This document shows, one piece after another, positions 1 through 64,000 of a stretch of 64,000 nucleotides of DNA. Under the pieces are notes generated by a model. That model was not told the DNA's origin. It made no database searches and saw only the letters and a list, made by a program, of their open reading frames with translations. The translations under genes were made by a program, and so were the position numbers. Numbering within the stretch: position 1 is the first letter of the stretch; every line of letters begins with the position of its first letter. Source of the DNA: Bradyrhizobium sp. B097 (GTDB taxonomy: Bacteria > Pseudomonadota > Alphaproteobacteria > Rhizobiales > Xanthobacteraceae); the NCBI RefSeq assembly GCF_038957035.1, contig NZ_CP152412.1, positions 8,118,501 through 8,182,500 on the forward strand. The letters run 5' to 3'.

Positions 1-973
1 TTGCCACCGGCGACAGACCGATATGGATCGCGGCGCGCGACAGGTCCGCCGCCGAGATCTGCTGCCGTAGCGCGATCGCGGCATCGATGGCCGAATGGGT
101 GAAGCGACAGGATGGATACGGCTTGATCGCAGTGCGCAGCAGCGTCCACTGGGTGCCCAGACCATTCGTCAGGATGCCCGGCTGCGGCGCGCCGGTGAAG
201 CTTGTCAGCACGCCATAACGCCCCTCGATCGCCGCGGCGGCGCCGATCACACCGGCCTCCGCCATCGTGACACAGAGAAACGCATCATGTGCGGCGAAGC
301 CTGGGTGAAGCCGCTTGTTCCACGAGCCGTTCTCGAGATACTGCATCGAACCCGAGGCCTTGCTCAGCGCCAGCCCGAACGCGTTGCCGATGGCGGGGGG
401 ATCGAGCCCGCGCAGTTTCGACACGGCTGCGACGGATCCGAAGATTCCGGCGATCGCCGTGATGTGGAAGCCGCGGTCATAGCCGGCGATGGTAATCGCG
501 CCGCCGACCCGGCAATAGACCTCGTAGCCGACCGCCAGGGCTTCGAGAAACGCGGTACCGCCGGCGTCAACGCGCTCGGCCTCGACCAGCGCCGCCGAGA
601 TCACTGGCGCGCCGGGATGGCCCTGGTTGGTGTCGTCGAAATCCAGCGTATGCGCGTAGGCGCCGTTGAGCAGCGCCGCGTATTGCCAGGAATAGCCGCG
701 CCCCTCGCCGATCACGGTGCCAGGTCCGTCGGCTGCATCGAGCCGCGCGATCGCGGCACGGATCGCCGGGCTGCTTTCGCCATGCAGGGAGGCAAACGCC
801 GAGTTGCCGACGTAATCGAGGAAGCAGCAGCGAAGCACGCGCACCGCCGGCTCCGGGAGGTCGGCAAACGATGTCTGCGCGACGAAGCGCGCCAGCGCAT
901 CGGTGGCGCCGATGGCATCGATCGCGGCGGCGTCGTGCGCGCATTGCGGTGCGGGTCGGATAAGGCCTTGCAT
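1..973 (-). CDS. MmgE/PrpD family protein (partial, C-terminus outside window)
   Basis: The reading frame is open from an ATG at 973 to the window edge, so about 324 N-terminal residues are visible of a family usually 440-500 long. The translation has the MmgE/PrpD hallmarks: an N-terminal helical domain with a DYVGN motif, the AYAHTLDFDDTNQGHPGAP segment corresponding to the family's D-D-x-H region, an AVGYEVYCRVG helix and a KPYPSCRFTH motif near the visible end. Relatives include 2-methylcitrate dehydratase and cis-aconitate decarboxylase, but many members have unknown substrates. It is divergent from the LysR gene at 1059, which probably regulates it, and lies near a PrpF-family isomerase. 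The family call is firm; the substrate is unknown. Confidence 0.85.
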   Translation of the reverse strand, partial: MQGLIRPAPQCAHDAAAIDAIGATDALARFVAQTSFADLPEPAVRVLRCCFLDYVGNSAFASLHGESSPAIRAAIARLDAADGPGTVIGEGRGYSWQYAALLNGAYAHTLDFDDTNQGHPGAPVISAALVEAERVDAGGTAFLEALAVGYEVYCRVGGAITIAGYDRGFHITAIAGIFGSVAAVSKLRGLDPPAIGNAFGLALSKASGSMQYLENGSWNKRLHPGFAAHDAFLCVTMAEAGVIGAAAAIEGRYGVLTSFTGAPQPGILTNGLGTQWTLLRTAIKPYPSCRFTHSAIDAAIALRQQISAADLSRAAIHIGLSPVA

Positions 974-1058
974 GCTTCGCTCCCGGAAGAAATCGTTTGA
1001 CTCACACAACACCCAGGGCTTTCTTTCAACAATCCGGAAAGATCGGATCGATTGATAG

Positions 1059-1976
1059 ATGAAACTGATCAATATCGAAGCCGCCGATTTGCAAAGCGTG
1101 CTGGCGATCGCCGAACTCGGCAGCTTTCGCGCCGCAGCTCTGGCGCTGGGCTGTTCGCAGCCAGCGATCACGGCGCGAATCCAGCGCGTCGAGGCGATCC
1201 TCGGGCTGAAGCTGTTTTACCGCACCACAAGGCGGGTGACGATCACCGAAGCCGGACAACGGCTGAAACTGCGGGCGGAACGCACGGTCGCAGACCTCGC
1301 CTCCATCGTGCAGGAGTTCAATGACGAGGCGCAGCTCAAGCGCGGCCGGGTGGTGCTCGGTGCCACCTCGACGGTCGCTGCCGGCCTGGTTCCTACGGCG
1401 GTCAAGCAGTTCAAGGAAGAATGGCCCGGCGTCGAGGTCGTCGTGATCGACGATTTCTTCGGCCGTGAGCTCGGCCGCCTCGCCAGCGGCGAGATCGATT
1501 TCGCGGTGATTCCGTTCGATCCGGAGGAGCGGCAGTACAATTTCCAGAAACTTCTCGACGACGCCTTCATGGTGATGGTGCCGAGCGGCCATCCGCTGAG
1601 CGCGCAGCGCTCGGTCGAGCTGCGGGATGTAGCGAAATACCCGATCATCAGCTTTCCACCGAACTCGACCGCCTGGGGCAATCTCGCGCGGGTCTTTGCC
1701 GAGGCCGGATTGCCCTATGAGCCGATCCTGCTGACGCGCAACATATTGACCAAAACGGCGATGGTGCGCGCCGGACTTGGAATCTCGTTCATTGCCGGCC
1801 TGGTCACGCCGCAACTCAATCTCGACGGGCTCAAGCTGCTGCCGCTCAGGGGGCGCAAGGCGACCCGGGAGATCGGGATTGCGACGCTGCGCGGCAAGCC
1901 GCTGCAGCCCGCGGCGCAGGCGTTCGTCAAGTTGTTGCGTTCGCGCGTCGCCCAGGCAAGGCGCGCCTCACGATAG
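1059..1976 (+). CDS. LysR family transcriptional regulator
   Basis: A 305-residue protein of usual LysR length. Residues about 8-66 form the winged helix-turn-helix (VLAIAELGSFRAAALALGCS, then QPAITARIQRVEAILG), followed by a linker helix and a periplasmic-binding-protein-like effector domain from about residue 90. It is divergent from the MmgE/PrpD gene starting at 973, with 85 bp between the start codons, the classic arrangement for LysR control of a divergent target. The PrpF-like gene follows 139 bp downstream on the same strand. The effector is probably the substrate of these enzymes or a related metabolite (inference). Confidence 0.9.
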   Translation: MKLINIEAADLQSVLAIAELGSFRAAALALGCSQPAITARIQRVEAILGLKLFYRTTRRVTITEAGQRLKLRAERTVADLASIVQEFNDEAQLKRGRVVLGATSTVAAGLVPTAVKQFKEEWPGVEVVVIDDFFGRELGRLASGEIDFAVIPFDPEERQYNFQKLLDDAFMVMVPSGHPLSAQRSVELRDVAKYPIISFPPNSTAWGNLARVFAEAGLPYEPILLTRNILTKTAMVRAGLGISFIAGLVTPQLNLDGLKLLPLRGRKATREIGIATLRGKPLQPAAQAFVKLLRSRVAQARRASR

Positions 1977-2115
1977 ACGCGCGTCGCCGGCGCCGGCAGA
2001 CTGATTGTTCCGGCGGCATGAATAATCGATCAGCCGATTGCTATTGTTCGCGGGCCGACGGCCCCGCATGTTGCTTTCAGACGCGCGGCTGCCGCGTGGA
2101 GCAGGATGAACCCGC

Positions 2116-3294
2116 ATGACAGAGCCCGACCAGGTCGCGATACGCTGCACCATCCTGCGCGGCGGCACCAGCAAGGGCGTCTATCTGCTCGAGCACGACA
2201 TTCCGCCGCCCGGCGCAGCGCGCGATCGCCTACTCAAGCGGATCATGGGAACGCCCGATATTCTCCAGATCGACGGGCTCGGCGGCTCGCGCTTGATCAC
2301 CTCGAAGATGGCGATCATCAAGCAGTCGGCGCGGCCTGATGCCGACATCGACTACACCTACGCCCAGGTGGTGCTCGACCGCGACCTCGTGATGTACAGC
2401 TCCAACTGCGGCAACATCTCCGCCGGTGTCGGGCCGTTCGCAATCGATTCCGGCCTCGTAGAAATCTCCGAGCCGGTGACGCGGGTGCGTATCCACAACA
2501 CCAACACCGGAAAGACCCTCGTCGCGCATGTCCCGGTCGCCGGCGGTCGCGCCAGGGTCACCGGCGACTTCGCGATCGATGGCGTCCCGGGGACCGGCGC
2601 CGAGATCCGGATGGACTACAGCGGCACAATCGGCGCCAAGACCGGCAGGATGCTGCCGACCGGCCGGGCGGTCGACGAGATCGAGCTGGAGACCGGTGCC
2701 CGGCTGGAGGTGACGATCTGCGACGTCGCCAATCCGGCCGTGTTCGTGGAAGCGTCAGCGATCGACCTCGATGGCAGCGAACTGCCGGAGCGCTTCGCGT
2801 CCGACGCCGACCTGATCGACCGGCTCAAGGAAATTCGCGGCAAGGCGGCCGAGAAGATCGGCTTCTGCAATGACTGGCGCGAGGTCGACCAGCAGTCGCC
2901 GGCGCTGCCATTGATGATGATCGTTGCCCCACCCGCGCACTACACCAACCTGCGGGGGCAAGCCGTCGAGGTGGCAACGACCGACCTTCGTGCACGTATG
3001 GTCTGGTACAATCGTTGCCACGAGAGCATGGCCGGCACGGGATCGATGTGCACCGCCGCGGCATCACGGATTCCGGGCTCCATCGTCAATCGCACAGTTG
3101 GAGAAATGGCCGCGCTGTCCGATCGGCTGCGCATTGGACATCCGCTCGGGGTGATGACGGTCAATGTGTCGGCAAAGCCAGCCAACGTCCCCGGGGGCGT
3201 CGCCTTCGAGGCGCTCGGTTTCAGCCGCACGGCACGCCGCATCATGGACGGCCTGGTCTATGTGCCGCGAGACGTTGTCGCGGACAGCCCATGA
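2116..3294 (+). CDS. PrpF-family isomerase (aconitate/methylaconitate or oxalomesaconate isomerase type)
   Basis: This 392-residue protein matches the PrpF/DUF453 family in length and motifs. Residues about 10-22 (CTILRGGTSKGVY) form the N-terminal signature, SSNCGNISAGVGPFAI (about 95-110) holds the first conserved cysteine, and ESMAGTGSMCTAAA (about 303-316) lies in the C-terminal half. The family adopts a diaminopimelate-epimerase-like fold and includes PrpF, which isomerises 2-methylaconitate, and GalD, 4-oxalomesaconate tautomerase. It sits between the two LysR genes and close to MmgE/PrpD genes, suggesting an isomerisation step on an unsaturated tricarboxylate. The exact substrate cannot be told from sequence. 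Confidence 0.85.
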   Translation: MTEPDQVAIRCTILRGGTSKGVYLLEHDIPPPGAARDRLLKRIMGTPDILQIDGLGGSRLITSKMAIIKQSARPDADIDYTYAQVVLDRDLVMYSSNCGNISAGVGPFAIDSGLVEISEPVTRVRIHNTNTGKTLVAHVPVAGGRARVTGDFAIDGVPGTGAEIRMDYSGTIGAKTGRMLPTGRAVDEIELETGARLEVTICDVANPAVFVEASAIDLDGSELPERFASDADLIDRLKEIRGKAAEKIGFCNDWREVDQQSPALPLMMIVAPPAHYTNLRGQAVEVATTDLRARMVWYNRCHESMAGTGSMCTAAASRIPGSIVNRTVGEMAALSDRLRIGHPLGVMTVNVSAKPANVPGGVAFEALGFSRTARRIMDGLVYVPRDVVADSP

Positions 3295-3412
3295 CAAAGC
3301 TGCGCGCATTTCGCAAAGACGCAGCAGTAGAATGGCCGGGCCTCCGATCGGCATATCGAAGGCCATATGAGCTCGCAGTGACTTGCTACGAGTGAAGCTA
3401 AGACATTACACG

Positions 3413-4342
3413 CTAGACGCCGTGCTCCTGCATGTGGCTTCCGAACGTTACTGCCGAAGTCGAGCCACTGGGTATTCTGTCGATGAAACCCGTGACCACC
3501 GACGAGCCCTCGTTGCTGCGGTGAGCAACGCCAAGGTCGGCACAGAGACGAGGTGAACTCAAGTGCACATAGCTTACGGCGTCGGACCGGCTCGTCATCA
3601 TGCACTCGGGCACGATGGTGATGCCGAGCGACGCGGCAACGAAATTGATCGTCGAGGATATCTGAGGCGCACGCTGGGCAATCAGCGGACTAAAACCGGC
3701 TCTCTCGCAGGCCGTCAGGATCATGTCTGAAAGACCGAGGCGCGTCGCGCGTGGATAGAGGATGAACTCTTCGCCCTTCAGCTCGATCAGCCGGAGCGAT
3801 CTTCGTCCCGCAAGGCGATGACGCTTGGGAACGGCAACTACCATTCGCTCGCTGTGGAGCGGCCGGAAGGTGAGATCGTTCCCTCGTGTCACCGGCGGCC
3901 GGACAAAGGCCACATCGATGCGTCCCTGCCGCAGCAGCTCCGCCAATTGCGCGGTACGGGCCTCCTCGAATGACAATTCCACGTTCGGAAAGTCATGCCG
4001 ATAGCGCCGGAGGGACGACGTTACCAGCGTGCTGAACGAAGCGGACTCCGTGAATCCGATCCCGAGCCGTCCGACCATGCCCTTGGCGCTTGACTGGCTT
4101 CGCGCCACGGCGCGGCCGACTCCGTCAAGGATACGCTGCGCATCCTCGAAGAATACGCGGCCCGCATCCGTCAATTCGACGCGGCCGGGCAGGCGATGAA
4201 ACAGCTTCAGTCCCAACTCGGCTTCCAGCGCCTTGATCTGCTGGGTCAGCGGCGGTTGCGCGATGCCAAGGCGTTGCGCCGCGCGCGTGAAGTGCAACTC
4301 CTCCGCGGTGGCGACGAAATAACGAAGATGGCGCAGCTCCAT
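3413..4342 (-). CDS. LysR family transcriptional regulator
   Basis: The start at 4342 gives MELRHLRYFVATAEELHFTR, the standard LysR N-terminus; the frame stays open upstream to 4405 but that extension does not look like LysR. The product is 309 residues: winged helix-turn-helix at about 1-60 (AAQRLGIAQPPLTQQIKALEAELG), then an effector domain. It is divergent from the binding-protein operon starting at 4444, with 101 bp between starts. A pair of half-matching motifs there, TATCCAA at 4349 and TTGGACATA at 4384, could be part of its binding region, but this is weak. It probably regulates the transporter operon in response to the imported acid. Confidence 0.88.
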   Translation of the reverse strand: MELRHLRYFVATAEELHFTRAAQRLGIAQPPLTQQIKALEAELGLKLFHRLPGRVELTDAGRVFFEDAQRILDGVGRAVARSQSSAKGMVGRLGIGFTESASFSTLVTSSLRRYRHDFPNVELSFEEARTAQLAELLRQGRIDVAFVRPPVTRGNDLTFRPLHSERMVVAVPKRHRLAGRRSLRLIELKGEEFILYPRATRLGLSDMILTACERAGFSPLIAQRAPQISSTINFVAASLGITIVPECMMTSRSDAVSYVHLSSPRLCADLGVAHRSNEGSSVVTGFIDRIPSGSTSAVTFGSHMQEHGV

Positions 4343-4443
4343 CGGCGATATCCAAAACGTATCGGACCCTGCCCCTGAATATATTGGACATAGGAGGGGC
4401 CGCAAGCTTTAACCGGACCAACCACAAGAATCCGGGAGGACCC

Positions 4444-5463
4444 ATGAAGATCGCGCTGCGTGCACTGGCCGCCTCGCTCGCTCTGAGCATCACCATGGCG
4501 TCAACGACAATAGGCCACGCGGCGGAGGCGGGTGAAATCCGCGTGTCGCGAGGCTACAGCGTCCTCTATCTGCCGCAGATGGTGATGCAGAGGAATGCGC
4601 TGATCGAAAAGCACGCCCGCGCGCTCGGACTCGGCGACGTCAAAGTCACCTGGCGGGTCCTCGACGGCGGGAACGTGATCAATGATGCCTTACTGTCGGG
4701 CACGTTGGATGTGGCGGCCGTCGGCACGCCCGGCTTTCTGATCCTTTGGTCCAAGGCGCTCGGCAATCCCTCGGCCGAGATTGCCGGCCTCAGCGGCATC
4801 AGTTCGACGCCGATGTATCTGAACACGATCAATCCGAAGATCAAAACGCTGGCCGACTTCGGCTCTGGAGACAGGATCGCGGTCGCCGGCGTGAGGAGTT
4901 CGCTACCGGCCGGGATCCTGCAGATGATGGTCGCTCACGAATTGGGTCCCGCCAATTATGCACAGCTGGATAAATTCACCGTCGCAATCCCCTACCCCGA
5001 TGCGACGGCAGCGATGCTGAGCGGCAAGACGGAAATCAATGCCCATGTCGCCTCACCCCCGTTCTCGTTGATGGAACTCGACAATCCCAATATCCGGCGC
5101 GTCGCAAACTCGGCCGACATCCTGGGCGACATGACGCTGGTGATGTCGGCTTCGCCGAAACGCTTCCATGACTCCAATCCGACGCTGTGCAAGGCCTATG
5201 TCGAAGCGCTGGATGAAGCCAATCACCTGATCGCCACTGATCCGCAGTCGGCCGCCGACCTCTACAATGAGGCCTCCGCAACCAGGGTGCCGAAGGAAAT
5301 GATGCTTCGTATCCTCTCGGACAAGGACACCCATTTTTCGATCGCTCCTTCTGGCATCGCCCGCTGGGCCTCCTTCATGAAGAGCATCGGCCTGATCCGC
5401 CAGGACGTCACCGATTGGAAGCAATTCTTCTATCCGGAAAGCCATGGTTTGGCCGGAAGCTGA
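4444..5463 (+). CDS. NitT/TauT-type ABC transporter substrate-binding protein
   Basis: The ATG at 4444 follows a GGGAGG-like ribosome site and opens with a Sec signal peptide (MKIALRALAASLALSITMAS, cleaved near GHAAEA). The mature protein resembles the SsuA/TauA/NMT1 binding-protein fold: a GYSVLYLPQMVMQ start, a DVAAVGTPGFLI segment and an ADFGSGDRIAVAG segment. Total length is 339 residues, usual for the family. It is the first gene of an operon with an MmgE/PrpD gene (35 bp later), an ATPase, a permease and a PrpB-like lyase. The ligand is unknown; the neighbours suggest an organic acid rather than a sulfonate. Confidence 0.85.
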   Translation: MKIALRALAASLALSITMASTTIGHAAEAGEIRVSRGYSVLYLPQMVMQRNALIEKHARALGLGDVKVTWRVLDGGNVINDALLSGTLDVAAVGTPGFLILWSKALGNPSAEIAGLSGISSTPMYLNTINPKIKTLADFGSGDRIAVAGVRSSLPAGILQMMVAHELGPANYAQLDKFTVAIPYPDATAAMLSGKTEINAHVASPPFSLMELDNPNIRRVANSADILGDMTLVMSASPKRFHDSNPTLCKAYVEALDEANHLIATDPQSAADLYNEASATRVPKEMMLRILSDKDTHFSIAPSGIARWASFMKSIGLIRQDVTDWKQFFYPESHGLAGS

Positions 5464-5498
5464 ACCGGTCCGGAACGCATCCTCAAGGAAAGATCCTC

Positions 5499-6944
5499 AT
5501 GAGCAGCTCACAGCCCTCCCTTCCGCCTCACGCCACGCGCGCACTCGCGAGCTTCGCCGCCACAACCGGATTCACCGACATCCCAACCGAGGTGATCGAA
5601 CGCATCAAGCTTAGCCTGATCGACGGGCTCGGCGTGTGCCTGCATGGCGCGACCCTGCCCTGGACGCAAAAGGTCTGCGAATTGGCGCGCGAGGAAGGAG
5701 GCAATCCGCTCGCCTCGATCTGGGGAAGCGGGCATCGTACCTCGACGACGAATGCGGTGCTGGTCAACAGCACCGCCGGCCACGCCTTCGAGATGGATGA
5801 CATCCACAAGGAATCCATCCTTCATCCCAATTCGCTGGCCGTGCCGATCGCGCTGGCGTTGGCCGAAGCCGATCCCACTGTCACCGGACGGGATATCGCC
5901 ACGGCTCTGGTGGTCGGCTACGAGGTCGGCCTGCGCGTCGGCAATGCCGCGACGATGTCGCTGTTTCTGAACGGTTTCCATCCGCAGGGCACGTCAGGGA
6001 CTTTCGTCGCGGCGGCGACCGCCGGAAAAATGCTGCGCCTCGATCCCGAGCAGATGCAGAACGCGCTCGGCATTGCCGGATCGATGGCTGCCGGCCTGAT
6101 GGCGGCGCAGGAAGGCGCCATGGTGAAGCGCCTCCATACCGGCCGCGCGGCGCAAGGCGGTCTTCTCGCTGCGCTCCTCGCCAAACGGAGTTTTACAGGG
6201 ATATCCGACGTCGTCGAAGCCGGCTATGGCGGATTCCTCAGCTCGTTCTCACGCACACCAAACCCTTCGCGCTTGCTGGAGGGAATTGGAGAGGACTGGG
6301 AAGCCGGCAAGGTCGGCTTCAAGATGTATCCCAACGTGACCAGCATTCACGCTGCGCTCGACGCGATGCGGTCGATCCTGACCGAGGAGAAGCTGGAGGC
6401 GGCGGATATTGCGGAGGTTCATGTCGGATGCGGCCACATGACCTTCGTGCACACGGCCTGGCCGTACCGGCCCGCCGGCGTCACGGCCGCCCAGATGAAC
6501 ATGTATTACGGCCTCAGCGTCATGGCGCACAAGAAAGACGTGACCGCGGCAGATTACGGCGAGGCGGATATCGCGAGCCAGCAGCTCCTGGACTTCATGT
6601 CGAAGATCAAGATCGAGGAGGATGCAGAGCTCGAGGCGAGCGGCCCGGCCCTCCGCCATGCCGCGCGCGTCCGCGTGCGGACCACCGACGGGCGTTCATT
6701 CGCACGCGAAATCCTGCACCGGCGCGGCAGTCCGGAGAATCCGGTCAAGTGGGGAGATATTGAACGCAAGTTCAACGCCAACATCGCCGGGCTTCTGGCG
6801 CCGAACGTTGGAAGGAACCTGCTCGATTCCTGCGCGATCCTCGAGAAGCTTGCGAATGTCACAGCCATCAACGACATCCTCGCAGCCGCCTTTCCGACGA
6901 CGATGGTGCCAGTGTCGAAGCAACCGGCTGAAGCACGTCGATGA
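5499..6944 (+). CDS. MmgE/PrpD family protein (2-methylcitrate dehydratase-like)
   Basis: The start at 5499 gives MSSSQPSLPPHATRALASFA; longer in-frame starts overlap the preceding gene. The product is 481 residues, full length for MmgE/PrpD. Visible motifs are LSLIDGLGVCLHG (about 34-46), the HAFEMDDIHKESILHP segment (about 92-107), VVGYEVGLRVG, and KMYPNVTSIHAALDA (about 276-290) with the conserved YP-x-H region. The family includes 2-methylcitrate dehydratase, cis-aconitate decarboxylase and many uncharacterised dehydratase/epimerase-like enzymes. The 4-bp overlap with the ATPase gene shows it belongs to the transporter operon, so its substrate is probably the transported compound. It is a second, distinct copy from the one at 1-973. 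Confidence 0.87.
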   Translation: MSSSQPSLPPHATRALASFAATTGFTDIPTEVIERIKLSLIDGLGVCLHGATLPWTQKVCELAREEGGNPLASIWGSGHRTSTTNAVLVNSTAGHAFEMDDIHKESILHPNSLAVPIALALAEADPTVTGRDIATALVVGYEVGLRVGNAATMSLFLNGFHPQGTSGTFVAAATAGKMLRLDPEQMQNALGIAGSMAAGLMAAQEGAMVKRLHTGRAAQGGLLAALLAKRSFTGISDVVEAGYGGFLSSFSRTPNPSRLLEGIGEDWEAGKVGFKMYPNVTSIHAALDAMRSILTEEKLEAADIAEVHVGCGHMTFVHTAWPYRPAGVTAAQMNMYYGLSVMAHKKDVTAADYGEADIASQQLLDFMSKIKIEEDAELEASGPALRHAARVRVRTTDGRSFAREILHRRGSPENPVKWGDIERKFNANIAGLLAPNVGRNLLDSCAILEKLANVTAINDILAAAFPTTMVPVSKQPAEARR

Positions 6945-7732
6945 CACCAGCGCTCACCGGCCAGTCAGCCCTCCTCGAGGTCAAAGGGCTGACGCTTCAG
7001 TACAAGACCGAGCGGAGCCAGGTGACCGCAACATTCCGCGTGAGTTTCGAGGTTTTTGCCGGAGACCGCTACGTGCTGCTTGGCCCCTCCGGCTGCGGCA
7101 AGTCGACCCTTTTGAAGGCCATCGGCGGATATCTGCATCCCACCGAAGGCAGCATCCGATTGGCCGGACGGGAGATCGTCAAGCCCGGCCCGGACAGGAT
7201 GATAGTTTTCCAGGAATTCGACCAGCTATTTCCCTGGTTGACGGTAGCGCAGAATGTCGCCTTTGCGCTGACAAACGGCGTCGGCATGTCGCGGAAGCTT
7301 GCGATCAAGAAGGCGCGCGATTTTGTCGGCCGGGTTGGCTTGTCAAAATTTGCCGATGCCTTCCCTCACGCGCTGTCCGGCGGCATGAAGGCGCGTGTCG
7401 CCATCGCCCGCGGCATGGCAGTCGAACCGGAGATTCTGCTGATGGATGAGCCGTTCGCCGCGCTCGACGCGCTGACGCGCGCGCAGATGCAGGACGATCT
7501 CTTGCTGCTATGCCGGCAAACCAAAACGACGATCATCTTCGTCACGCATTCGATCAGCGAAGCCATCAAGCTTGGCAACCGAATCCTGTTGCTCTCGCCG
7601 CATCCGGGCCGCGTCAAGGCCGAGCTTGGCGGTGACGGCAAGGATGATGTCGATCCGTCAAACGGATTGAAGAAGTCGGAGAAAATCCACCGTCTGCTGT
7701 TCTCCGAAGACCGAAAAGCGGAGGTCGACTAG
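6941..7732 (+). CDS. NitT/TauT-type ABC transporter ATP-binding protein
   Basis: A 263-residue ABC ATPase of the SsuB/TauB type. Walker A GPSGCGKST is at residues 48-56, the signature LSGGMKARV at 145-153 and Walker B ILLMDEP at 165-171, followed by an H-loop in FVTHSISEA. It overlaps the preceding gene by 4 bp and is separated by one base from the permease at 7734, so the three are translated together. It energises import of the ligand bound by the protein at 4444. Confidence 0.95.
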   Translation: MTPALTGQSALLEVKGLTLQYKTERSQVTATFRVSFEVFAGDRYVLLGPSGCGKSTLLKAIGGYLHPTEGSIRLAGREIVKPGPDRMIVFQEFDQLFPWLTVAQNVAFALTNGVGMSRKLAIKKARDFVGRVGLSKFADAFPHALSGGMKARVAIARGMAVEPEILLMDEPFAALDALTRAQMQDDLLLLCRQTKTTIIFVTHSISEAIKLGNRILLLSPHPGRVKAELGGDGKDDVDPSNGLKKSEKIHRLLFSEDRKAEVD

Positions 7733-7733
7733 C

Positions 7734-8606
7734 ATGAAGAGGAACGCGTCGACGATGCCGGAGCGGCGTGACGTCATACGTGAAGTTCCCGACGTCACCG
7801 TCGTTTCTGAACGAAGCCTTTCCGTCTGGGAGCGACTCTACAATATCGACGGAACGCGGCGTGGCGCGGTCATCCTGATGTTGGCGCTGGCGTGGGAATT
7901 GTACGGACGCTGGCTCAACAATCCCCTGCTCTTTCCGACCCTCGGCGAGACGCTAGAAGCACTCTGGTCCGGTCTTTCGACCGGCGAGTTGACCCGTCAT
8001 GTCCTTGCTTCGCTGCAGACATTGCTGATCGGTTACATCGCGGGAGTAGCACTTGCGGCCATGCTTGCCGTCGCAGCGATCACCTCGCGCTTCGGCAATG
8101 ACCTGCTGACCACGCTGACGTCCATGTTCAACCCACTGCCGGCAATCGCCCTATTTCCGCTTGCGCTGATTTGGTTCGGTCTTGGCGTATCGAGCATTGT
8201 GTTCGTGCTGATTCACTCGGTGTTGTGGGCCGTTGCGCTCAATACCAACGCCGGCTTTCGCGGCGTATCCAGGACGCTGCGCATGGTGGGACGGAATTGC
8301 GGGCTTTCCGGGCTCTCCCTTATCGGCAAGGTCATCCTGCCGGCGGCTTTGCCGAGCGTGCTGTCCGGATTGAAGATCGGCTGGGCGTTTGCCTGGCGCA
8401 CCCTGATCGCGGCGGAGATGGTGTTCGGCGTTGCCTCCGGCGATGGTGGGCTTGGCTGGTATATCTTGCAGAGCAAGAACTCGCTGGAGACGCCGAGCGT
8501 CTTCGCGGGTCTGCTTGCGGTTATCATCGTCGGCCTGCTCGTCGAACTGATCCTCTTTCGCGCGATCGAGCGGAGCACCATTGACCGCTGGGGAATGCAG
8601 CATTGA
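7734..8606 (+). CDS. NitT/TauT-type ABC transporter permease
   Basis: This 290-residue membrane protein has about six hydrophobic helices from residue 40 onward. Its EAA-like loop reads LRMVGRNCGLSGLSLIGKVILPAALPSVLSGLKIGWAFAWR (split here across residues about 181-221), matching SsuC/TauC permeases that contact the ATPase. The first 35 residues are a polar cytoplasmic tail. It lies one base after the ATPase stop and 16 bases before the lyase start, in the middle of the operon. Confidence 0.93.
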   Translation: MKRNASTMPERRDVIREVPDVTVVSERSLSVWERLYNIDGTRRGAVILMLALAWELYGRWLNNPLLFPTLGETLEALWSGLSTGELTRHVLASLQTLLIGYIAGVALAAMLAVAAITSRFGNDLLTTLTSMFNPLPAIALFPLALIWFGLGVSSIVFVLIHSVLWAVALNTNAGFRGVSRTLRMVGRNCGLSGLSLIGKVILPAALPSVLSGLKIGWAFAWRTLIAAEMVFGVASGDGGLGWYILQSKNSLETPSVFAGLLAVIIVGLLVELILFRAIERSTIDRWGMQH

Positions 8607-8622
8607 AGACGGAGCATTAAGG

Positions 8623-9486
8623 ATGCGTAACACGATACGACTGAAGCAGATGATGGCTAAGCGGGAGGGGCTTACGGTCCCCGGCGTCGCCAATGCGCTG
8701 TTTGCGAGGGTCGCCGAAGACCTCGGATTTCCTGCGATCTATGCGACCGGCGCCGGGATTGCCAACATGCATTTGGGCGCGCCGGACATCGGACTAACGA
8801 CCTTGACGGAAGTCGCGACCGCAGTTGCGGCGATGGCAGATACGGTCTCGGTCCCAGTGATCGTCGATGCCGACACCGGTTTCGGCAACCCGGTCAACAT
8901 GGTTCGCACCGTCCGTGTGCTCGAACGCGCCGGAGCCGCGGGGATTCAGATCGAAGACCAGGTCTTTCCGAAGCGATGCGGGCATTTTACCGGAAAGGAT
9001 GTCATTCCTCTGGACCAGATGGTCCAGAAGATAAAGGCCGCGGTGGACAGCCGCGGCGATCAGGACTTGCAGATCATCGCCAGAACAGACGCCCGCGCGG
9101 GCGAGGGTCTCGATCGCGCGATCGAAAGAGCGCAGCGCTTTGCGGAAGCGGGCGCCGATGTGACGTTCGTGGAGGCGCCACTATCCCTCGCCGAACTCGA
9201 GCGGATCGCCCGCGAAGTGCCCGTTCCGCAGGTTGCGAATATCGTCCACGGTGGACGAACACCGGATCCCGGACGCGCCGCATTTGCGCAAATGGGTTTT
9301 GGCATCGTCCTATATGCAAATGCCGTCTTACAGGCGGCATTGCGCGCTTCAAGCCAGATCCTCTCGATCTTGAAGCAAGACGGCAGCCTGGAAAACGGGT
9401 CTGGCCTGTTGGCAACGTTCGAGGAGCGCCAACGATCGGTCGCCAAGGATGCGTGGGACAAGCTCGAGCAAAGATATCGCGATTGA
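8623..9486 (+). CDS. Isocitrate lyase/PEP mutase family lyase (PrpB-like)
   Basis: The ATG at 8623 has a GGAG at 8611 and gives a 287-residue protein; a TTG at 8581 would overlap the permease. The (beta/alpha)8 family motifs are clear: VPVIVDADTGFGNP (Mg-binding DxD), AAGIQIEDQVFPKRCGHFTGK with the KRCGH catalytic cysteine typical of 2-methylisocitrate lyase and related lyases, and IIARTDARAGEGLDRAIERA. These favour a C-C lyase over phosphonopyruvate mutase. As the last gene of an operon with a PrpD-like enzyme and a transporter, it probably cleaves the processed substrate into a 2-oxoacid and a C4 acid. The natural substrate is not established; 2,3-dimethylmalate or oxaloacetate-type activities occur in the same family. 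Confidence 0.87.
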   Translation: MRNTIRLKQMMAKREGLTVPGVANALFARVAEDLGFPAIYATGAGIANMHLGAPDIGLTTLTEVATAVAAMADTVSVPVIVDADTGFGNPVNMVRTVRVLERAGAAGIQIEDQVFPKRCGHFTGKDVIPLDQMVQKIKAAVDSRGDQDLQIIARTDARAGEGLDRAIERAQRFAEAGADVTFVEAPLSLAELERIAREVPVPQVANIVHGGRTPDPGRAAFAQMGFGIVLYANAVLQAALRASSQILSILKQDGSLENGSGLLATFEERQRSVAKDAWDKLEQRYRD

Positions 9487-9523
9487 TCCGTTAACTCGAC
9501 CGGCAGAACGCTTCGGTCTAGCG

Positions 9524-9548
9524 TGTGCCCAGAAATGGCTTGGGCACA
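9524..9548. terminator. Inverted repeat after the lyase operon (possible terminator)
   Basis: TGTGCCCA at 9524-9531 and TGGGCACA at 9541-9548 form an 8-bp perfect stem with a 9-base loop, 38 bases after the lyase stop. There is no run of T after it, so it may be a weak terminator or mRNA 3'-end stem. The rest of 9487-9798, between the convergent operon end and the SIR2 gene, shows no gene I can support. Confidence 0.4.
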
Positions 9549-9798
9549 ACAAGCACACACATCGCGCCTGCCGCGGTGATTGCCAAAAATGCGCAACGAA
9601 GAAAACTCGACGGCACATGCGGGTTTGTGGTGCGCTCGGAGGGCGTTCGCATCTGCTGCGGGTTCAACGGCTTGTGCCGATGACGAGCATCGAAACGGTC
9701 CTTTCAGCCCTCAGGAGGGCCTTTCAGCTCTGTTGCGCTGGTCGCAGCATCAGCCAGATCCTTGAGTCGACCAACGAGGTTTCATCCTACGGCCAATC

Positions 9799-12700
9799 CT
9801 ACTTAGTCGACCGGCCAAGCTTCAGGTCGACCGCACAGGGTCCACTCCGGTTGAACCTGATCCTGAAGTTCACGTCCGACCCAACCGACAACTCCGACAG
9901 CACGTCAGGCTCCACAAGCGAGTTGTGCGCGAAGATGCTGCTTGGATAGCTTCCCGACCGGATGAAGAAGAATTGCGGCTTCATCCCCTCAACCGTTCCC
10001 GAATAGCGGCCGAGCAAAGCGGTCACGGCAGATTCCTTGCGGGGTGCGACTCTTCTGAAGCTCGGCGGCGCCTTCGAGTTGATGTAATCGAACAGCTCCG
10101 ACGCCCGCAGCGGCTGCCCGCGATAAAACAAGAACTCGCCCAGGACGTAACGCTCTTCGTAGTTCGCATCACCGGCCGAAAAGCTGTTCCTCAAATGTTG
10201 CTCGACGAGATCAGCGTCGAAGTTTGGCTGACGCAGGTAATGCAGGGCGAGCATCTGGTGTGCTTGCTTGTCGTCTGAATTCCGGGTCAACGCTTCCTTT
10301 AGTATTTTTTCGGCGTCGACGTCCCGCTTTCTAGCCTGATAGATTCGAGCCACACGGATGGCCAGGCCGGAACCACGGGGACCGGCTGCCCACGCCCTTT
10401 CGAGCGCCCACAATGCCTTGTCCTTCTGGTCCAGCTCACTCCTGAGACGGGCCTCGACTTGGATGATGTCAGAGTCGTCAGGAAACTCTTGCTGGGCTTT
10501 GATAAGTGCGGTCTCCGCGTCCTTCACCTTCTCCGCGAAGAAGATGGCGTCGTGGGGTTTGGCGTCCTCCGCCAGGGCCCGCCCAATGTCCTCGACCTCG
10601 TCCACCAGCAGCTTGCACCGGCTCGACACAGTGAACCTGTCGTTCTGCGGCAGTTCAGCTAGCCGCGCCCTCACCCGCCTGCGGAGGGATTCCTTTAAAA
10701 TGACCGAGGGTTCGTCGTTCGCTCTTCGGCGATCGATTTCGGCCTGGGTGTGAACGATACTCTTGTTCTTGGGGTCGAGGTCGTGGGCGTCCGCGGCGTG
10801 CAGCTCTGCGTCGGCAATCGATCCGTGCGGATGGTTCAGCTCGAACACCGCCCACTGCTGATGCAGGAAGGCCTGAGTGGGGGCTGCTTTGATTGCGGCT
10901 TCGTAGATTCCTCGAACTTCATCTGGCTTGTTGAAGTTTTCGGCCAGACCACGTCCCTTCGTCATCTCCTCCAAGGCACGGCGGTCGGAGGAATATCCGA
11001 CATCGATGCCGTCCAGAATCCTGATGAACTGGCGCGATTTCGCTTCGTCAGTAGGACACACCTGCCTAAACACGAGCTGGGCAACGCGAGAATGGCGGGT
11101 CCGGTATACATAGTCGCCCGAATAGCTATCGGTTGTGACCCGTACGATGTTTTCGAGGGGGTGGAAGAAGTTGTTCTTGTAGTCCTCGAAATCGATGCCC
11201 GAGATACGTGAAATTGTACCGGCCCTGATGTTCACCCCGAATTGGTGCATGGTCGCGATATCGAGGTAAAGCTGGCGAGCTTGTTCCGGGTTCACGTTCT
11301 GGTGCTCGGAGAAGACAATCTCCTCGAAGGGTTTGCCTTGCGTCAGTTCATGCAAAGCCACTAAGAGCTGCCTATCGGCGCGGCCCATGAACGCTTCGAT
11401 ACGCTCCTCGTAGTTCTTCTCCTTCAGCAGTCCCAAGCAGGAGTGCTTTTCGAGCAAATCGAGCAGCGAGACTGTTTCGTCGGCGGACAGGTTGCCGACC
11501 CGCTTTTCAACCGGCTCCAGATCCTCAAGAGCACCACAGTACGTGTTCCAATCGGAATCTCTCTCGGCGCCGACGATGACCAACGGGATTTGCTTTTGCT
11601 GGGCGTGTTTGTGGAGCGCCAGAACCTTGTCGACGTGAAGCGCGAGCTGGTCGACGAACAGGTACATCGTCGCGTTGGTCAGCTCGTAGATTTCTGCGAA
11701 CACCTCCGGCCGGAGGGCGCCATCCTCCTTCAGCCACAGTACGAGCGCGTTTGAAGCAGTGGCGGCCTCGAATGCGGTTCGCTTGAGAACAATCGATTTA
11801 CCCGCACCGCCAGGCCCGCGCGCGACGACCAGAAAAGGTCCCTTCAGGTTCTCATTTTCGAGCAGGATCGTGAAAAGGAGGTCGTCTTCGATCTTTCTGC
11901 GAGCGTCGAATCTCTGGACAATGCTGCCCCAGCCGGTGTCATACCCCGAGTAAAATCGTTCCGCGGTCTGCGGTGCAGATGACATGCCGGCATGGACGTG
12001 GGTAAGGTCGTTCTGCAGCGCCAGCTTGACCTTGTGGGATTCCTCGGTTCGCTGGACGTAGAACTTGCGAAGCGGCAACTCAGATACCGCATCACTGACG
12101 GCCAGGGATCGCCAGAGCGGCGGGATGGCCGCATCGAGCGATTGCATGAACTCCCCGAACCGCGCCTTGATAACCTCGATGTTCTTCGAGGCCCAGTAAT
12201 TGATATCGTAGTCCTCAGCATCGGGCGTGACGATGTACCAGCGCGGTCGTCGGTTGGTCTCCAGCTTGTAAATCAGTTCCCGGATGTGGGGATCATCAAG
12301 CCGATAGCCGATAAAGAGCAACGTCGACTCTCGGGCGAGCTGCCTCAGCCTTTCGAACAGGTGGGTACGGTTGGCCGAATACGTTGCGTACTGCTCCTTG
12401 GCCAGGACGAGAGGCACGTCGCGGTCGTAGACATGATCGAGACAGCCATGCAGTTTCAAATATGCCACGGGATTAGGGACCGCCTGCATCCGCTCCTCGA
12501 CAGGCTCATCGTCCTTTATGAACCGCACGAGGGACTGCATGCGCTTTGACGAGCTGCTGTAGGCTTGCTCGACAAGGGTGTCGTAGTTGGTGGTCGCGAT
12601 CATGCGCCAGTTGAAGGCGCTGAGAGCCATGTGCGCCTGAGACGGCGGGTAGCCGTCGAAGGCTTGCCGCACCGCATCGTAGACTAGACCAGTCCCCCCC

Positions 12701-12939
12701 GCCGACGAGATCGCCATGTCGGACACGGCCATTACGTCCCTGTTTGGGATAAGCTTGCCGAAGAACTTCTGAGCCAGGACGTCCCTGAGCTGGTCGGCAT
12801 CAGGTGGCATCTTGCCGGTAGAATTACGGGATTCCTTCGAGGCACCTGCTCCTAGGAAGGGAATAACCCGCTTGCTTTTGACAGCCTCAACAAGCACGTC
12901 CGGAATCTTGACGAGCGGCGCGGCCGGTTTTTTCCCCAT
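9799..12939 (-). CDS. SIR2-STAND-TPR protein with C-terminal cold-shock-like domain (probable defence NTPase)
   Basis: The start at 12939 gives MGKKPAAPLV and 1046 residues; upstream in-frame codons to 13104 lack family character. Residues about 20-230 are a SIR2-like NADase domain: GAGAS (30-34), TTNYD (116-120), KLHG with the catalytic-type His (162-165) and GYRLDDPHI (211-219). A P-loop GPGGAGKS lies near residue 375, followed by a Walker-B-like MYLFVDQ, fitting a STAND-type NTPase. About 630-940 is helical with TPR-like repeats (EAAIKAAPTQAFLHQQWA, KILKEALTRNSDDKQAHQML). The last 85 residues resemble a cold-shock/OB fold: GTVEGMKPQFFFIRS, then SIFAHNSLVEPDVLSELSVG. In SIR2-STAND defence proteins such as Avs5 and relatives, ligand sensing triggers NAD+ depletion; that role here is inferred. 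It neighbours a putative second effector and mobile elements. Confidence 0.82.
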   Translation of the reverse strand: MGKKPAAPLVKIPDVLVEAVKSKRVIPFLGAGASKESRNSTGKMPPDADQLRDVLAQKFFGKLIPNRDVMAVSDMAISSAGGTGLVYDAVRQAFDGYPPSQAHMALSAFNWRMIATTNYDTLVEQAYSSSSKRMQSLVRFIKDDEPVEERMQAVPNPVAYLKLHGCLDHVYDRDVPLVLAKEQYATYSANRTHLFERLRQLARESTLLFIGYRLDDPHIRELIYKLETNRRPRWYIVTPDAEDYDINYWASKNIEVIKARFGEFMQSLDAAIPPLWRSLAVSDAVSELPLRKFYVQRTEESHKVKLALQNDLTHVHAGMSSAPQTAERFYSGYDTGWGSIVQRFDARRKIEDDLLFTILLENENLKGPFLVVARGPGGAGKSIVLKRTAFEAATASNALVLWLKEDGALRPEVFAEIYELTNATMYLFVDQLALHVDKVLALHKHAQQKQIPLVIVGAERDSDWNTYCGALEDLEPVEKRVGNLSADETVSLLDLLEKHSCLGLLKEKNYEERIEAFMGRADRQLLVALHELTQGKPFEEIVFSEHQNVNPEQARQLYLDIATMHQFGVNIRAGTISRISGIDFEDYKNNFFHPLENIVRVTTDSYSGDYVYRTRHSRVAQLVFRQVCPTDEAKSRQFIRILDGIDVGYSSDRRALEEMTKGRGLAENFNKPDEVRGIYEAAIKAAPTQAFLHQQWAVFELNHPHGSIADAELHAADAHDLDPKNKSIVHTQAEIDRRRANDEPSVILKESLRRRVRARLAELPQNDRFTVSSRCKLLVDEVEDIGRALAEDAKPHDAIFFAEKVKDAETALIKAQQEFPDDSDIIQVEARLRSELDQKDKALWALERAWAAGPRGSGLAIRVARIYQARKRDVDAEKILKEALTRNSDDKQAHQMLALHYLRQPNFDADLVEQHLRNSFSAGDANYEERYVLGEFLFYRGQPLRASELFDYINSKAPPSFRRVAPRKESAVTALLGRYSGTVEGMKPQFFFIRSGSYPSSIFAHNSLVEPDVLSELSVGSDVNFRIRFNRSGPCAVDLKLGRSTK

Positions 12940-13054
12940 GGAAGCCCCCAACAATAAAAGGCTCCATTGATTTGAGCCCTTATTCCCTTCGTAGTTGTGC
13001 AAGGGGCCATTGCAAGCCCTAAATTGGGCTAACACCCGGCTTTCCAGTGGGTGC

Positions 13055-13147
13055 CTAGAAGCTGTCAGCGAACCTCGCGACCCAGGCCACCATCGGTACG
13101 ACAAAGGCCAAGATCATGACGGCGCCAAACGCGACTACGTTCTTCAT
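13055..13147 (-). CDS. Possible 30-residue membrane peptide
   Basis: An ATG at 13147 preceded by AGAGGA (about 8 bases upstream) opens a 30-codon frame ending at TAG 13055. The peptide starts MKNVVAFGAVMILAFVVPMV and continues AWVARFADSF, that is one hydrophobic helix flanked by a Lys near the start and Arg/Asp near the end. It lies 115 bases upstream of the SIR2 gene on the same strand and could share its transcript. No family is recognised. The good ribosome site and clean transmembrane pattern support it; its length makes chance plausible. Confidence 0.4.
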   Translation of the reverse strand: MKNVVAFGAVMILAFVVPMVAWVARFADSF

Positions 13148-13259
13148 CGCTATTCCTCTGTATGTGCTTCTCGCGCTGGGTCATCTTGTGCCGCTGCTCA
13201 AATAGGCGCTACGCTAACGAGGTTCTGCGCATCCTCCCCCACCCCCAGGCGCCCAAAAT

Positions 13260-13284
13260 GCCCCGTAACCAACCGGGGCTTTTT
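13260..13284 (+). terminator. Rho-independent-type hairpin in the leader of the deoxyribosyltransferase-like gene
   Basis: GCCCCG (13260-13265), an 8-base loop and CGGGGC (13274-13279) form a 6-bp GC stem followed by TTTTT (13280-13284). It stands only 12 bases before the start codon at 13297 and just before the ribosome site TAGGAG. No upstream gene on the plus strand needs a terminator here, so it may end a short leader or small RNA. Confidence 0.55.
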
Positions 13285-13296
13285 GCTAGGAGACTT

Positions 13297-14151
13297 ATGG
13301 CCACAAAGCGCTGCCTATACATATCTACTTTTGGTCCAGGAAATGCTCCGACGCACAGTGCCGCTGAAGCCGCCTATAACGCACTTGTCGCGCCGGTTTT
13401 TCGCATAGATTTTCCTGAATTTGAGGTCATTCGATTTCACTCTGAATCCGTGCACGGTTCAATTAGTGAAGAGCTCTTGAACGATGTTCTAACTGCCGAT
13501 TTGGTCATAGCTGACCTCACTGAGCTCACTTCGAACGGATTTTATGAACTTGGAGTGCGGCATTCGACCGGGCTTCCCACTGTATTGCTGGCGCAGGTTG
13601 GTCATCCACTGGCCTTCGACCATAAGGATTTTCGGTTCGTCACCTATCTCAATAAGGGAACTGACGACGAGGTTGAGCAGAGGACACGGGAAGCACTCAT
13701 CGAAGCCATCAACAGCGCTCTTCAAGCAACCCAGCTTACTCCTGCCTCTGGTCTTCCCGCGAATAGAATATCCACGCGCGAAACGCGCCACGAGTTGGCT
13801 ACACGGATACAGGAATCCGCCGATGCGCTCCAATCGCTGCGCATCAATTCGGCTGCAGAGATCGTTGCTTCACTACACAAGATTGCGGCGGACCTCGAAA
13901 CCATCGAAGACGAAAAGACTCCTTCAGCGATTCAAGAGGCGGGAGAAAAGGTTCTTAAGGTCCTCTCGCGGATAGCTGACCAGCTTTCAACCGTTAAAGG
14001 CTCTCGCATCGTCATTGCGGGCGTTATCTCGCTCGTTTTGGGTGGTGCCGGCTATTCCGCTTTCACGATTTACGGGCTCACGTTGGCCTTCTGGCAAGGA
14101 CCCGAAATGTTCAGCAAGGCGATCGACGCGCTCGCGAAACGAAAGAGGTAG
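13297..14151 (+). CDS. Nucleoside deoxyribosyltransferase-like protein with C-terminal membrane helix (putative effector)
   Basis: The ATG at 13297 has a strong AGGAG ribosome site; an ATG at 13162 in the same frame has no such support. The 284-residue product starts MATKRCLYISTFGPGNAPTHSAAE. A conserved ADLVIADLTELTSNGFYELGVRHS segment (about 66-89) matches the D-x-T...N-x-x-Y-E-L-G pattern of nucleoside 2-deoxyribosyltransferase-like/TIR-related folds. Residues about 150-225 are helical (probable coiled coil). One hydrophobic segment at about 230-255 (IVIAGVISLVLGGAGYSAF) should anchor it in the membrane. Its composition is AT-richer than the surrounding operons, a sign of transfer. It is divergent from the SIR2 gene and ends 8 bases before the IS21-type element. 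An NAD- or nucleotide-cleaving toxin role is inferred from fold and context. Confidence 0.65.
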   Translation: MATKRCLYISTFGPGNAPTHSAAEAAYNALVAPVFRIDFPEFEVIRFHSESVHGSISEELLNDVLTADLVIADLTELTSNGFYELGVRHSTGLPTVLLAQVGHPLAFDHKDFRFVTYLNKGTDDEVEQRTREALIEAINSALQATQLTPASGLPANRISTRETRHELATRIQESADALQSLRINSAAEIVASLHKIAADLETIEDEKTPSAIQEAGEKVLKVLSRIADQLSTVKGSRIVIAGVISLVLGGAGYSAFTIYGLTLAFWQGPEMFSKAIDALAKRKR

Positions 14152-14273
14152 CCGCATGGTGTCATTCGGCCTGCAATATTGACCCCCTAAGCCGGGGGAT
14201 CGGCGTCCAAAATTGACCCCCTGTAGGTTGGTCTGTTGCGCTGCCTGCTTTGGAATGAAGCAGGTGGTCGGGG

Positions 14274-15773
14274 ATGCTGGTCGTGGAGACGATTGCGCGG
14301 ATTCGGCGCGAGCACTTCATCAAGGGCAAGACGATCAAGGAGATCGCCCGCGACCTGAAGGTGTCGCGGAACACGGTCCGGAAGGTGCTGAGGTCCGGAG
14401 AGACCTCCTTCGAGTACGAGCGGCAGGTGCAGCCGCGGCCAAAGCTGGGGCGGTGGGCATCGGAGCTCGATAGGCTGCTGGCGGCGAACGCGACCAAACC
14501 GGCTCGTGAACAGCTGACGCTGATCCGGATCTTCGAAGAGCTGCGCGGGGGCGGCTACGACGGCGGTTACGATGCCGTGCGGCGTTACGCCAGGCGGTGG
14601 AGCAAAGAACGCGGGCAATCGACCGCGGCCGCTTATGTCCCGCTGTGCTTTGCCCCCGGCGAAGCCTACCAGTTCGACTGGAGCCACGAGGTGGTCTTGC
14701 TGAGCGGCACCACGGTGATGGTGAAGGCCGCCCATGTCCGGCTCTGTCACAGCCGCATGCTGTTCGTGCGGGCCTATCCGCGGGAGACGCAGGAGATGGT
14801 GTTCGACGCCCACGACCGGGCGTTCGCCCTGTTCAAAGGCACCTGCACCCGCGGCATCTACGACAACATGAAGACCGCCGTAGAGACGATCTTCGTCGGT
14901 AAAGGGCGTCTCTACAATCGCCGCTTCCTGCAGATGTGCAGCCACTATCTGGTCGATCCGGTCGCCTGCACGCCAGCGTCGGGCTGGGAGAAGGGCCAGG
15001 TCGAGAACCAGGTCGGGCTAGTCAGGGAACGCTTCTTCACGCCGCGGCTGCGGTTCAAAAACCTCGACGAGTTAAACGCCTGGCTGCTCGACAAATGCAT
15101 CGCCTACGCCAAGGCTCATCGCCATCCGGAACTGGTCGATCAGACGATCTGGGAAGTGTTCGAAGCCGAACGCCCCAAACTCGTTCCTTATGCCGGCCGC
15201 TTCGACGGCTTCCATGCGGTGACGGCATCGGTCTCCAAGACCTGCCTGGTGCGCTTCGACAATAACAAATACTCGGTCGCAGCCAGCGCAGTCGGACGAC
15301 CGGTCGAGGTTCAAGCCTATGCCGATCGCATTGTGATCCGTCAGGATGGACGCATCGTTGCCGAGCACCCGCGATCCTTTGGCCGCGGCGATACCGTCTA
15401 CGACCCCTGGCATTATGTGCCGGTGCTCGCCCGCAAACCCGGCGCCTTGCGCAACGGTGCTCCCTTCAAAGACTGGGTGCTGCCGGCCGCGATCGAGCGG
15501 ATCCGGCGCAAGCTTGCCAGCACCGACGATGGCAATCGGCAGATGGTCGACATCCTCAACGCGGTGCTGACTGACGGTCTGCCCGCGGTGGAAGCAGCCT
15601 GTGCCGAAGCGCTCAGTCACAGCGTCCATTCCGCCGATGTCGTGCTCAATATCCTGGCCCGTCAACGTGAACCCGCCCCACCGGCCAACATCATGACGCC
15701 GGCCGCACTGACGCTCCGTCATGCGCCGATCGCCGATTGTGCCCGCTACGACAACCTCCGGAGGACCATCTAA
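14274..15773 (+). CDS. istA: IS21 family transposase IstA
   Basis: A 499-residue transposase. The N-terminus has a helix-turn-helix ([20 protein letters not shown], about 23-42). The DDE catalytic core shows an FDWS aspartate, a second aspartate in IYDNMKTAV and a glutamate in [10 protein letters not shown]. The C-terminal part ([14 protein letters not shown]) is the Mu-transposase-like beta-barrel region. The stop TAA overlaps the istB start ATG by one base (TAATG), normal coupling in IS21 elements. It appears intact. Confidence 0.93.
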
Positions 15774-16636
15774 TGGAACGAACCCAAATCTTCGACCTCA
15801 TGGGCGAACTCAAGCTCTACGGCATGAAGGCTGCCTTCGACGAGATCATGGCAACTGCCGTCAAACGCCAGCACGAACCTCAGCGCATTGTCGGCGACCT
15901 GCTCAACGCCGAGATCAACGAGAAGCAAGCCAGGTCGATCAAATACCAGCTCACCATTGCCAAGCTGCCGCTTGCCAAGGACATTGCCGACTTCCAGTTC
16001 GACGGCACGCCGATCAATCAGACTCTCGTCAATGATCTCGCTGGCGGCGGCTTCATCGCCCAACAACGCAACGTCGTGCTGGTTGGCGGCACCGGCACAG
16101 GCAAGACCCACCTGGCCATTGCCATCGCCAGAAGCTGCATCCGATCCGGAGCTCGCGGCCGCTTCTTCAACGTAGTCGACCTCGTCAATCGCCTCGAGAC
16201 CGAGACCCGCAACGGACGGCAAGGACGGCTCGCCGAGCATCTGACCCGGATGGACTTCATCGTGCTGGATGAACTCGGCTATTTGCCCTTCGCCCAGTCC
16301 GGTGGCCAGCTTCTCTTCCACCTCGTCAGCCGGCTCTATGAGCGCGCCTCTGTCATCGTGACCACCAATCTCGCCTTCGGCGAATGGCCGAGCGTGTTCG
16401 GCGACGCCAAAATGACCACCGCGCTGCTCGACCGGTTGACCCATCACTGCGACATTGTCGAGACCGGCAACGACAGCTGGCGGTTCAAGAGCCGAGACGA
16501 CGATCACGCCACCCGCGCTCGTCTCGCCTCCGCTATCCCGGCCAGCTCCGACGAGACGAGCGCTACCAGCAAAGCCCGCCGCGCAAAGGGGTCAAAATTG
16601 GACGCCGATGAGGGGTCAAATTTGAACGCCGATTGA
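15773..16636 (+). CDS. istB: IS21 family helper ATPase IstB
   Basis: The ATG at 15773 overlaps the istA stop. The 287-residue protein has the N-terminal IstB domain ([15 protein letters not shown]), Walker [10 protein letters not shown] at residues 105-113 and Walker [12 protein letters not shown], all typical of the DnaC-like ATPase that assists IS21 transposition. The last residues read through the inner and terminal repeats, and the stop lies two bases from the element end, so the C-terminal tail is low in information. Confidence 0.93.
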
Positions 16637-16638
16637 CA

Positions 16639-18160
16639 TTCCGGCCTGCGTGTCCTCGATCCCGTCCGCGTGCGCGGCGAGATCGATCTTCACCGGCTGG
16701 ATGCCGACCACATGCGCGGCCGCCCCGACATAGAAGATTTGGGCGGCGAGCGCGTGGGTCACCGCTACGATGGCAACGTCAGGCTGCTCACTCAGATTGA
16801 GCCGCAGCCCCAAGGTTCGGTGCGCAGTGAGGTCGCGGACGAGCGCGTCGGACAGCTTCTGGTCCTCGTCCTCCTCGTCGCTAGCGCCCTCGTCGTCCTC
16901 ACCGTCCGGCGCGGCTTCCTCGCCTCCCCGGTCCTCGCCATCCCGCCCCTCGGCATCGCTGTCCGGCCCGGTTCCAGCCTCGGGCTTCTCGTCTCCGGGG
17001 CGGATAAAGCCCCGTTCGATCCGCACGCTGCCGTCGTGATTGAGGCTCAGGAACGCGCCGCCGCAGGCAACATCTTCAGCGTCGTAGGCCTGCCGTTTCG
17101 CTTCCAGCCGCTCGATTTTGGCCTCCAGCTGGCCGAACCGCGCGTCCACCTCATCAGGCAGTTCCTCGGCCGTCTGGTGCTGCTCAGTCAACCGGTCGAA
17201 CTCGGTCTGAACGGACTGACGCGCGGCTTGATCCTCCGCCGACAGCTCGACTGGATGCGGGTAGACGCGCCGCATGCCGTGGGCATGCGGGAAGTCGAGA
17301 TGGGCTTCCGTCCACCTCCATCCTTCGGCCGCCCGCAAGGCGTCCGCCTCGCGATTGAGCCTTGCCGTCACCAAGAGATCGAGCAGCGCCACATCTTCCA
17401 GATAGCCGCCGCGATCATCTGTGAAGAGGTCGCGCAACACCGTGCCGCCCGCCTCCGTGTAGGCCTCGAGGCCGACAAAGCGCGCCCGGCGATCCGTGGC
17501 GGCGACATGGGTTTCGGTGAGCAGACGGCGGATGGTCGAGGCATCCGGGTCAAAGGGCAGGCGCTCATACAGGGCTTCCTGCCGGGCATGATCATCCGTG
17601 ATGGCAAAGGCCATCAGCTGCTCAAGCGTCAGATCGCCATCACGATAGAGCTGCACCAATTTTGGCGAAACCGCACCCAATCGGAGCCGTTGCCGCACCA
17701 CATGCGCTGTCACGCCGAAGCGTGCCGCGATCTCCTCCGCGCCGAGCCCGCGCTCGTCCGCCTGCTTCCTGAACGCCTCGAACTGGTCGGCCGGATGCAT
17801 GTTCTCCCGGGTGACATTCTCGTCCAGGCTGATTTCGTGGGGGTCGTTCGCGGTGTCGACGATGCAGCGGATCGGCTCGCTTTTCCTGATCTCCTTGCGC
17901 TCTACCCGCAGCAGCTGGGCCAGCCGCCTGCCCTCGCCGATGGTCACGCAGAAGAACCCCGTCGCCGCCCCTTCACCATCGACCTCCGGCTCGACGACCA
18001 GATTCTGCAGGATGCCTTTGACGGCGATACTCGCCGCCAGGGCCTCGATCGCCGCATCGCTGTGCGGCGTCTTGCGGGCATTCTTCGGTGACTTCTTGAG
18101 CTTGCCGAGCGGAATGCGAACCTCCGTTCCGTCAGGTATTCCAATCGATTTGGCCGACAT
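16639..18160 (-). pseudogene. ParB/RepB/Spo0J-like protein, C-terminus removed by the IS21 element
   Basis: The start at 18160 (MSAKSIGIPDGTEVRIPLGK) sits 7 bases after AGGAAG. About 507 codons remain before the insertion border; the frame then picks up seven foreign residues in the element. Residues about 12-110 form the ParB N-terminal domain (KLKKSPKNARKTPHSDAAIE, then GEGRRLAQL), followed by a helix-turn-helix (LGAEEIAARFGVTAHVVRQR). A coiled-coil stretch and an acidic Glu/Asp-rich stretch follow. Long ParB-like proteins of this kind occur on integrative elements and plasmids of Rhizobiales. The missing end is not on the other side of the insertion, so an associated deletion is likely. 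It is probably a relic of a larger mobile element. Confidence 0.75.
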
Positions 18161-18695
18161 GATCATTCTTCCTTTTGCTTCCATGGGTGCAAGGCGCACT
18201 CCGCGCCTGCGCCCCTGCCCGTCGGCGAGACCGGGGGTAGCAAGTGCCAGGGCGACCTGAGCGGAGGGGACTCCCCACCTTTTGCAAGAGCATTTCTCGC
18301 AAGCTCGACCGACCATTCGCAGCTTCCCGTTCTCGCCTTTTGGGCAGGGTGAAGAGCGCAACATCGCGCTCGAAGCCCTGCCTCGCGGCGAGCAGCGGGT
18401 GTGCAAGCGGAGCGAGTGCCTTCGCGGGGAACCGGCTGCAGGGAGCGGGATAATTGTCGCCTTTAGCGTTAGTGAGCAGCGACCGAAGCTGGGCGGAAGG
18501 CACTCCGAAGCGCGCTGAGGGCGGAGCCCTAAGTCTTCGCCGCGGGAGCACAGCGACACGCACAACAACGCCGGCACGGCGACAACACTCACAAGTGTCA
18601 TCGTCGCTGATATGAAGAACGACTGGTTACATCCGGGCCTGTCGTCGTCGCGACGCTTCGCAATTTGGAAGCTTCGCGTCGCGCCGACGCCAGGA
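18161..18695. other. Non-coding GC-rich stretch between ParB-like relic and IS110 transposase
   Basis: No frame here has a supported protein or ribosome site. It is the upstream region of the ParB-like relic and probably includes the unrecognised downstream end of the IS110-type element. Confidence 0.4.
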
Positions 18696-19937
18696 TCAGG
18701 CCGCTGCGGACTGCGGAATTCGGTTGTTGTCGAAGAGTTCACCGGTTCTGAGCATGGCACAAGCAACGCCAATCAACCTGCTGCCGATAGACCGGAGCGC
18801 GCGAGCATGGGAATGCCCACGCTTGCGCAAGGCGGCATATCGATTGCGCGTTTGGAAGTCATGCAGCACCGCAACGCGCGCCCAATGATAGACAGCGGTC
18901 CTCAGACGGTGCGGGCAAGACTGCCTCATGACCACGACCATTTGCTTACCGCTGCGTCGTGTGACGGGCGCGACGCCCGATAATCCCCGAAGCGCCTGAG
19001 CGTCTCGGTGAACGATCGCATCACGCCCCTCGGACAGAAGTGCAGCGAGGACAATCGTTCCGATTCCAGGCATCGAGCGCAAGATCTGGGGATCGGCCTG
19101 GGGCGCGATACCTGTCGCTGACGGAAGCTCGGCCACCGCCGAACACAGGCGTTCGAGCTCCTTCATGGCTTGCTTCATCTGGTGCATCACCAACCGCAGA
19201 CGGCCCAAAATAAGCTGACAATGGGCCACGCAGGCCTCCGTAACGCCGGCGGCCACCGATATCGGTGTGCTGCGAAGATGGGTGAGCAGAGTGTCCGCAG
19301 TCCACCTCTTCACCCTGCTCTCCTTGAGGTGCCTTTCGATCGTCGACGCCCTCACCGTTCGTGCCCTTGCCGGTGTCGGGATCAGATCCCAGAGATCCAA
19401 AATCCACTGCTTCGACCAATCTTCTGCCAACTCAAGCATCTGTGGAAAATACCGCCACAGTTGATGACGAAAGCGGTTGGCCAGGCGATTGCGTTCGGCG
19501 GACAAATCTTCCGTCATGCGTGACCACTCGCGCAACTGAATGATCGTCGGATGTACCGGCTCCAGGAAACGATAGAAACGCCGATCCGTCCGCAGAGCAT
19601 CAGCGAGCACAAACGCATCGAGCCGATCATCTTTTGCGCCCGCTATCGTGAATCGATCTCGAAAGCGATCGAGCTGCTTTGGATTCAACGCATAAACGAG
19701 AAAGCCAGAATCCATTAGGCTTTCGACGACGGGTCCGTGCGGGACCTCAATGCCAATCGCGATACGACCTGGTTCGGCACCCGTCGTTTGCTGAACCCAG
19801 CCTGCCAGTTCAGCCAAACCTTCCCCGCTATGTCTAAATGAGCGATGGCCGAGCTTCGCTCCATGGGCATCCAAAGCGTAAGCGTAGTGCGTCGCCGATG
19901 CCCAATCGATGCCGACGTATGCAGCTATGTCTTCCAT
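18696..19937 (-). CDS. IS110 family transposase
   Basis: The start at 19937 gives MEDIAAYVGIDWASATHYAY with a GGAAGGGG ribosome site; an ATG three bases earlier is also possible. The 413-residue protein has the DEDD (RuvC-like) N-terminal domain, with GIDWA and KDDRLDAFVLADALR. The C-terminal transposase_20 domain includes LRSMPGIGTIVLAALLSEG, and the catalytic-serine-region segment reads LRGLSGVAPVTRRSGKQMV. The ORF appears intact. IS110 elements usually lack clear terminal repeats, and I could not fix the ends. It lies within the relic mobile region. Confidence 0.92.
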   Translation of the reverse strand: MEDIAAYVGIDWASATHYAYALDAHGAKLGHRSFRHSGEGLAELAGWVQQTTGAEPGRIAIGIEVPHGPVVESLMDSGFLVYALNPKQLDRFRDRFTIAGAKDDRLDAFVLADALRTDRRFYRFLEPVHPTIIQLREWSRMTEDLSAERNRLANRFRHQLWRYFPQMLELAEDWSKQWILDLWDLIPTPARARTVRASTIERHLKESRVKRWTADTLLTHLRSTPISVAAGVTEACVAHCQLILGRLRLVMHQMKQAMKELERLCSAVAELPSATGIAPQADPQILRSMPGIGTIVLAALLSEGRDAIVHRDAQALRGLSGVAPVTRRSGKQMVVVMRQSCPHRLRTAVYHWARVAVLHDFQTRNRYAALRKRGHSHARALRSIGSRLIGVACAMLRTGELFDNNRIPQSAAA

Positions 19938-20730
19938 CATTCCCCTTCCTTTCTGCGTGGTCGGGCAGCTGCGATCCTCGCCGGCCCTGTTCTGGCGCTC
20001 AAAGGCGCAACTCCCCACGGGGCGTCGACCGCAGCTAATCCGCCGGGGCACTCGTCCCCTCTAGGCGCTCACGGCGCAGGATCACCAGGTGGCTCCCGAC
20101 GAATCAGCCCGTAGGCCGACGATAGCCCCGTGAGGAGCATCCTGATTGGAACAGGGATCGCCCGCCCGATCAGGGCCGCTCAAAGAGCGGGTCTGCACAA
20201 GCGCGTGCTACGTCGTCCAAAATCGGCAGGTGAGAAAGCGCGGAAGACCGGGGAGACCGCTCGGGTCGGCGCCGGCCCAAGCCGGCGCTTCACCCTGGCG
20301 CGCGCGAGGGACGGAGTCCCTTAGCTCTCGACGATGAGGCAGCCGCCGACAGAGCAGTGATAGCGACGCGGTTATGCAATGACCGCGGGCACCGAGGCGA
20401 CTGCAGTCGCGAGACCGGTTAACAAGGCCCCCGAGCGCGGGACAGCGATAGCGACGCCGGCATGCAATGACGGCGGGGCCCGCGGGCGAGTGCCTCCGGC
20501 GAGCGACACATTATCTCTCTGTACTTGCGCGAGGGACCGTAGCCGTATGGCCGAGACGCTCCGCGGCGCGGTTCACGAGAGCCCGGTCCGCGACCAGCGG
20601 ATGCGCCCAACCCCAACGAGCCCACTTCCCGTCTGTCGCAGCGAACGATGCGCCGTTGTCTTAAGCCGAATTCTGTTTCACCATCGGCTTCTTCGCCGCT
20701 GAAATATCCGGCAATCCTTCCTGACTGGAG
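19938..20730. other. Non-coding accessory stretch with a short direct repeat
   Basis: No supported gene. It includes the leader of the IS110 transposase and the pair of 35-base repeats listed separately. Its mosaic look suits a junction of mobile-element remnants. Confidence 0.4.
20355..20477. repeat. Two copies of a 35-base imperfect direct repeat
   Basis: CAGTGATAGCGACGCGGTTA at 20355 (to 20389) and CAGCGATAGCGACGCCGGCA at 20443 (to 20477) match at about 30 of 35 positions, sharing GATAGCGACGC and ATGCAATGAC cores, 88 bases apart. The function is unknown; it could be a dispersed repeat family or part of an element end. Confidence 0.5.
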
Positions 20731-20832
20731 CAGAATAGCCCGGATCTCCGGATGCTCCTTAAGGTGACGGATCATATCGCCAAAATGGGTCCGACCCCTG
20801 AGCTTGGCAGTTTCGACGTCGCCGAACTCTTC
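20731..20832 (-). pseudogene. Fragment of a serine site-specific recombinase
   Basis: The minus strand encodes EEFGDVETAKLRGRTHFGDM followed by IRHLKEHPEIRAIL. This resembles the catalytic-domain stretch of large serine recombinases (VETAK-x-GR-x-x-FG-x-M-x-x-x-LK-x-HPE-x-RA-x-LVEKTDR). Upstream the frame meets a stop and downstream the similarity is lost after RAIL, so only about 34 codons survive. It supports a former integrative element here. Recognition is by motif memory only. Confidence 0.45.
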
Positions 20833-21034
20833 GGAATGTCGCGAGCGGAATCAAAAACCGAATCCGGTCCACATTGCAGGCGCATCGCGCTTTACCAGCG
20901 GACCAGACAGCCGCGAGCCCTCCAAAGACACGGCCTGCAGCGAAGATCGCTAAAGTTTTAGCATCCCTATTGAAATAGCTTGTAGTTGTGGTCGGTATAC
21001 AACTGACACCCACCTCAACTCACGGGCTACTACG

Positions 21035-23224
21035 ATGATTGATGCGATCGGAACTAACGGCGCTGCAGCAGTTACGCGTCGCCGATACCCGGGCCATGTT
21101 GGCTTGACGGTCGCTCAGCCTATCGCAAAGCATTTCGGCTTGCCCCAGCTGGCCACTGTCCTCGCCCTGAGCCTCGGAGTGCCAGGTCTGGCGGCCGCGG
21201 CGGAATGGGACGACTGCGGCACGCGACCGACCGATATGACCGAGCGCGCATGCACGCTGATACTGGATGATGCGACGCGCCCGGCCTCGGATCATGTCCG
21301 AGCCTATGTGAACCGCGCCCATGCGTTGTTGAACAATGCACAGGTGGACCGAGCCTTGTCGGACGCCGATGCTGCGTTGAAGATAGACCCCCGCTCGGCG
21401 CCAGCATTGCTCGAGCGAGGTCTCGCTCACGAGCGGAAAAAGGAGCTGGACGCTGCGCGACTGGATTTCGACGGCGCGATCGGCATCGATCCCAAGTTTG
21501 CCCGAGGCTACGTCTCGCGCGGCAATCTGAGCCTGGACCAGCGGAATTGGTCGGAAGCAGGGAAGGATTTCGAGGCGGCTCTGCACATCATGCAAAGTTC
21601 CGCTCCGGCACACGCCGGCCGGGGGAGGGTCTATCTCGAGACCGGCGAACTGGATAAGGCCCTCGCCGAGCTGAACACCGCTATCGCGATAAATGTCAAT
21701 TATTCCTATGCGTACTATTGGCGAGGGCAGATCTATCGGCGCATGGGTGACCTCGACCACGGCATCGCGGACTTTACCCGCGCAATCGCGCAGGGAAACA
21801 GAAAGGACGTTTCGAACCTTCTCGCGCGCGGTCGGCTTTATGTCGCGAAAGGTGACTACGAGAAGGCTCTCGCCGACTTCCATGCGGTTCTGGAGGTTGA
21901 TTCCAATAATGGAGAGGCGCGTCAGTCGATCCGATCGGCGGAAGCGATGCAATCGGAAATCGGCAGATCGCAAAGCAGGCCGCCGAGCGACCACGCCGCC
22001 AGTTCCGTCATCGACCTCAGGACGCCGGGCACCAGCGCGGCGGCAGATTCGAGCGTTCAAGACTTGACCGGCCAGGGCAAGCCTGCGGGGCTGAACCTGC
22101 CGGCTTTGATCGCCCAGGGAAAGCAACTGCTCGATCAGGGCAAATTTGGCGAGGCAAGCGACACGGCGAGCCGAGCTCTCGCGATAGATCCGCATAACAA
22201 AGCGGCCCTGATGTTGCGGGTCGTCGGCCAGATCGGTCTCAATCACGCGCCCGAGGCGCGGGCCGACCTGGACGAACTGCTCCGGATCAGTCCGAAAGAT
22301 GCGTTGGTTTTGTCCATGCATGGTTGGATCCTCGCTTCCATGAAACAGGTGGAAGCAGGAGTGCAGGACATCGACCAGGCGATCGCGCTTGATCCGCGGA
22401 TTCCTGCCGTTTACCTGTACCGCGGATTGGTCGAGCGCCAGCTTCACAAATATCCCGAGGCGCTGGCCGATTTCGATCGAGCAATCACCATCAATCCCAA
22501 AGACAGCTTCCTGTACTCGCAACGAGGGCAAACCCGTGTTGCGATGGGTGCCTTCGGTAAATCGCTGGTCGATTTCGATCAGGCACTGGTCCTGAATCAA
22601 CGGAATGAACAGGCTCGCGCGGCCAGAGGTCTTGCGTTGCTGATGCGGGGCAGTGCAGCGGAAGGAATTGCCGATCTTAATGCGGCGCTCGAACGCGATC
22701 CCAACAACCAAATCGCTCTCCTTGGGCGTGGAATAGCCATGCTCACGTCCGGCCAACCCGACAGGGCTATCATCGCTTTCAATCAGGTTGTCGCAAAGGC
22801 GCCCGACAACACCGGCGCCAGGCTGCTCCACGCAAGAGCGTTGCTGCAAATGAAGGACCTGAAGAATGCGATGGCGGACGTCGAGGCAGTATCGGCTGTC
22901 CGCGCCGACGATCCGGATCTGTTCATGGTCCGGGGACTGATTCTGCTCGACATGCACGATTACCAGAAGGCGCTGGTCGATTTCGACCAGGCGATCGGAA
23001 AGCGGGAATCCGCTGAGGGCTACATCGCGCGCGGCAGAGCCTATGAGGCCAGCAATGATCCCGCGAAGGCCGCTTCTGATTTCAGGCGCGCCTTGCAGTT
23101 TCCACCGAAGAACGTCTTCGACATCGCCGCACAGACGCTCATCAGGCAGAAGGTCGAGCAGCTTTCCAAGCGCGTTCCTTGTGGCACGTCGAACGTCTCA
23201 GATACCGCCGGCACCTGCCTTTGA
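21035..23224 (+). CDS. Exported tetratricopeptide-repeat protein
   Basis: A 729-residue protein. A hydrophobic segment at about 39-57 (ATVLALSLGVPGLAAAAEW) looks like a Sec signal ending in an AxA-type site, though it is preceded by an unusually long N-region. The rest consists of some 15 TPR units in two blocks (about 85-310 and 355-710), for example ALADFDRAITINPKDSFLYSQRG, separated by a Ser/Pro-rich linker near 320-345. TPR proteins of this kind are scaffolds; no enzymatic domain is visible. It is convergent with the minus-strand secretion locus and also faces a TPR-containing glycosyltransferase, so a role in envelope or surface assembly is possible but unproven. Confidence 0.8.
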   Translation: MIDAIGTNGAAAVTRRRYPGHVGLTVAQPIAKHFGLPQLATVLALSLGVPGLAAAAEWDDCGTRPTDMTERACTLILDDATRPASDHVRAYVNRAHALLNNAQVDRALSDADAALKIDPRSAPALLERGLAHERKKELDAARLDFDGAIGIDPKFARGYVSRGNLSLDQRNWSEAGKDFEAALHIMQSSAPAHAGRGRVYLETGELDKALAELNTAIAINVNYSYAYYWRGQIYRRMGDLDHGIADFTRAIAQGNRKDVSNLLARGRLYVAKGDYEKALADFHAVLEVDSNNGEARQSIRSAEAMQSEIGRSQSRPPSDHAASSVIDLRTPGTSAAADSSVQDLTGQGKPAGLNLPALIAQGKQLLDQGKFGEASDTASRALAIDPHNKAALMLRVVGQIGLNHAPEARADLDELLRISPKDALVLSMHGWILASMKQVEAGVQDIDQAIALDPRIPAVYLYRGLVERQLHKYPEALADFDRAITINPKDSFLYSQRGQTRVAMGAFGKSLVDFDQALVLNQRNEQARAARGLALLMRGSAAEGIADLNAALERDPNNQIALLGRGIAMLTSGQPDRAIIAFNQVVAKAPDNTGARLLHARALLQMKDLKNAMADVEAVSAVRADDPDLFMVRGLILLDMHDYQKALVDFDQAIGKRESAEGYIARGRAYEASNDPAKAASDFRRALQFPPKNVFDIAAQTLIRQKVEQLSKRVPCGTSNVSDTAGTCL

Positions 23225-23412
23225 GGCCGACCGGATAGGTGCTCTTTTCGGTCACGAAGACGCTACCCAAGAGTTTCCCGAAGGCAATGACAGATTCAGT
23301 TCGTGTCGCCGCGCTTCATCGGGTCGAGCTGATCGGCGCGGACAATCCATAATTCTCTATCTCACACCTCATTGAGGGACCGGTCGTCGATCACATCGGC
23401 ATTCAGTCAAGG

Positions 23413-24795
23413 CTAGAGCCTGGCAAGAGACATCAATTCGGCCGACACTTTGTCGAACACATGATCCCAATCACCTCCCGCCCTAGGCCTGAAGAGGCGC
23501 ATGGAAGGGTACCACGGACTATCGGTGCGGTGCGTTAGCCACAGCCAATGCGCGTTCCTGCCGAGGAGCACCCAGACCGGCTTACCGAGAGCGCCGGCCA
23601 AATGCGCAACCGCGCTATCGGTCATAACAACGAGATCGAGTTGCTCGATTGCGGCAGCAGTGTCAGCAAAGTCATTCAAATGAGGGCTGAGATCGATGAT
23701 CGGCCAACCCTGAGGAAGGGAATGAAGCTCGGCCGACGGCTCGCCCTTCTGAAGGCTATAGAGCTGGACACCCGGCAAAGCACAGGCTTGGAAGAAGCTG
23801 AGCAGAGGTTGCGCACGGCGGCGATTGTTTCCAAACGTCACACTTCCCGACCATACGATCCCGACCTTGAGAAGCCCAGCAGTTGCGGGAATGAGGGCCT
23901 TGAACCTGTCACGCCGGTCGAACGGCGCTGCAAGATACGTCCGATTGGGGATTGACGCCACGTCCTTTGTAAAGAAGCCCGGCAGGCTGCAGATATAACA
24001 GTGCAGGTCGGTTTGGGGTAAAGACGATCCCCGCGGAATGATGCGATCTGCCACTCCCAAATGCGCAATGAGGGATATGAGCTCCGGCCTGCACTCGATA
24101 ACAAGCTCACCACCAAGCGCCTTCACCTGCGCAAGATAACGGGCAACCCAGAGCATATCCCCGAAGCCCTGCTCGCAAATCAGTATGAGGCGCTTCCCAC
24201 CATATGGCTTGCCGTCCCATTCAGAACCCGGCAGTTTGCGCGCGGGGAGCTGACCCGTCACTTTGCGGATCTCATAATCGGGCCAGCCCTGCGCGTAGTT
24301 CCCGAGATGGAGATAACTGAGCCCGCGGTCCCAGCGAGCGGAATGATAAGCTTCATTCAATTTGAGCGCGTTGCTGAACGAAATCACCGCCTCGCTATGC
24401 TCTCCCGCCTCGGCAAACGAAGTCCCAAGATTGTGGTAGAGGAGTGGATCTCGTCCTTGCGAAAGCGCGATCGCCCGACGATGGCAATAGATTGCCGAGT
24501 TCAAGTGATTGAGCCGCGCGAGCGCGTTGCCGAGATTGGTCCATATGCCCGTTATGCTTCCATCGTAGGCGAGCGCTTCGCGATAACAGCAAACCGCGTC
24601 GAGATAGCGGTTCATCGCCGCAAACGTTACACCCCGTGCGTTCCTGAGCCGCACGTTGGAGGGGTCGCGCGTGATCGCATCACGCAATACGATCTCGGCT
24701 TCGGCAAATCGACTGGCATCGTGCAGGGTCGATGCCTCCGCAAAGGCCCATTGAGAATCGTTTGGATGGACGGTGACACCCTCGGCCGTATTCAT
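23413..24795 (-). CDS. TPR-glycosyltransferase fusion (GT9/GT41-like)
   Basis: A 460-residue protein. Residues about 10-175 are TPR units (RNARGVTFAAMNRYLDAVCC, LYHNLGTSFAEAGEHSEAVI). Residues about 200-460 are a GT-B-type glycosyltransferase domain with ICEQGFGDMLWVARY, LKVGIVWSGS, and the C-terminal motif LDLVVMTDSAVAHLAGALGKPVWVLLG, as in heptosyltransferase-like and O-GlcNAc-transferase-like bacterial proteins. It has no signal peptide, so it is cytoplasmic. It lies 89 bases after the 4137-residue secreted protein on the same strand, suggesting it may glycosylate that protein before export or act on surface polysaccharide. The specific acceptor and sugar are unknown. Confidence 0.82.
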   Translation of the reverse strand: MNTAEGVTVHPNDSQWAFAEASTLHDASRFAEAEIVLRDAITRDPSNVRLRNARGVTFAAMNRYLDAVCCYREALAYDGSITGIWTNLGNALARLNHLNSAIYCHRRAIALSQGRDPLLYHNLGTSFAEAGEHSEAVISFSNALKLNEAYHSARWDRGLSYLHLGNYAQGWPDYEIRKVTGQLPARKLPGSEWDGKPYGGKRLILICEQGFGDMLWVARYLAQVKALGGELVIECRPELISLIAHLGVADRIIPRGSSLPQTDLHCYICSLPGFFTKDVASIPNRTYLAAPFDRRDRFKALIPATAGLLKVGIVWSGSVTFGNNRRRAQPLLSFFQACALPGVQLYSLQKGEPSAELHSLPQGWPIIDLSPHLNDFADTAAAIEQLDLVVMTDSAVAHLAGALGKPVWVLLGRNAHWLWLTHRTDSPWYPSMRLFRPRAGGDWDHVFDKVSAELMSLARL

Positions 24796-24884
24796 GGCGG
24801 CGACATAGTTGCGCGATTGCTCCAGTGCTCAGTTCAGCAGAAACATCAAGCCCGACCCGGGGATCTCGAATGGCACGGCGCTCA

Positions 24885-27800
24885 TCAGTGCCAAGCTGCA
24901 CCAACCGCATTTTGGAGACTCGCATCGTTGGGAATGGTGGTGATGCTCGACGACGTCGGATCAAAGCCGGCATTGCTTGCGGAATAGGTCGCCATTGCCT
25001 GGACAAGCTGGGATATCTGGCTATCGATTTTCAATCCCGCGGCATTGATTTCCTGTAACTGGCTTGCGCCACCATTAAACCAGCCGGCGATGTTGACCTG
25101 AGTGTCGGTTCCCAGAAGATCGATCTTCAAATCGTTCCCGGATTGCTGGAACCACAGATTTTCGTCGGTAATCCCTCCAACAAAATCGAGTTCGTTCGTC
25201 GATCCCGGACTCGCGTTGGCATTGATCGTGGCCTGACCGGTGCTCGACGAAACGACGTAGGTGTTGTTTCCGTTGCCGCCGCCGCTTGTAGTCCCGCCAG
25301 TCGCCGATTCACTGCCGGGCCCCAAATCGAAGATGTTCGCTCCGTAGCTGCTGCCTTGCATCGACGCATTGCCAACACCGATCCAGGTGAAGGTTGGCGA
25401 TGTCCCTTGCCCGATGTCGATGCCGGAGCCATCGGCAAACCGGATTTGACTGATCCCGCTGGACACCGTGCCACCGTTGTCCGTCAGATCATGGTTCACG
25501 GTAATTGTGTCGCCGGGATCACCATCAATACCTATGACAAGATCACCACTGTTGTCGGTCTGCAGGTACACGTCGCTCGCCGATAGGCCGGACCCTATAT
25601 CGATCTCGCCGGTCCCACCGTCCAGATTGATAGCGGCCTGTCCCGAACCGGCGGCGTAGTTCACGATGTTGGTGCCGGCAACGGCCGGGGCGCTTGGGAA
25701 GTCGACGACTGCATGGCCGGCCGTGATGTCATAGACGTTCGATCCAAACCCGCTTCCCGTGAGCGTGTCCCACGACTGGTTCGCAAGCCAGGTGAAGGTC
25801 AACGGTCCGTTTTCACCGGGGCTCGAGCCGAGATACTCGACCGACCCGTCGCTGAAGCGCAGCTTGTTGATGCCGCTGGTGAAGGTCCCGTTGCCCTGCG
25901 CGACCAGGTCGCCATTGACCTGGATGGTGTCGCTGCTGCCGGCAACCCCGATCGTGAGGTCGCCGGAGCTGTCCGCCGTAAACACGAGGTTCGAGGCCGA
26001 GATGCCGGCACCGAAGTCGATCTCGCCGGTCCCGCCGTCCAGATTGATAGCCGCCTGTCCCGAACCCGCAGCGTAGTTCACGATGTTGGTGCCGGCAACG
26101 GCCGGGGCGCTGGGGAAGTTGACGGCCGCGCGGCCGGCCGTGATGTCATAGACGTTCGATCCGAACCCGCTTCCTGTGAGCGTGTCCCACGACTGGTTCG
26201 CAAGCCAGGTGAAGGTCAGCGGTCCGCTTCCGCCGGCGCTTGACCCGAGATATTCGACCGACCCGTCGCTGAAGCGCAGCTTGTTGATGCCGCTGGTGAA
26301 GGTCCCATTGCCCTGCGCGACCAGGTCGCCGTTGATCTGGATGGTGTCGCTGCTGCCGGCAACCCCGATCGTGAGGTCGCCGGAGCTGTCCGCCGCAAAC
26401 ACGAGATTCGAGGCCGAGATGCCCGCTCCGAAGTCGAGCTCGCCGGTCCCGCCGTCCAGGTTGATGGCCGCCTGTCCCGAACCCGCAGCGTAATTCACGA
26501 TGTTGGTGCCGGCAACGGCCGGGGCGCTTGGAAAGTTGACGGTCGCGCGGCCGGCCGTGATGTCATAGACGTTCGATCCGAACCCGCTTCCCGTGAGCGT
26601 GTCCCACGTCTGGTTCGCAAGCCAGGTGAAGGTCAACGGTCCGCTTCCGCCGGCGCTTGACCCGAGATATTCGACCGACCCGTCGCTGAAGCGCAGCTTG
26701 TTGATCCCGCTGGTGAAGGTCCCATTGCCCTGCGCGACCAGGTCGCCGTTGATCTGGATGGTGTCGCTGCTGCCGGCAACCCCGATCGTGAGGTCGCCGG
26801 AGCTGTCCGCCGCAAACACGAGATTCGAGGCCGAGATGCCCGCTCCGAAGTCGAGCTCGCCGGTCCCGCCGTCCAGATTGATGGCCGCCTGTCCCGAACC
26901 CGCAGCGTAGTTCACGACGTTGGTACCGGCAACGACCGGAGCGTTGGGAAAGTCGACGGTCGCGCGGCCGGCCGTGATGTCATAAACATTCGATCCAAAC
27001 CCGCTGCCCGTAAGCGTGTCCCACGTCTGGTTCGCAAGCCAGGTGTAGGTCAGCGGGTCGTCCAGGTTGATCGAGCTGCCGTCACTGAAGTTGAGCTGTG
27101 TGACACCACTGGAAATCGCGCCATTGCTGAAGCTCAGATCCTTGTGGATCGTGATCTTGTCGCTGCTGTTGCCAGCGAATGTGATCGTCAGGTCGCCCGT
27201 GCTGTCCTGAGCCTGGAAGAACAGGTCCTGTGCCGAGATCCCGCTGCCGAAGTCGATGACGGTTGTGCCACGGTTCAGCGGGACATCCAGCGCACCATCG
27301 CCCTTGCTATAGTTCACAATGTTGGTGCCGACGATGACGACATTTGAGCCGATTGTTGCACTATCCCATGTCGTGCCATCCGCGAACGTGATCGTTGCAA
27401 GCGAGGTCGTTTGGCTGCTGATGTTCAAGTCCCGCAGCAGCGTGATACTGTCACCCGTGTCGAGCAGCTTGATCGTAAGATCACCGGCTTGGTTGGCCTG
27501 CAGTACAACGTCCGATGGTGCGATTCCTTCCGCCATCTTTACCGTTCCACCGCCTGCAAGTGTCACGATGGCTTGCCCATCACCCTTGCCGAATTCGAAG
27601 ACATCGTTGGCGGTCGTAGCGGTTACCGTGTCGCCGCCAGCTCCCAGAATGAAAATGTTTGGACCGAAATTGCTCCCTACGAGGTTTGTATCGCCGGCCG
27701 TCCCGATCTCGGTGAAGGTCAGGGGCTGATTCAGGTCGATCGAAGATCCGTCGGCGAATTCGATCGCGCCAACAACACTGCCCGGACGGCTGGCAATATC

Positions 27801-30800
27801 CTTCCGGAGATCATGCAGCAGGGTAATGCTATCGCCGGTAGCGACAAGCTCGATGATGAGATCGTTTTCGGCATTGGACTGCAGGATCACGTCCGACGGA
27901 GCAACATCGGCGGCCATCTTGACAGTTCCGCCCCCATCGAGTGTGACCGTCGCCTGACCATCGCCCTTGTCGAAGTCGAATTCGTCGGTTGCAGATCCTG
28001 CGGTGACGGTATCGCCGCCGGGCCCGAGATCGAAGATGTTCGAACCAAAGGTGCTCCCGACCAGCGTCGTATCGGTCGGTGTGCCGGTGTACGAGTACGT
28101 CAGGGGCTGATTTAGATTGATCGAAGATCCGTCAGCGAATTCAATCGCGCCAGCAACGCTGTTCGGCCGGCTGGCAATATCCTTCCCCAGATCATGCAGC
28201 AGGGTGATGCTGTCACCGGTGCCGACCAGCTTGATGATGAGATCGTTTTCGGCATTGGACTGCAGGATCACGTCCGACGGAGCAACATCGGCGGCCATCT
28301 TGACGGTTCCGCCCCCATCGAGGGTAACCGTCGCCTGACCATCGCCCTTGTCGAAGTCGAACTCGTCGGTTGCAGATCCCGCGGTGACGGTATCGCCGCC
28401 GGGCCCGAGATCGAAGATGTTCGAACCAAAGGTGCTCCCGACCAGCGTCGTATCGGTCGGTGTGCCGGTGTACGAGAACCTCAGGGGCTGATTTAGATTG
28501 ATCGAAGATCCGTCGGCGAATTCAATCGCGCCTGCAACGCTGTTCGGCCGGCTGGCAATATCCTTCCCGAGATCATGCAACAGGGTAATGCTGTCACCGG
28601 AGCCGACCTTGATGATCAGATCGCCGTTGGCGTTGGACTGCAGGATCACGTCCGACGGAGCAACATCGGCGGCCATCTTGACGGTCCCGCCCCCATCGAG
28701 CGTGACCGTCGCCTGACCATCGCCCTTGTCGAAGTCGAACTCGTCGGTTGCAGACCCCGCTGTGACGGTATCGCCGCCGGGCCCGAGATCGAAGACGTTC
28801 GAGCCAAAGGTGCTCCCGACCAGCGTCGTATCGGTCGTTGTGCCGGTGTACGAGTACGTCAGGGGCTGACTTAGATTGATCGAAGATCCGTCAGCGAATT
28901 CGATCGCGCCAGCAACACTGTTAGGCCGGCTGGCGATATCCTTCCCCAGATCATGCACCAGGGTAATGCTGTCACCGGTGGTGACGAGCTTGATGATGAG
29001 ATCGCCGTTGGCATTGGACTGCAGGATCAGATCCGACGCCGTGATGCCGGCGCCCATTTTCAACAGGCCGCCGCCGGCGAGATTCACGGTCGCCTGGCCG
29101 TCGCCCTTCCCAAAGACGAAGAGATCGTTGGCCGTCTTGGCGTTTACAACGTCGCCGCCAGGTCCCAGGTTGAAAATATTGGGACCATAGACCACCCCCG
29201 TAAGCGTTGTGTCAGTTGCAGTGCCTGTCCAGGTGAAGGTCAGGTTCTGCGGCAATGTCCACGTCACCCCGTCCCCAAACGCGATCGTGCTCAAACGGGA
29301 ATTCGTCCGGCTGGCAATATCCAGCCCGAGCTCGCCTTCAAAGGTGACGCTGGTCCCGGTATCGAGCCGCTTGATGATAAGATCACCCGCTGTGTCGGCT
29401 TGTAAGATGACATTTGATGAAGCGACCCCAGTCATCATCAAATTCGCCCCGAAGCCGGTATCCCCGACTATGTCGTTGCCGCCATCTGATGAGTAAACAT
29501 ACAGGTCGCCCACTCCTCCAGTGATTGTCTTGTCACCGGACCCCATGAAGACAACACCCCTTGTCGCTCCAATTGATATCGCTCCGACTGCCGCCCCCTC
29601 GTCATAGATGTTGACCCCGAGCGCGGTAGCCGCAACTTTCTCGACGGTCGAGGTAACCCCCCGGCGTGTGAGATCTGTCAGCGCCTGGGTTGCCAGCGCC
29701 AGCGTGTCGCCTGCGAACAGATCTTTGCTCAATCCGCGCACAACCCGGAACGTGAGGTCGTAGTAGTTACTACCGGCGGTCGCCGCATCCGTCGGCGCGT
29801 GCGAGACAATCGAAGTCACAAGCTCATCAAAATTGACGGATATGTCGTCCGTCGTGGGATCGTAGCCAATATCAGAGAGGGCCACGAACGGGTTCGACTG
29901 GAGCGATGCAATGTCGACGCCGTTCGCAAAAAGGCTGTCGATGATTTGGCTGGCGAAGCGGACTTCAATCGCTCCTACCAGTCCCTGATAGATCCTCTCC
30001 CATTGTGGGCCCGTGTGAGAGTTCGGGTTGAGAGCATAGGCTGGCTGAGACGTGGGATCGATGCCGTAATATGCATAGACAACGGCCAGCTGGCGGGCGT
30101 CAATGTAAGGGCCGCGGCTGGCGGGATCGATGCCCGAAGCGCCGGCCCATTCGTACAGCAGCACCTGAAACGCCGCGTCGAATTGCGCGCCGGTCATCTG
30201 CCCTGCATAGAGAACGACATTCTTGACGTCGGAGAGCAACGTCGCGTTCTGCGACATCGCGACTTGCAGACTTGGAAGCTTTCCAAAACCCGCGAGATCT
30301 GGCAGATTCAGTGCTTCCGGCGTGTAGGTAAAGTCGGCCGGCGGTGTATAAATCGTATTGACCGTGTTGGTCGAGAACTCGACTTCCGAGATAACGTGCG
30401 CCACCCCGTTGATCATGACCGTCGCCTGCTCGACGACCTGATTGCCGCTGACCGTCAGATTAACAGGCGACGTCGATAACGATATCGAGGTGATTCCAAG
30501 ATCACTCAGCGATTCCAGTTCACCGGCGTCGAGCTGCCCGTTGAGGTTCTGGTCCGTCCACACCTTGAGCTGCGAAAAAGCGGCATCGTTTGCGTCGATG
30601 ACGCCATCATGATTGCTGTCGAGCGCCGCCAGATCCTGAAAGCCGTCACCGGATTTTGCGCCAAGCAGCTCATCAGGCGTGATCGTGCTTCCTCCCTGAC
30701 CATTGTCGAGGATGAGAATACCTTCATTCGCGCCGATCCAGCCGGTCTGGGTGGCGAAACCCGAGCCCGTAAAGTCGAAGTGAGCTTGCGAGTTGGCCAG

Positions 30801-33800
30801 AGAGGTAAGCTGGAGATCTCCAGTACCAAAGTTGATCACCAGTGGATCTCGCGGATTGGGCGGCGGATCATCCGGCCAGTGGATGATAATTTTATACGTC
30901 CAGTGACGGTCCGGTCTGATCAAGTGTCTCTTACCGTCAGGGCGATACTCGACGCTCATATCGCCATTGGACGCCAGCACGTTGGAGGTGATCTGCCCTT
31001 GGAGTCTCGACAGGTCGAGGACGACATCGGCCCGGGTGATGCTGCCGGCGGCGAGCTGCGATGTCCACGTATTCAGCTCGGCATCACTCGCTTGCCGGCC
31101 GAACGTATTCTGATACATCGAGCTGACAAAGTCGGCGTCGCCGTAGTCGAGGCCCGACATTGAAACCCCGACACCGAGATCACTCGTGAAATTCGAGCTG
31201 AAGCTCGGCGTAGAATCTCCCGATCCCCCCGACGAAGGCGTCGTGCCGAAACCCACGGTAGCAAGCAAGTCACTGGCCAGTTGCCTGACGTCAAGCCCGG
31301 ATGGCGTCAGGTATTTCAGCCAGGTCTGCCCTTCCTCCGGTTTCATCATGCGCCCGAGCGCAACCCAATAGATGCGCTGTATTTCTGCCAGATCAGCGGC
31401 CTCCTGCGATTGCGCAATTTTGTAGGTGGTCTCGATTCCGTTCTGGGTGAGAGAGACAGTGTCGATACCGTTGCTGTCCACCAGATGATCGGCGACGACC
31501 ACATAGGTTCCGGTGCTGTTCTGTTCGGTCCAGGAATAGCTGCACGAGCCATCGGCACTGACGAGCGTGGTCTCTAGCGTATCCGAGGCCGGCTTTTGCA
31601 GGTTGTTGCGAGCGATTGTGACGTCCCGTTGATCTGCCGACGTCGTGGTAATTGTCTGGTCCGTGATGCGACCAAGGAGATCGTAGTCGGTATCCGTCAC
31701 CGTAGTGACGCCGTTCGCCGCAGTTTTCGAAGTTTTGACCTCGTCCGGGCTACCGTCTCCGTAGGCATAGTGGGTCGTAGTGACGGACTTGCCGTCAGCA
31801 CTCGTCGTCGTGTCGGTCGAACCGACGACTTCCAGGTAAAGCCCAACGTCCGGATCTGAGGCCATGGCCTTTTGCGTGATCGCAACAGTCGTTGATCCGT
31901 CGCTGTTGTTTGTCTTTACGCTCGTCGTCTGCCGGTTGAGAACATCGCCTATGTATATTGCTGTCGTCACGCTCAGGCCGTCCGCCGACGTGGTCGTCAC
32001 ATGCTGTTCGGTCCACGTTTCGGAGGAATCGCCTTCAATACGCTGGAACGTGTTAACGAGTGTAACCGTCCGGCTACCGTCCGCGTTCAAGACTGTCGTG
32101 TTCGTCTCGCTCTCGTCGACTGTACCGTCCCCGTTTGTGTCGATGCCGATCGTATCCGAGAAACCGTTTGCGGAACGGGTCTCGGTAACCTTGCTGATCA
32201 GCGTTCCGGACCCATTCGTGTTGGTCGTCACCCTGACCGTATCGCCATTGGTGCTCGGCGTTATGCTCGTGACGGCGGTGTTGACCAGGCCATGCTCACT
32301 GGTCATGTCGGAGATCGTCTTGGTACGGCCGTCCTGGCTGACGTTGATGGTCTTGAACTCGCCCGTGCTGCCGTCCGCGTTCAGGTTCGTAATTGTCTCG
32401 GTCGTGCTGCCATCGAGGTTCGTCGCCATCACGTCGACATGATCGAACACACCGTTACCGAGCGTCGACCATTCCTTGGTGACCGTCAGGCCGGTACGAT
32501 CGACGGTGGTCGCGGCAACGTCCTGTGCGGCGCCGACCGTCTCGGTGTCCGTCGTGGTCTGGCTGCCGTCGGCATTGATCACGGTGGCGATGACGGCCGA
32601 ATGGTCGAGAGAGGCTTGACCGTTCGTCCCCGTCGTCGTGATAGTCCTGGATAGACCGTTCGCGGACGTCACCGTGACGACGGATGCGGATTCGGTGTAT
32701 CCGCCGGAGATCGCATGCAGCGCATTGCTGCTGTCCGAGAACGTTTCGGTGACGCTTCCGTTGACTCCGATGGACTTGACGTCACGCTCGGTCTCGTCGA
32801 CCGAACCATCACCATTGTCGTCGAAAGCCGTTGTAACCGACAAGCCATTGGCCGATGTCGTCGTCAGGGCCCGCGCGACCAAAGCCCCTAAAGCGTCGTA
32901 GTCGCTGAGCGTATCGACAATAGAGCCGTCCGTCTGCGTCGCCCTCGTTTCGATCGAGCTTCGGGGCGTCGGACCGTAGGTGTTCTTCTGAACGGTCGTC
33001 GTCTTGCGATCGGCGCTGGTCGTCGTAACGGTCGTGCTCTGCGTCGTGCCGTCACCGCTCTTGACGGTTACGGTCTGCGTTCTGCTCCCATCGGAACCAT
33101 AGCTGGTCACCGAGGAATCGATTTCCTGCAAGACGCCGTCAGTCGTAGTTGTCGACGTTGTCGACGTCCGGTCCGCCGAGGTCGTCGTCACGGCGCTGCT
33201 GACCGTCGTGGTTCCCACCACGTCGGTAACAGTCTCCGTTCGGCTGCCATCGGCGTTGAGCACGGTCACATCGGTGCGCGTCTCATCGAAGATGCCGTCA
33301 CCATTGGCATCGGTCTGCGTCGTCCGCGACAGGCCGTTTGCCGACATCGTCGTGACGGTTGATCCAACGAGGCTCCCGTCCTGGTTCTGGATCGACGTCG
33401 TCTTGACCACATCCCCGTCGGTCAGCGTCACAACCGACACAATGCGATCGATGGCGCCGTCGCCGGTCGTATCGGAATCGGCAGTGCTATTGAGGCCATT
33501 CGCCGATGTCGTCGTCACGGTCTGGTTGCGCAACGTGCCGTTGGCATTGGTGTTGGTGATCGTTTCGGTGCGGCTGCCATTGGCCCCGATCATGACACTG
33601 TCGGACCGCGTCACGTCCGTGACCCCGTCGCCATTCTCGTCGATCAGCGTGGTTGCGGAGAGGCCGTTCGCGGAGGTCGTGGTTGCGGTCGAGCTGATCT
33701 TGGCTCCCGTCGAATCGAACGAAGAGACGGTTTCGGTCCGGCTCCCGTCCGCGTTAAGAACCGTGATATCGCTGGTCGTGCCATCGACCTTGCCGTCGAT

Positions 33801-36800
33801 GTTCCGGGTCACCGTGCTCGAGAGGCCGGTCGCACCGACGGTCGTAACGGTCTGGCTGACCTGGCTGCCGTCGTTGCTGGATCGCGTCACGGTCTCGGTC
33901 CGGCTGCCGTCGGCATTGAGAACCGTGCTGTCGGTCGTAGTCGAATCGACCTTCCCGTCAACATTGCTCGTGACCGCCTTGGACAGACCATCGGCGCTGG
34001 TGGTGGAGACCGTCTGAGCAACAAGGGTCCCGTCGGACGCATAGCTCGAGACGGTATCGACCACCGAGCCGCTGCTCTGCTTGACGATGGTCTCGACCTG
34101 GTCGACATGCCCATCGCCATTGAAATCGCTGCTGACGGTCTCGTTGTTGCGATCGGCGCTGGTGACAGTTACAACTTGGCTCTCGAGCGTGCCGTTGGCA
34201 CTCGCAACCGAAACCGTTTCAGTCCGCACCCCGGTCGAGGCGTCGACCGTCGTCGCATCGGTCGACCTAAGGTCGTCTCCTCCTACATCGCTCTGAGTTG
34301 TGATCGTGAGGCCATCGGCCGACGTCGTCTTGACCGTTGAATCGACGATCGTGCCGTTACCAGCGGCGTCGGTCATTGTAACGGTCGAGCCACCGCCGGC
34401 AATCGCCGCCGTTGTGGTCGTCGTCGTCCAGTCTATGGTTCCGTTGCCATCGAGATCGGCCTGTACTGTTTTGGTCAGGCCGTCCGCGCTGGTCGTAATC
34501 ACCGTGCGGCCGATGAGCGTCCCATTCACCGCGTAGGTCGATGCCGTATCGACAATCGAACCGGCCGCGCCAACGGCAACCGTCTCGACCTTGTCGAAAA
34601 CGCTGCTTCCGGAGTTGCCGATTGAACCGGTCGTGTCCAGCTCCGTGGTGCGCGAAATTCCGTCGGTCCCAATGATCGTGAGCCTCTGGTCCAGCAGGGA
34701 GCCGTCGGCATTTCGATCGATCACCGTCTCCGTGCGAGTGCCCGTTGTCCCATCCACGACCGTAACATCGGTAGTGGTACGGTTGAACACCGGCGCTGCG
34801 CTCGTTCCGGCACCGGTCGTGTCTGATTGCACAACCTTGATCAGGCCATCATTGCTCTCGAACCGAACGACCTCGCTAATCAGCGCACCGTTCGCAGCGG
34901 TCTCAACGATGGTCGTCGTTGCGCCCAGAACTCCCGCGACGATGCCCGAGCTCGTTCCCTGGACGATATTCGACGTTGTCGTCAGGTCGACCACGCCGTC
35001 ACCGTTGAGATCGCTCGTGACCGTCTTGGACTGGCCATCGGCGGATGCGACGGTGACCGTTTGATCTCGCTCGGACCCGTCGGCGTTCCTGTCCGTCACC
35101 GTGGTGGTACGAGTTCCGGTCGTTGCGTCGACGACGGTCGCCGTGACCGTGGTCAGATCGAAGACGCCGTCGCCATTGATGTCGTACTGGACCGTGCTGA
35201 TCAGACCACCCTCGCTCGGCGTCCTAGCGGTCTGATCCTTGATCGAGCCATCCGGATTGAGATCCTGCAGCAGGACGGTCGTCAGCCCGTTGCTGGTCGT
35301 GTCGACCTCGTGCTGCGAGGAGACGTAGACCCCACCGACAATGCTGCCATTGGCATCGCGGTCGATCGTCACCGTCTTGATACCCGTCGAGGGGTCGACG
35401 GACGTCACGGTGACGGTCCGGTCGATCAAAACGCCGGCAAGCGTCGCGTCCGTGAGCGTCTCGGTCGTCACCCCAGCGCTGGTGACGGTATTGTCGGTCT
35501 GGACCACATCGATCTGGCCGTCACCATTCAGATCATACTCGACGGTCCTGGTCTTCCCATCGGCGCTGGTGATAGAAATCGTCTCGTTGGCGAGACTTCC
35601 ATCACTGTTGAGGGCCTTGTTGTCGACGGTCACGACACCCGTCGTGGCATCGGTCGAGGTCGTCGTGCGGACGGCATACCCCTGCGAATCGTAGGCAAAG
35701 GTCACCGTAGCGGCAGTCCCGGTCGCCCCCGACGTCGTCGTGTACGTCGTCTCGCCGTCGATCGAGGAGCCGTCCGACAGCTGCTGATGGACATTATTGG
35801 CCGAAAGATCGATCGACGTTATGCCGGCATCGGCCAACGATATCACGCTCTGAGTGCCATCCGCGTTAGTGACCATCAACTTGAAGTCGGCAAAGCCCGC
35901 ATCGCCAGCATCCAGCTTGCCGTCGTGATTGGTATCGAACACATCGAGCAACGCCTGCATGTCGGTCGTTGCCGTCGGATCCCAATCCTTGAATGCGATC
36001 TGGTTGGCCTGCGTGATCGTATTGGTGTTGTTGGGGTCAAAGAACAGCACGGCATTGCCGGCACCCGCCCACGCCGTCCGGTTCTTGAAGCCGTCACCAG
36101 TCGAATCGACGAAAGTGTTCGACGACGTCAGCTTGGTGATGTTGATGCCATTGCCGGTGAGGTCGAGAACGACCGGACCATCACCTCCATCGCCACCGCC
36201 GTCTCCACTGCTCTGACCGTCCGTCGGATTGTCCGTGCCGCCGTCGTTCGAATTGTTGTTGTCCGGATTACCACTATTCCCGTTGCCTGAGTTGGATGTC
36301 GGCTTGCCACTCGGATCAACTGTGACAGGGTTTTGCGGATATGTGGTTTGGCCAGACGTTGTGTCGCTGGTCGAGTTAGCCGCGTTCGACCATTCGTTGC
36401 TGATCGTCTGATTGGTCGATCCAATATTGTCGATTGCTTGTTGGAAGACGTCATCGGTTGATTGAGCGGATTGACTCGAAGAGAGATTCGAGTCGCCCGG
36501 ATTGCCGGTGCCAGACGTCAACTGCTGATAAAGCTGAAATTCTGGAAGGTCCGCGACAGGTTGAAACGAAGGGCTCTGACCCGAAGAGCTTGAAGTCAGA
36601 TTTCCTAGTTCCGAACCAATATCTACACCAGTGCTACCGCTGAGCGCACTCTGCTCATATTGCTGATACTCTTGAAGATAGGGAACGGACGGAAAGTCTG
36701 GGTTAACCGGCCATTCTGCTGGCGTCGGTATTGCTCCGTCGATCTGGAGGCCGGCGCCAGGAATTGATGTTAGAGGGACTTGATCACCAGGCCACGGTCC

Positions 36801-37298
36801 AGGGGAGAACGATGGGTCCGTCCACGAAGAACCATCGAGATTCGCGCCAGTGAGCGGGAATGGCTGCGTATACTGAACTTGCCCAGTCTTGATGTCGAAG
36901 CCTAATCCCAACGTTAGCGTAACGGAGTAACCATTCAGGCCGCCTGAACCTTCCAGGGGACTGCCTATGTATAAGCCAGCCACCCCGAGATGAAATCCGT
37001 AGTAGGCAGAGAAACCACCCATATCGTTGGCGTTGCCGAAGATAAGTGACGCTTGTTCGCCGAACTCAGCGCCCGGTATGGCGACTCGGCCAAGGCCATT
37101 CGACTGCGTTTGTGGTCCACTTAGGGATAGGTATGCACCGAATCCATCGTTCGCGTTCCCACCGAAAGCTGTGACATATCCGCCGGCCCCTGCGTCATAT
37201 GTCTGTGGTCCCTCGCCAGGTTTGGCCTTGTCGATACCACTGAGATAATAACTGCCACCGTACGAGAGCGTAAGTCCGCGAAAGCTTGAATCCACCAC
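24885..37298 (-). CDS. Giant repeat-rich RTX-type protein exported by type I secretion
   Basis: The GTG start at 37298 has AGGAAG six bases upstream; the product is 4137 residues without a Sec signal, as expected for type I export. Residues 1-220 are Gly-rich with beta character, and 230-370 are low-complexity Ser/Asn/Gly. Near 373-500 is a GDGPVVLDLTGNGINIT domain with a calcium-type loop DTNHDGKLDAGD. About 530-1916 holds some two dozen degenerate repeats (TTTSADGLSKTV with DxNGDG loops). DUF4214-like modules (IQRIYWVALGRMMKPEEG) lie at about 1970-2100, and a second DSNHDGVIDAND domain near 2230. From about 2585 to the end are units related to the haemolysin-type calcium-binding-related domain, the last being ITDENLWFQQSGNDLKIDLL. 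The C-terminal QLVQAMATYSASNAGF...NAVGAAWH resembles export signals. An adhesin or biofilm/S-layer-like role is likely. Confidence 0.85.
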   Translation of the reverse strand: MVDSSFRGLTLSYGGSYYLSGIDKAKPGEGPQTYDAGAGGYVTAFGGNANDGFGAYLSLSGPQTQSNGLGRVAIPGAEFGEQASLIFGNANDMGGFSAYYGFHLGVAGLYIGSPLEGSGGLNGYSVTLTLGLGFDIKTGQVQYTQPFPLTGANLDGSSWTDPSFSPGPWPGDQVPLTSIPGAGLQIDGAIPTPAEWPVNPDFPSVPYLQEYQQYEQSALSGSTGVDIGSELGNLTSSSSGQSPSFQPVADLPEFQLYQQLTSGTGNPGDSNLSSSQSAQSTDDVFQQAIDNIGSTNQTISNEWSNAANSTSDTTSGQTTYPQNPVTVDPSGKPTSNSGNGNSGNPDNNNSNDGGTDNPTDGQSSGDGGGDGGDGPVVLDLTGNGINITKLTSSNTFVDSTGDGFKNRTAWAGAGNAVLFFDPNNTNTITQANQIAFKDWDPTATTDMQALLDVFDTNHDGKLDAGDAGFADFKLMVTNADGTQSVISLADAGITSIDLSANNVHQQLSDGSSIDGETTYTTTSGATGTAATVTFAYDSQGYAVRTTTSTDATTGVVTVDNKALNSDGSLANETISITSADGKTRTVEYDLNGDGQIDVVQTDNTVTSAGVTTETLTDATLAGVLIDRTVTVTSVDPSTGIKTVTIDRDANGSIVGGVYVSSQHEVDTTSNGLTTVLLQDLNPDGSIKDQTARTPSEGGLISTVQYDINGDGVFDLTTVTATVVDATTGTRTTTVTDRNADGSERDQTVTVASADGQSKTVTSDLNGDGVVDLTTTSNIVQGTSSGIVAGVLGATTTIVETAANGALISEVVRFESNDGLIKVVQSDTTGAGTSAAPVFNRTTTDVTVVDGTTGTRTETVIDRNADGSLLDQRLTIIGTDGISRTTELDTTGSIGNSGSSVFDKVETVAVGAAGSIVDTASTYAVNGTLIGRTVITTSADGLTKTVQADLDGNGTIDWTTTTTTAAIAGGGSTVTMTDAAGNGTIVDSTVKTTSADGLTITTQSDVGGDDLRSTDATTVDASTGVRTETVSVASANGTLESQVVTVTSADRNNETVSSDFNGDGHVDQVETIVKQSSGSVVDTVSSYASDGTLVAQTVSTTSADGLSKAVTSNVDGKVDSTTTDSTVLNADGSRTETVTRSSNDGSQVSQTVTTVGATGLSSTVTRNIDGKVDGTTSDITVLNADGSRTETVSSFDSTGAKISSTATTTSANGLSATTLIDENGDGVTDVTRSDSVMIGANGSRTETITNTNANGTLRNQTVTTTSANGLNSTADSDTTGDGAIDRIVSVVTLTDGDVVKTTSIQNQDGSLVGSTVTTMSANGLSRTTQTDANGDGIFDETRTDVTVLNADGSRTETVTDVVGTTTVSSAVTTTSADRTSTTSTTTTDGVLQEIDSSVTSYGSDGSRTQTVTVKSGDGTTQSTTVTTTSADRKTTTVQKNTYGPTPRSSIETRATQTDGSIVDTLSDYDALGALVARALTTTSANGLSVTTAFDDNGDGSVDETERDVKSIGVNGSVTETFSDSSNALHAISGGYTESASVVTVTSANGLSRTITTTGTNGQASLDHSAVIATVINADGSQTTTDTETVGAAQDVAATTVDRTGLTVTKEWSTLGNGVFDHVDVMATNLDGSTTETITNLNADGSTGEFKTINVSQDGRTKTISDMTSEHGLVNTAVTSITPSTNGDTVRVTTNTNGSGTLISKVTETRSANGFSDTIGIDTNGDGTVDESETNTTVLNADGSRTVTLVNTFQRIEGDSSETWTEQHVTTTSADGLSVTTAIYIGDVLNRQTTSVKTNNSDGSTTVAITQKAMASDPDVGLYLEVVGSTDTTTSADGKSVTTTHYAYGDGSPDEVKTSKTAANGVTTVTDTDYDLLGRITDQTITTTSADQRDVTIARNNLQKPASDTLETTLVSADGSCSYSWTEQNSTGTYVVVADHLVDSNGIDTVSLTQNGIETTYKIAQSQEAADLAEIQRIYWVALGRMMKPEEGQTWLKYLTPSGLDVRQLASDLLATVGFGTTPSSGGSGDSTPSFSSNFTSDLGVGVSMSGLDYGDADFVSSMYQNTFGRQASDAELNTWTSQLAAGSITRADVVLDLSRLQGQITSNVLASNGDMSVEYRPDGKRHLIRPDRHWTYKIIIHWPDDPPPNPRDPLVINFGTGDLQLTSLANSQAHFDFTGSGFATQTGWIGANEGILILDNGQGGSTITPDELLGAKSGDGFQDLAALDSNHDGVIDANDAAFSQLKVWTDQNLNGQLDAGELESLSDLGITSISLSTSPVNLTVSGNQVVEQATVMINGVAHVISEVEFSTNTVNTIYTPPADFTYTPEALNLPDLAGFGKLPSLQVAMSQNATLLSDVKNVVLYAGQMTGAQFDAAFQVLLYEWAGASGIDPASRGPYIDARQLAVVYAYYGIDPTSQPAYALNPNSHTGPQWERIYQGLVGAIEVRFASQIIDSLFANGVDIASLQSNPFVALSDIGYDPTTDDISVNFDELVTSIVSHAPTDAATAGSNYYDLTFRVVRGLSKDLFAGDTLALATQALTDLTRRGVTSTVEKVAATALGVNIYDEGAAVGAISIGATRGVVFMGSGDKTITGGVGDLYVYSSDGGNDIVGDTGFGANLMMTGVASSNVILQADTAGDLIIKRLDTGTSVTFEGELGLDIASRTNSRLSTIAFGDGVTWTLPQNLTFTWTGTATDTTLTGVVYGPNIFNLGPGGDVVNAKTANDLFVFGKGDGQATVNLAGGGLLKMGAGITASDLILQSNANGDLIIKLVTTGDSITLVHDLGKDIASRPNSVAGAIEFADGSSINLSQPLTYSYTGTTTDTTLVGSTFGSNVFDLGPGGDTVTAGSATDEFDFDKGDGQATVTLDGGGTVKMAADVAPSDVILQSNANGDLIIKVGSGDSITLLHDLGKDIASRPNSVAGAIEFADGSSINLNQPLRFSYTGTPTDTTLVGSTFGSNIFDLGPGGDTVTAGSATDEFDFDKGDGQATVTLDGGGTVKMAADVAPSDVILQSNAENDLIIKLVGTGDSITLLHDLGKDIASRPNSVAGAIEFADGSSINLNQPLTYSYTGTPTDTTLVGSTFGSNIFDLGPGGDTVTAGSATDEFDFDKGDGQATVTLDGGGTVKMAADVAPSDVILQSNAENDLIIELVATGDSITLLHDLRKDIASRPGSVVGAIEFADGSSIDLNQPLTFTEIGTAGDTNLVGSNFGPNIFILGAGGDTVTATTANDVFEFGKGDGQAIVTLAGGGTVKMAEGIAPSDVVLQANQAGDLTIKLLDTGDSITLLRDLNISSQTTSLATITFADGTTWDSATIGSNVVIVGTNIVNYSKGDGALDVPLNRGTTVIDFGSGISAQDLFFQAQDSTGDLTITFAGNSSDKITIHKDLSFSNGAISSGVTQLNFSDGSSINLDDPLTYTWLANQTWDTLTGSGFGSNVYDITAGRATVDFPNAPVVAGTNVVNYAAGSGQAAINLDGGTGELDFGAGISASNLVFAADSSGDLTIGVAGSSDTIQINGDLVAQGNGTFTSGINKLRFSDGSVEYLGSSAGGSGPLTFTWLANQTWDTLTGSGFGSNVYDITAGRATVNFPSAPAVAGTNIVNYAAGSGQAAINLDGGTGELDFGAGISASNLVFAADSSGDLTIGVAGSSDTIQINGDLVAQGNGTFTSGINKLRFSDGSVEYLGSSAGGSGPLTFTWLANQSWDTLTGSGFGSNVYDITAGRAAVNFPSAPAVAGTNIVNYAAGSGQAAINLDGGTGEIDFGAGISASNLVFTADSSGDLTIGVAGSSDTIQVNGDLVAQGNGTFTSGINKLRFSDGSVEYLGSSPGENGPLTFTWLANQSWDTLTGSGFGSNVYDITAGHAVVDFPSAPAVAGTNIVNYAAGSGQAAINLDGGTGEIDIGSGLSASDVYLQTDNSGDLVIGIDGDPGDTITVNHDLTDNGGTVSSGISQIRFADGSGIDIGQGTSPTFTWIGVGNASMQGSSYGANIFDLGPGSESATGGTTSGGGNGNNTYVVSSSTGQATINANASPGSTNELDFVGGITDENLWFQQSGNDLKIDLLGTDTQVNIAGWFNGGASQLQEINAAGLKIDSQISQLVQAMATYSASNAGFDPTSSSITTIPNDASLQNAVGAAWH
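25395..27050 (-). repeat. Four tandem copies of a 417-bp unit in the giant gene
   Basis: Units start at 27050, 26633 and 26216 (each exactly 417 bp), with a fourth from 25799 that diverges in its second half (405 bp). Each encodes 139 residues beginning near TFTWLANQTWDTLTGSGFGS and ending RFSDGSVEYLGSS. The first three are nearly identical at the DNA level, indicating recent duplication or gene conversion. Confidence 0.9.
27379..29240 (-). repeat. Five tandem copies of a 378-381-bp unit in the giant gene
   Basis: Units begin at 29240, 28859, 28481, 28100 and 27719, spaced 381, 378, 381 and 381 bp. Each encodes about 126-127 residues with DTTLVGSTFGSN, DEFDFDKGDGQATVTLDGGG and a DSITLLHDLGKDIASRPNSV segment. 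The middle copies are nearly identical in DNA and the outer ones diverge, typical of unequal recombination within an array. Confidence 0.9.
31560..35700 (-). repeat. About 24 degenerate DxNGDG/TTSADG protein repeats in the giant gene
   Basis: Repeats of roughly 50-65 residues combine a loop such as DLNGDGVVDLTTT or DANGDGIFDETRTD with NADGSRTETVT and TVTTTSADGLS strands. I count about 24 TTSA(D/N)G-type anchors. Unlike the 417- and 381-bp arrays they are diverged in DNA. The Asp-rich loops suggest calcium binding. Confidence 0.75.
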
Positions 37299-37478
37299 TG
37301 CTTGCTTCCTTCTGTTGCGCCATCCCTAGCGCTACGGTTTTGTCTACGAATTACGCCGAAAGAGCTGACAATTGGTCTCGCGAAACGCGCACTTGTCGAG
37401 TTGCGGTTGGTAGAAATTCCATAGTGGAAATCCCGCGAGCACTTGGTTGCTAAAGCGAAAATCTTGCTTGCGTGAGAG

Positions 37479-37706
37479 CTAGCTCAGGAAGGCGGCGATG
37501 CCGATGATGATCAAAATCACAGCGAACGCGGCAAGGCCAAGATAGAACTCCCGTGCTGAGAAAGCCTTGGGGATGTTCTGCCAAGATGACGGGGAGATAG
37601 AGATGTCGAGTTTTCGTCTAAGACGATCTTGCATTAGCGCGTAGAAGCCGAGCGCCACACACAATGCGACGGCCAACGCTACACCCGTGAAGCTGTTAAG
37701 CAACAT
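37479..37706 (-). CDS. Small two-helix membrane protein of the secretion operon
   Basis: A 75-residue protein with two predicted membrane helices (residues about 5-25, GVALAVALCVALGFYALM, and 55-74, LGLAAFAVILIIIGIAAFL) separated by a basic, polar loop (QDRLRRKLDISISPSSWQNI). It begins 5 bases after the HlyD-like gene stops and precedes the giant gene by about 180 bases, so it belongs to the same operon. I recognise no family. It may be an accessory inner-membrane component of this export system. Confidence 0.7.
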   Translation of the reverse strand: MLLNSFTGVALAVALCVALGFYALMQDRLRRKLDISISPSSWQNIPKAFSAREFYLGLAAFAVILIIIGIAAFLS

Positions 37707-37711
37707 CTCGT

Positions 37712-39169
37712 CTATCTTTCCCTCAAGCTTTCCTGCCGATAGCGAAGCACCGGTGACATGAGATATTCGATGATTCGTCTGGTGCCGGTCTTGATTTCCA
37801 CTGTGACAGCCATACCGGGCGCAAGACCGACGAGCTTGTCATCGATCTGCATCTGGGTTTCATCGAGCGCAACGCGCGCGGAGTACACGAGCTCCTGCCC
37901 TTCCGGCTCACTGGAGTCCGACAATGCGCCGCTTGTCTTGCCCGCAGATGCCTTTTCATTCGGCTTGTCGCGCACTATCGCATCCTGCGATACGCTGGTC
38001 ACCCTGCCATGCAGCAGACCATAGCGCGTGAAGTTGAAAGTATCGATCTTGACTTCAGCGAACTGGCCGGCGCTGACAAACCCGATATCCCGGTTCGAAA
38101 TCATGGCCTCCGCCTCGAGATGGCTGTCGGCCGGCACAATCAGCATCAACTGCTGCGCTGGAGTTACGACACCACCCACGGTGTGAAGGATGAGTTGCTG
38201 AACGGTCCCGTCGATCGGAGACCGCAGAACCTGTTCATCCATCTTTCGCTCGGCCTTGACGAGATCCTGTGCGAACTCGTCGACCTTCTTCTGTGCATCC
38301 GCGAGATCACTGAGCACCTGGCGCTCGTAGCCGGCCTTGGTTTGGCCAAACTGCTGCTCGAGCGCCTGTTTTGCAGCCGTCAGCTCCGCCAGTTTTCGCT
38401 GCTGAACGATCCGTTCATTTTGCTGGTCGACCAAATGGGTCTGCGCATCGAGATAGGCGATACGGTTGCCATACTGGATTTCCATGGCCTTGCGCCGGAC
38501 GGTCGCAGTTTCCTCGACCATTGGCATCGACGCATCGATCTTATCAATAGCGGCGTCGATCGATCGGGCCTCGGCGACTTTTTGCTCGATCTGTCGCGTG
38601 ATCGACGCCAGCTTTGCCGACTGTTCGGCCGCTTGCGCCTGCTCCGCCAATCGAGCACGCGAGACATCCGTCGCTGGTGCAGCTGCCGGCGCGACTAGGT
38701 TAAGGGGTGCCTCGCGGGCATCGAAGCTGTCACGCAGGGCTTCGAGACGAGCGACATCGAGCTGGCTCGCGGTCAGGTCCTTTTGTACATGCTGGCGTTC
38801 AGCCTGGGTCACCGTCCGATCCATTTCGACCAGGATCTGGCCCGACACGACGTGGTCGCCATCCTGGACATGAATAGCGGATACAATTCCCGTGTCGAGC
38901 GGCTGTATCGTCTTGGTGCGCCCCGTTGGCACGATCTTGCCCGGCGCGGTCGCAATGATGTCGACATGCCCGAAGGTTGCCCAGGCGATCGCAATGGCAA
39001 AGAACAGAATGATGGTACCGGCAATGGCGCGGCCGACCGGAGAGGCCGGCGTCTCCAGTATCTCGAGCGCCGCGGGTAAGAACTGACGCGCGGTATCGCC
39101 ACGCGGCCGCCGGAACGGGAGAATGTTCGCGCTCACTTTGTCCTTGGCAGAGCTCTCAGCCGACAACAT
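37712..39169 (-). CDS. HlyD family type I secretion periplasmic adaptor
   Basis: This 485-residue protein has one N-terminal membrane helix (about 47-68, IAGTIILFFAIAIAWATFG). A biotinyl-lipoyl-like region starts with APGKIVPTGRTKTIQPLDTG (about 75-94), and a long alpha-helical hairpin spans about 120-300. The beta-barrel region includes VLRSPIDGTVQQLILHTVGG, and a C-terminal segment (VALDETQMQIDDKLVGLAPG, then MAVTVEIKTGTRRIIEYLMSP) matches HlyD/PrtE adaptors. Its start overlaps the end of the ABC transporter gene by 14 bases. It links that transporter to an outer-membrane TolC-type channel, which is not encoded in the window. Confidence 0.93.
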   Translation of the reverse strand: MLSAESSAKDKVSANILPFRRPRGDTARQFLPAALEILETPASPVGRAIAGTIILFFAIAIAWATFGHVDIIATAPGKIVPTGRTKTIQPLDTGIVSAIHVQDGDHVVSGQILVEMDRTVTQAERQHVQKDLTASQLDVARLEALRDSFDAREAPLNLVAPAAAPATDVSRARLAEQAQAAEQSAKLASITRQIEQKVAEARSIDAAIDKIDASMPMVEETATVRRKAMEIQYGNRIAYLDAQTHLVDQQNERIVQQRKLAELTAAKQALEQQFGQTKAGYERQVLSDLADAQKKVDEFAQDLVKAERKMDEQVLRSPIDGTVQQLILHTVGGVVTPAQQLMLIVPADSHLEAEAMISNRDIGFVSAGQFAEVKIDTFNFTRYGLLHGRVTSVSQDAIVRDKPNEKASAGKTSGALSDSSEPEGQELVYSARVALDETQMQIDDKLVGLAPGMAVTVEIKTGTRRIIEYLMSPVLRYRQESLRER

Positions 39170-41282
39170 GAAGCCCCGCCTGGATCTGGTGCAATGTCGC
39201 GTAGCGGCCGGCCCTGGTCATCAGCTCATCGTGGGTGCCGTCTTCGACAAGACGTCCGCCTTCAATCGTGATGATACGGTCGGCGTGCCGCACGGCCGAC
39301 AGCCGGTGCGCGATGATAAAGACGGTGCGTCCAGCGGAGATCCGGCGCATGTTGCGCTGAATGATGCTTTCGCTCTCATAGTCGAGCGCGCTGGTCGCCT
39401 CATCGAAGATGAGGATCCTGGGATTCATGACCAGCGCCCGGGCGATCGCAATGCGTTGGCGCTGGCCGCCCGACAGGCTCGCGCCCCGCTCCCCGACCAC
39501 CGTGTTGTATCCATCCGGCAGTCCAAGAATGAACTCATGGGCGCCCGCGAGCTCCGCGGCGGCGATCACCCGCTCCATCGGCATGCCCGGCTCGGCCAGC
39601 GCGATATTCTCCCTGATCGTGCGGTTAAACAGCACGTTCTCCTGCAGGACTGCCCCCACCTGCCGGCGCAGCCAGGCGACGTCGGCCACCGTCAGATCGA
39701 TGCCATCGATCAGCACCCGGCCCGCTTCGGGGACATAAAGGCGCTGCAACAACTTTGTGAGGGTCGATTTTCCCGAGCCCGAGGGGCCAACGATGCCGAT
39801 GACCTGGCCAGCAGCGACTTTGAGCGAGATGTCGTGCAGCGCAAGTGGGCCGTCGACCCGGTAGCGGAAGTCAATATGATCGAAGGTGACGTCGCCGCGG
39901 ATCGCCGGCAGCACTGCTCGGGAAGCATCGAACGCCGGTTCCGGCGTGGCGTTCAAGATATCACCCAGCCGCGCGATAGAGACCCGCGCCTGATGAAAAT
40001 CCTGCCAAACCTGCGCCAGTCGCAACACCGGTTGGGCGACGCGCCCGGCCAGCATGTTGAAGGCGATCAGTTCACCGACCGATAGCTGACCTTCGATGAC
40101 CAGATGGGCGCCAAAATAGAGCGTGAGCGCCGTAACAACCTTGCTGATGAACTGAACGAATTGGCTGGTCCAGTTGCCGAGCGACAGCACGTCGAAGCTG
40201 GAGCCGACATACCCGGCAAGTTGCTCCTCCCAGCGCCGCTGCATCTGTGGCTCAATCGCCATCGCCTTCAAGGTCTGGATAGCCGTGACACTTTCAACCA
40301 GGAACGCCTGATTCTCGGCGCCGCGGTCGAACTTCTTCTCAAGCCGGCGTCGGAACACGGGGGTCACCCCGGCCGACAGCGCGACATAGAACGGGAATGA
40401 CCCGACCACGATCCAGGCGAGAAGTGGTGAATAGTAGAACATCACTGCGAGGAAGACGATGGTGAACGCGAGGTCGACTACCAGCGTCAGCGCGGAGCTG
40501 GTCAGGAAGTTGCGGATGTTTTCCAGTTCCCGCACGCGCGCGACCGAATCGCCCGCCCGACGCGCCTCGAAATAAGCGATCGGAAGGGCGATCAAATGCT
40601 TGAAAAGCCGCGTTCCCAGTTCGACGTCGATCCGATTGGTCGTGTGCGAGAACACATAGGTGCGAAGCGCGCCCAGCACGGTCTCAAAAATCGAGACTGT
40701 GATCAGCCCGACCACCAGAACGTCGAGTGTCGTAAAGCCACGATGGGTCAACACCTTGTCGGTCACGACCTGAAAGAACAGTGGTGTGACCAATGCGAAC
40801 AGCTGCAGGAAGAACGAGGCCACCAGCACTTCGCCGAGCAAGCGTCGATACTTGTGCATCGCCTGCAGGAACCAAGTGATGTCGAAGCGCCGTGCGAGGT
40901 CAGCAAGCGATGCCCGGCGCGCCATCATGACCAGGCGACCGGTCCATTTGTCGAGAAATTCTGCACGCCCGAGCCGTTGCGGCCGACCGACGACGGGTAT
41001 CTGCACGAGCACGTCGTCGGCTGTCGCGCGGCCGAGGATCAGAAAGCCGCCGTCCTTCAGCTCGGCAATTGCCGGCAGCGGAAGCGCCGCGAGCTGCGGC
41101 CATTTTGCCGACACCACCTTTGCCTTCAATTTCAGCTGCTTGGCACAGCGAAGCATTTCGGTGACGCCGATCGCTTCACTCGAGAAACGATGCCTGATCT
41201 GTTCCGGATCGATGGAAATCTGATGGAAACGAAGCAGCAACTGCAGTGACTGCAGCCCCGAATGATTGTTGATCGCTTCCAT
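39156..41282 (-). CDS. Type I secretion ABC transporter with C39-like domain
   Basis: The start at 41282 gives MEAINNHSGLQSLQLLLRFH and 708 residues, usual for HlyB-type exporters. Residues about 1-125 are a C39-peptidase-like domain. The position of the catalytic cysteine is not Cys (HSGLQSLQLLL), so it should bind rather than cleave substrate, as in HlyB. Six membrane helices follow (about 150-440), then an ATPase with Walker A GPSGSGKST, signature LSGGQRQR and Walker B ILIFDEATSALD. It is the first gene of the minus-strand operon with the adaptor, a small membrane protein and the giant protein, its probable substrate. Confidence 0.93.
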   Translation of the reverse strand: MEAINNHSGLQSLQLLLRFHQISIDPEQIRHRFSSEAIGVTEMLRCAKQLKLKAKVVSAKWPQLAALPLPAIAELKDGGFLILGRATADDVLVQIPVVGRPQRLGRAEFLDKWTGRLVMMARRASLADLARRFDITWFLQAMHKYRRLLGEVLVASFFLQLFALVTPLFFQVVTDKVLTHRGFTTLDVLVVGLITVSIFETVLGALRTYVFSHTTNRIDVELGTRLFKHLIALPIAYFEARRAGDSVARVRELENIRNFLTSSALTLVVDLAFTIVFLAVMFYYSPLLAWIVVGSFPFYVALSAGVTPVFRRRLEKKFDRGAENQAFLVESVTAIQTLKAMAIEPQMQRRWEEQLAGYVGSSFDVLSLGNWTSQFVQFISKVVTALTLYFGAHLVIEGQLSVGELIAFNMLAGRVAQPVLRLAQVWQDFHQARVSIARLGDILNATPEPAFDASRAVLPAIRGDVTFDHIDFRYRVDGPLALHDISLKVAAGQVIGIVGPSGSGKSTLTKLLQRLYVPEAGRVLIDGIDLTVADVAWLRRQVGAVLQENVLFNRTIRENIALAEPGMPMERVIAAAELAGAHEFILGLPDGYNTVVGERGASLSGGQRQRIAIARALVMNPRILIFDEATSALDYESESIIQRNMRRISAGRTVFIIAHRLSAVRHADRIITIEGGRLVEDGTHDELMTRAGRYATLHQIQAGLHVVG

Positions 41283-41866
41283 CGAACGATTTCCAAAACC
41301 TCGCCCGACAAGCATCTGTCGAGCACGTCCCACCGCCAGGCGTGGAGGTACCTTGCCTGCCACACCCCAAACTCCTTCGATGAGCGCAAAAGATCACCGC
41401 TCGTCGGACGCAACGTCCACGAGTGTCAGATTCTCACTTGTCCTATCGAAGGAGACATGACTCAGCGACCGCGGCAGAGCACTGCCGTGTCGTCGCGCCG
41501 GTCACACTGCCAACGAGTGGAAGAGAAACGTGGTATCTTTAGAGACGCCCCAGCGCCGATCGCATCAACGACCCGTATTCCTGACCCTAGCCACCATCAA
41601 CTTCAGTTTCTAACTGCGGCAGTTTGTCACGCAAGAGACACGCTGACAAGTTGCAAATTACAGAACGCTCACGCGGGCTCTGGACAATGGCGGTTCCACA
41701 AAAATTGGAACCAAGCGCTCAGATGACGCGCTACATTTCGATGCTCGGAAGTCGCACCGTGTGGCTAATGCGGGCCGAGGCGAAGCGCGCATCCTGCTTG
41801 CTTCGACGTTCCGGTGGATGGAGCCCAATGCAACTACGTGGAGCAGCGGATCATTTTGCCAGACCA
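41283..41866. other. Upstream region of the secretion operon, no gene seen
   Basis: No frame shows a recognisable protein or convincing ribosome site. The region should hold the promoter of the secretion operon, but I cannot place it with confidence. Confidence 0.35.
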
Positions 41867-42211
41867 TTACAGGGCCCCGACAAGTACGGCGGCCTCGCCG
41901 AGCGTTGTCTCGGTTGCTGCAGCATTGCTGGATCCGTCGACCGCCGTTACCGATGTCGCGGGCGTCGCGTTCTGTGCATAAGGAAGGCCGCTGTCGCGGG
42001 AGAGCCGGAGGAGATCAGGCAATCCCTGCGCGCGTACGTGGTCGAGAGCTGGATCCGCAACGTAGACACGTTGCATGTCCGCCCGAACGACTGTCGCCGT
42101 GCGTGTATCCGGCCCAAACTCCGCCGCCACGCACGGCACGATCTCCAGGAGCTGCACGAAGCAGGCGACTTTCAGCAGGCGTCCTGCGGAAGTGGATAGC
42201 GATCTCATCAT
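41867..42211 (-). CDS. Hypothetical small exported protein
   Basis: A 114-residue frame beginning MMRSLSTSAGRLLKVACFVQ, with a GGAG close upstream. The N-terminus looks like a Sec signal (basic start, hydrophobic core, possible cleavage after PCVAA). The remainder (FGPDTRTATVVRADMQRVYV, later TAVDGSSNAAATETTLGEAA) has no recognised domain. It stands alone between two small clusters. The signal-like start supports it; spacing of the ribosome site is poor and there is no family match, so it could be spurious. Confidence 0.35.
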   Translation of the reverse strand: MMRSLSTSAGRLLKVACFVQLLEIVPCVAAEFGPDTRTATVVRADMQRVYVADPALDHVRAQGLPDLLRLSRDSGLPYAQNATPATSVTAVDGSSNAAATETTLGEAAVLVGAL

Positions 42212-42493
42212 ACTCCGCGCCACCCCAGGCGACCCGCCTTTGCAAAATTCGGCCTCGGCACGAAGCCCTTAGAATTGAGCTTAAGCGAAACTGATATCAG
42301 GGTAGGCCGGATCCTGGATTGCCAGTTCGCGCCAATCTCACAGGACGGTGACAGCTGTGCGCAATACAGTCGCCGTTAGAGCACATCAAGGGAGACGTTC
42401 CGGGACGTCCGTTGGGCGAGTAGCGTGCGGAAACAGCCAAGGAGCACGCAGAGACCAGCTGACTGCTATCAGGAGTGCTCAAAGGGGGCCGAC

Positions 42494-42798
42494 TTACCGG
42501 ATCACTCTGCAAACTTGCAAGAACCCGCTGGCATAGAATTCGGCATGTCCTCGCTTCATGGTTTCCACGTGCTCAGGATGCGTGCGCCAGGCTTCGAGCG
42601 CCTCCTCTGAAGCGAAGCGAAACACAGTCAACTCCTCGCCATCAGCCGCCTTGAACGACTTGACCGACAGGAATCCCGGAAGATCGCTGACAATCTTGTA
42701 CATGCGTTCGGCTAGCCGGTCATATTCGCTGAGGGGGCGTCATCGCGTCGTTTGAGATCGCCAATCACAATCACTTCGCCAATCATGTTGTCATCCAT
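42494..42798 (-). pseudogene. Antibiotic-biosynthesis-monooxygenase (ABM) family gene with a frameshift
   Basis: The downstream frame encodes SEYDRLAERMYKIVSDLPGF then LSVKSFKAADGEELTVFRF and EALEAWRTHPEHVETMKRGH, the typical ABM/Dabb-like pattern of a roughly 100-residue ferredoxin-fold monooxygenase. The start lies in another frame: from ATG 42798 or 42786, MIGEVIVIGDLKRRDDAP runs up to a CCCCC run near 42737, where one extra C would join it to PLSEYDRL. As written, the upstream frame stops soon after. Either the gene is broken by a homopolymer slip or this is a sequencing error. If intact it would be a small haem- or quinone-related monooxygenase. Confidence 0.6.
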
Positions 42799-42950
42799 TC
42801 GTTCAGTGAGTTCCCGCCGGCTTGAGAGCAAGCGCACCCGAACGATAGTTCGATTTTGCGATCGGTCTTGTTACACCTTCGCGCGACGCCGTCGACGTCC
42901 GCTCCCAACGCGCGAGGCGCCGCGGACAGGCGGATTGTTCAACGGCAGGC

Positions 42951-43493
42951 TCACGCCTGCGCCGGCACGACGTCAGGGAAGTCGAGCTCGACCTGGGAGA
43001 TGTTGCTCATGAAGTTGGTGTACAGGAACTGCGCCGTGAGGCCGGCGATGGCGACAATGTCGCCGTCGGTGAACCCGGCCGCGCGCACATCGGCGAGCTG
43101 CTCATCGCTCACCTTGCCTCGCCTGTCTGCGATGGCCTTGGCGAAGCGAACAGCGGCAGCGCGCTTCGGGTCGCGCGATTTGCCTTCGCGATTGAGATCG
43201 AGCTCCCCGGCGTCAAGCTTCGCGAGCCAGGAGCCCAGGAATACGTGCGACTGCGCGCAATACTTGCAGCCGCTGTCTTCCGAAACGGCCAGGCCCATCG
43301 ATTCGATGGTCGCGACGTCCAGGGTTCGGGAAAGCGTCCCCGATAGGGCCACGAAGGCAGCGAGTGTATTGGGGCTGAGGGCCATAAACCGGAACAGCGC
43401 CGGCGTCCAGCCGAGCCGCTTGGCAACCCCTTCAAGGGTCGCATGAGTCTCTGCTGGCGCCTCGGCCAGACTCGGAATCGCTATACGTGACAT
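42951..43493 (-). CDS. AhpD/carboxymuconolactone decarboxylase-family protein (peroxidase-related)
   Basis: A 180-residue all-helical protein. C76-x-x-C79 and H83 in SGCKYCAQSH form the redox-active CxxC...H motif of AhpD-like members, and FTDGDIVAIAGLTAQFLYTN near residue 145 is the second conserved helix. Such proteins act as alkylhydroperoxidases or thiol-disulfide partners. It is 105 bases downstream of a SnoaL-like gene and near an AraC regulator, suggesting a small stress- or xenobiotic-responsive cluster. Confidence 0.88.
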   Translation of the reverse strand: MSRIAIPSLAEAPAETHATLEGVAKRLGWTPALFRFMALSPNTLAAFVALSGTLSRTLDVATIESMGLAVSEDSGCKYCAQSHVFLGSWLAKLDAGELDLNREGKSRDPKRAAAVRFAKAIADRRGKVSDEQLADVRAAGFTDGDIVAIAGLTAQFLYTNFMSNISQVELDFPDVVPAQA

Positions 43494-43598
43494 TGAAGTT
43501 CTCCTTTGCGATGCAGGCGGATTCTCTTTGCCATGCCGGCCGGATGTCCGCGGCGAGCCGTCCTTGCTTCGTCTTCGCCCAACCTTGACCCGGGTCGG

Positions 43599-44024
43599 TC
43601 AGGCTTTGTTCAGGGCGCCAACAAGGGTTTGGAAGCCAACCCATCCCCAATAAACCCGGTGATGGGCGATCAGGCCGTTGGCAATATCCATGACCTCGAC
43701 CAAATCCACCTGGTCGCCCTTCGGAGTCTCGCGCGGATATTCCCAGATCAGCTGCCGTCCGTTGGAATAGAACAGCCCGGTGCGATACCAGTTGGCGAGC
43801 TCGTTTCCGAGCTTGCGAAATCCGGCCTCGAAAAATGGCCTGATCTCGCTCTTTCCCCGCAGAACCCCCGCCTTCCGATCCTTCAGCGTGACCAGGATCG
43901 CAGCCGTCTCAAATATGGCATCTTCTGCATAGAGCGCGATCAGCCCATCCACGTCCTTCTGGACGATGGTTGTTTGCCATCGATCGTAGATGTAACGGAT
44001 CTGCGCATCGGTATTTTCGGTCAT
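43599..44024 (-). CDS. SnoaL-like (NTF2 fold) protein
   Basis: The ATG at 44024 has a GGGAG ribosome site; it yields 141 residues starting MTENTDAQIRYIYDRWQTTI. The pattern of an N-terminal helix (DVDGLIALYAEDAIFET) followed by beta strands (QLIWEYPRETPKGDQVDLVE, MDIANGLIAHHRVYWGWVG) is the NTF2/SnoaL cone fold. Members are isomerases, hydrolases or binding proteins, and no catalytic residue can be named here. It probably shares a transcript with the AhpD-like gene downstream and control by the AraC protein upstream. Confidence 0.8.
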   Translation of the reverse strand: MTENTDAQIRYIYDRWQTTIVQKDVDGLIALYAEDAIFETAAILVTLKDRKAGVLRGKSEIRPFFEAGFRKLGNELANWYRTGLFYSNGRQLIWEYPRETPKGDQVDLVEVMDIANGLIAHHRVYWGWVGFQTLVGALNKA

Positions 44025-44279
44025 GGGTGGCTCCCTGCAATTTCTGCAAGGAACATGGGTCAAGCCGCTCGAAACCCCAATCTCAGAGCGTTCGGCGTTT
44101 GTCGCAGATCATCCGGAAATCGCTTGTCTTGGCTGCCGACAAGCAGCTGAGGTGACGCCGCTAACGGATGGATCCGGCCGTCGGCTCCCGCCGCCAGCGG
44201 TCGAGGCGATTCCGATGGCGTGGTCCGCACTGTGGGAGCACATCAGCGCGGCCCTACAGGCATCGCGCTCCATCGGCGG

Positions 44280-45254
44280 CTAGGCGGCGCTCGGATTGCG
44301 AAGTCTCCTAAGGTAAGCGTACGGCGTGGTCCCATGGACAGCCTGGAACGCGCGAAGGAAGCTCGTGCGCGCGCTGTAGCCGCAGTCTTCGGCGAGCTGG
44401 TCCATCGACGTCTCGCCAGAACCGAGGAGCGCCACCGCCTGGCGCATTCTCAGGTCCCGTAACGTCGCCATGGGCGCCTTGCCGAACAGCCGCGTAAACC
44501 GCTCGGCGAAGAGAGTTCGGCTGAGACCGGCCGTCTGGGCCAGGCTCTTTAGCGAATGCGGTGCGCTCGGCCGAGCGACCATGTCGGCGAAGGCGCGAGC
44601 GATCTGCGGATCGCTCAACACCGCGAAGCGCTCGACCCAAAGGTTCATCGAGCTCAGCGAACGGCGTAGCAGCGTCACAAGAACCTGTTTCAGGAGAGCG
44701 TTCGACATAGCGCCCGCCCCAACCTCTTCGGTAATGAGCTCGGCCAGGGCAGTCTTCAGCCGGACATCGAGGTGATGACTTTCGTCGAACTGCTCGACGA
44801 TTGGCGTCATGAGGTCGGAAAACAGCTCGACGTTCGCTCCGTACCGCGCGCAGAAGTACCCGCAGATGAGGATCATCCGATATGGGCCGCCCCCAACCTC
44901 GTAGCGGCGGATCGCCCCTGGCGGAAAAACCTGATCCCGACCGCGTAACGTCGTGTCGGGGCCAGCGGCTGCCTCCCCTCCGGCCGCCTCAATTTGGAAC
45001 AGGAGCCCTTTCGGCATGACCATGAGAGTGTGCGGCTTCACCGCCATCGGCTCCTGACCTGCGATCCGGAGGAGCCCCGAACCCGCGAGGCAGTAGTGGA
45101 TGGCCGGCCTGGGGGGACCGCCACCGAGCTCGAGCCGCCAGCCCGGACTCACGAGGCATTCGGCCAAGCCCAGGAATTCGACATCCAGCGCCGTGACCAG
45201 ATCATCGAGATCGGCGCGAGACTGTCGAACGAGGAGTTGCACGCCCGTTCTCAC
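44280..45254 (-). CDS. AraC family transcriptional regulator with cupin N-terminus
   Basis: A 324-residue protein. Residues about 20-190 form a cupin-type ligand domain (PAIHYCLAGSGLLRIAGQEP, HTLMVMPKGLLFQI). The last 100 residues are the double helix-turn-helix of AraC/XylS: SLKSLAQTAGLSRTLFAERF, then MDQLAEDCGYSARTSFLRAF. It lies upstream of, and in the same direction as, the SnoaL-like and AhpD-like genes and is the obvious candidate regulator. The 255-base gap before the SnoaL-like gene would hold the controlled promoter. Confidence 0.9.
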   Translation of the reverse strand: MRTGVQLLVRQSRADLDDLVTALDVEFLGLAECLVSPGWRLELGGGPPRPAIHYCLAGSGLLRIAGQEPMAVKPHTLMVMPKGLLFQIEAAGGEAAAGPDTTLRGRDQVFPPGAIRRYEVGGGPYRMILICGYFCARYGANVELFSDLMTPIVEQFDESHHLDVRLKTALAELITEEVGAGAMSNALLKQVLVTLLRRSLSSMNLWVERFAVLSDPQIARAFADMVARPSAPHSLKSLAQTAGLSRTLFAERFTRLFGKAPMATLRDLRMRQAVALLGSGETSMDQLAEDCGYSARTSFLRAFQAVHGTTPYAYLRRLRNPSAA

Positions 45255-45407
45255 CCTTCAGCTCCTCCACTGCCGCCCCCTCGGCGTCCGGCATGCGTCG
45301 AGGATCAGCGCGTCAATCATAACATTTTCAAAGCGGACCGTCCCTTGTGATGAACGATGAGACGATGCAAGGCTAAGCCGTCAGTTTGCGCCCAACCTCG
45401 GTCGGTG

Positions 45408-45758
45408 TCACACTCGCGAGCGAGCATTTCGCAGGATCCACTCGCGGGCAGCCATGAGCAGCTTCTCAAGAAAGCGTGGATCGGCATGCGGCACGAACCG
45501 GTCGAAACATTCGATCGTGGTGGCCTCAAACAGTCCTGCGCGGGTATAGGGTTCATTGGCCATCAAGCCGTCGACTTCGGCCCGGTTGCCCCGCAGGATC
45601 AGGAACATGCCTTTGACCGTGCCGTCCTCGTCCATCAGCGCGCCGCCTTGCTCCAGAGAGTTCCGGTTCGCGATCATATACTCGAGGTGAACGTCACGGA
45701 TACTCAGCCGCGCATCCGCGCCGCCGGGCCTGTAGAGACATCGCACAACCGTCAGCAT
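45408..45758 (-). CDS. YciI-like protein
   Basis: A 116-residue protein with a ferredoxin-like YciI pattern: MLTVVRCLYRPG, HLEYMIANRNSLEQGGALMD (about 24-43), then NEPYTRAGLFEATTIECFDR (about 68-87). YciI-domain proteins are small enzymes or binding proteins found in catabolic operons. It follows the oxidoreductase gene by 9 bases and is therefore the last gene of the transporter-dehydrogenase operon. Its reaction is unknown. Confidence 0.8.
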   Translation of the reverse strand: MLTVVRCLYRPGGADARLSIRDVHLEYMIANRNSLEQGGALMDEDGTVKGMFLILRGNRAEVDGLMANEPYTRAGLFEATTIECFDRFVPHADPRFLEKLLMAAREWILRNARSRV

Positions 45759-45767
45759 CGGATTACC

Positions 45768-48700
45768 CTACGCGGCTCCCTTGTTCTCTCCGGGGAGCGG
45801 CGCGCGGATCGCATCGAACTGCCCGATCAGGTGCTGCTGCTCCCGCTCCACTGCGACGAGACTTCTCGCTTTGACGTGACCAAAGCCTCTGATCCTCTCA
45901 GGCAGCGCCGCCAGCCGCACGGCAGTATCGAGCGTCGCCGGTGACAAGCCGGCTAGCAGATGTTCGACGAGCGTCCGATAATCGCCGATCAGGCGACGTT
46001 CCGTCTTGCGCTCGTGGCTGTAGCCGAAGAGATCGAGCGGCGTCCCCCGCAGGAATTTCAAGCGGGCCAGCAGCGCAAACAGACGTATCATCCAGGGGCC
46101 GAAGGTGAGCTTGCGTGGCTCGGCACCGCTTGACCCCGGCTTTGCAACGAATGGGGGCGCAAGATGGAAGCGGAGCGTGAAGTCACCGTCGAACTGCCGG
46201 CTCAGCGCCGCCGCGAATTCCGGGCTCCGGTAGAGCCGGGCGACCTCGTATTCATCCTTGTAGGCCATGAGCTTGAACAGATTGTTCGCCACCGTGCGGG
46301 CGAATGGCAGACCGGCGCGAACGCCGAGCCGCCGCTCGGCCGCGGCGCATCGCTCGACCAAATCGCAGTACCGCGCCGCGTAGGCTGCGTTCTGATAGTC
46401 GGTCAATTGTGTCATGCGCCGTTGCAGAAGCACGCGCCAATCCTCCGGCTGGGCAGCGACGACGGCCATTTGCGCTGCCCCGGCAGCCACTACGCGCCCA
46501 AAGGCGAACGCGCGCCTGTTGGACTCGACCGCCACGCCGTTCAGCGCGATCGCCTGAAACATTGCCGCCTCGCTGACCGGGATCAACCCTTGCTGCCAGG
46601 CATGACCGATCAGGACCATGTTGACGGCGGTCGAATCCCCGAACTCATCCTGTACGCGCTTGTGCGCGTCGAAGCTCGTCAGCATCTCCCCGCTCGAGGC
46701 ATGGCGCACCTTCTTCAACAGCTCGTCGGCGCGGGAGTCGAAATCCGGGTCGCGGGTAAATTCCGCTGTGGAACCGATATGGGTGTTGGCGAGCACCCGC
46801 GTCGAACCGTGACGGATAGTGCCGAGGCTATCGGGCAGGCTGCCGACGATAAGATCACCCACGATCACGCCGTCGGCCTCGCCCCAGTCGATGCGCGGCT
46901 GGTTGATCCGCGTTCCGGGGCGGCCGAGCCGCAAATGACACATCACCGAGCCGCCCTTCTGGGCCACCGCCGTGAAATCAAGCTCGGCGACCTCGAGGTG
47001 ATCGAGATGCGCCGCCATCGCGACGATGGCACCAACGGTGATGATGCCGCTACCACCGACACCGGCGATCAGCAGATTGTGCGGCCGGCCTTCGGGCAGT
47101 GCGAGCGACGGCTTCGTCAGGCGTTCGGCGCGTGCGATCCAATCCGTGGCAGAGGCTTGCGGCTTACGGAGCTTGCCGCCGATCACGGAGACGAAACTCG
47201 GGCAGAAGCCGTCGACACAGGAGAAATCCTTGTTGCAAGAGGTCTGATCGATGGCACGTTTCAGGCCAAGGTCAGTCTCCAGCGGCACGATCGAGAGGCA
47301 ATTGGAGGCCTTGCCGCAATCACCGCAGCCCTCGCACACCGCGCTGTTGATGAACAGGCGCTTGTCGGGATCGGGGTAAGTGCCCCTCTTGCGGCGGCGG
47401 CGCTTCTCCGCCGCGCAGGTCTGGTCGTAGATCAGGACGGTGACGCCCTTGATGGCGCGCAGTTCGCGCTGGATCGCATCCAGCTCGTGGCGATCGTGCA
47501 CGGAGACACCGGGCTCGAGCGCGACGCCGGCGTAGCGCACGACGTCATCGGTTGCCACCACCACCTTCTTCGCGCCTTCACTCAGCATCTGGCGTGCGAC
47601 CTGCGGCACGGTCAGCTGGCCGTCAACCGGCTGCCCGCCGGTCATCGCCACCGCGTCATTGAACAGGATCTTGTAGGTGACGTTGTTGCCGGCCGCGATC
47701 GACTGCCGGATTGCAAGATAGCCAGAATGGAAATAGGTGCCCTCGCCCATATTCTGAAACACATGCTGCGTCGTGGTGAAGCTGGCCTGCCCGACCCAGT
47801 CGACGCCTTCGGCACCCATCTGGGTGAGGCCCGAGGTCTGCCGATCCATCCAGCTCGCCATAAAGTGGCAGCCGACCCCAGCCAGTGCCACGCTGCCCTC
47901 CGGCACCTTGGTCGAGGAATTGTGCGGACAGCCCGAACAGAAATACGGCAGACGGCGCATGCCGTCCGCCGTATTGCTGAGCGCCGGCGGCTTCTCGAAC
48001 GCCGTCGCGGCGCCGGTCAACGCGAGGTCAGGCCGGACCGCCGCCAGCCACATCGACAGCGGGCCAAGCAGCGAGGACGGCCTGTGCTGTCCAAGCGCCG
48101 AGATGAGCGGCGCGCCATGCAGATCGCGGCGGCCGGCGATGCTCGGCCTGCGATCGGCCGGGCGGTTGAACAGGATGTCCTTGACCTGATCTTCGACGAG
48201 ACTGGTCTTTTCTTCGACGACCAGGATGTGTTTCAATCCAGCGGAAAATGTCTCGAAACCATCGCGGTCCAACGGAAACACGAGCCCGGGCTTCCAGATG
48301 CGCACGCCCGCTTGGGCCAGTCGTTCGGGCGGAAGACCGGCGCGCGACAAAGCTTCCACCACGTCGAGCGCGGTCTTGCCCGCCGCGACAATGCCGATTT
48401 CGGCGCGCGGCGAGCCGATCAAGAGCCGGTCTAGCGGGTTGGCACGCGCAAAGGCCGAAATCGCTTCGAGCCGGCGCATCATGCGGACTTCGATGGCCGG
48501 GGTCAGAAAATCACGCGTAGCATAGCCAAGATCTTCGCGCGTCAGGTTCTCCAGGTCGGGACCCGCAAACCGCGGCAACGCTTCAGAGCGAAAGCTCCGG
48601 CTGCTCTCGACGGTCTCAGAGATCGCCTTGAAGGCGACCCAGGCTCCGGAAAAGCGCGACGCCGCCCACCCCCAGAGGCCGAACAAGACGAATTCATCCA

Positions 48701-49253
48701 CGCTTCCGGGGTGGATGACCGGCATGCTCCATCCCAACAGAGAGCAGTCACTCGCGTTTGGAATGGTCGACGACGTCGCGGCATGGTCGTCGCCAACGAC
48801 GAGCAGCACACCGCCCTTCTCCGACGCGCCTGCGGCATGGCCATGCCGGATCGCATCGCCGGCCCGGTCGAGCCCGGGCCCCTTGCCGTACCAGAGCGCA
48901 AACACGCCATCGACCGTGCGATTGGGGTCGCCGCCGACGCGCTGCGTGCCGGAAACGGCGGTCGCAGCGAGATCCTCGTTCACCGCAGGTAGAAATCTGA
49001 TCTCGTGCTGGCCGAGCGCAGATTTCGCCCGCCACAGTTCCGTATCGACGCCCGCCAACGGCGAGCCGCGGTAGCCGCTGATGAAGCCTGCCGAGCGGAT
49101 CCCGTCACGGCGATCAGCGAGCCGCTGCATGACCATCATGCGCACCAGCGCCTGTGTACCCGACGCAAAGACGCGCCCTTCCGGCCGGGTTACGGCATCC
49201 TCGAGGCGATAACGGAGATCGACGCCGCCTTGGTCGGGTTCGAGTAGAGACAT
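45768..49253 (-). CDS. Indolepyruvate:ferredoxin oxidoreductase-family enzyme, IorA-IorB fused type
   Basis: This 1161-residue protein is the fused aerobic type that oxidatively decarboxylates 2-oxoacids, classically aryl pyruvates, to acyl-CoA with ferredoxin. The N-terminal pyrimidine-binding part reads GFISGYRGSPLAGVDTELWR (about 56-75). A TPP/PP domain lies in the middle (GEGTYFHSGYLAIRQS, KILFNDAVAMTGGQPVDGQL). Cysteine-rich segments, including VCEGCGDCGKASNC near 640-655, suggest iron-sulfur binding. The IorB/gamma-type domain begins NLLIAGVGGSGIITVGAIV near 735. It sits between a GlcD-like dehydrogenase, which could supply the 2-oxoacid, and a YciI-like gene. Which oxoacid is used is inferred only. 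Confidence 0.9.
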   Translation of the reverse strand: MSLLEPDQGGVDLRYRLEDAVTRPEGRVFASGTQALVRMMVMQRLADRRDGIRSAGFISGYRGSPLAGVDTELWRAKSALGQHEIRFLPAVNEDLAATAVSGTQRVGGDPNRTVDGVFALWYGKGPGLDRAGDAIRHGHAAGASEKGGVLLVVGDDHAATSSTIPNASDCSLLGWSMPVIHPGSVDEFVLFGLWGWAASRFSGAWVAFKAISETVESSRSFRSEALPRFAGPDLENLTREDLGYATRDFLTPAIEVRMMRRLEAISAFARANPLDRLLIGSPRAEIGIVAAGKTALDVVEALSRAGLPPERLAQAGVRIWKPGLVFPLDRDGFETFSAGLKHILVVEEKTSLVEDQVKDILFNRPADRRPSIAGRRDLHGAPLISALGQHRPSSLLGPLSMWLAAVRPDLALTGAATAFEKPPALSNTADGMRRLPYFCSGCPHNSSTKVPEGSVALAGVGCHFMASWMDRQTSGLTQMGAEGVDWVGQASFTTTQHVFQNMGEGTYFHSGYLAIRQSIAAGNNVTYKILFNDAVAMTGGQPVDGQLTVPQVARQMLSEGAKKVVVATDDVVRYAGVALEPGVSVHDRHELDAIQRELRAIKGVTVLIYDQTCAAEKRRRRKRGTYPDPDKRLFINSAVCEGCGDCGKASNCLSIVPLETDLGLKRAIDQTSCNKDFSCVDGFCPSFVSVIGGKLRKPQASATDWIARAERLTKPSLALPEGRPHNLLIAGVGGSGIITVGAIVAMAAHLDHLEVAELDFTAVAQKGGSVMCHLRLGRPGTRINQPRIDWGEADGVIVGDLIVGSLPDSLGTIRHGSTRVLANTHIGSTAEFTRDPDFDSRADELLKKVRHASSGEMLTSFDAHKRVQDEFGDSTAVNMVLIGHAWQQGLIPVSEAAMFQAIALNGVAVESNRRAFAFGRVVAAGAAQMAVVAAQPEDWRVLLQRRMTQLTDYQNAAYAARYCDLVERCAAAERRLGVRAGLPFARTVANNLFKLMAYKDEYEVARLYRSPEFAAALSRQFDGDFTLRFHLAPPFVAKPGSSGAEPRKLTFGPWMIRLFALLARLKFLRGTPLDLFGYSHERKTERRLIGDYRTLVEHLLAGLSPATLDTAVRLAALPERIRGFGHVKARSLVAVEREQQHLIGQFDAIRAPLPGENKGAA

Positions 49254-49295
49254 GACAAGCTTCCCTGTTCGTTTGCTGTCACGTGCATCGCGCCG

Positions 49296-50693
49296 CTACT
49301 GGTAGGGACGATACGCGCCGACATCCAGGATCTTCCCGGGATTCATGATGTTGCGGGGATCGAGCGCACGCTTCACTGCGCAAAGCGCCGCCATCGCTTC
49401 GCCCCGCTCTGCGGCGAGATAGCCGATCTTGCCGGTGCCGATCCCGTGCTCGCCCGTACAGGTCCCGCCAACCGCGTGTGCGCGCGCGATCATGCGGGCG
49501 TTCAGTTCGGTGACGCGCGCCTGCTCGTTGTGATCATCTGGCCCTACCAGGACGCAGAGATGAAAGTTGCCGTCGCCCACATGGCCGCACATCGGGGCGA
49601 TCAGCCCAAGTTCGGCAACATCCGCATGCGTCTGCGCAACGACCTCGGGCAGCGCCGAAATCGGCACGCAGATATCGGTCGGGATTCCCAGCGAGCCCGG
49701 ACGCAGGGCCAACGCCGCCCACCAGATATCGTGACGCGCTTGCCAAAGCCGGTTTCGTTCCTCGGTCGCCGTAGCCCATCGGAAGTCACCGCCGCCGTAC
49801 TCTTTGGCGATCTCGGCCATCATCTCGACCTGCTCGTCGACCGCACGATCCGTGCCGTGGAATTCCAGGAACAGCGTCGGGCAAACGGCAAGGTTAAGTT
49901 TCGAGTAACGGTTGCAGGCTTCGACCTGCAACGCATCCAGAAGCTCGGCACGTGCAAGCGGAATAGCGCTCTGCAGTGCTGCGACCACGGCCGATACAGC
50001 AGCTCGTACGGTCGGAAATGTGCAGACGGCAGCGGCGATACGCTGGGGGATCGGCGCAAGCCGCAGCGTCGCCTCGGTGATGATGCCGAGCGTTCCCTCC
50101 GCGCCGACGAAAAGGCGCGTCAGGTCGTAGCCGGCCGACGACTTCCTCGCCCGCGTTCCGGTTTCGATCAACTGACCATCGGCGAGCACCACGGACAGCG
50201 ACATGACGACCTCCCGCATCGTTCCGTACCGCACGGCATTGGTACCGGAAGCCCGGGTCGATGCCATGCCGCCGATCGATGCATCGGCACCAGGGTCGAC
50301 CGGAAAGAACAATCCGGTATCCCGCAGTGACGCATTCAGCGTCTTGCGCGTCACGCCTGCTTCCACCCTGCAATCGAGATCGTCGGCCGACACACGCAGG
50401 ATGCGGTTCATGCCGGAAAGATCGATGGTGACACCGCCCTGCTCGGCGCTGATCTGCCCCTCGGTCGAGGTACCCGTGCCGAAGGGCACGATGGGGCAGC
50501 TATGTTGATGACAGATCCTGACCGCATCGACGACATCCGCGGTGGCGCGTGCGAACAGTACGGCGTCAGGCGTCTCGGTGCGATGCGCGGTGACGCCGGT
50601 GGCGTGATGGCGGCGGATTGCGTCAGCGGTCGTGAACTGATCGCCGAAGCGGCCGCCGAGACGGGTGATCGCCTGCGTCGTGTTCTGCTTCAC
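49296..50693 (-). CDS. FAD-linked 2-hydroxyacid dehydrogenase (GlcD/D-lactate dehydrogenase-like)
   Basis: A 465-residue VAO-type flavoprotein. The FAD_binding_4 domain spans about 40-215: CPIVPFGTGTSTEGQISAEQ, VDPGADASIGGMASTRASGT and LFVGAEGTLGIITEATLRL. The C-terminal FAD-oxidase_C domain has APMCGHVGDGNFHLCVLVG, with the metal/substrate histidines, and TCTGEHGIGTGKIGYL near 413-428. Such enzymes oxidise D-2-hydroxyacids to 2-oxoacids. Its start overlaps the LivF stop by one base, and the IorAB-like gene follows after 42 bases, so its product could feed that oxidoreductase. Confidence 0.9.
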   Translation of the reverse strand: MKQNTTQAITRLGGRFGDQFTTADAIRRHHATGVTAHRTETPDAVLFARATADVVDAVRICHQHSCPIVPFGTGTSTEGQISAEQGGVTIDLSGMNRILRVSADDLDCRVEAGVTRKTLNASLRDTGLFFPVDPGADASIGGMASTRASGTNAVRYGTMREVVMSLSVVLADGQLIETGTRARKSSAGYDLTRLFVGAEGTLGIITEATLRLAPIPQRIAAAVCTFPTVRAAVSAVVAALQSAIPLARAELLDALQVEACNRYSKLNLAVCPTLFLEFHGTDRAVDEQVEMMAEIAKEYGGGDFRWATATEERNRLWQARHDIWWAALALRPGSLGIPTDICVPISALPEVVAQTHADVAELGLIAPMCGHVGDGNFHLCVLVGPDDHNEQARVTELNARMIARAHAVGGTCTGEHGIGTGKIGYLAAERGEAMAALCAVKRALDPRNIMNPGKILDVGAYRPYQ

Positions 50694-51457
50694 TATCGCC
50701 TCCCCGAGAGCCGCTGCCGGCCATCGTCAGCCGCCGTCATCGACCCACCGAGATAGGCGTCAATGATGCGCGGGTCGGCCGCAATTTCACTTGCCCCGCC
50801 GGCAAGATGGACCGCTCCGTTCTCGAGCACATAGGCGCGATCGGAAATCCCCAATGCGGCACGCGCGTTCTGCTCGATCAGGAGAATAGAGACGCCATCA
50901 TCCTTCAGGCGCTGTATGATGCGGAACATCTCGGCGACGATCAGCGGCGCAAGGCCGAGGCTCGGTTCATCAAGCATCAGGAACGACGGACGCAGCATCA
51001 GCGCGCGGCCGAGCGCCAGCATCTGCCGTTCTCCGCCGCTCAATGTGTCGGCGCGCTGCTCGCGCCGCTCGGCAAGGCGTGGAAACAGCTTGAAAACCTC
51101 GGTAAGCCGCGACGCCATGTCGAAGCCGACCTCACCGCGCAGCGCGAACGCGCCGAGCCTTAGGTTGTCGAGGACGCTCATCGGTCCAAACAGGTCGCGC
51201 GTCTCAGGCACCAGGGAAATGCGTGCCCTTATCCGCGCCTCGATCGAACGCGCCGCCGAGGGCCAGGCTGGAAACGCAAGGCTGCCCTCGAAAGGAATGA
51301 GGCCCATGATCGCATTCACCAGCGAGGTCTTGCCCGCGCCATTCGGCCCAATTACCGCCGTCACCTCGCCTGCATGCGCCTCGAGCGAGACATCGCTCAC
51401 CGCGAGCAGCCGGCCATATCTGACCGAAAAGCGTTCGATCCTCAGAAGGGCCGTCAT
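50693..51457 (-). CDS. livF: Branched-chain-type ABC transporter ATP-binding protein LivF
   Basis: A 254-residue ATPase of the HAAT family: Walker A GPNGAGKTS (about 37-45), signature LSGGERQML, Walker B FLMLDEPSLGLAP and the LivF-typical ILLIEQNARAALGISDRAYV. It overlaps the LivM-LivG fusion gene by 4 bases upstream and touches the flavoprotein gene downstream. It pairs with the LivG half to energise import. Confidence 0.93.
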   Translation of the reverse strand: MTALLRIERFSVRYGRLLAVSDVSLEAHAGEVTAVIGPNGAGKTSLVNAIMGLIPFEGSLAFPAWPSAARSIEARIRARISLVPETRDLFGPMSVLDNLRLGAFALRGEVGFDMASRLTEVFKLFPRLAERREQRADTLSGGERQMLALGRALMLRPSFLMLDEPSLGLAPLIVAEMFRIIQRLKDDGVSILLIEQNARAALGISDRAYVLENGAVHLAGGASEIAADPRIIDAYLGGSMTAADDGRQRLSGRR

Positions 51458-53223
51458 GCTGCCGCTCCGAGATAGGCTTCCTGCACGCCGGTGTCGGCGC
51501 GAACGTCGTCGGGACGACCGTAGGCGATGCGGCGGCCGAAATTCATCACCATCAACCGATCGGCCAGGCGGAACACGAAATCCATGTCGTGCTCCACCAG
51601 CACGATCGCGAGGCCCTCGCGCCGCAACTGCGCGAGAAGCTCGGCCAACGCGACCTTCTCATTCATCCTTAATCCAGCCGCAGGCTCGTCGAGCAGCAAC
51701 AGCACGGGATCGGCCGCAAGCGCGCGAGCAATCTCAAGCAACCGCTGATGGCCGAGCGACAGGTTGCCGGCGAGCTCGAACGCCTTGTCCGCAAGCCCTA
51801 CGCGATCGAGCAGATGCCTCGACCATCCGAGCAATTGCCTCTCTTCGGTGCGATCGAGGCGGAGCGAATTGGCGAACAGGCCGCAGCGACCGAGATGGGT
51901 CGCCCCGATTGCAACATTCTCCAGCAACGTCATGTCTTGCACGAGCGCAGCATGCTGGAAAGTCCGAGAAAGGCCGCGCCGGCACATATCGCGCGCGCTC
52001 GCCCGCAACAGCGGCGCGCCGAGGAAGCTCAGCTCGCCCTGGCTGGGCAGCAGCGCGCCGCTGATGAGATTGAACAGTGTGGTCTTGCCCGCACCGTTGG
52101 GGCCCAGAATGCCGAGAATCTCACCGCTCTTGACATGGAAGCTGATGTCGTCGACCGCAACCAGCCCCCCGAACCGTCGCTGAAGGTGACTTGCCGTAAC
52201 CACGGTCAGGCCATGTTCGGGCTTTGGCCGCCGATGCGGCAGAATCACCGGTTCGATATCCAGGGCCGGAGCGGCCTTCGGCGCGATCCACTGTTCCAAC
52301 AACGGCCATAGGCCCTTCCGCGCCTTCTGCAGCACCACGATCATGATGGCTGCGAACACCAGGAGCTCGAGCCGTGTGGTCGGACCGAACACGATTTTCA
52401 GGAGATCCTGCAACTCGTGCTTGATGATGGTCACGAGGCCCGCGCCTAGCACAGCGCCCCATAGCTGGCTGCTTCCGCCGATCACCGTCATGAAGAGATA
52501 GTCGATGCTGGCGGTGAGCCCGAAGGGCGTCGGGCTAAGGTAGCGCTGCGCGTGGGCGTAGAGCCAGCCCGCGATGGCGCTTATGACGGCGGCGAGCACG
52601 AAGGCCGTCAAGCGATAGCGATAGGCATTGGCGCCGAACGTCTCGGCGATCGCCGGCCCGGTTCGCAACGAGCGCAGGACGCGCCCGGTCCGTGACGCCA
52701 AAAACTGACGGCACCAGGCCATTACCAGGACGATTGTGACCAGCGCCAGATAGTAGCCCTGCCGCTCGCTGCGCAGATCGAATCCGCCGACGCTTACCGG
52801 CGCAATCCCTGTCAGGCCGTTGAAGCGGCCGAGCATCTCGGAATTGCCGACCAGAAAGTAGAAGCTGATGCCGAAGCAGAGCGTGGTCAGCGCAAGATAA
52901 TGTCCGCTCATGCGTACGGTAACGGCGCCGATCAATCCGGCAACGACGCCAGCAGTCATCACGGCGCCGACAAGCCCGATCCAGGCCGAGCATCCAAGGC
53001 GCGTCGACAGATACCCGGACACATAGGCGCCAAGCCCGACGAATGCCGCTTGGCCGAACGATACCATGCCGGCGACGCCTGTCATGAGCACCAGGCCGAG
53101 GCAGGCGATGGCGGCGATCATCACATACGTGATGACCTCGACCTGATAGACCGGCAACAGCACCGGCGACGCTGCCGCCACAACGAGTGCAAGCAAGGGG
53201 GCAAACCGGATCAGGCGCGTCAT
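51454..53223 (-). CDS. Branched-chain-type ABC transporter LivM-LivG fusion
   Basis: The 589-residue protein joins a LivM permease (about 1-310, with around nine membrane helices and the LivM motif MTGVAGMVSFGQAAFVGLGA near 47-66) to a LivG ATPase (about 340-589). The ATPase shows Walker A GPNGAGKTT, signature LSLGHQRLLEIARAL and Walker B LLLLDEPAAGL. Such fusions occur in Rhizobiales. It overlaps both neighbours by 4 bases (LivF downstream, LivH upstream), showing tight coupling. Confidence 0.93.
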   Translation of the reverse strand: MTRLIRFAPLLALVVAAASPVLLPVYQVEVITYVMIAAIACLGLVLMTGVAGMVSFGQAAFVGLGAYVSGYLSTRLGCSAWIGLVGAVMTAGVVAGLIGAVTVRMSGHYLALTTLCFGISFYFLVGNSEMLGRFNGLTGIAPVSVGGFDLRSERQGYYLALVTIVLVMAWCRQFLASRTGRVLRSLRTGPAIAETFGANAYRYRLTAFVLAAVISAIAGWLYAHAQRYLSPTPFGLTASIDYLFMTVIGGSSQLWGAVLGAGLVTIIKHELQDLLKIVFGPTTRLELLVFAAIMIVVLQKARKGLWPLLEQWIAPKAAPALDIEPVILPHRRPKPEHGLTVVTASHLQRRFGGLVAVDDISFHVKSGEILGILGPNGAGKTTLFNLISGALLPSQGELSFLGAPLLRASARDMCRRGLSRTFQHAALVQDMTLLENVAIGATHLGRCGLFANSLRLDRTEERQLLGWSRHLLDRVGLADKAFELAGNLSLGHQRLLEIARALAADPVLLLLDEPAAGLRMNEKVALAELLAQLRREGLAIVLVEHDMDFVFRLADRLMVMNFGRRIAYGRPDDVRADTGVQEAYLGAAA

Positions 53224-54260
53224 TCGAGACCATCCTCCGGCGCAACTGTTGAGACGGAGCGCCAGAACAGCACGGGAATGATGACAAGAAAGACGATGAC
53301 GTCGCGATAGGCGCTGGCCCAGAACGAAGCAAAAGCCTCCACCGTGCCAACCAGCAGTGCGCCCGCAGCGGCGAGAGGATAGACCGCCATGCCGCCGACG
53401 ATGGCACCGACAAAGCCCTTCAGGCCGAGGAGGAAGCCGGAGTCATAATAAAGTGTCGTGGTCGGCCCGATCAGCAGTCCGGAAATCGCAGCGGCGATCC
53501 CCGTCAAGAGAAACACCGTCCGGCCAGCCGCCACCGTGCTGATGCCCACGATTTCCGCACCGCGCCGATTGTGCGCTGCCGCCAACAAAGCGCGCCCGCG
53601 CAGCGAGAAACGGAAGAAGAGGTAGAGCGCTGTGACAACCGCGGCGCTGCTGGCGAGCACGCCGGCGGCCTGCGGTGTCACGATCATTCCGAACAGGGCA
53701 AACGGAGCGCCGGAAAAGCCTTCGGTGCGCACGCCCTCCGCACCGAAAACATGCAGCCCAATGCTGCTCAGCCCGAGATGCGCCGCGACCGCTGCGATCA
53801 GCAGGACCAGCGGGGAGGCCGAGGCAAGCGGCTGAAAGACAATCCGGTAGATCAACGGACCCAGACAGGCGATCAAGGCGGCACTTACGGCCATCTTCCA
53901 GGCCAGCGGGGCCGTCTTCGGCACCAGGAACAACGCTGCCATGACGATCGCCGCCGGCACCAGGCCAAAGCGCAGCAGCGACCGCATTGCGTGTAGCCGA
54001 TCCCGCAACCTCACCGCTTCGATGACATCGAGTGCGAGGGCGATCGCGGCGGCGACGATCAAGATCCAAACGGTGCCCGGCGGCTGACCGGCTTCGAAGG
54101 CGGACAAGGTCAGCGCGGTGAATGCAACCAGATCGCCCTGCGGCACGAAGACGACACGGGTGACCGAGAACACCAGCACGAGCGCAGTCGCCAGCAGAAC
54201 ATAGACTGCGCCGCTGACCAGTCCGTCCTGCAGAAGGATCAATGCAACGTCGGTGTTCAT
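53220..54260 (-). CDS. livH: Branched-chain-type ABC transporter permease LivH
   Basis: The start at 54260 (MNTDVALILLQDGLVSGAVY) is preferred; a longer frame to 54338 would overlap the binding-protein gene. The 346-residue protein has 8-9 membrane helices and the LivH signature AAHNRRGAEIVGISTVAAGR. It forms the transmembrane pore with the LivM half of the next gene and overlaps that gene by 4 bases. Confidence 0.92.
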   Translation of the reverse strand: MNTDVALILLQDGLVSGAVYVLLATALVLVFSVTRVVFVPQGDLVAFTALTLSAFEAGQPPGTVWILIVAAAIALALDVIEAVRLRDRLHAMRSLLRFGLVPAAIVMAALFLVPKTAPLAWKMAVSAALIACLGPLIYRIVFQPLASASPLVLLIAAVAAHLGLSSIGLHVFGAEGVRTEGFSGAPFALFGMIVTPQAAGVLASSAAVVTALYLFFRFSLRGRALLAAAHNRRGAEIVGISTVAAGRTVFLLTGIAAAISGLLIGPTTTLYYDSGFLLGLKGFVGAIVGGMAVYPLAAAGALLVGTVEAFASFWASAYRDVIVFLVIIPVLFWRSVSTVAPEDGLE

Positions 54261-54306
54261 GCTGCTTCGCGTGATTCTCGGCGACAAGCCAATCGGCAGA
54301 GGCGCA

Positions 54307-55449
54307 TCACTGCACCAGACGCCATTTTCCGTCGACAATCTGCGTCATCACGCGCGAACGTTCGTCGAGGCCGAGATGATCCGCCGGCGACATGTTGTAG
54401 ACCCCGTTCGGCCCGGCAACGTTCTTGACGTTCTCGATGGCGTCGCGCAGGGCCACCCGAAACTCTTCCGTTCCAGGTTTGGCGATGTCGGAGGCGACGG
54501 AAATTGCCCTGTTGAGGATAAGCTGCGCGTCCCAGAGATAGGCAGCGAAGGTCGAGCGCGCGCCTGCATCCGGGATCGCCTCGTAACGTTCGATGAAGTC
54601 GAGGCCAGCCGCTTTCGCCGGATGGCCGTCGGGCAACTGCTCCGCCACCAGCACCGGACCGGCCGGCACGAAGGTCCCTTCGAGCGCCTTACCGCCGATG
54701 CGAAGAAAGTCGTTATTGGCGACGCCGTGCGTCTGATAGATCAGACCCTTGTAGCCGCGCTCGACCAGCGTGGTTTGCGGCAGCGCCGCGGGCGTGCCCG
54801 ATGCGGCGACAAAGACCGCGTCGGGGTTTTGCGAGGTGATCTTGAGAACCTGGCCAAGCACACTCGTGTCGGTGCGCTGATATCGCTCGGACGCCACAAC
54901 CTTGATGCCGGCGCCATCGAGGAGACCGGTCAGCACCTTGATCCAGCCTTCGCCATAGGCGTCGGTGAAGCCAATGAGACCGACGCTTCTGACGTTCTTG
55001 CGCTTCATGTGATCGAGCACGATGGAAGCCATCTGCGCGTCACTCTGCGGCGTCTTGAACACCCAGCGGCGCTTGTCGGTCGGCGGGTCGACGATCAGCG
55101 CCGATCCGGCAAGGCTGATCATCGGCGTCTTGCTCTCCGCCACGATGTCGAGGAGCGCCAGCGAATTCGGGGTGAGACTCGGGCCGACGATCGCATCGAC
55201 TTTCTCGTCCGTGATCAGCTTGCGAGCGTCCGTGACAGTCGTCGACGCGTCGGACGCATCGTCGAGCAGGATGTAGCGGACATCCTGCCCGCCAAGTTTT
55301 CGCGGTAGAATGGTCACGGCGCGTTGCTGAGTGATGCCGACGGACGCGGCCGGCCCCGTCGCCGAAATTATCACCCCAATCCTGACCTCGGCATGAGTCG
55401 GAACCGCCTGGGTCAGCATTGCGACCACGGCGATGATCAATTTCTTCAT
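54307..55449 (-). CDS. Branched-chain-type ABC transporter substrate-binding protein
   Basis: A 380-residue periplasmic protein with a Sec signal (MKKLIIAVVAMLTQAVPTHA) and the Peripla_BP_6 fold: EVRIGVIISATGPAASVGIT, VDAIVGPSLTPNSLALLDIV and SVGLIGFTDAYGEGWIKVL. HAAT binding proteins take amino acids but also aromatic and other organic acids. It is the first gene of the transporter-dehydrogenase operon. Its upstream region carries an inverted repeat like that before the TetR gene and the dioxygenase operon (55545-55564, 96 bases from the start). This links its expression to the oxidative enzymes and makes an aromatic or hydroxy-acid ligand more likely than leucine (inference). Confidence 0.9.
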   Translation of the reverse strand: MKKLIIAVVAMLTQAVPTHAEVRIGVIISATGPAASVGITQQRAVTILPRKLGGQDVRYILLDDASDASTTVTDARKLITDEKVDAIVGPSLTPNSLALLDIVAESKTPMISLAGSALIVDPPTDKRRWVFKTPQSDAQMASIVLDHMKRKNVRSVGLIGFTDAYGEGWIKVLTGLLDGAGIKVVASERYQRTDTSVLGQVLKITSQNPDAVFVAASGTPAALPQTTLVERGYKGLIYQTHGVANNDFLRIGGKALEGTFVPAGPVLVAEQLPDGHPAKAAGLDFIERYEAIPDAGARSTFAAYLWDAQLILNRAISVASDIAKPGTEEFRVALRDAIENVKNVAGPNGVYNMSPADHLGLDERSRVMTQIVDGKWRLVQ

Positions 55450-55930
55450 GGATCCTCCTCAAGGCCGTTTTTTTTCCGCTCGCCGACGGATCGCCGCCTC
55501 GCGCGCGTGCGGCCCCACTTCACAGAGACCGTCGAGCTCTTTCTTAGACCAAACGGTCGGACTAAGAAAGAAAAAAATGAGAACCCGCGACGTTTGTTGA
55601 CTCGATCCTGGTGTTGAGAAAGCGCCGTGCGCAAACGACCGGGAGGACAACATCGTTTCACGCCGATGTTGAAACCCTGGATTTTCCGTCAATGCGCGGC
55701 TTGCAACGCAGAACGCTGTCGGAAGTGGCTCGAGGGACGGCCCGACTGGATGCGCATATCGCCTCCGCCTGGATGCAGGCCGCCCGATCCCGCCACCCAC
55801 AGGCAATACCGGCTGAAGAGTGCGGCCTTCTCCCGAGCGAAAGAGGCAGCTAGCCGGCCACCCTCATTCCCAATGCGACAGGTTAGGCAGCCCCCCTGAG
55901 ACAAGCTGGGCCGGATGAGCACAACTTGTA
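55450..55930. other. Regulatory region of the transporter operon
   Basis: No gene is supported in this stretch between the binding-protein gene and the MarR gene. It contains the operator-like repeat at 55545-55564, itself inside longer arms CTTTCTTAG (55539-55547) and CTAAGAAAG (55562-55570). Confidence 0.5.
55545..55564. promoter_or_regulatory. Operator-like inverted repeat A (transporter operon)
   Basis: TAGACCAAACGGTCGGACTA has imperfect 8-base arms around a 4-base centre. It matches sites B and C best in the right half, TCGGACTA. It is 81 bases from its closest edge to the binding-protein gene start region and is proposed as a TetR binding site. Confidence 0.6.
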
Positions 55931-56434
55931 TCATGGGTTTATTCGCTCCCGTAACGCATGCCAGCCAGCCGCCTCGATGCGAGCGCTGACCACCTCAAGG
56001 CTCGCTATCGCTTGACTGAGCAATCGACGTTCGGTTGCGGCGAGCGGACCAAGCAGGTCATCCTCAATGACACGCGCCATCGCCGCTATCTCGTCGAATG
56101 CAGCTTTTCCAGCCGACGTAATCGTCACGGACGCGTACCGTCGATCGGCCTTCGCACTGCTTCGCTCGGCGAAACCGAGGTCAACGAGCTGACTGATGCC
56201 GCGGCTCACCGCGAAGGGATCAAGTTCGCAAGCCCTGGATATCTCCGACGCATTCACTCCGCTTCGATCCGCAGCTACTGCGAGCACGCGCCAGGCCCCC
56301 TGACTCAGGCGGAAACGCTCACCGTAGAAGGCCTCCAGAGGGCGGGCGACCCGTCCCGCAATGATGGAAAGACGATATGGCAGCCATTCGCCGAGGCGAA
56401 GCGCCGGGAGTGCCTCCTCCTTCGCTTTCGTCAT
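55931..56434 (-). CDS. MarR family transcriptional regulator
   Basis: The ATG at 56434 follows AAGGA by 7 bases; product 167 residues. The winged helix-turn-helix reads GVNASEISRACELDPFAVSR and the wing FAERSSAKADRRYASVTITSAG, typical MarR. It is divergent from the TetR gene (232 bases between starts) and sits between the two catabolic operons, so it may add ligand-dependent control. Whether it regulates the transporter operon or its own promoter cannot be told. Confidence 0.9.
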   Translation of the reverse strand: MTKAKEEALPALRLGEWLPYRLSIIAGRVARPLEAFYGERFRLSQGAWRVLAVAADRSGVNASEISRACELDPFAVSRGISQLVDLGFAERSSAKADRRYASVTITSAGKAAFDEIAAMARVIEDDLLGPLAATERRLLSQAIASLEVVSARIEAAGWHALRERINP

Positions 56435-56630
56435 GAGACGTCCTTTCAGATTACTATCATTGCGCAAATAGATTGCCCGCCCCTGGCTTCAATGCTTCGT
56501 GGGGTTTGGCGCAAGCAACTTTGCTGCGCTACCGGGCCAAAACGACGCGTGTCCAGCATTGACCGGAATTGCTCAAGCCTCGATGGCTGCACGACCTGCT
56601 CGATTGCCCCGAAGCAGGTGCGAGGGTATA

Positions 56631-56650
56631 TAGTCCGATCGTTCGAACGA
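56631..56650. promoter_or_regulatory. Operator-like inverted repeat B (TetR gene promoter)
   Basis: TAGTCCGATCGTTCGAACGA differs from site C at only two positions and lies 15 bases before the TetR start codon, the usual place for autorepression. A perfect palindrome ATCGTTCGAACGAT overlaps it at 56638-56651. Confidence 0.72.
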
Positions 56651-56665
56651 TAGACAGGAAAGCTT

Positions 56666-57268
56666 GTGACGAGACCGCGCTCGCCCGACTACGACAACAT
56701 ACAGGAATCAATCGTCAAGCAGGCTGCCTCGCTGTTCGCCCACCGCGGATATGCCGCCACCTCCATCAACGATATCGCCGCGGCGTGTCGCTGCTCGAAA
56801 TCCCGTCTATATCACTATTTCGAATCCAAGGACGCCATCCTCGTCTTCATGCTGACCGAGCATGTCGACAAACTGCTGGCAGGCTGTAACGACATCCTTG
56901 CCGGACGCGAAAATGATGTGGCGCGCTTTCGCAGATTGATCCGCTTCTTCATGGAGATTTACGCCGTATCAAGCGACAAGCATGCGGTGATGCTGACCTG
57001 CCTGGAATTCCTGCCAACCAACGTACGCAAGGATGTGATCAAAAAGCAGCGGCAGCTCATTCAGATCGTCACCGACATCCTCGCAAAAATACGCCCCGAT
57101 CGCGCAAGGGACGCATCCAACGCGCATATCGATGCAATGCTCTTCTTTGGCATGATCAACTGGACCTATACCTGGTTCAAGCCCGACGGAGACGTACTGC
57201 CGACCGAGCTTGCCGATCGTGCGGTCAGCCTGTTTCTCGACGGTTACATCAAGTCCAAGGCCTTCTGA
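56666..57268 (+). CDS. TetR family transcriptional regulator
   Basis: A GTG start at 56666 has AGGAAAG upstream; product 200 residues, usual for TetR. The helix-turn-helix (ATSINDIAAACRCSKSRLYH, about 31-50, then YFESKDAI) is at the N-terminus and a helical ligand domain (about 70-195) follows. The C-terminal part (HIDAMLFFGMINWTYTWFKP) resembles TetR regulators of aromatic or acyl-CoA catabolism. An operator-like repeat lies directly before its start, and the same repeat precedes the dioxygenase operon and, in weaker form, the transporter operon. It is therefore the best candidate for the shared repressor; the inducer is probably a pathway CoA ester or aromatic acid (inference). Confidence 0.92.
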   Translation: MTRPRSPDYDNIQESIVKQAASLFAHRGYAATSINDIAAACRCSKSRLYHYFESKDAILVFMLTEHVDKLLAGCNDILAGRENDVARFRRLIRFFMEIYAVSSDKHAVMLTCLEFLPTNVRKDVIKKQRQLIQIVTDILAKIRPDRARDASNAHIDAMLFFGMINWTYTWFKPDGDVLPTELADRAVSLFLDGYIKSKAF

Positions 57269-57438
57269 GCCGCTCTCCATTTCCAGGCTCCGCCTCTCGT
57301 CGAACAATCGCTCTTCAAATGAAATAGTTGAGCCCGATCTCGCGCGACGTTGACGGAGCGAGCTGGTGCAGGAGCGCGCGGACAACAGACAGGCTCGGTA
57401 TCACCGAACAGCGCTTTGCTGCCACGACCCTTCCTAGG

Positions 57439-58650
57439 CTAAGAACGACCACTCGAAGCCAGGACGTCACCACCTGTTGCGGGGCCGGGTGCGAATGGGC
57501 TTGTTACCGGTCGCCGGATCATCTCTGGACGAAGATCCTCGATCCGCGCGGCGCCGAGGAGCGCCTGAGCGACGTCGAGTTCGGCATGCAGGAGGCCGAG
57601 CGCATGGAACACGGCGTCCTCACCTCCGGCCGCGAGCGCATAGAGCGTGGCACGCCCGATCTGGACAGCATTCGCGCCAAGCGCGATCGCGCGGGCGATA
57701 TCAACGCCGGTCCGGAAGCCGCTGTCTACCAGCAACGTCAGCTTCCCTTGCGCCTGCGCTACGAACTCCGGCAGAACATCGATCGGCGCCACCGCCCCAT
57801 CGAGCTGCCGCCCGCCGTGGTTTGAGATCACCAAACCATCGACTCCCACGGCCAGAGCCTTGGCGACATGTGCGGGATCGAGCACCCCCTTGACAATCAG
57901 GGGCTTCTTCCAGCGATCACGTAGCCTTGCGACGTCGTCCCAACAAATGGACGCATCGAACTGGCTCTGCATGAGCTCGGCGATCGTGTCGGTTTTGCTA
58001 AGCCCGAGCCCTTCGGCCATGACCTTGAGCTGTGGAGCGCCCGTTCGCGCCATCCTCAAACTCCAGCGGGGATGCGCGACGAGGCTCGCGAGCTTTGCCG
58101 GGGTCCACCGGAACGGCAGGGAGAATCCGTTGCGCGCGTCGCGTAGTCTCTTGCCGGCAACGGCGTTGTCGACCGTCACCTCGATCGCGTCGAAGCCGAG
58201 TGCGTCTGCCTTCTCGACGATTCGGTCACTGAAGGCGCGATCCTTGAAGATATAAAGCTGCATCCATTTGGAGCCGTCGCCGGCCGAAGCGACTTCGTCC
58301 TGCGTGCAGGTGCCGGCGCTGCTCATGACAAATGGAATACCGGTCCGACCGGCCGCTCGGGCCAGACCTACGTCCCCGTTCGGCCAGGCCGCTGCGGCAA
58401 GGCCTGTTGGTCCGATGATAAGCGGCATTGCGTAGGTCTTGCCGAAGAGCTTCACCTGTTGACTGCGACTGCCTACGTTGACCGGTGCCGAAGCGAGAAG
58501 CCGCCTTGCATCCAGCGCAGCCCGATTGTGTGCAAGTGTATTTTCACCATCGGCCCCGCCATCGAAAAAGTCGAAGATCATCGTTGGCAACGCGCGCCGT
58601 GCCAACTCGCGATACTCTTCGATCGAATGGACGCGGACCTGGGGTTTCAT
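57439..58650 (-). CDS. FMN-dependent 2-hydroxyacid oxidase/dehydrogenase (LldD/mandelate dehydrogenase-like)
   Basis: The ATG at 58650 gives 403 residues starting MKPQVRVHSIEEYRELARRA. Family motifs are IFDFFDGGADGE (about 25-36), QLYIFKD (131-137), the substrate-activating lysine K254 in PLIVKGV, and SNHGGRQLDG (276-285) with the catalytic histidine. Such TIM-barrel flavoproteins oxidise L-2-hydroxyacids such as lactate, mandelate or longer aryl acids. Its start overlaps the stop of a truncated enoyl-CoA hydratase stub by one base, and it is the last gene of the dioxygenase operon. It complements the GlcD-like dehydrogenase of the other operon, which would act on D-acids. Confidence 0.9.
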   Translation of the reverse strand: MKPQVRVHSIEEYRELARRALPTMIFDFFDGGADGENTLAHNRAALDARRLLASAPVNVGSRSQQVKLFGKTYAMPLIIGPTGLAAAAWPNGDVGLARAAGRTGIPFVMSSAGTCTQDEVASAGDGSKWMQLYIFKDRAFSDRIVEKADALGFDAIEVTVDNAVAGKRLRDARNGFSLPFRWTPAKLASLVAHPRWSLRMARTGAPQLKVMAEGLGLSKTDTIAELMQSQFDASICWDDVARLRDRWKKPLIVKGVLDPAHVAKALAVGVDGLVISNHGGRQLDGAVAPIDVLPEFVAQAQGKLTLLVDSGFRTGVDIARAIALGANAVQIGRATLYALAAGGEDAVFHALGLLHAELDVAQALLGAARIEDLRPEMIRRPVTSPFAPGPATGGDVLASSGRS

Positions 58651-58763
58651 CAACCGCCCTTCCCGGGCCGATTGAGCGTAAGCGTCGCAACGTTCGCGCG
58701 GTAACTGAGCAGCACCGGTCCGTCAGGAATCCAGGTTTCGCGATCCGCGGCAATCGATGTCAT
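58650..58763 (-). pseudogene. N-terminal stub of an enoyl-CoA hydratase-family gene
   Basis: An ATG at 58763 opens a 37-codon frame. Its second half, VLLSYRANVATLTLNRPGK, is the classical enoyl-CoA hydratase/isomerase N-terminus (V-x-x-L-T-LNRP-x-K), after which a stop follows at 58650-58652. The stop overlaps the ATG of the FMN oxidase (TGATG), so the stub may serve as a translational leader. A deletion that removed the remaining 220 or so residues and joined the hydratase start to the oxidase gene is the simplest explanation. Confidence 0.6.
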
Positions 58764-58780
58764 GCATAACTCGCGATTGG

Positions 58781-59299
58781 TTAGATGAGGAAGGACAGCG
58801 TGGAGATCGGCTTGTGGTTGTTGACGAGCGACACCTTCTTGCGAACCATCATGAATCCCGCGTCCGATACGCGCAGCCGATATTCATTGCGCGCCGCCCA
58901 CAGGGTCTCGCCGCGCAGATTATCCTCAAAGATAAACACGTTGGCACGCGCCTCGACTTCGCCTCGGGTCTGCTCGACCAGTTCGACGTTGGAGACGATA
59001 CGGGCGAGTTCCGATCGTGGCGTTTGCGTGTGATGTCGGCCGGTTTTGAGCTGACTGATCCGCACCCCTATCCGCGAGCGATTGTCGTAGATGATCGACA
59101 TTTGCGTCTCGGGGTTCGTCGCACCGTTCGCGGGAACCCAATAGATCGCGTCTTCGGTCCACAACGCCTCCCATTCGTCATAGGCGTGCGTATCCTGCAG
59201 CCGCGCTTCCATGAACAGGAATTGCTCGACCCGCTCGAGCAGGCTGCCTTTCCTGCTCCCGGATGGTTCCGGGACCGTCGAAATCTCCTTCTGATCCAT
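58781..59299 (-). CDS. Aromatic ring-hydroxylating dioxygenase beta subunit
   Basis: The start at 59299 gives 172 residues. The NTF2-like fold of dioxygenase small subunits is visible: VEQFLFMEARLQDTHAYDEW then EALWTEDAIYWVPAN (about 25-60), and MSIIYDNRSRIGVRISQLKT (about 68-87). The C-terminal AARNEYRLRVSDAGFMMVRK matches the beta-strand region of benzoate/anthranilate-type subunits. It follows the alpha subunit gene by 8 bases. The beta subunit stabilises the alpha3beta3 oxygenase and can influence substrate range. Confidence 0.9.
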   Translation of the reverse strand: MDQKEISTVPEPSGSRKGSLLERVEQFLFMEARLQDTHAYDEWEALWTEDAIYWVPANGATNPETQMSIIYDNRSRIGVRISQLKTGRHHTQTPRSELARIVSNVELVEQTRGEVEARANVFIFEDNLRGETLWAARNEYRLRVSDAGFMMVRKKVSLVNNHKPISTLSFLI

Positions 59300-59307
59300 C
59301 GTCGACC

Positions 59308-60564
59308 TCAAGCCGCCATCAGGCTGGCATAGTGCCGCCAGATACCTCGTTGCGGCACCTCGTCGGTCGAATGTCCGATGAGATATCCGTTCTCGTCCCG
59401 GCGCTCGCGATGCAGGCCGCGGCTGAGGGTCAACCACTCCGGGTCACTGATCAGTGCGCCGCGGTGGTTACGCTCATACATCTCGGTGTCGTCCGCGAGC
59501 AAAAAGCCGGCGGGGCCGACGGACCCCATGGTTTGCTGGCGCAGGCGGCGGTTGAAAGCGGGGGCCCCCTTGAACTGGAGCGCGGTGACGTGCTGGATGG
59601 TCTCGTCGACAGCAATCGGCTGCAGAACGAACAACTGAATTTCGGCGATGAACAGGTTCGGAAAGATCATGGTGTGTGGCGAGCCGTCGATCATGATCTG
59701 GCGCGCCCTCTCCGCGCCGTAGCTTGCCTTCATCGCCTCGGCATAGTCGGGCAGTCGGTCCTCCGTCGTGCCGAACCAGGCAAGTGGCTTGTCGAGACGC
59801 CGCCATTCCGGCCTCAGATCAAACTCGGTGTGGCCATTGCCGAAGTCGCGGGTCAGCGCACTGGACTGCGGACCATAGAGCTTGCCGATGCTGCTGTCGG
59901 TAACCTGGAAAACGGAGCCGTGAACGAAGGCCGGATGGTAGCCGTCGGTCTCGTTCTCCAGCAGGAACTTCCAGTTTGCCTTCGTGCGATGTTGCAGGAA
60001 GCCAGCAGTGAGTTCGAGCTCACCTTCGGGCGAATTGTCTAGCAACTGGTCGAGCGATGCCTTGGCGCCACCTAGATAGTCCTCCAGAGAGGGTCCGTCG
60101 CTGGCAAATGAGCCGAACACGAAGCCGCGATAGACCGCAACACGCGGCACCCGGCCAAGCGAAAACCGACTCTTATCTGCTCCATTGTAGCCATCGGCAT
60201 AAGCGAAACCGGTTAGCTCGCCGGTATTGCTGAACGTCCAGGAATGGTAGGGACAGGTGAATGTGCTGCGATTACCCTCTCGATAGGCGCAGAGCTGATT
60301 GCCACGGTGAGGGCACTTGTTCAGCAGCAGCGTGATTTGTCCTGTTCGATCGTGGACGAGCAAAACTGGCGTCGGCCCGATCGACTTGGTGACGTAGTCG
60401 TTACGGTTCGGCACCTCGCTGACATGGCCGACATAGACCCAGCTTTTGTGCCAGATGCGCTCAAGCTCCTGCTCGAAAATGCCCCTGTCATAATATAGAC
60501 GGCTGTGAACTCTGGCCGGCTCGATCAAGGCACGGCAGTCGTGGCTGTTTGCGAGGGACGTCAT
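59308..60564 (-). CDS. Aromatic ring-hydroxylating dioxygenase alpha subunit (Rieske)
   Basis: The ATG at 60564 gives 418 residues (a GTG at 60573 is the alternative). The Rieske [2Fe-2S] ligands are C84 and H86 (CPHRG) and C104 and H107 (CPYHSW). The catalytic domain has ENETDGYHPAFVH, with N204, D207, H210 and H215, which include the bridging aspartate and the two iron-binding histidines. The size and motif layout fit two-subunit oxygenases of the benzoate/anthranilate type. An operator-like repeat lies 15 bases upstream. No ferredoxin or reductase gene is nearby, so electrons must come from a component encoded elsewhere. The substrate is unknown, probably an aromatic carboxylate. Confidence 0.92.
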   Translation of the reverse strand: MTSLANSHDCRALIEPARVHSRLYYDRGIFEQELERIWHKSWVYVGHVSEVPNRNDYVTKSIGPTPVLLVHDRTGQITLLLNKCPHRGNQLCAYREGNRSTFTCPYHSWTFSNTGELTGFAYADGYNGADKSRFSLGRVPRVAVYRGFVFGSFASDGPSLEDYLGGAKASLDQLLDNSPEGELELTAGFLQHRTKANWKFLLENETDGYHPAFVHGSVFQVTDSSIGKLYGPQSSALTRDFGNGHTEFDLRPEWRRLDKPLAWFGTTEDRLPDYAEAMKASYGAERARQIMIDGSPHTMIFPNLFIAEIQLFVLQPIAVDETIQHVTALQFKGAPAFNRRLRQQTMGSVGPAGFLLADDTEMYERNHRGALISDPEWLTLSRGLHRERRDENGYLIGHSTDEVPQRGIWRHYASLMAA

Positions 60565-60578
60565 TGCACTCACTTTCT

Positions 60579-60598
60579 TAGTCCGATCGTTCGGACTA
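60579..60598. promoter_or_regulatory. Operator-like inverted repeat C (dioxygenase operon promoter)
   Basis: TAGTCCGATCGTTCGGACTA is a perfect 8-base inverted repeat with a 4-base centre, 14 bases upstream of the dioxygenase alpha start codon. It nearly equals the site before the TetR gene, so repression by that TetR protein is likely. Confidence 0.75.
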
Positions 60599-61030
60599 TA
60601 AATACTGACACAGCTTCGAAGTCAAGTTGATTCGATTGGCCCGAACTGACTCGGACCAGTATTCCCTCTTCTGTTCGGTTTCCTGAGTGGCCAATCACAT
60701 GAGCACCGCGAGCCTGTAGTGAGTCTGGCGCCCCAGCGGGCCGACTACGATCTGCGCCAGCACGGCGAGATGAAGCAGCCGATGCGATACGGACGAGGGA
60801 CGGTCGAGCAGCAGCGAGCCGTAGCACCGGTGCAGGACGTTTCGTGCTCAGCCGAATGGAATCCCCGGGAGAGCGATCATGGGCAACGGCCACCGCTGCT
60901 CAATGCAGCAAACAGCTCTCAGACTGAAGGATGAGAACGCGCGCTGCGCCGGCCTCAAGTCCAGTGGCGACGTCCAGCATTTGCGCCAGCTCCGGTGCGG
61001 CTATCGCCACACACGCCTGGACAAAGCACG
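60599..61030. other. Intergenic region between the dioxygenase operon and a hypothetical gene
   Basis: No gene is recognised. It must contain the promoter of the minus-strand dioxygenase operon next to operator C. The rest shows nothing I can name. Confidence 0.35.
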
Positions 61031-61348
61031 ATGACCAAGCTTGACGAACAATGGCGGACACAGCGATTCGTCCTGCCAGGAGTGACGTCGATGCTGATGA
61101 CCAGGCAGCGGAGGCCCGCGATACGGACGTTGCGTGGATGGGCGGTCCACGTCCTACAGGAAGCGGCCGCCATCCGCGAGTGCGAGGAGCACGGCTGGAT
61201 GCAGGATCGCGCCGATCCGCATGCACAGGATCGAGCCTTTGACATCGCCCGCCGAGACCCGCCGACAGGGATGTCCGCGCAAGAAGCCGTGGCCGAGGTT
61301 CGTGAGATGCTGGACTCGATCGGCGATACCTGCCCGGAGTGCCCTTGA
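61031..61348 (+). CDS. Hypothetical protein
   Basis: The ATG at 61031 gives 105 residues (MTKLDEQWRTQRFVLPGVTS); an in-frame start at 60995 is possible. The middle reads LQEAAAIRECEEHGWMQDRA and IARRDPPTGMSAQEAVAEVR, a charged helical protein ending in CPECP, with two cysteines. It resembles small conserved hypothetical proteins of Bradyrhizobium-type genomes, but I cannot name a family. No signal peptide or membrane segment is seen. Confidence 0.55.
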   Translation: MTKLDEQWRTQRFVLPGVTSMLMTRQRRPAIRTLRGWAVHVLQEAAAIRECEEHGWMQDRADPHAQDRAFDIARRDPPTGMSAQEAVAEVREMLDSIGDTCPECP

Positions 61349-61421
61349 TTCAGGAAATAAACGGCTATTTGAGCCCGCGAAACATCGGAATCCATCAGCG
61401 CATGTTCTGGATCAGCGGAAC

Positions 61422-62345
61422 CTAAGCTGATTTCCGCTGCGGCTTTGCTGCCGGCTTCTTTGCCGCAGCTTCCTTCGCCGGCTTCTTGCCGGTGATCGGC
61501 ATGAGCATTTCCTTCTGACCGCTTGCGGCCTTGCGCGGCCTCCTGGCCGCCTTGCCGTTTTTTACCGCCTTTTCGCCGCCAATGCTCTTGCGCAACGCGT
61601 CCATCAAATCGACGACGTTGTCGCCACGCGGCCGCTCCTTCGCGGTAATCGGTTTGCCGGCGCGCTTCTTGTTGATGAGGTCGATCAAGGCGGTTTCATA
61701 CTGGTCTTCGAACCTGTCCGGTTCGAAGTGACCCGACTTTTGATTGACGATGTGCCTGGCGAGATCGAGCATCTCCTTGGTCACTTTGACATCCTGGATC
61801 TCGTCGAAATATTCGGCCGCTGAGCGCACCTCATAGGGATAGCGCAGCAGCGTTCCCATCAGGCCCTTGTCCATCGGCTCGAGGGCGACGATGTGCTCAC
61901 GGTTGGTCAGCACTACGCGCCCAATGGCGACCTTGTTCATCTCCCGGATGGTTTCACGGATCACGGCGAACGCATCGTGCCCAACCTTGCCGTCAGGACA
62001 CAGGTAGTAGGGCCGGATCAGATATCGCGGATCGATCTCGCTGCGGTCGACGAACTCGTCGATCTCGATGGTTCGCGTCGATTCCAGCGCGGCGTTCTCG
62101 AGCTCCTCCCTGGTCACCTCGATGAAGGTGTCGTCGTCGACCTTGTAGCCCTTGACGATGTCCTCGTTGGCAACCTCCTCGCCGGTGTCGGCATCGACCT
62201 TGGCGTATTTGATCCGGTGGCCTGTCTTGCGGTTGAGCTGGTTGAACGAGACCTTCTCGGATTCGGATGTGGCCGGATACAGCGCGACCGGACAGGTGAC
62301 GAGGGAAAGACGCAGGAAGCCTTTCCAGTTGGCGCGGGGGGCCAT
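61422..62345 (-). CDS. ku: Bacterial non-homologous end-joining protein Ku
   Basis: The start at 62345 (MAPRANWKGFLRLSLVTCPV) gives 307 residues, standard for bacterial Ku; a longer frame to 62408 adds nothing family-like. The Ku beta-barrel core is clear: VSFNQLNRKTGHRIKYAKVD, YYLCPDGKVGHDAFAVIRET and GLMGTLLRYPYEVRSAAEYF. The C-terminal tail from about residue 255 is Lys/Ala-rich, as usual for DNA-binding extensions. Ku binds DNA ends and recruits LigD; no ligD is in the window. Confidence 0.95.
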   Translation of the reverse strand: MAPRANWKGFLRLSLVTCPVALYPATSESEKVSFNQLNRKTGHRIKYAKVDADTGEEVANEDIVKGYKVDDDTFIEVTREELENAALESTRTIEIDEFVDRSEIDPRYLIRPYYLCPDGKVGHDAFAVIRETIREMNKVAIGRVVLTNREHIVALEPMDKGLMGTLLRYPYEVRSAAEYFDEIQDVKVTKEMLDLARHIVNQKSGHFEPDRFEDQYETALIDLINKKRAGKPITAKERPRGDNVVDLMDALRKSIGGEKAVKNGKAARRPRKAASGQKEMLMPITGKKPAKEAAAKKPAAKPQRKSA

Positions 62346-62522
62346 GGCGGGGGAACTCCGATACTGATAACCGGATTCAAGACGATCCGCAGGCCCTGGT
62401 TCCGACATCCCGGCGCCCCCCCCCCAACAGGACGATTTTTCTCCGCGGCCGCCTGAGCGGACTCGACATTTGTTCTTGTTATGTTCTAATTCGGCATAAC
62501 CGACCGACCCGCGAGCTGGCGC

Positions 62523-62891
62523 ATGCCGACCCCGAAGCAGATGGAAAAGCTGGCCGCCGAGGCCACTCCCAGGCCGGCTCCTTCCGCTCCGGCTCCTGAT
62601 GCATCACTCCCGGCCGAGTACTGGGAATCGGTGCTCAAGGATCCTCGCGCCGATACGACCGATGCCCAGATGCGGCAACGACGTCTCTGCGAATTTCAGC
62701 GCCACATCCTTCGCGTCTCCTGCCGCCGCTGCGAGCGGATCGTCGAAATCCAGACCGCCGATGCGGTCCGATTGTATGGCCGCAACGCGATCTGGAAGGA
62801 TGTCGCGCAGCGGCTGCTCGACAACACCTGCCGGCAACGAACCGGCGGGCATGAGGAAGACGGGTGCTGGCCAACGTTCGAAACGCCTTAG
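62523..62891 (+). CDS. Small cysteine-motif protein, conserved hypothetical
   Basis: A 122-residue protein divergent from ku. The first 30 residues are Pro/Ala-rich. A zinc-ribbon-like part has CRRC at about 67-70 and a later cysteine near 102 (LLDNTCRQRTGGHEEDGCWP), suggesting a metal-binding fold. The segment RIVEIQTADAVRLYGRNAIW between the cysteines is typical of small zinc-ribbon-like proteins seen in Bradyrhizobium genomes (recognised by pattern only). It is followed after 45 bases by another cysteine-motif protein and then the SRAP gene. Confidence 0.65.
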   Translation: MPTPKQMEKLAAEATPRPAPSAPAPDASLPAEYWESVLKDPRADTTDAQMRQRRLCEFQRHILRVSCRRCERIVEIQTADAVRLYGRNAIWKDVAQRLLDNTCRQRTGGHEEDGCWPTFETP

Positions 62892-62936
62892 CCCGCTCCA
62901 GGTCGCCGATCCTCTTCTTCGCGCCGGGATCTCTGG

Positions 62937-63386
62937 ATGGCTCCGAAGTATCACCCTATGCCGCTATCGGGTGGCGACCGCAGGGCTCTGAACAACGAGC
63001 TTGGCAAGGCGCGCGCGTTGGCCGTCGTCCTGGCCACCCGATCGGCGGAGATGCGGGCCAAGGGCGAAGCACTGATCCGACAGGCGGACAAGCTACTGTG
63101 CGAGAGCTGGAACGCGCGCATGTGGTCCGACGGAGAGCCGATCGACCCGTCCCCGGCGATCGACCAGGCCGTGAATGGAGGCTTCCCCTGGCTTGAGATC
63201 ATGTGCGAACGTTGCAAGACGTCGAGTGACGTCGACCTCGCAACGATGAAGCATCCGCCGACCACCTTCGTGCACGATCTCGCCAGCCGGCTGCGCTGCC
63301 GCAAATGTGCCACGTCGGGCCGGCGCCCCTCCGCAACTCTGCTACAACTGGCTGGGCAACCGCGCCACCCTCGGACCGAAACCTGA
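62937..63386 (+). CDS. Small zinc-ribbon-like protein, conserved hypothetical
   Basis: A 149-residue protein. The N-terminal half is helical (RRALNNELGKARALAVVLAT). The C-terminal half has two CxxC knuckles, MCERCKTSSDVDL (about 90-102) and LRCRKCATSGRRPSATLLQL (about 118-137), a plausible zinc ribbon. Its stop overlaps the ATG of the SRAP gene (TGATG), so the two are translationally coupled. It may bind nucleic acid, but no function is established. Confidence 0.7.
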   Translation: MAPKYHPMPLSGGDRRALNNELGKARALAVVLATRSAEMRAKGEALIRQADKLLCESWNARMWSDGEPIDPSPAIDQAVNGGFPWLEIMCERCKTSSDVDLATMKHPPTTFVHDLASRLRCRKCATSGRRPSATLLQLAGQPRHPRTET

Positions 63387-64000
63387 TGTGCAATCTCTAC
63401 TCGATCACGACCAACCAGGCCGCCATCAGCGCGCTGTTTCGCGTCGTGAACCGATATGTGGGCAACCTTGCGCCGATGCCGGGGGTGTTCCCTGACTACA
63501 AAGCACCGATCGTGCGCAACGGCACGGAGGGACGCGAGCTTGCCACCGCGCAATGGGGGATGCCTTCGTCTCAGCAAGCCCTGATGGAGGCAACGAAGAA
63601 GCGCGCGGCAAAGCTCGAGGCGAATGGTAAGCCGGTCGATTTCAAAGAGCTGTTGCGCATGGAGCCGGACGGCGGCACCACCAACATCCGCAACGTGAAG
63701 AGCAAGCATTGGACAAGATGGCTTGGTACCGAAAACCGGTGCGTGGTGCCGTTCAATTCCTTCAGCGAGTTCAACAAGGCCGAGGGCGGTGATATCTGGT
63801 TCGCGCTCGACGAGAGCCGTCCCCTCGCCTGCTTTGCCGGCATCTGGGCCAGCTGGACGTCTGTCCGGAAGGTCAAGGAAGGCGAGACGACCAACGACCT
63901 CTACGCGTTCCTCACAACGGAGCCAAACGCCGAGGTCGGCGCCATCCACCCGAAGGCGATGCCGGTGATCCTGACATCGCCGGACGAGGTAGAAACCTGG
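63386..64000 (+). CDS. SOS-response-associated peptidase (SRAP, YedK/HMCES-like), partial
   Basis: The ATG at 63386 follows the zinc-ribbon gene with a one-base overlap; 205 codons are seen before the window end. Cys2 (MCNLYS) is the residue that forms a thiazolidine crosslink with abasic DNA. The other SRAP active-site positions are present: N100 in TTNIRN, E128 in SFSEF and H188 in IHPKAMPVIL. The family shields abasic sites in single-stranded DNA. Its closeness to ku makes this a DNA-repair neighbourhood. The usual length is about 220-260, so little is missing. Confidence 0.93.
   Translation, partial: MCNLYSITTNQAAISALFRVVNRYVGNLAPMPGVFPDYKAPIVRNGTEGRELATAQWGMPSSQQALMEATKKRAAKLEANGKPVDFKELLRMEPDGGTTNIRNVKSKHWTRWLGTENRCVVPFNSFSEFNKAEGGDIWFALDESRPLACFAGIWASWTSVRKVKEGETTNDLYAFLTTEPNAEVGAIHPKAMPVILTSPDEVETW

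Follow-up and report, generated by a model that had tools for sequence, protein, structure and literature searches.

The minus-strand gene at 9799..12939 of the window, the 64,000-nucleotide stretch of Bradyrhizobium sp. B097 DNA analyzed here, encodes a 1046-aa protein in which a SIR2 NADase-type domain, an nSTAND5 P-loop NTPase, TPR-like helices, and a C-terminal cold-shock/OB domain follow one another in a single chain. We propose a one-gene, Avs-like abortive-infection NADase whose C-terminal part would sense a ligand that includes ssRNA or ssDNA; taken as a whole, this proposal seems to us evenly poised between right and wrong. The window belongs to a single-contig genome of 9.25 Mb, and the complement of the interval forms one open frame read from 12939 to 9799 (start ATG 12937-12939; stop 9799-9801), with several stops on the plus strand of 9799-12939. 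A TTG that would extend the frame to 13104 is probably not the start, because the closest listed homologue, a Bradyrhizobium pachyrhizi protein that is 93% identical over its full length, also has 1046 aa.

The SIR2 domain (12115..12900, minus strand; residues 14-275) has N118, D120, and H164 intact and matched Pfam SIR2_2 (PF13289; residues 113-257, E = 1.6e-28, 100 bits against a cut-off of 24.5). The NTPase (11425..11964, minus strand; residues 326-505), with Walker A GPGGAGKS at 375-382 and D430, matched nSTAND_NTPase5 (PF25199; residues 328-470, E = 1.9e-31, 109.3 bits against a cut-off of 34). The TPR-like helix-pair array (10060..10899, minus strand; residues 681-960) was identified by Pfam TPR_14 (residues 861-898, E = 1.2e-6) and TPR_19 and by AlphaFold2 helices, and the cold-shock/OB domain (9817..10008, minus strand; residues 978-1041) carries an RNP1-like FFFI (990-993) and an RNP2-like IFAH (1002-1005). 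An earlier sequence-only reading had named the same SIR2, STAND, TPR, and cold-shock/OB parts, and Pfam, the family profile, and AlphaFold2 bear it out; all of its motifs were recovered (GAGAS 30-34, TTNYD 116-120, LHG 163-165, GPGGAGKS, FFFIRS 990-995, and SIFAHNS 1001-1007). The packing of the domains is uncertain because the AlphaFold2 pTM is 0.58.

Across the 69 aligned full-length rows, N118 is kept in 68 and H164 in all, and the NTPase residues are similarly conserved (Walker A K381 in 69/69; D430 in 67/69); thus, nearly all aligned relatives appear to keep active-enzyme motifs. N118 and H164 align with the KomC residues that were changed in mutant entries, namely 9v12, with alanine at both places, and 9xvc, named H146N, and these KomC mutants are presumably inactive. 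The earlier suggestion of a SIR2 active site compatible with NAD binding was corroborated by the conservation of both residues and by their alignment with KomC, and we infer that the SIR2 domain would act as an NADase.

The C-terminal cold-shock/OB barrel is far beyond chance. The Pfam CSD model (PF00313) matched residues 980-1039 of the whole protein at E = 1.6e-4 (21.9 bits, under the 27-bit cut-off) and reached 27.3 bits (cut-off 27; E = 3.3e-6) against the last 94 residues alone. A family profile of the C-terminal end matched Unr, CspE, CspC, CspA, and CspB among PDB sequences (best E = 3.4e-12), and the AlphaFold2 model of this end is a five-stranded barrel; a chance motif as the source of the cold-shock match is ruled out by the Pfam matches, the PDB profile matches, and the barrel model. 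The beta-barrel/OB fold that the sequence-only reading had expected of the C-terminal residues is therefore upheld by prediction, and the cold-shock end is kept in all 69 aligned full-length rows, across many phyla. We count against our main proposal that 16 of 68 members miss E = 0.01 for Pfam CSD and that the cold-shock domain and the TPR part are, besides the linker, the least conserved segments (mean identity in the most distant 40 members of 0.25 for each, and 0.34 for SIR2).

Scoring of 7992 candidates gave 513 homologues at E = 0.001, of which 120 were listed. A single-sequence scan of genome contigs returned no relative, and a search with alignment A1 found 75 loci, hosted by Alpha- and Gammaproteobacteria, Deltaproteobacteria, Nitrospirales, Planctomycetes, Acidobacteria, Cyanobacteria, Chloroflexi, Gemmatimonadetes, and others, including one short Lokiarchaeota MAG contig; many of the 75 loci are MAGs, in which binning errors are possible. 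Relatives were also present in 7 viral contigs and 17 plasmid records (14 covering at least 80% of the query), nine of the latter being from Klebsiella and mostly near-copies, and the phage search gave one weak match limited to SIR2. Within its genus the gene is rare, with same-family-like matches in 3 of 146 genomes (its own, one at 33%, and one broken fragment at 49%), a count that leaves out matches to the SIR2 or TPR part alone; at the level of the class, 2 of 385 genomes, its own included, matched at E = 1e-30.

The profile of the family C-terminus was found in 114 of 121 proteins (the 120 listed homologues and the window protein), among them all 105 of at least 1000 aa, and the seven proteins without it (790-990 aa) look cut or broken. 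The 69-row alignment omits 16 of the 84 relatives' proteins, all shorter than 1025 aa, and a duplicate (L040) was left out of alignment A2. When the 16 short proteins were compared with the profile, 11 had the C-terminus, three of them in another open piece; the frames of the other five (L038, L079, L091, L098, and L101) stop at, or within about 210 bases of, the end of the available DNA. For L079, from a Pseudanabaena MAG (frame 9995-13006), the match stops at residue 938; the frame, of 1004 aa, continues until the locus ends and shows no CSD, so that either it is broken or this member lacks the domain.

For the nucleic-acid-binding face, positions were picked a priori from cold-shock proteins and not from conservation counts, the base-stacking residues being, as we take them in CspA numbering, Trp11, Phe18, Phe20, Phe31, and His33. 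Among the equivalents in the 69 rows, position 990 is F/Y in 60, 992 is F in 62, 1003 is F/Y in 66, and 1005 is H in 37, and 58 of 61 non-redundant rows have F/Y/W at two or more of positions 990, 992, and 1003. The first hairpin (residues 982-989) has no tryptophan in any of these 61 rows and is two residues shorter than that of CspE. In both respects it resembles Unr CSD1 (4qqb), the top structural match of the C-terminal barrel, which also lacks the tryptophan and aligns without gaps over the first hairpin and the RNP1 and RNP2 regions. The 4qqb match is the Unr component of SXL-UNR, a complex that regulates translation, and we assume that CSD1 makes RNA contact in this structure. The strict RNP1 [YF]-G-F-I and RNP2 [YF]-[YF]-H motifs given for cold-shock domains in the available text of PMC7825780 are not matched by the FFFI and IFAH of the window protein, and in the 69 rows glycine at 991 occurs in 23 and the histidine at 1005 in the 37 given above. 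Despite these degenerate motifs, the kept stacking aromatics and the likeness to Unr CSD1 make binding of single strands (ssRNA or ssDNA) plausible, and we consider it probable that the domain binds them through a reduced platform. An OB barrel that has lost nucleic-acid binding and become a protein-binding sensor would be in keeping with the relaxed RNP motifs, the missing tryptophan, and the fast divergence of the domain; yet the three a priori stacking positions are aromatic in most members, and the likewise tryptophan-less, gaplessly aligned Unr CSD1 comes from an RNA-regulatory complex, and we regard this explanation as very improbable.

We also looked at nSTAND5 with other partners. Nine other complete nSTAND5 proteins were scanned, of which eight came out of a search of 398 genomes with PF25199 and the ninth is encoded in the window's own genome. 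At E = 0.01 none of them had a CSD; SIR2 is present in five and a metallophosphatase domain in one. These nine were taken from 10 complete frames among 21 PF25199 matches, the tenth (L130) looking like a copy of L129; scored over their full length, L128 and L129 fall just short of the nSTAND5 cut-off, and in L128 NACHT has the higher score. The protein from the own genome, at about 833-835 kb (L025:385-2814), gives this genome a second member of the SIR2-nSTAND5 kind; it has 810 aa, lacks the cold-shock domain, and is 22% identical to the window protein over residues 7-660. In L115 (184-3105), which also lacks the cold-shock domain, an N-terminal calcineurin-like phosphoesterase replaces SIR2, and judged from its domains this is apparently another effector on the nSTAND5 NTPase. 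Since nSTAND5 has other partners without a CSD, the cold-shock domain marks one lineage, as expected of a specialized sensor or regulator.

The existence of these relatives also suits a different division of labor, in which the TPR array recognizes a phage protein, in the manner of other SIR2-STAND systems, and the cold-shock domain is a lock or cap whose loss or displacement activates SIR2. Several published observations point the same way: as far as the available text of PMC13245274 goes, gain-of-function mutations of SAMD9/9L concentrate in the NTPase and in the C-terminal half, and truncation of the C-terminal region of SAMD9L by frameshifts is associated with autoinflammatory disease; PMC12931631, in the part that we drew on, suggests for PaAvs5 that its C-terminal repeats serve both to keep the protein inactive and to sense. 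However, a mere lock needs no conserved stacking aromatics at the RNP positions, although these residues may also serve the fold, and we consider the lock unlikely.

The genomic setting of the relatives suggests a role in defense. In the available text of PMC9122126, the psu-int slot of P4 is described as a hotspot of anti-phage systems. E. coli N18-04097 has a relative at this place in a P4-like satellite, with psu on one side and the integrase on the other; from end to end it shares 29% identity with the window protein. This relative copies the L109 gene at 98.5% identity, and of 5426 E. coli genomes megablast found close copies of L109 in just one. P4-type genes flank both sides in Raoultella L100, where the gene is broken into more than one frame, and in the viral contigs L107, L109, and L110; psu was found in L100 and L109 and not in L107 or L110, and the P4 integrase was matched in seven loci. 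Elsewhere, a Psychrobacter plasmid relative adjoins type I restriction genes, a Vibrio relative lies near VapBC and an Abi protein, and on one Klebsiella conjugative plasmid the gene sits amid insertion sequences, with resistance genes aboard. No neighbor recurs often in 81 loci: the largest clusters after that of the gene itself, which were built from frames of at least 90 aa in flanks of uneven length and typed partly by eye, are tyrosine-integrase-like (8 loci) and recombinase-like (8 loci), and the rest occur in at most four. With the flanks as query, 34 of 60 genomes matched (own included), the others than its own just in part, and no empty site was revealed, and ARAGORN found no tRNA in the window.

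Beside the gene, the divergent frame at 13300-14151 (plus strand) matches a PADLOC TIR effector model in its first half (E = 1.9e-9) and has a hydrophobic stretch near its C-terminus, and the 13162-14151 frame has no Pfam match; it is possibly a second defense gene. A two-gene system with this neighbor was rejected, as its frame had no tblastn match at E = 1e-3 in the loci of the relatives. Close to it lies an IS21-type pair (14274-16636, plus strand), comprising a transposase (rve and Mu-transpos_C) and IstB, followed by a 718-aa frame with a ParB HTH match (16616-18772, minus strand) that adjoins an IS110-type transposase at 18699-20051 on the same strand. On the other side, an operon-like run (4384-9486, plus strand) encodes, as judged by eye, a substrate-binding protein, an MmgE/PrpD-like protein, an ABC ATPase, and a permease, and its last gene encodes a PEP mutase/isocitrate-lyase-type enzyme.

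Because of the SIR2 domain, the STAND switch, and this genomic setting, with relatives on plasmids, on viral contigs, and in the psu-int hotspot of P4-like satellites, defense against phages by NAD+ depletion is the likely role. In the mechanism that we propose, the STAND NTPase and the C-terminal half would hold the SIR2 domain off in the resting state. Upon infection, the C-terminal part would bind a ligand, in part ssRNA (or ssDNA) that stacks against the face which F990, F992, and F1003 form on the cold-shock domain; the NTPase would then switch, the proteins would presumably assemble, and the SIR2 domains would hydrolyze NAD+ and thereby stop the infected cell. That nucleic-acid binding by the cold-shock domain is itself the trigger we hold with slightly more doubt than belief, and the trigger reported for a SIR2-STAND system in the available text of PMC12931631 is a phage protein (Avs5-JADA), which we count against the main proposal. 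The domain could also stay bound at all times to a host target, be it RNA, the ribosome, or another nucleic acid, as a tether or guard, with disturbance by the phage activating the protein. The little sequence selectivity with which cold-shock domains bind single strands (PMC7825780, available text) suits such a tether better than an invader-specific sensor; no result obtained here tells a host from a phage ligand, and we rate the tether as improbable.

In its broadest form, the sensing reading would mean that pan-bacterial NLR-like NADases detect single-stranded nucleic acid through a cold-shock domain on a working SAMD9 chassis that keeps an active SIR2 and the P-loop lysine, both of which take a variant form in human SAMD9; this we think somewhat unlikely. 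If true, SAMD9 would be a repurposed descendant or a sister of a bacterial nucleic-acid-triggered NADase, and nucleic acid would join the possible ligands of bacterial SIR2-STAND sensors, beside the phage protein of Avs5-JADA (PMC12931631, available text). A compact bacterial protein with the SAMD9 layout, intact motifs, and a version in an E. coli P4-like satellite would make the role of the OB domain testable by simple phage assays.

Compared with known systems, the window protein is a member of neither Avs5 nor DSR2. The PADLOC models that matched, like the NCBIfam Dsr2 and Avs5 models, did so within the SIR2 part; the score of NF041814 (Avs5), confined to residues 21-55, is 18.8 bits where 1000 are required, and that of NF041819 (DSR2), confined to residues 28-218, is 40.9 bits where 1400 are required. 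The NTPase of Avs5 is an nSTAND3 (PMC12931631, available text), and Pfam detected nSTAND5 and no nSTAND3 (PF20720) at E = 1 in the window protein, which exceeds Avs5 (AVAST type 5, SIR2-nSTAND3-repeats) in length by about 180 residues (9jap) to 280 residues (9nc9); aligned with 9jap, it is covered as far as residue 847, short of the cold-shock domain. The SIR2 NADases DSR2, ThsA, and KomC share the SIR2 fold and the catalytic Asn and His, whereas their sensing parts differ and close similarity is limited to the SIR2 domain. Unlike in Unr/CSDE1 and CspA, the cold-shock domain here is fused to an NLR-like protein. The P4 psu-int STAND proteins occupy the same genomic slot as relatives of the window protein; they are described as STAND NTPases "coupled to C-terminal repeats" in which SIR2 can replace TIR ahead of the STAND part; the available text of PMC9122126 says nothing of a cold-shock domain, and its Table S1B may well hold members of the present family.

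Among open-licence PMC papers and a few preprints, we recognized no description of a bacterial SIR2-nSTAND5-TPR-CSD family, and the term nSTAND5 returned 0 papers. The nearest accounts, as far as their available texts go, are of SAMD9 and its bacterial homologues (PMC5445408), of the P4-hotspot SIR2-STAND-repeat proteins (PMC9122126), and of conflict-system cold-shock domains (PMC7159879), the last naming these as one kind of RNA-binding domain in bacterial conflict systems of the NTP-dependent type. Human SAMD9, an antiviral protein (PDB 9zjr, 9zjz), gave the sole end-to-end structural alignment among the 50 solved structures listed. SAMD9 is absent from the 50 structures listed for the cold-shock domain alone, an absence that we did not use as evidence, and no SAMD9 chain occurs among the best 60 of 92 matches of the family profile to PDB sequences. 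The sequence-only reading had not seen nucleic-acid recognition by such a C-terminal OB fold described for this group, which calls for correction: the SAMD9 family, in which an OB fold most like cold-shock proteins ends a SIR2-STAND-TPR protein, was described in 2017 (PMC5445408, available text), and the window protein shares this co-linear core. SAMD9 differs in having GGT/S, with Gly for Lys, in its Walker A, compared with the invariant K381 (69/69 rows) here, and the SIR2 catalytic residues are kept in this lineage. AlbA_2, a feature N-terminal of SIR2 in the SAMD9 family that some members have lost according to the text of PMC5445408, was not found here (no Pfam match at E = 1 in the window protein, and the first helix of the model starts at residue 14). 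Thus, the SIR2-STAND-TPR-OB layout is already published, and the present protein is set apart by its active-type SIR2, its P-loop lysine, and the lack of an AlbA_2 domain.
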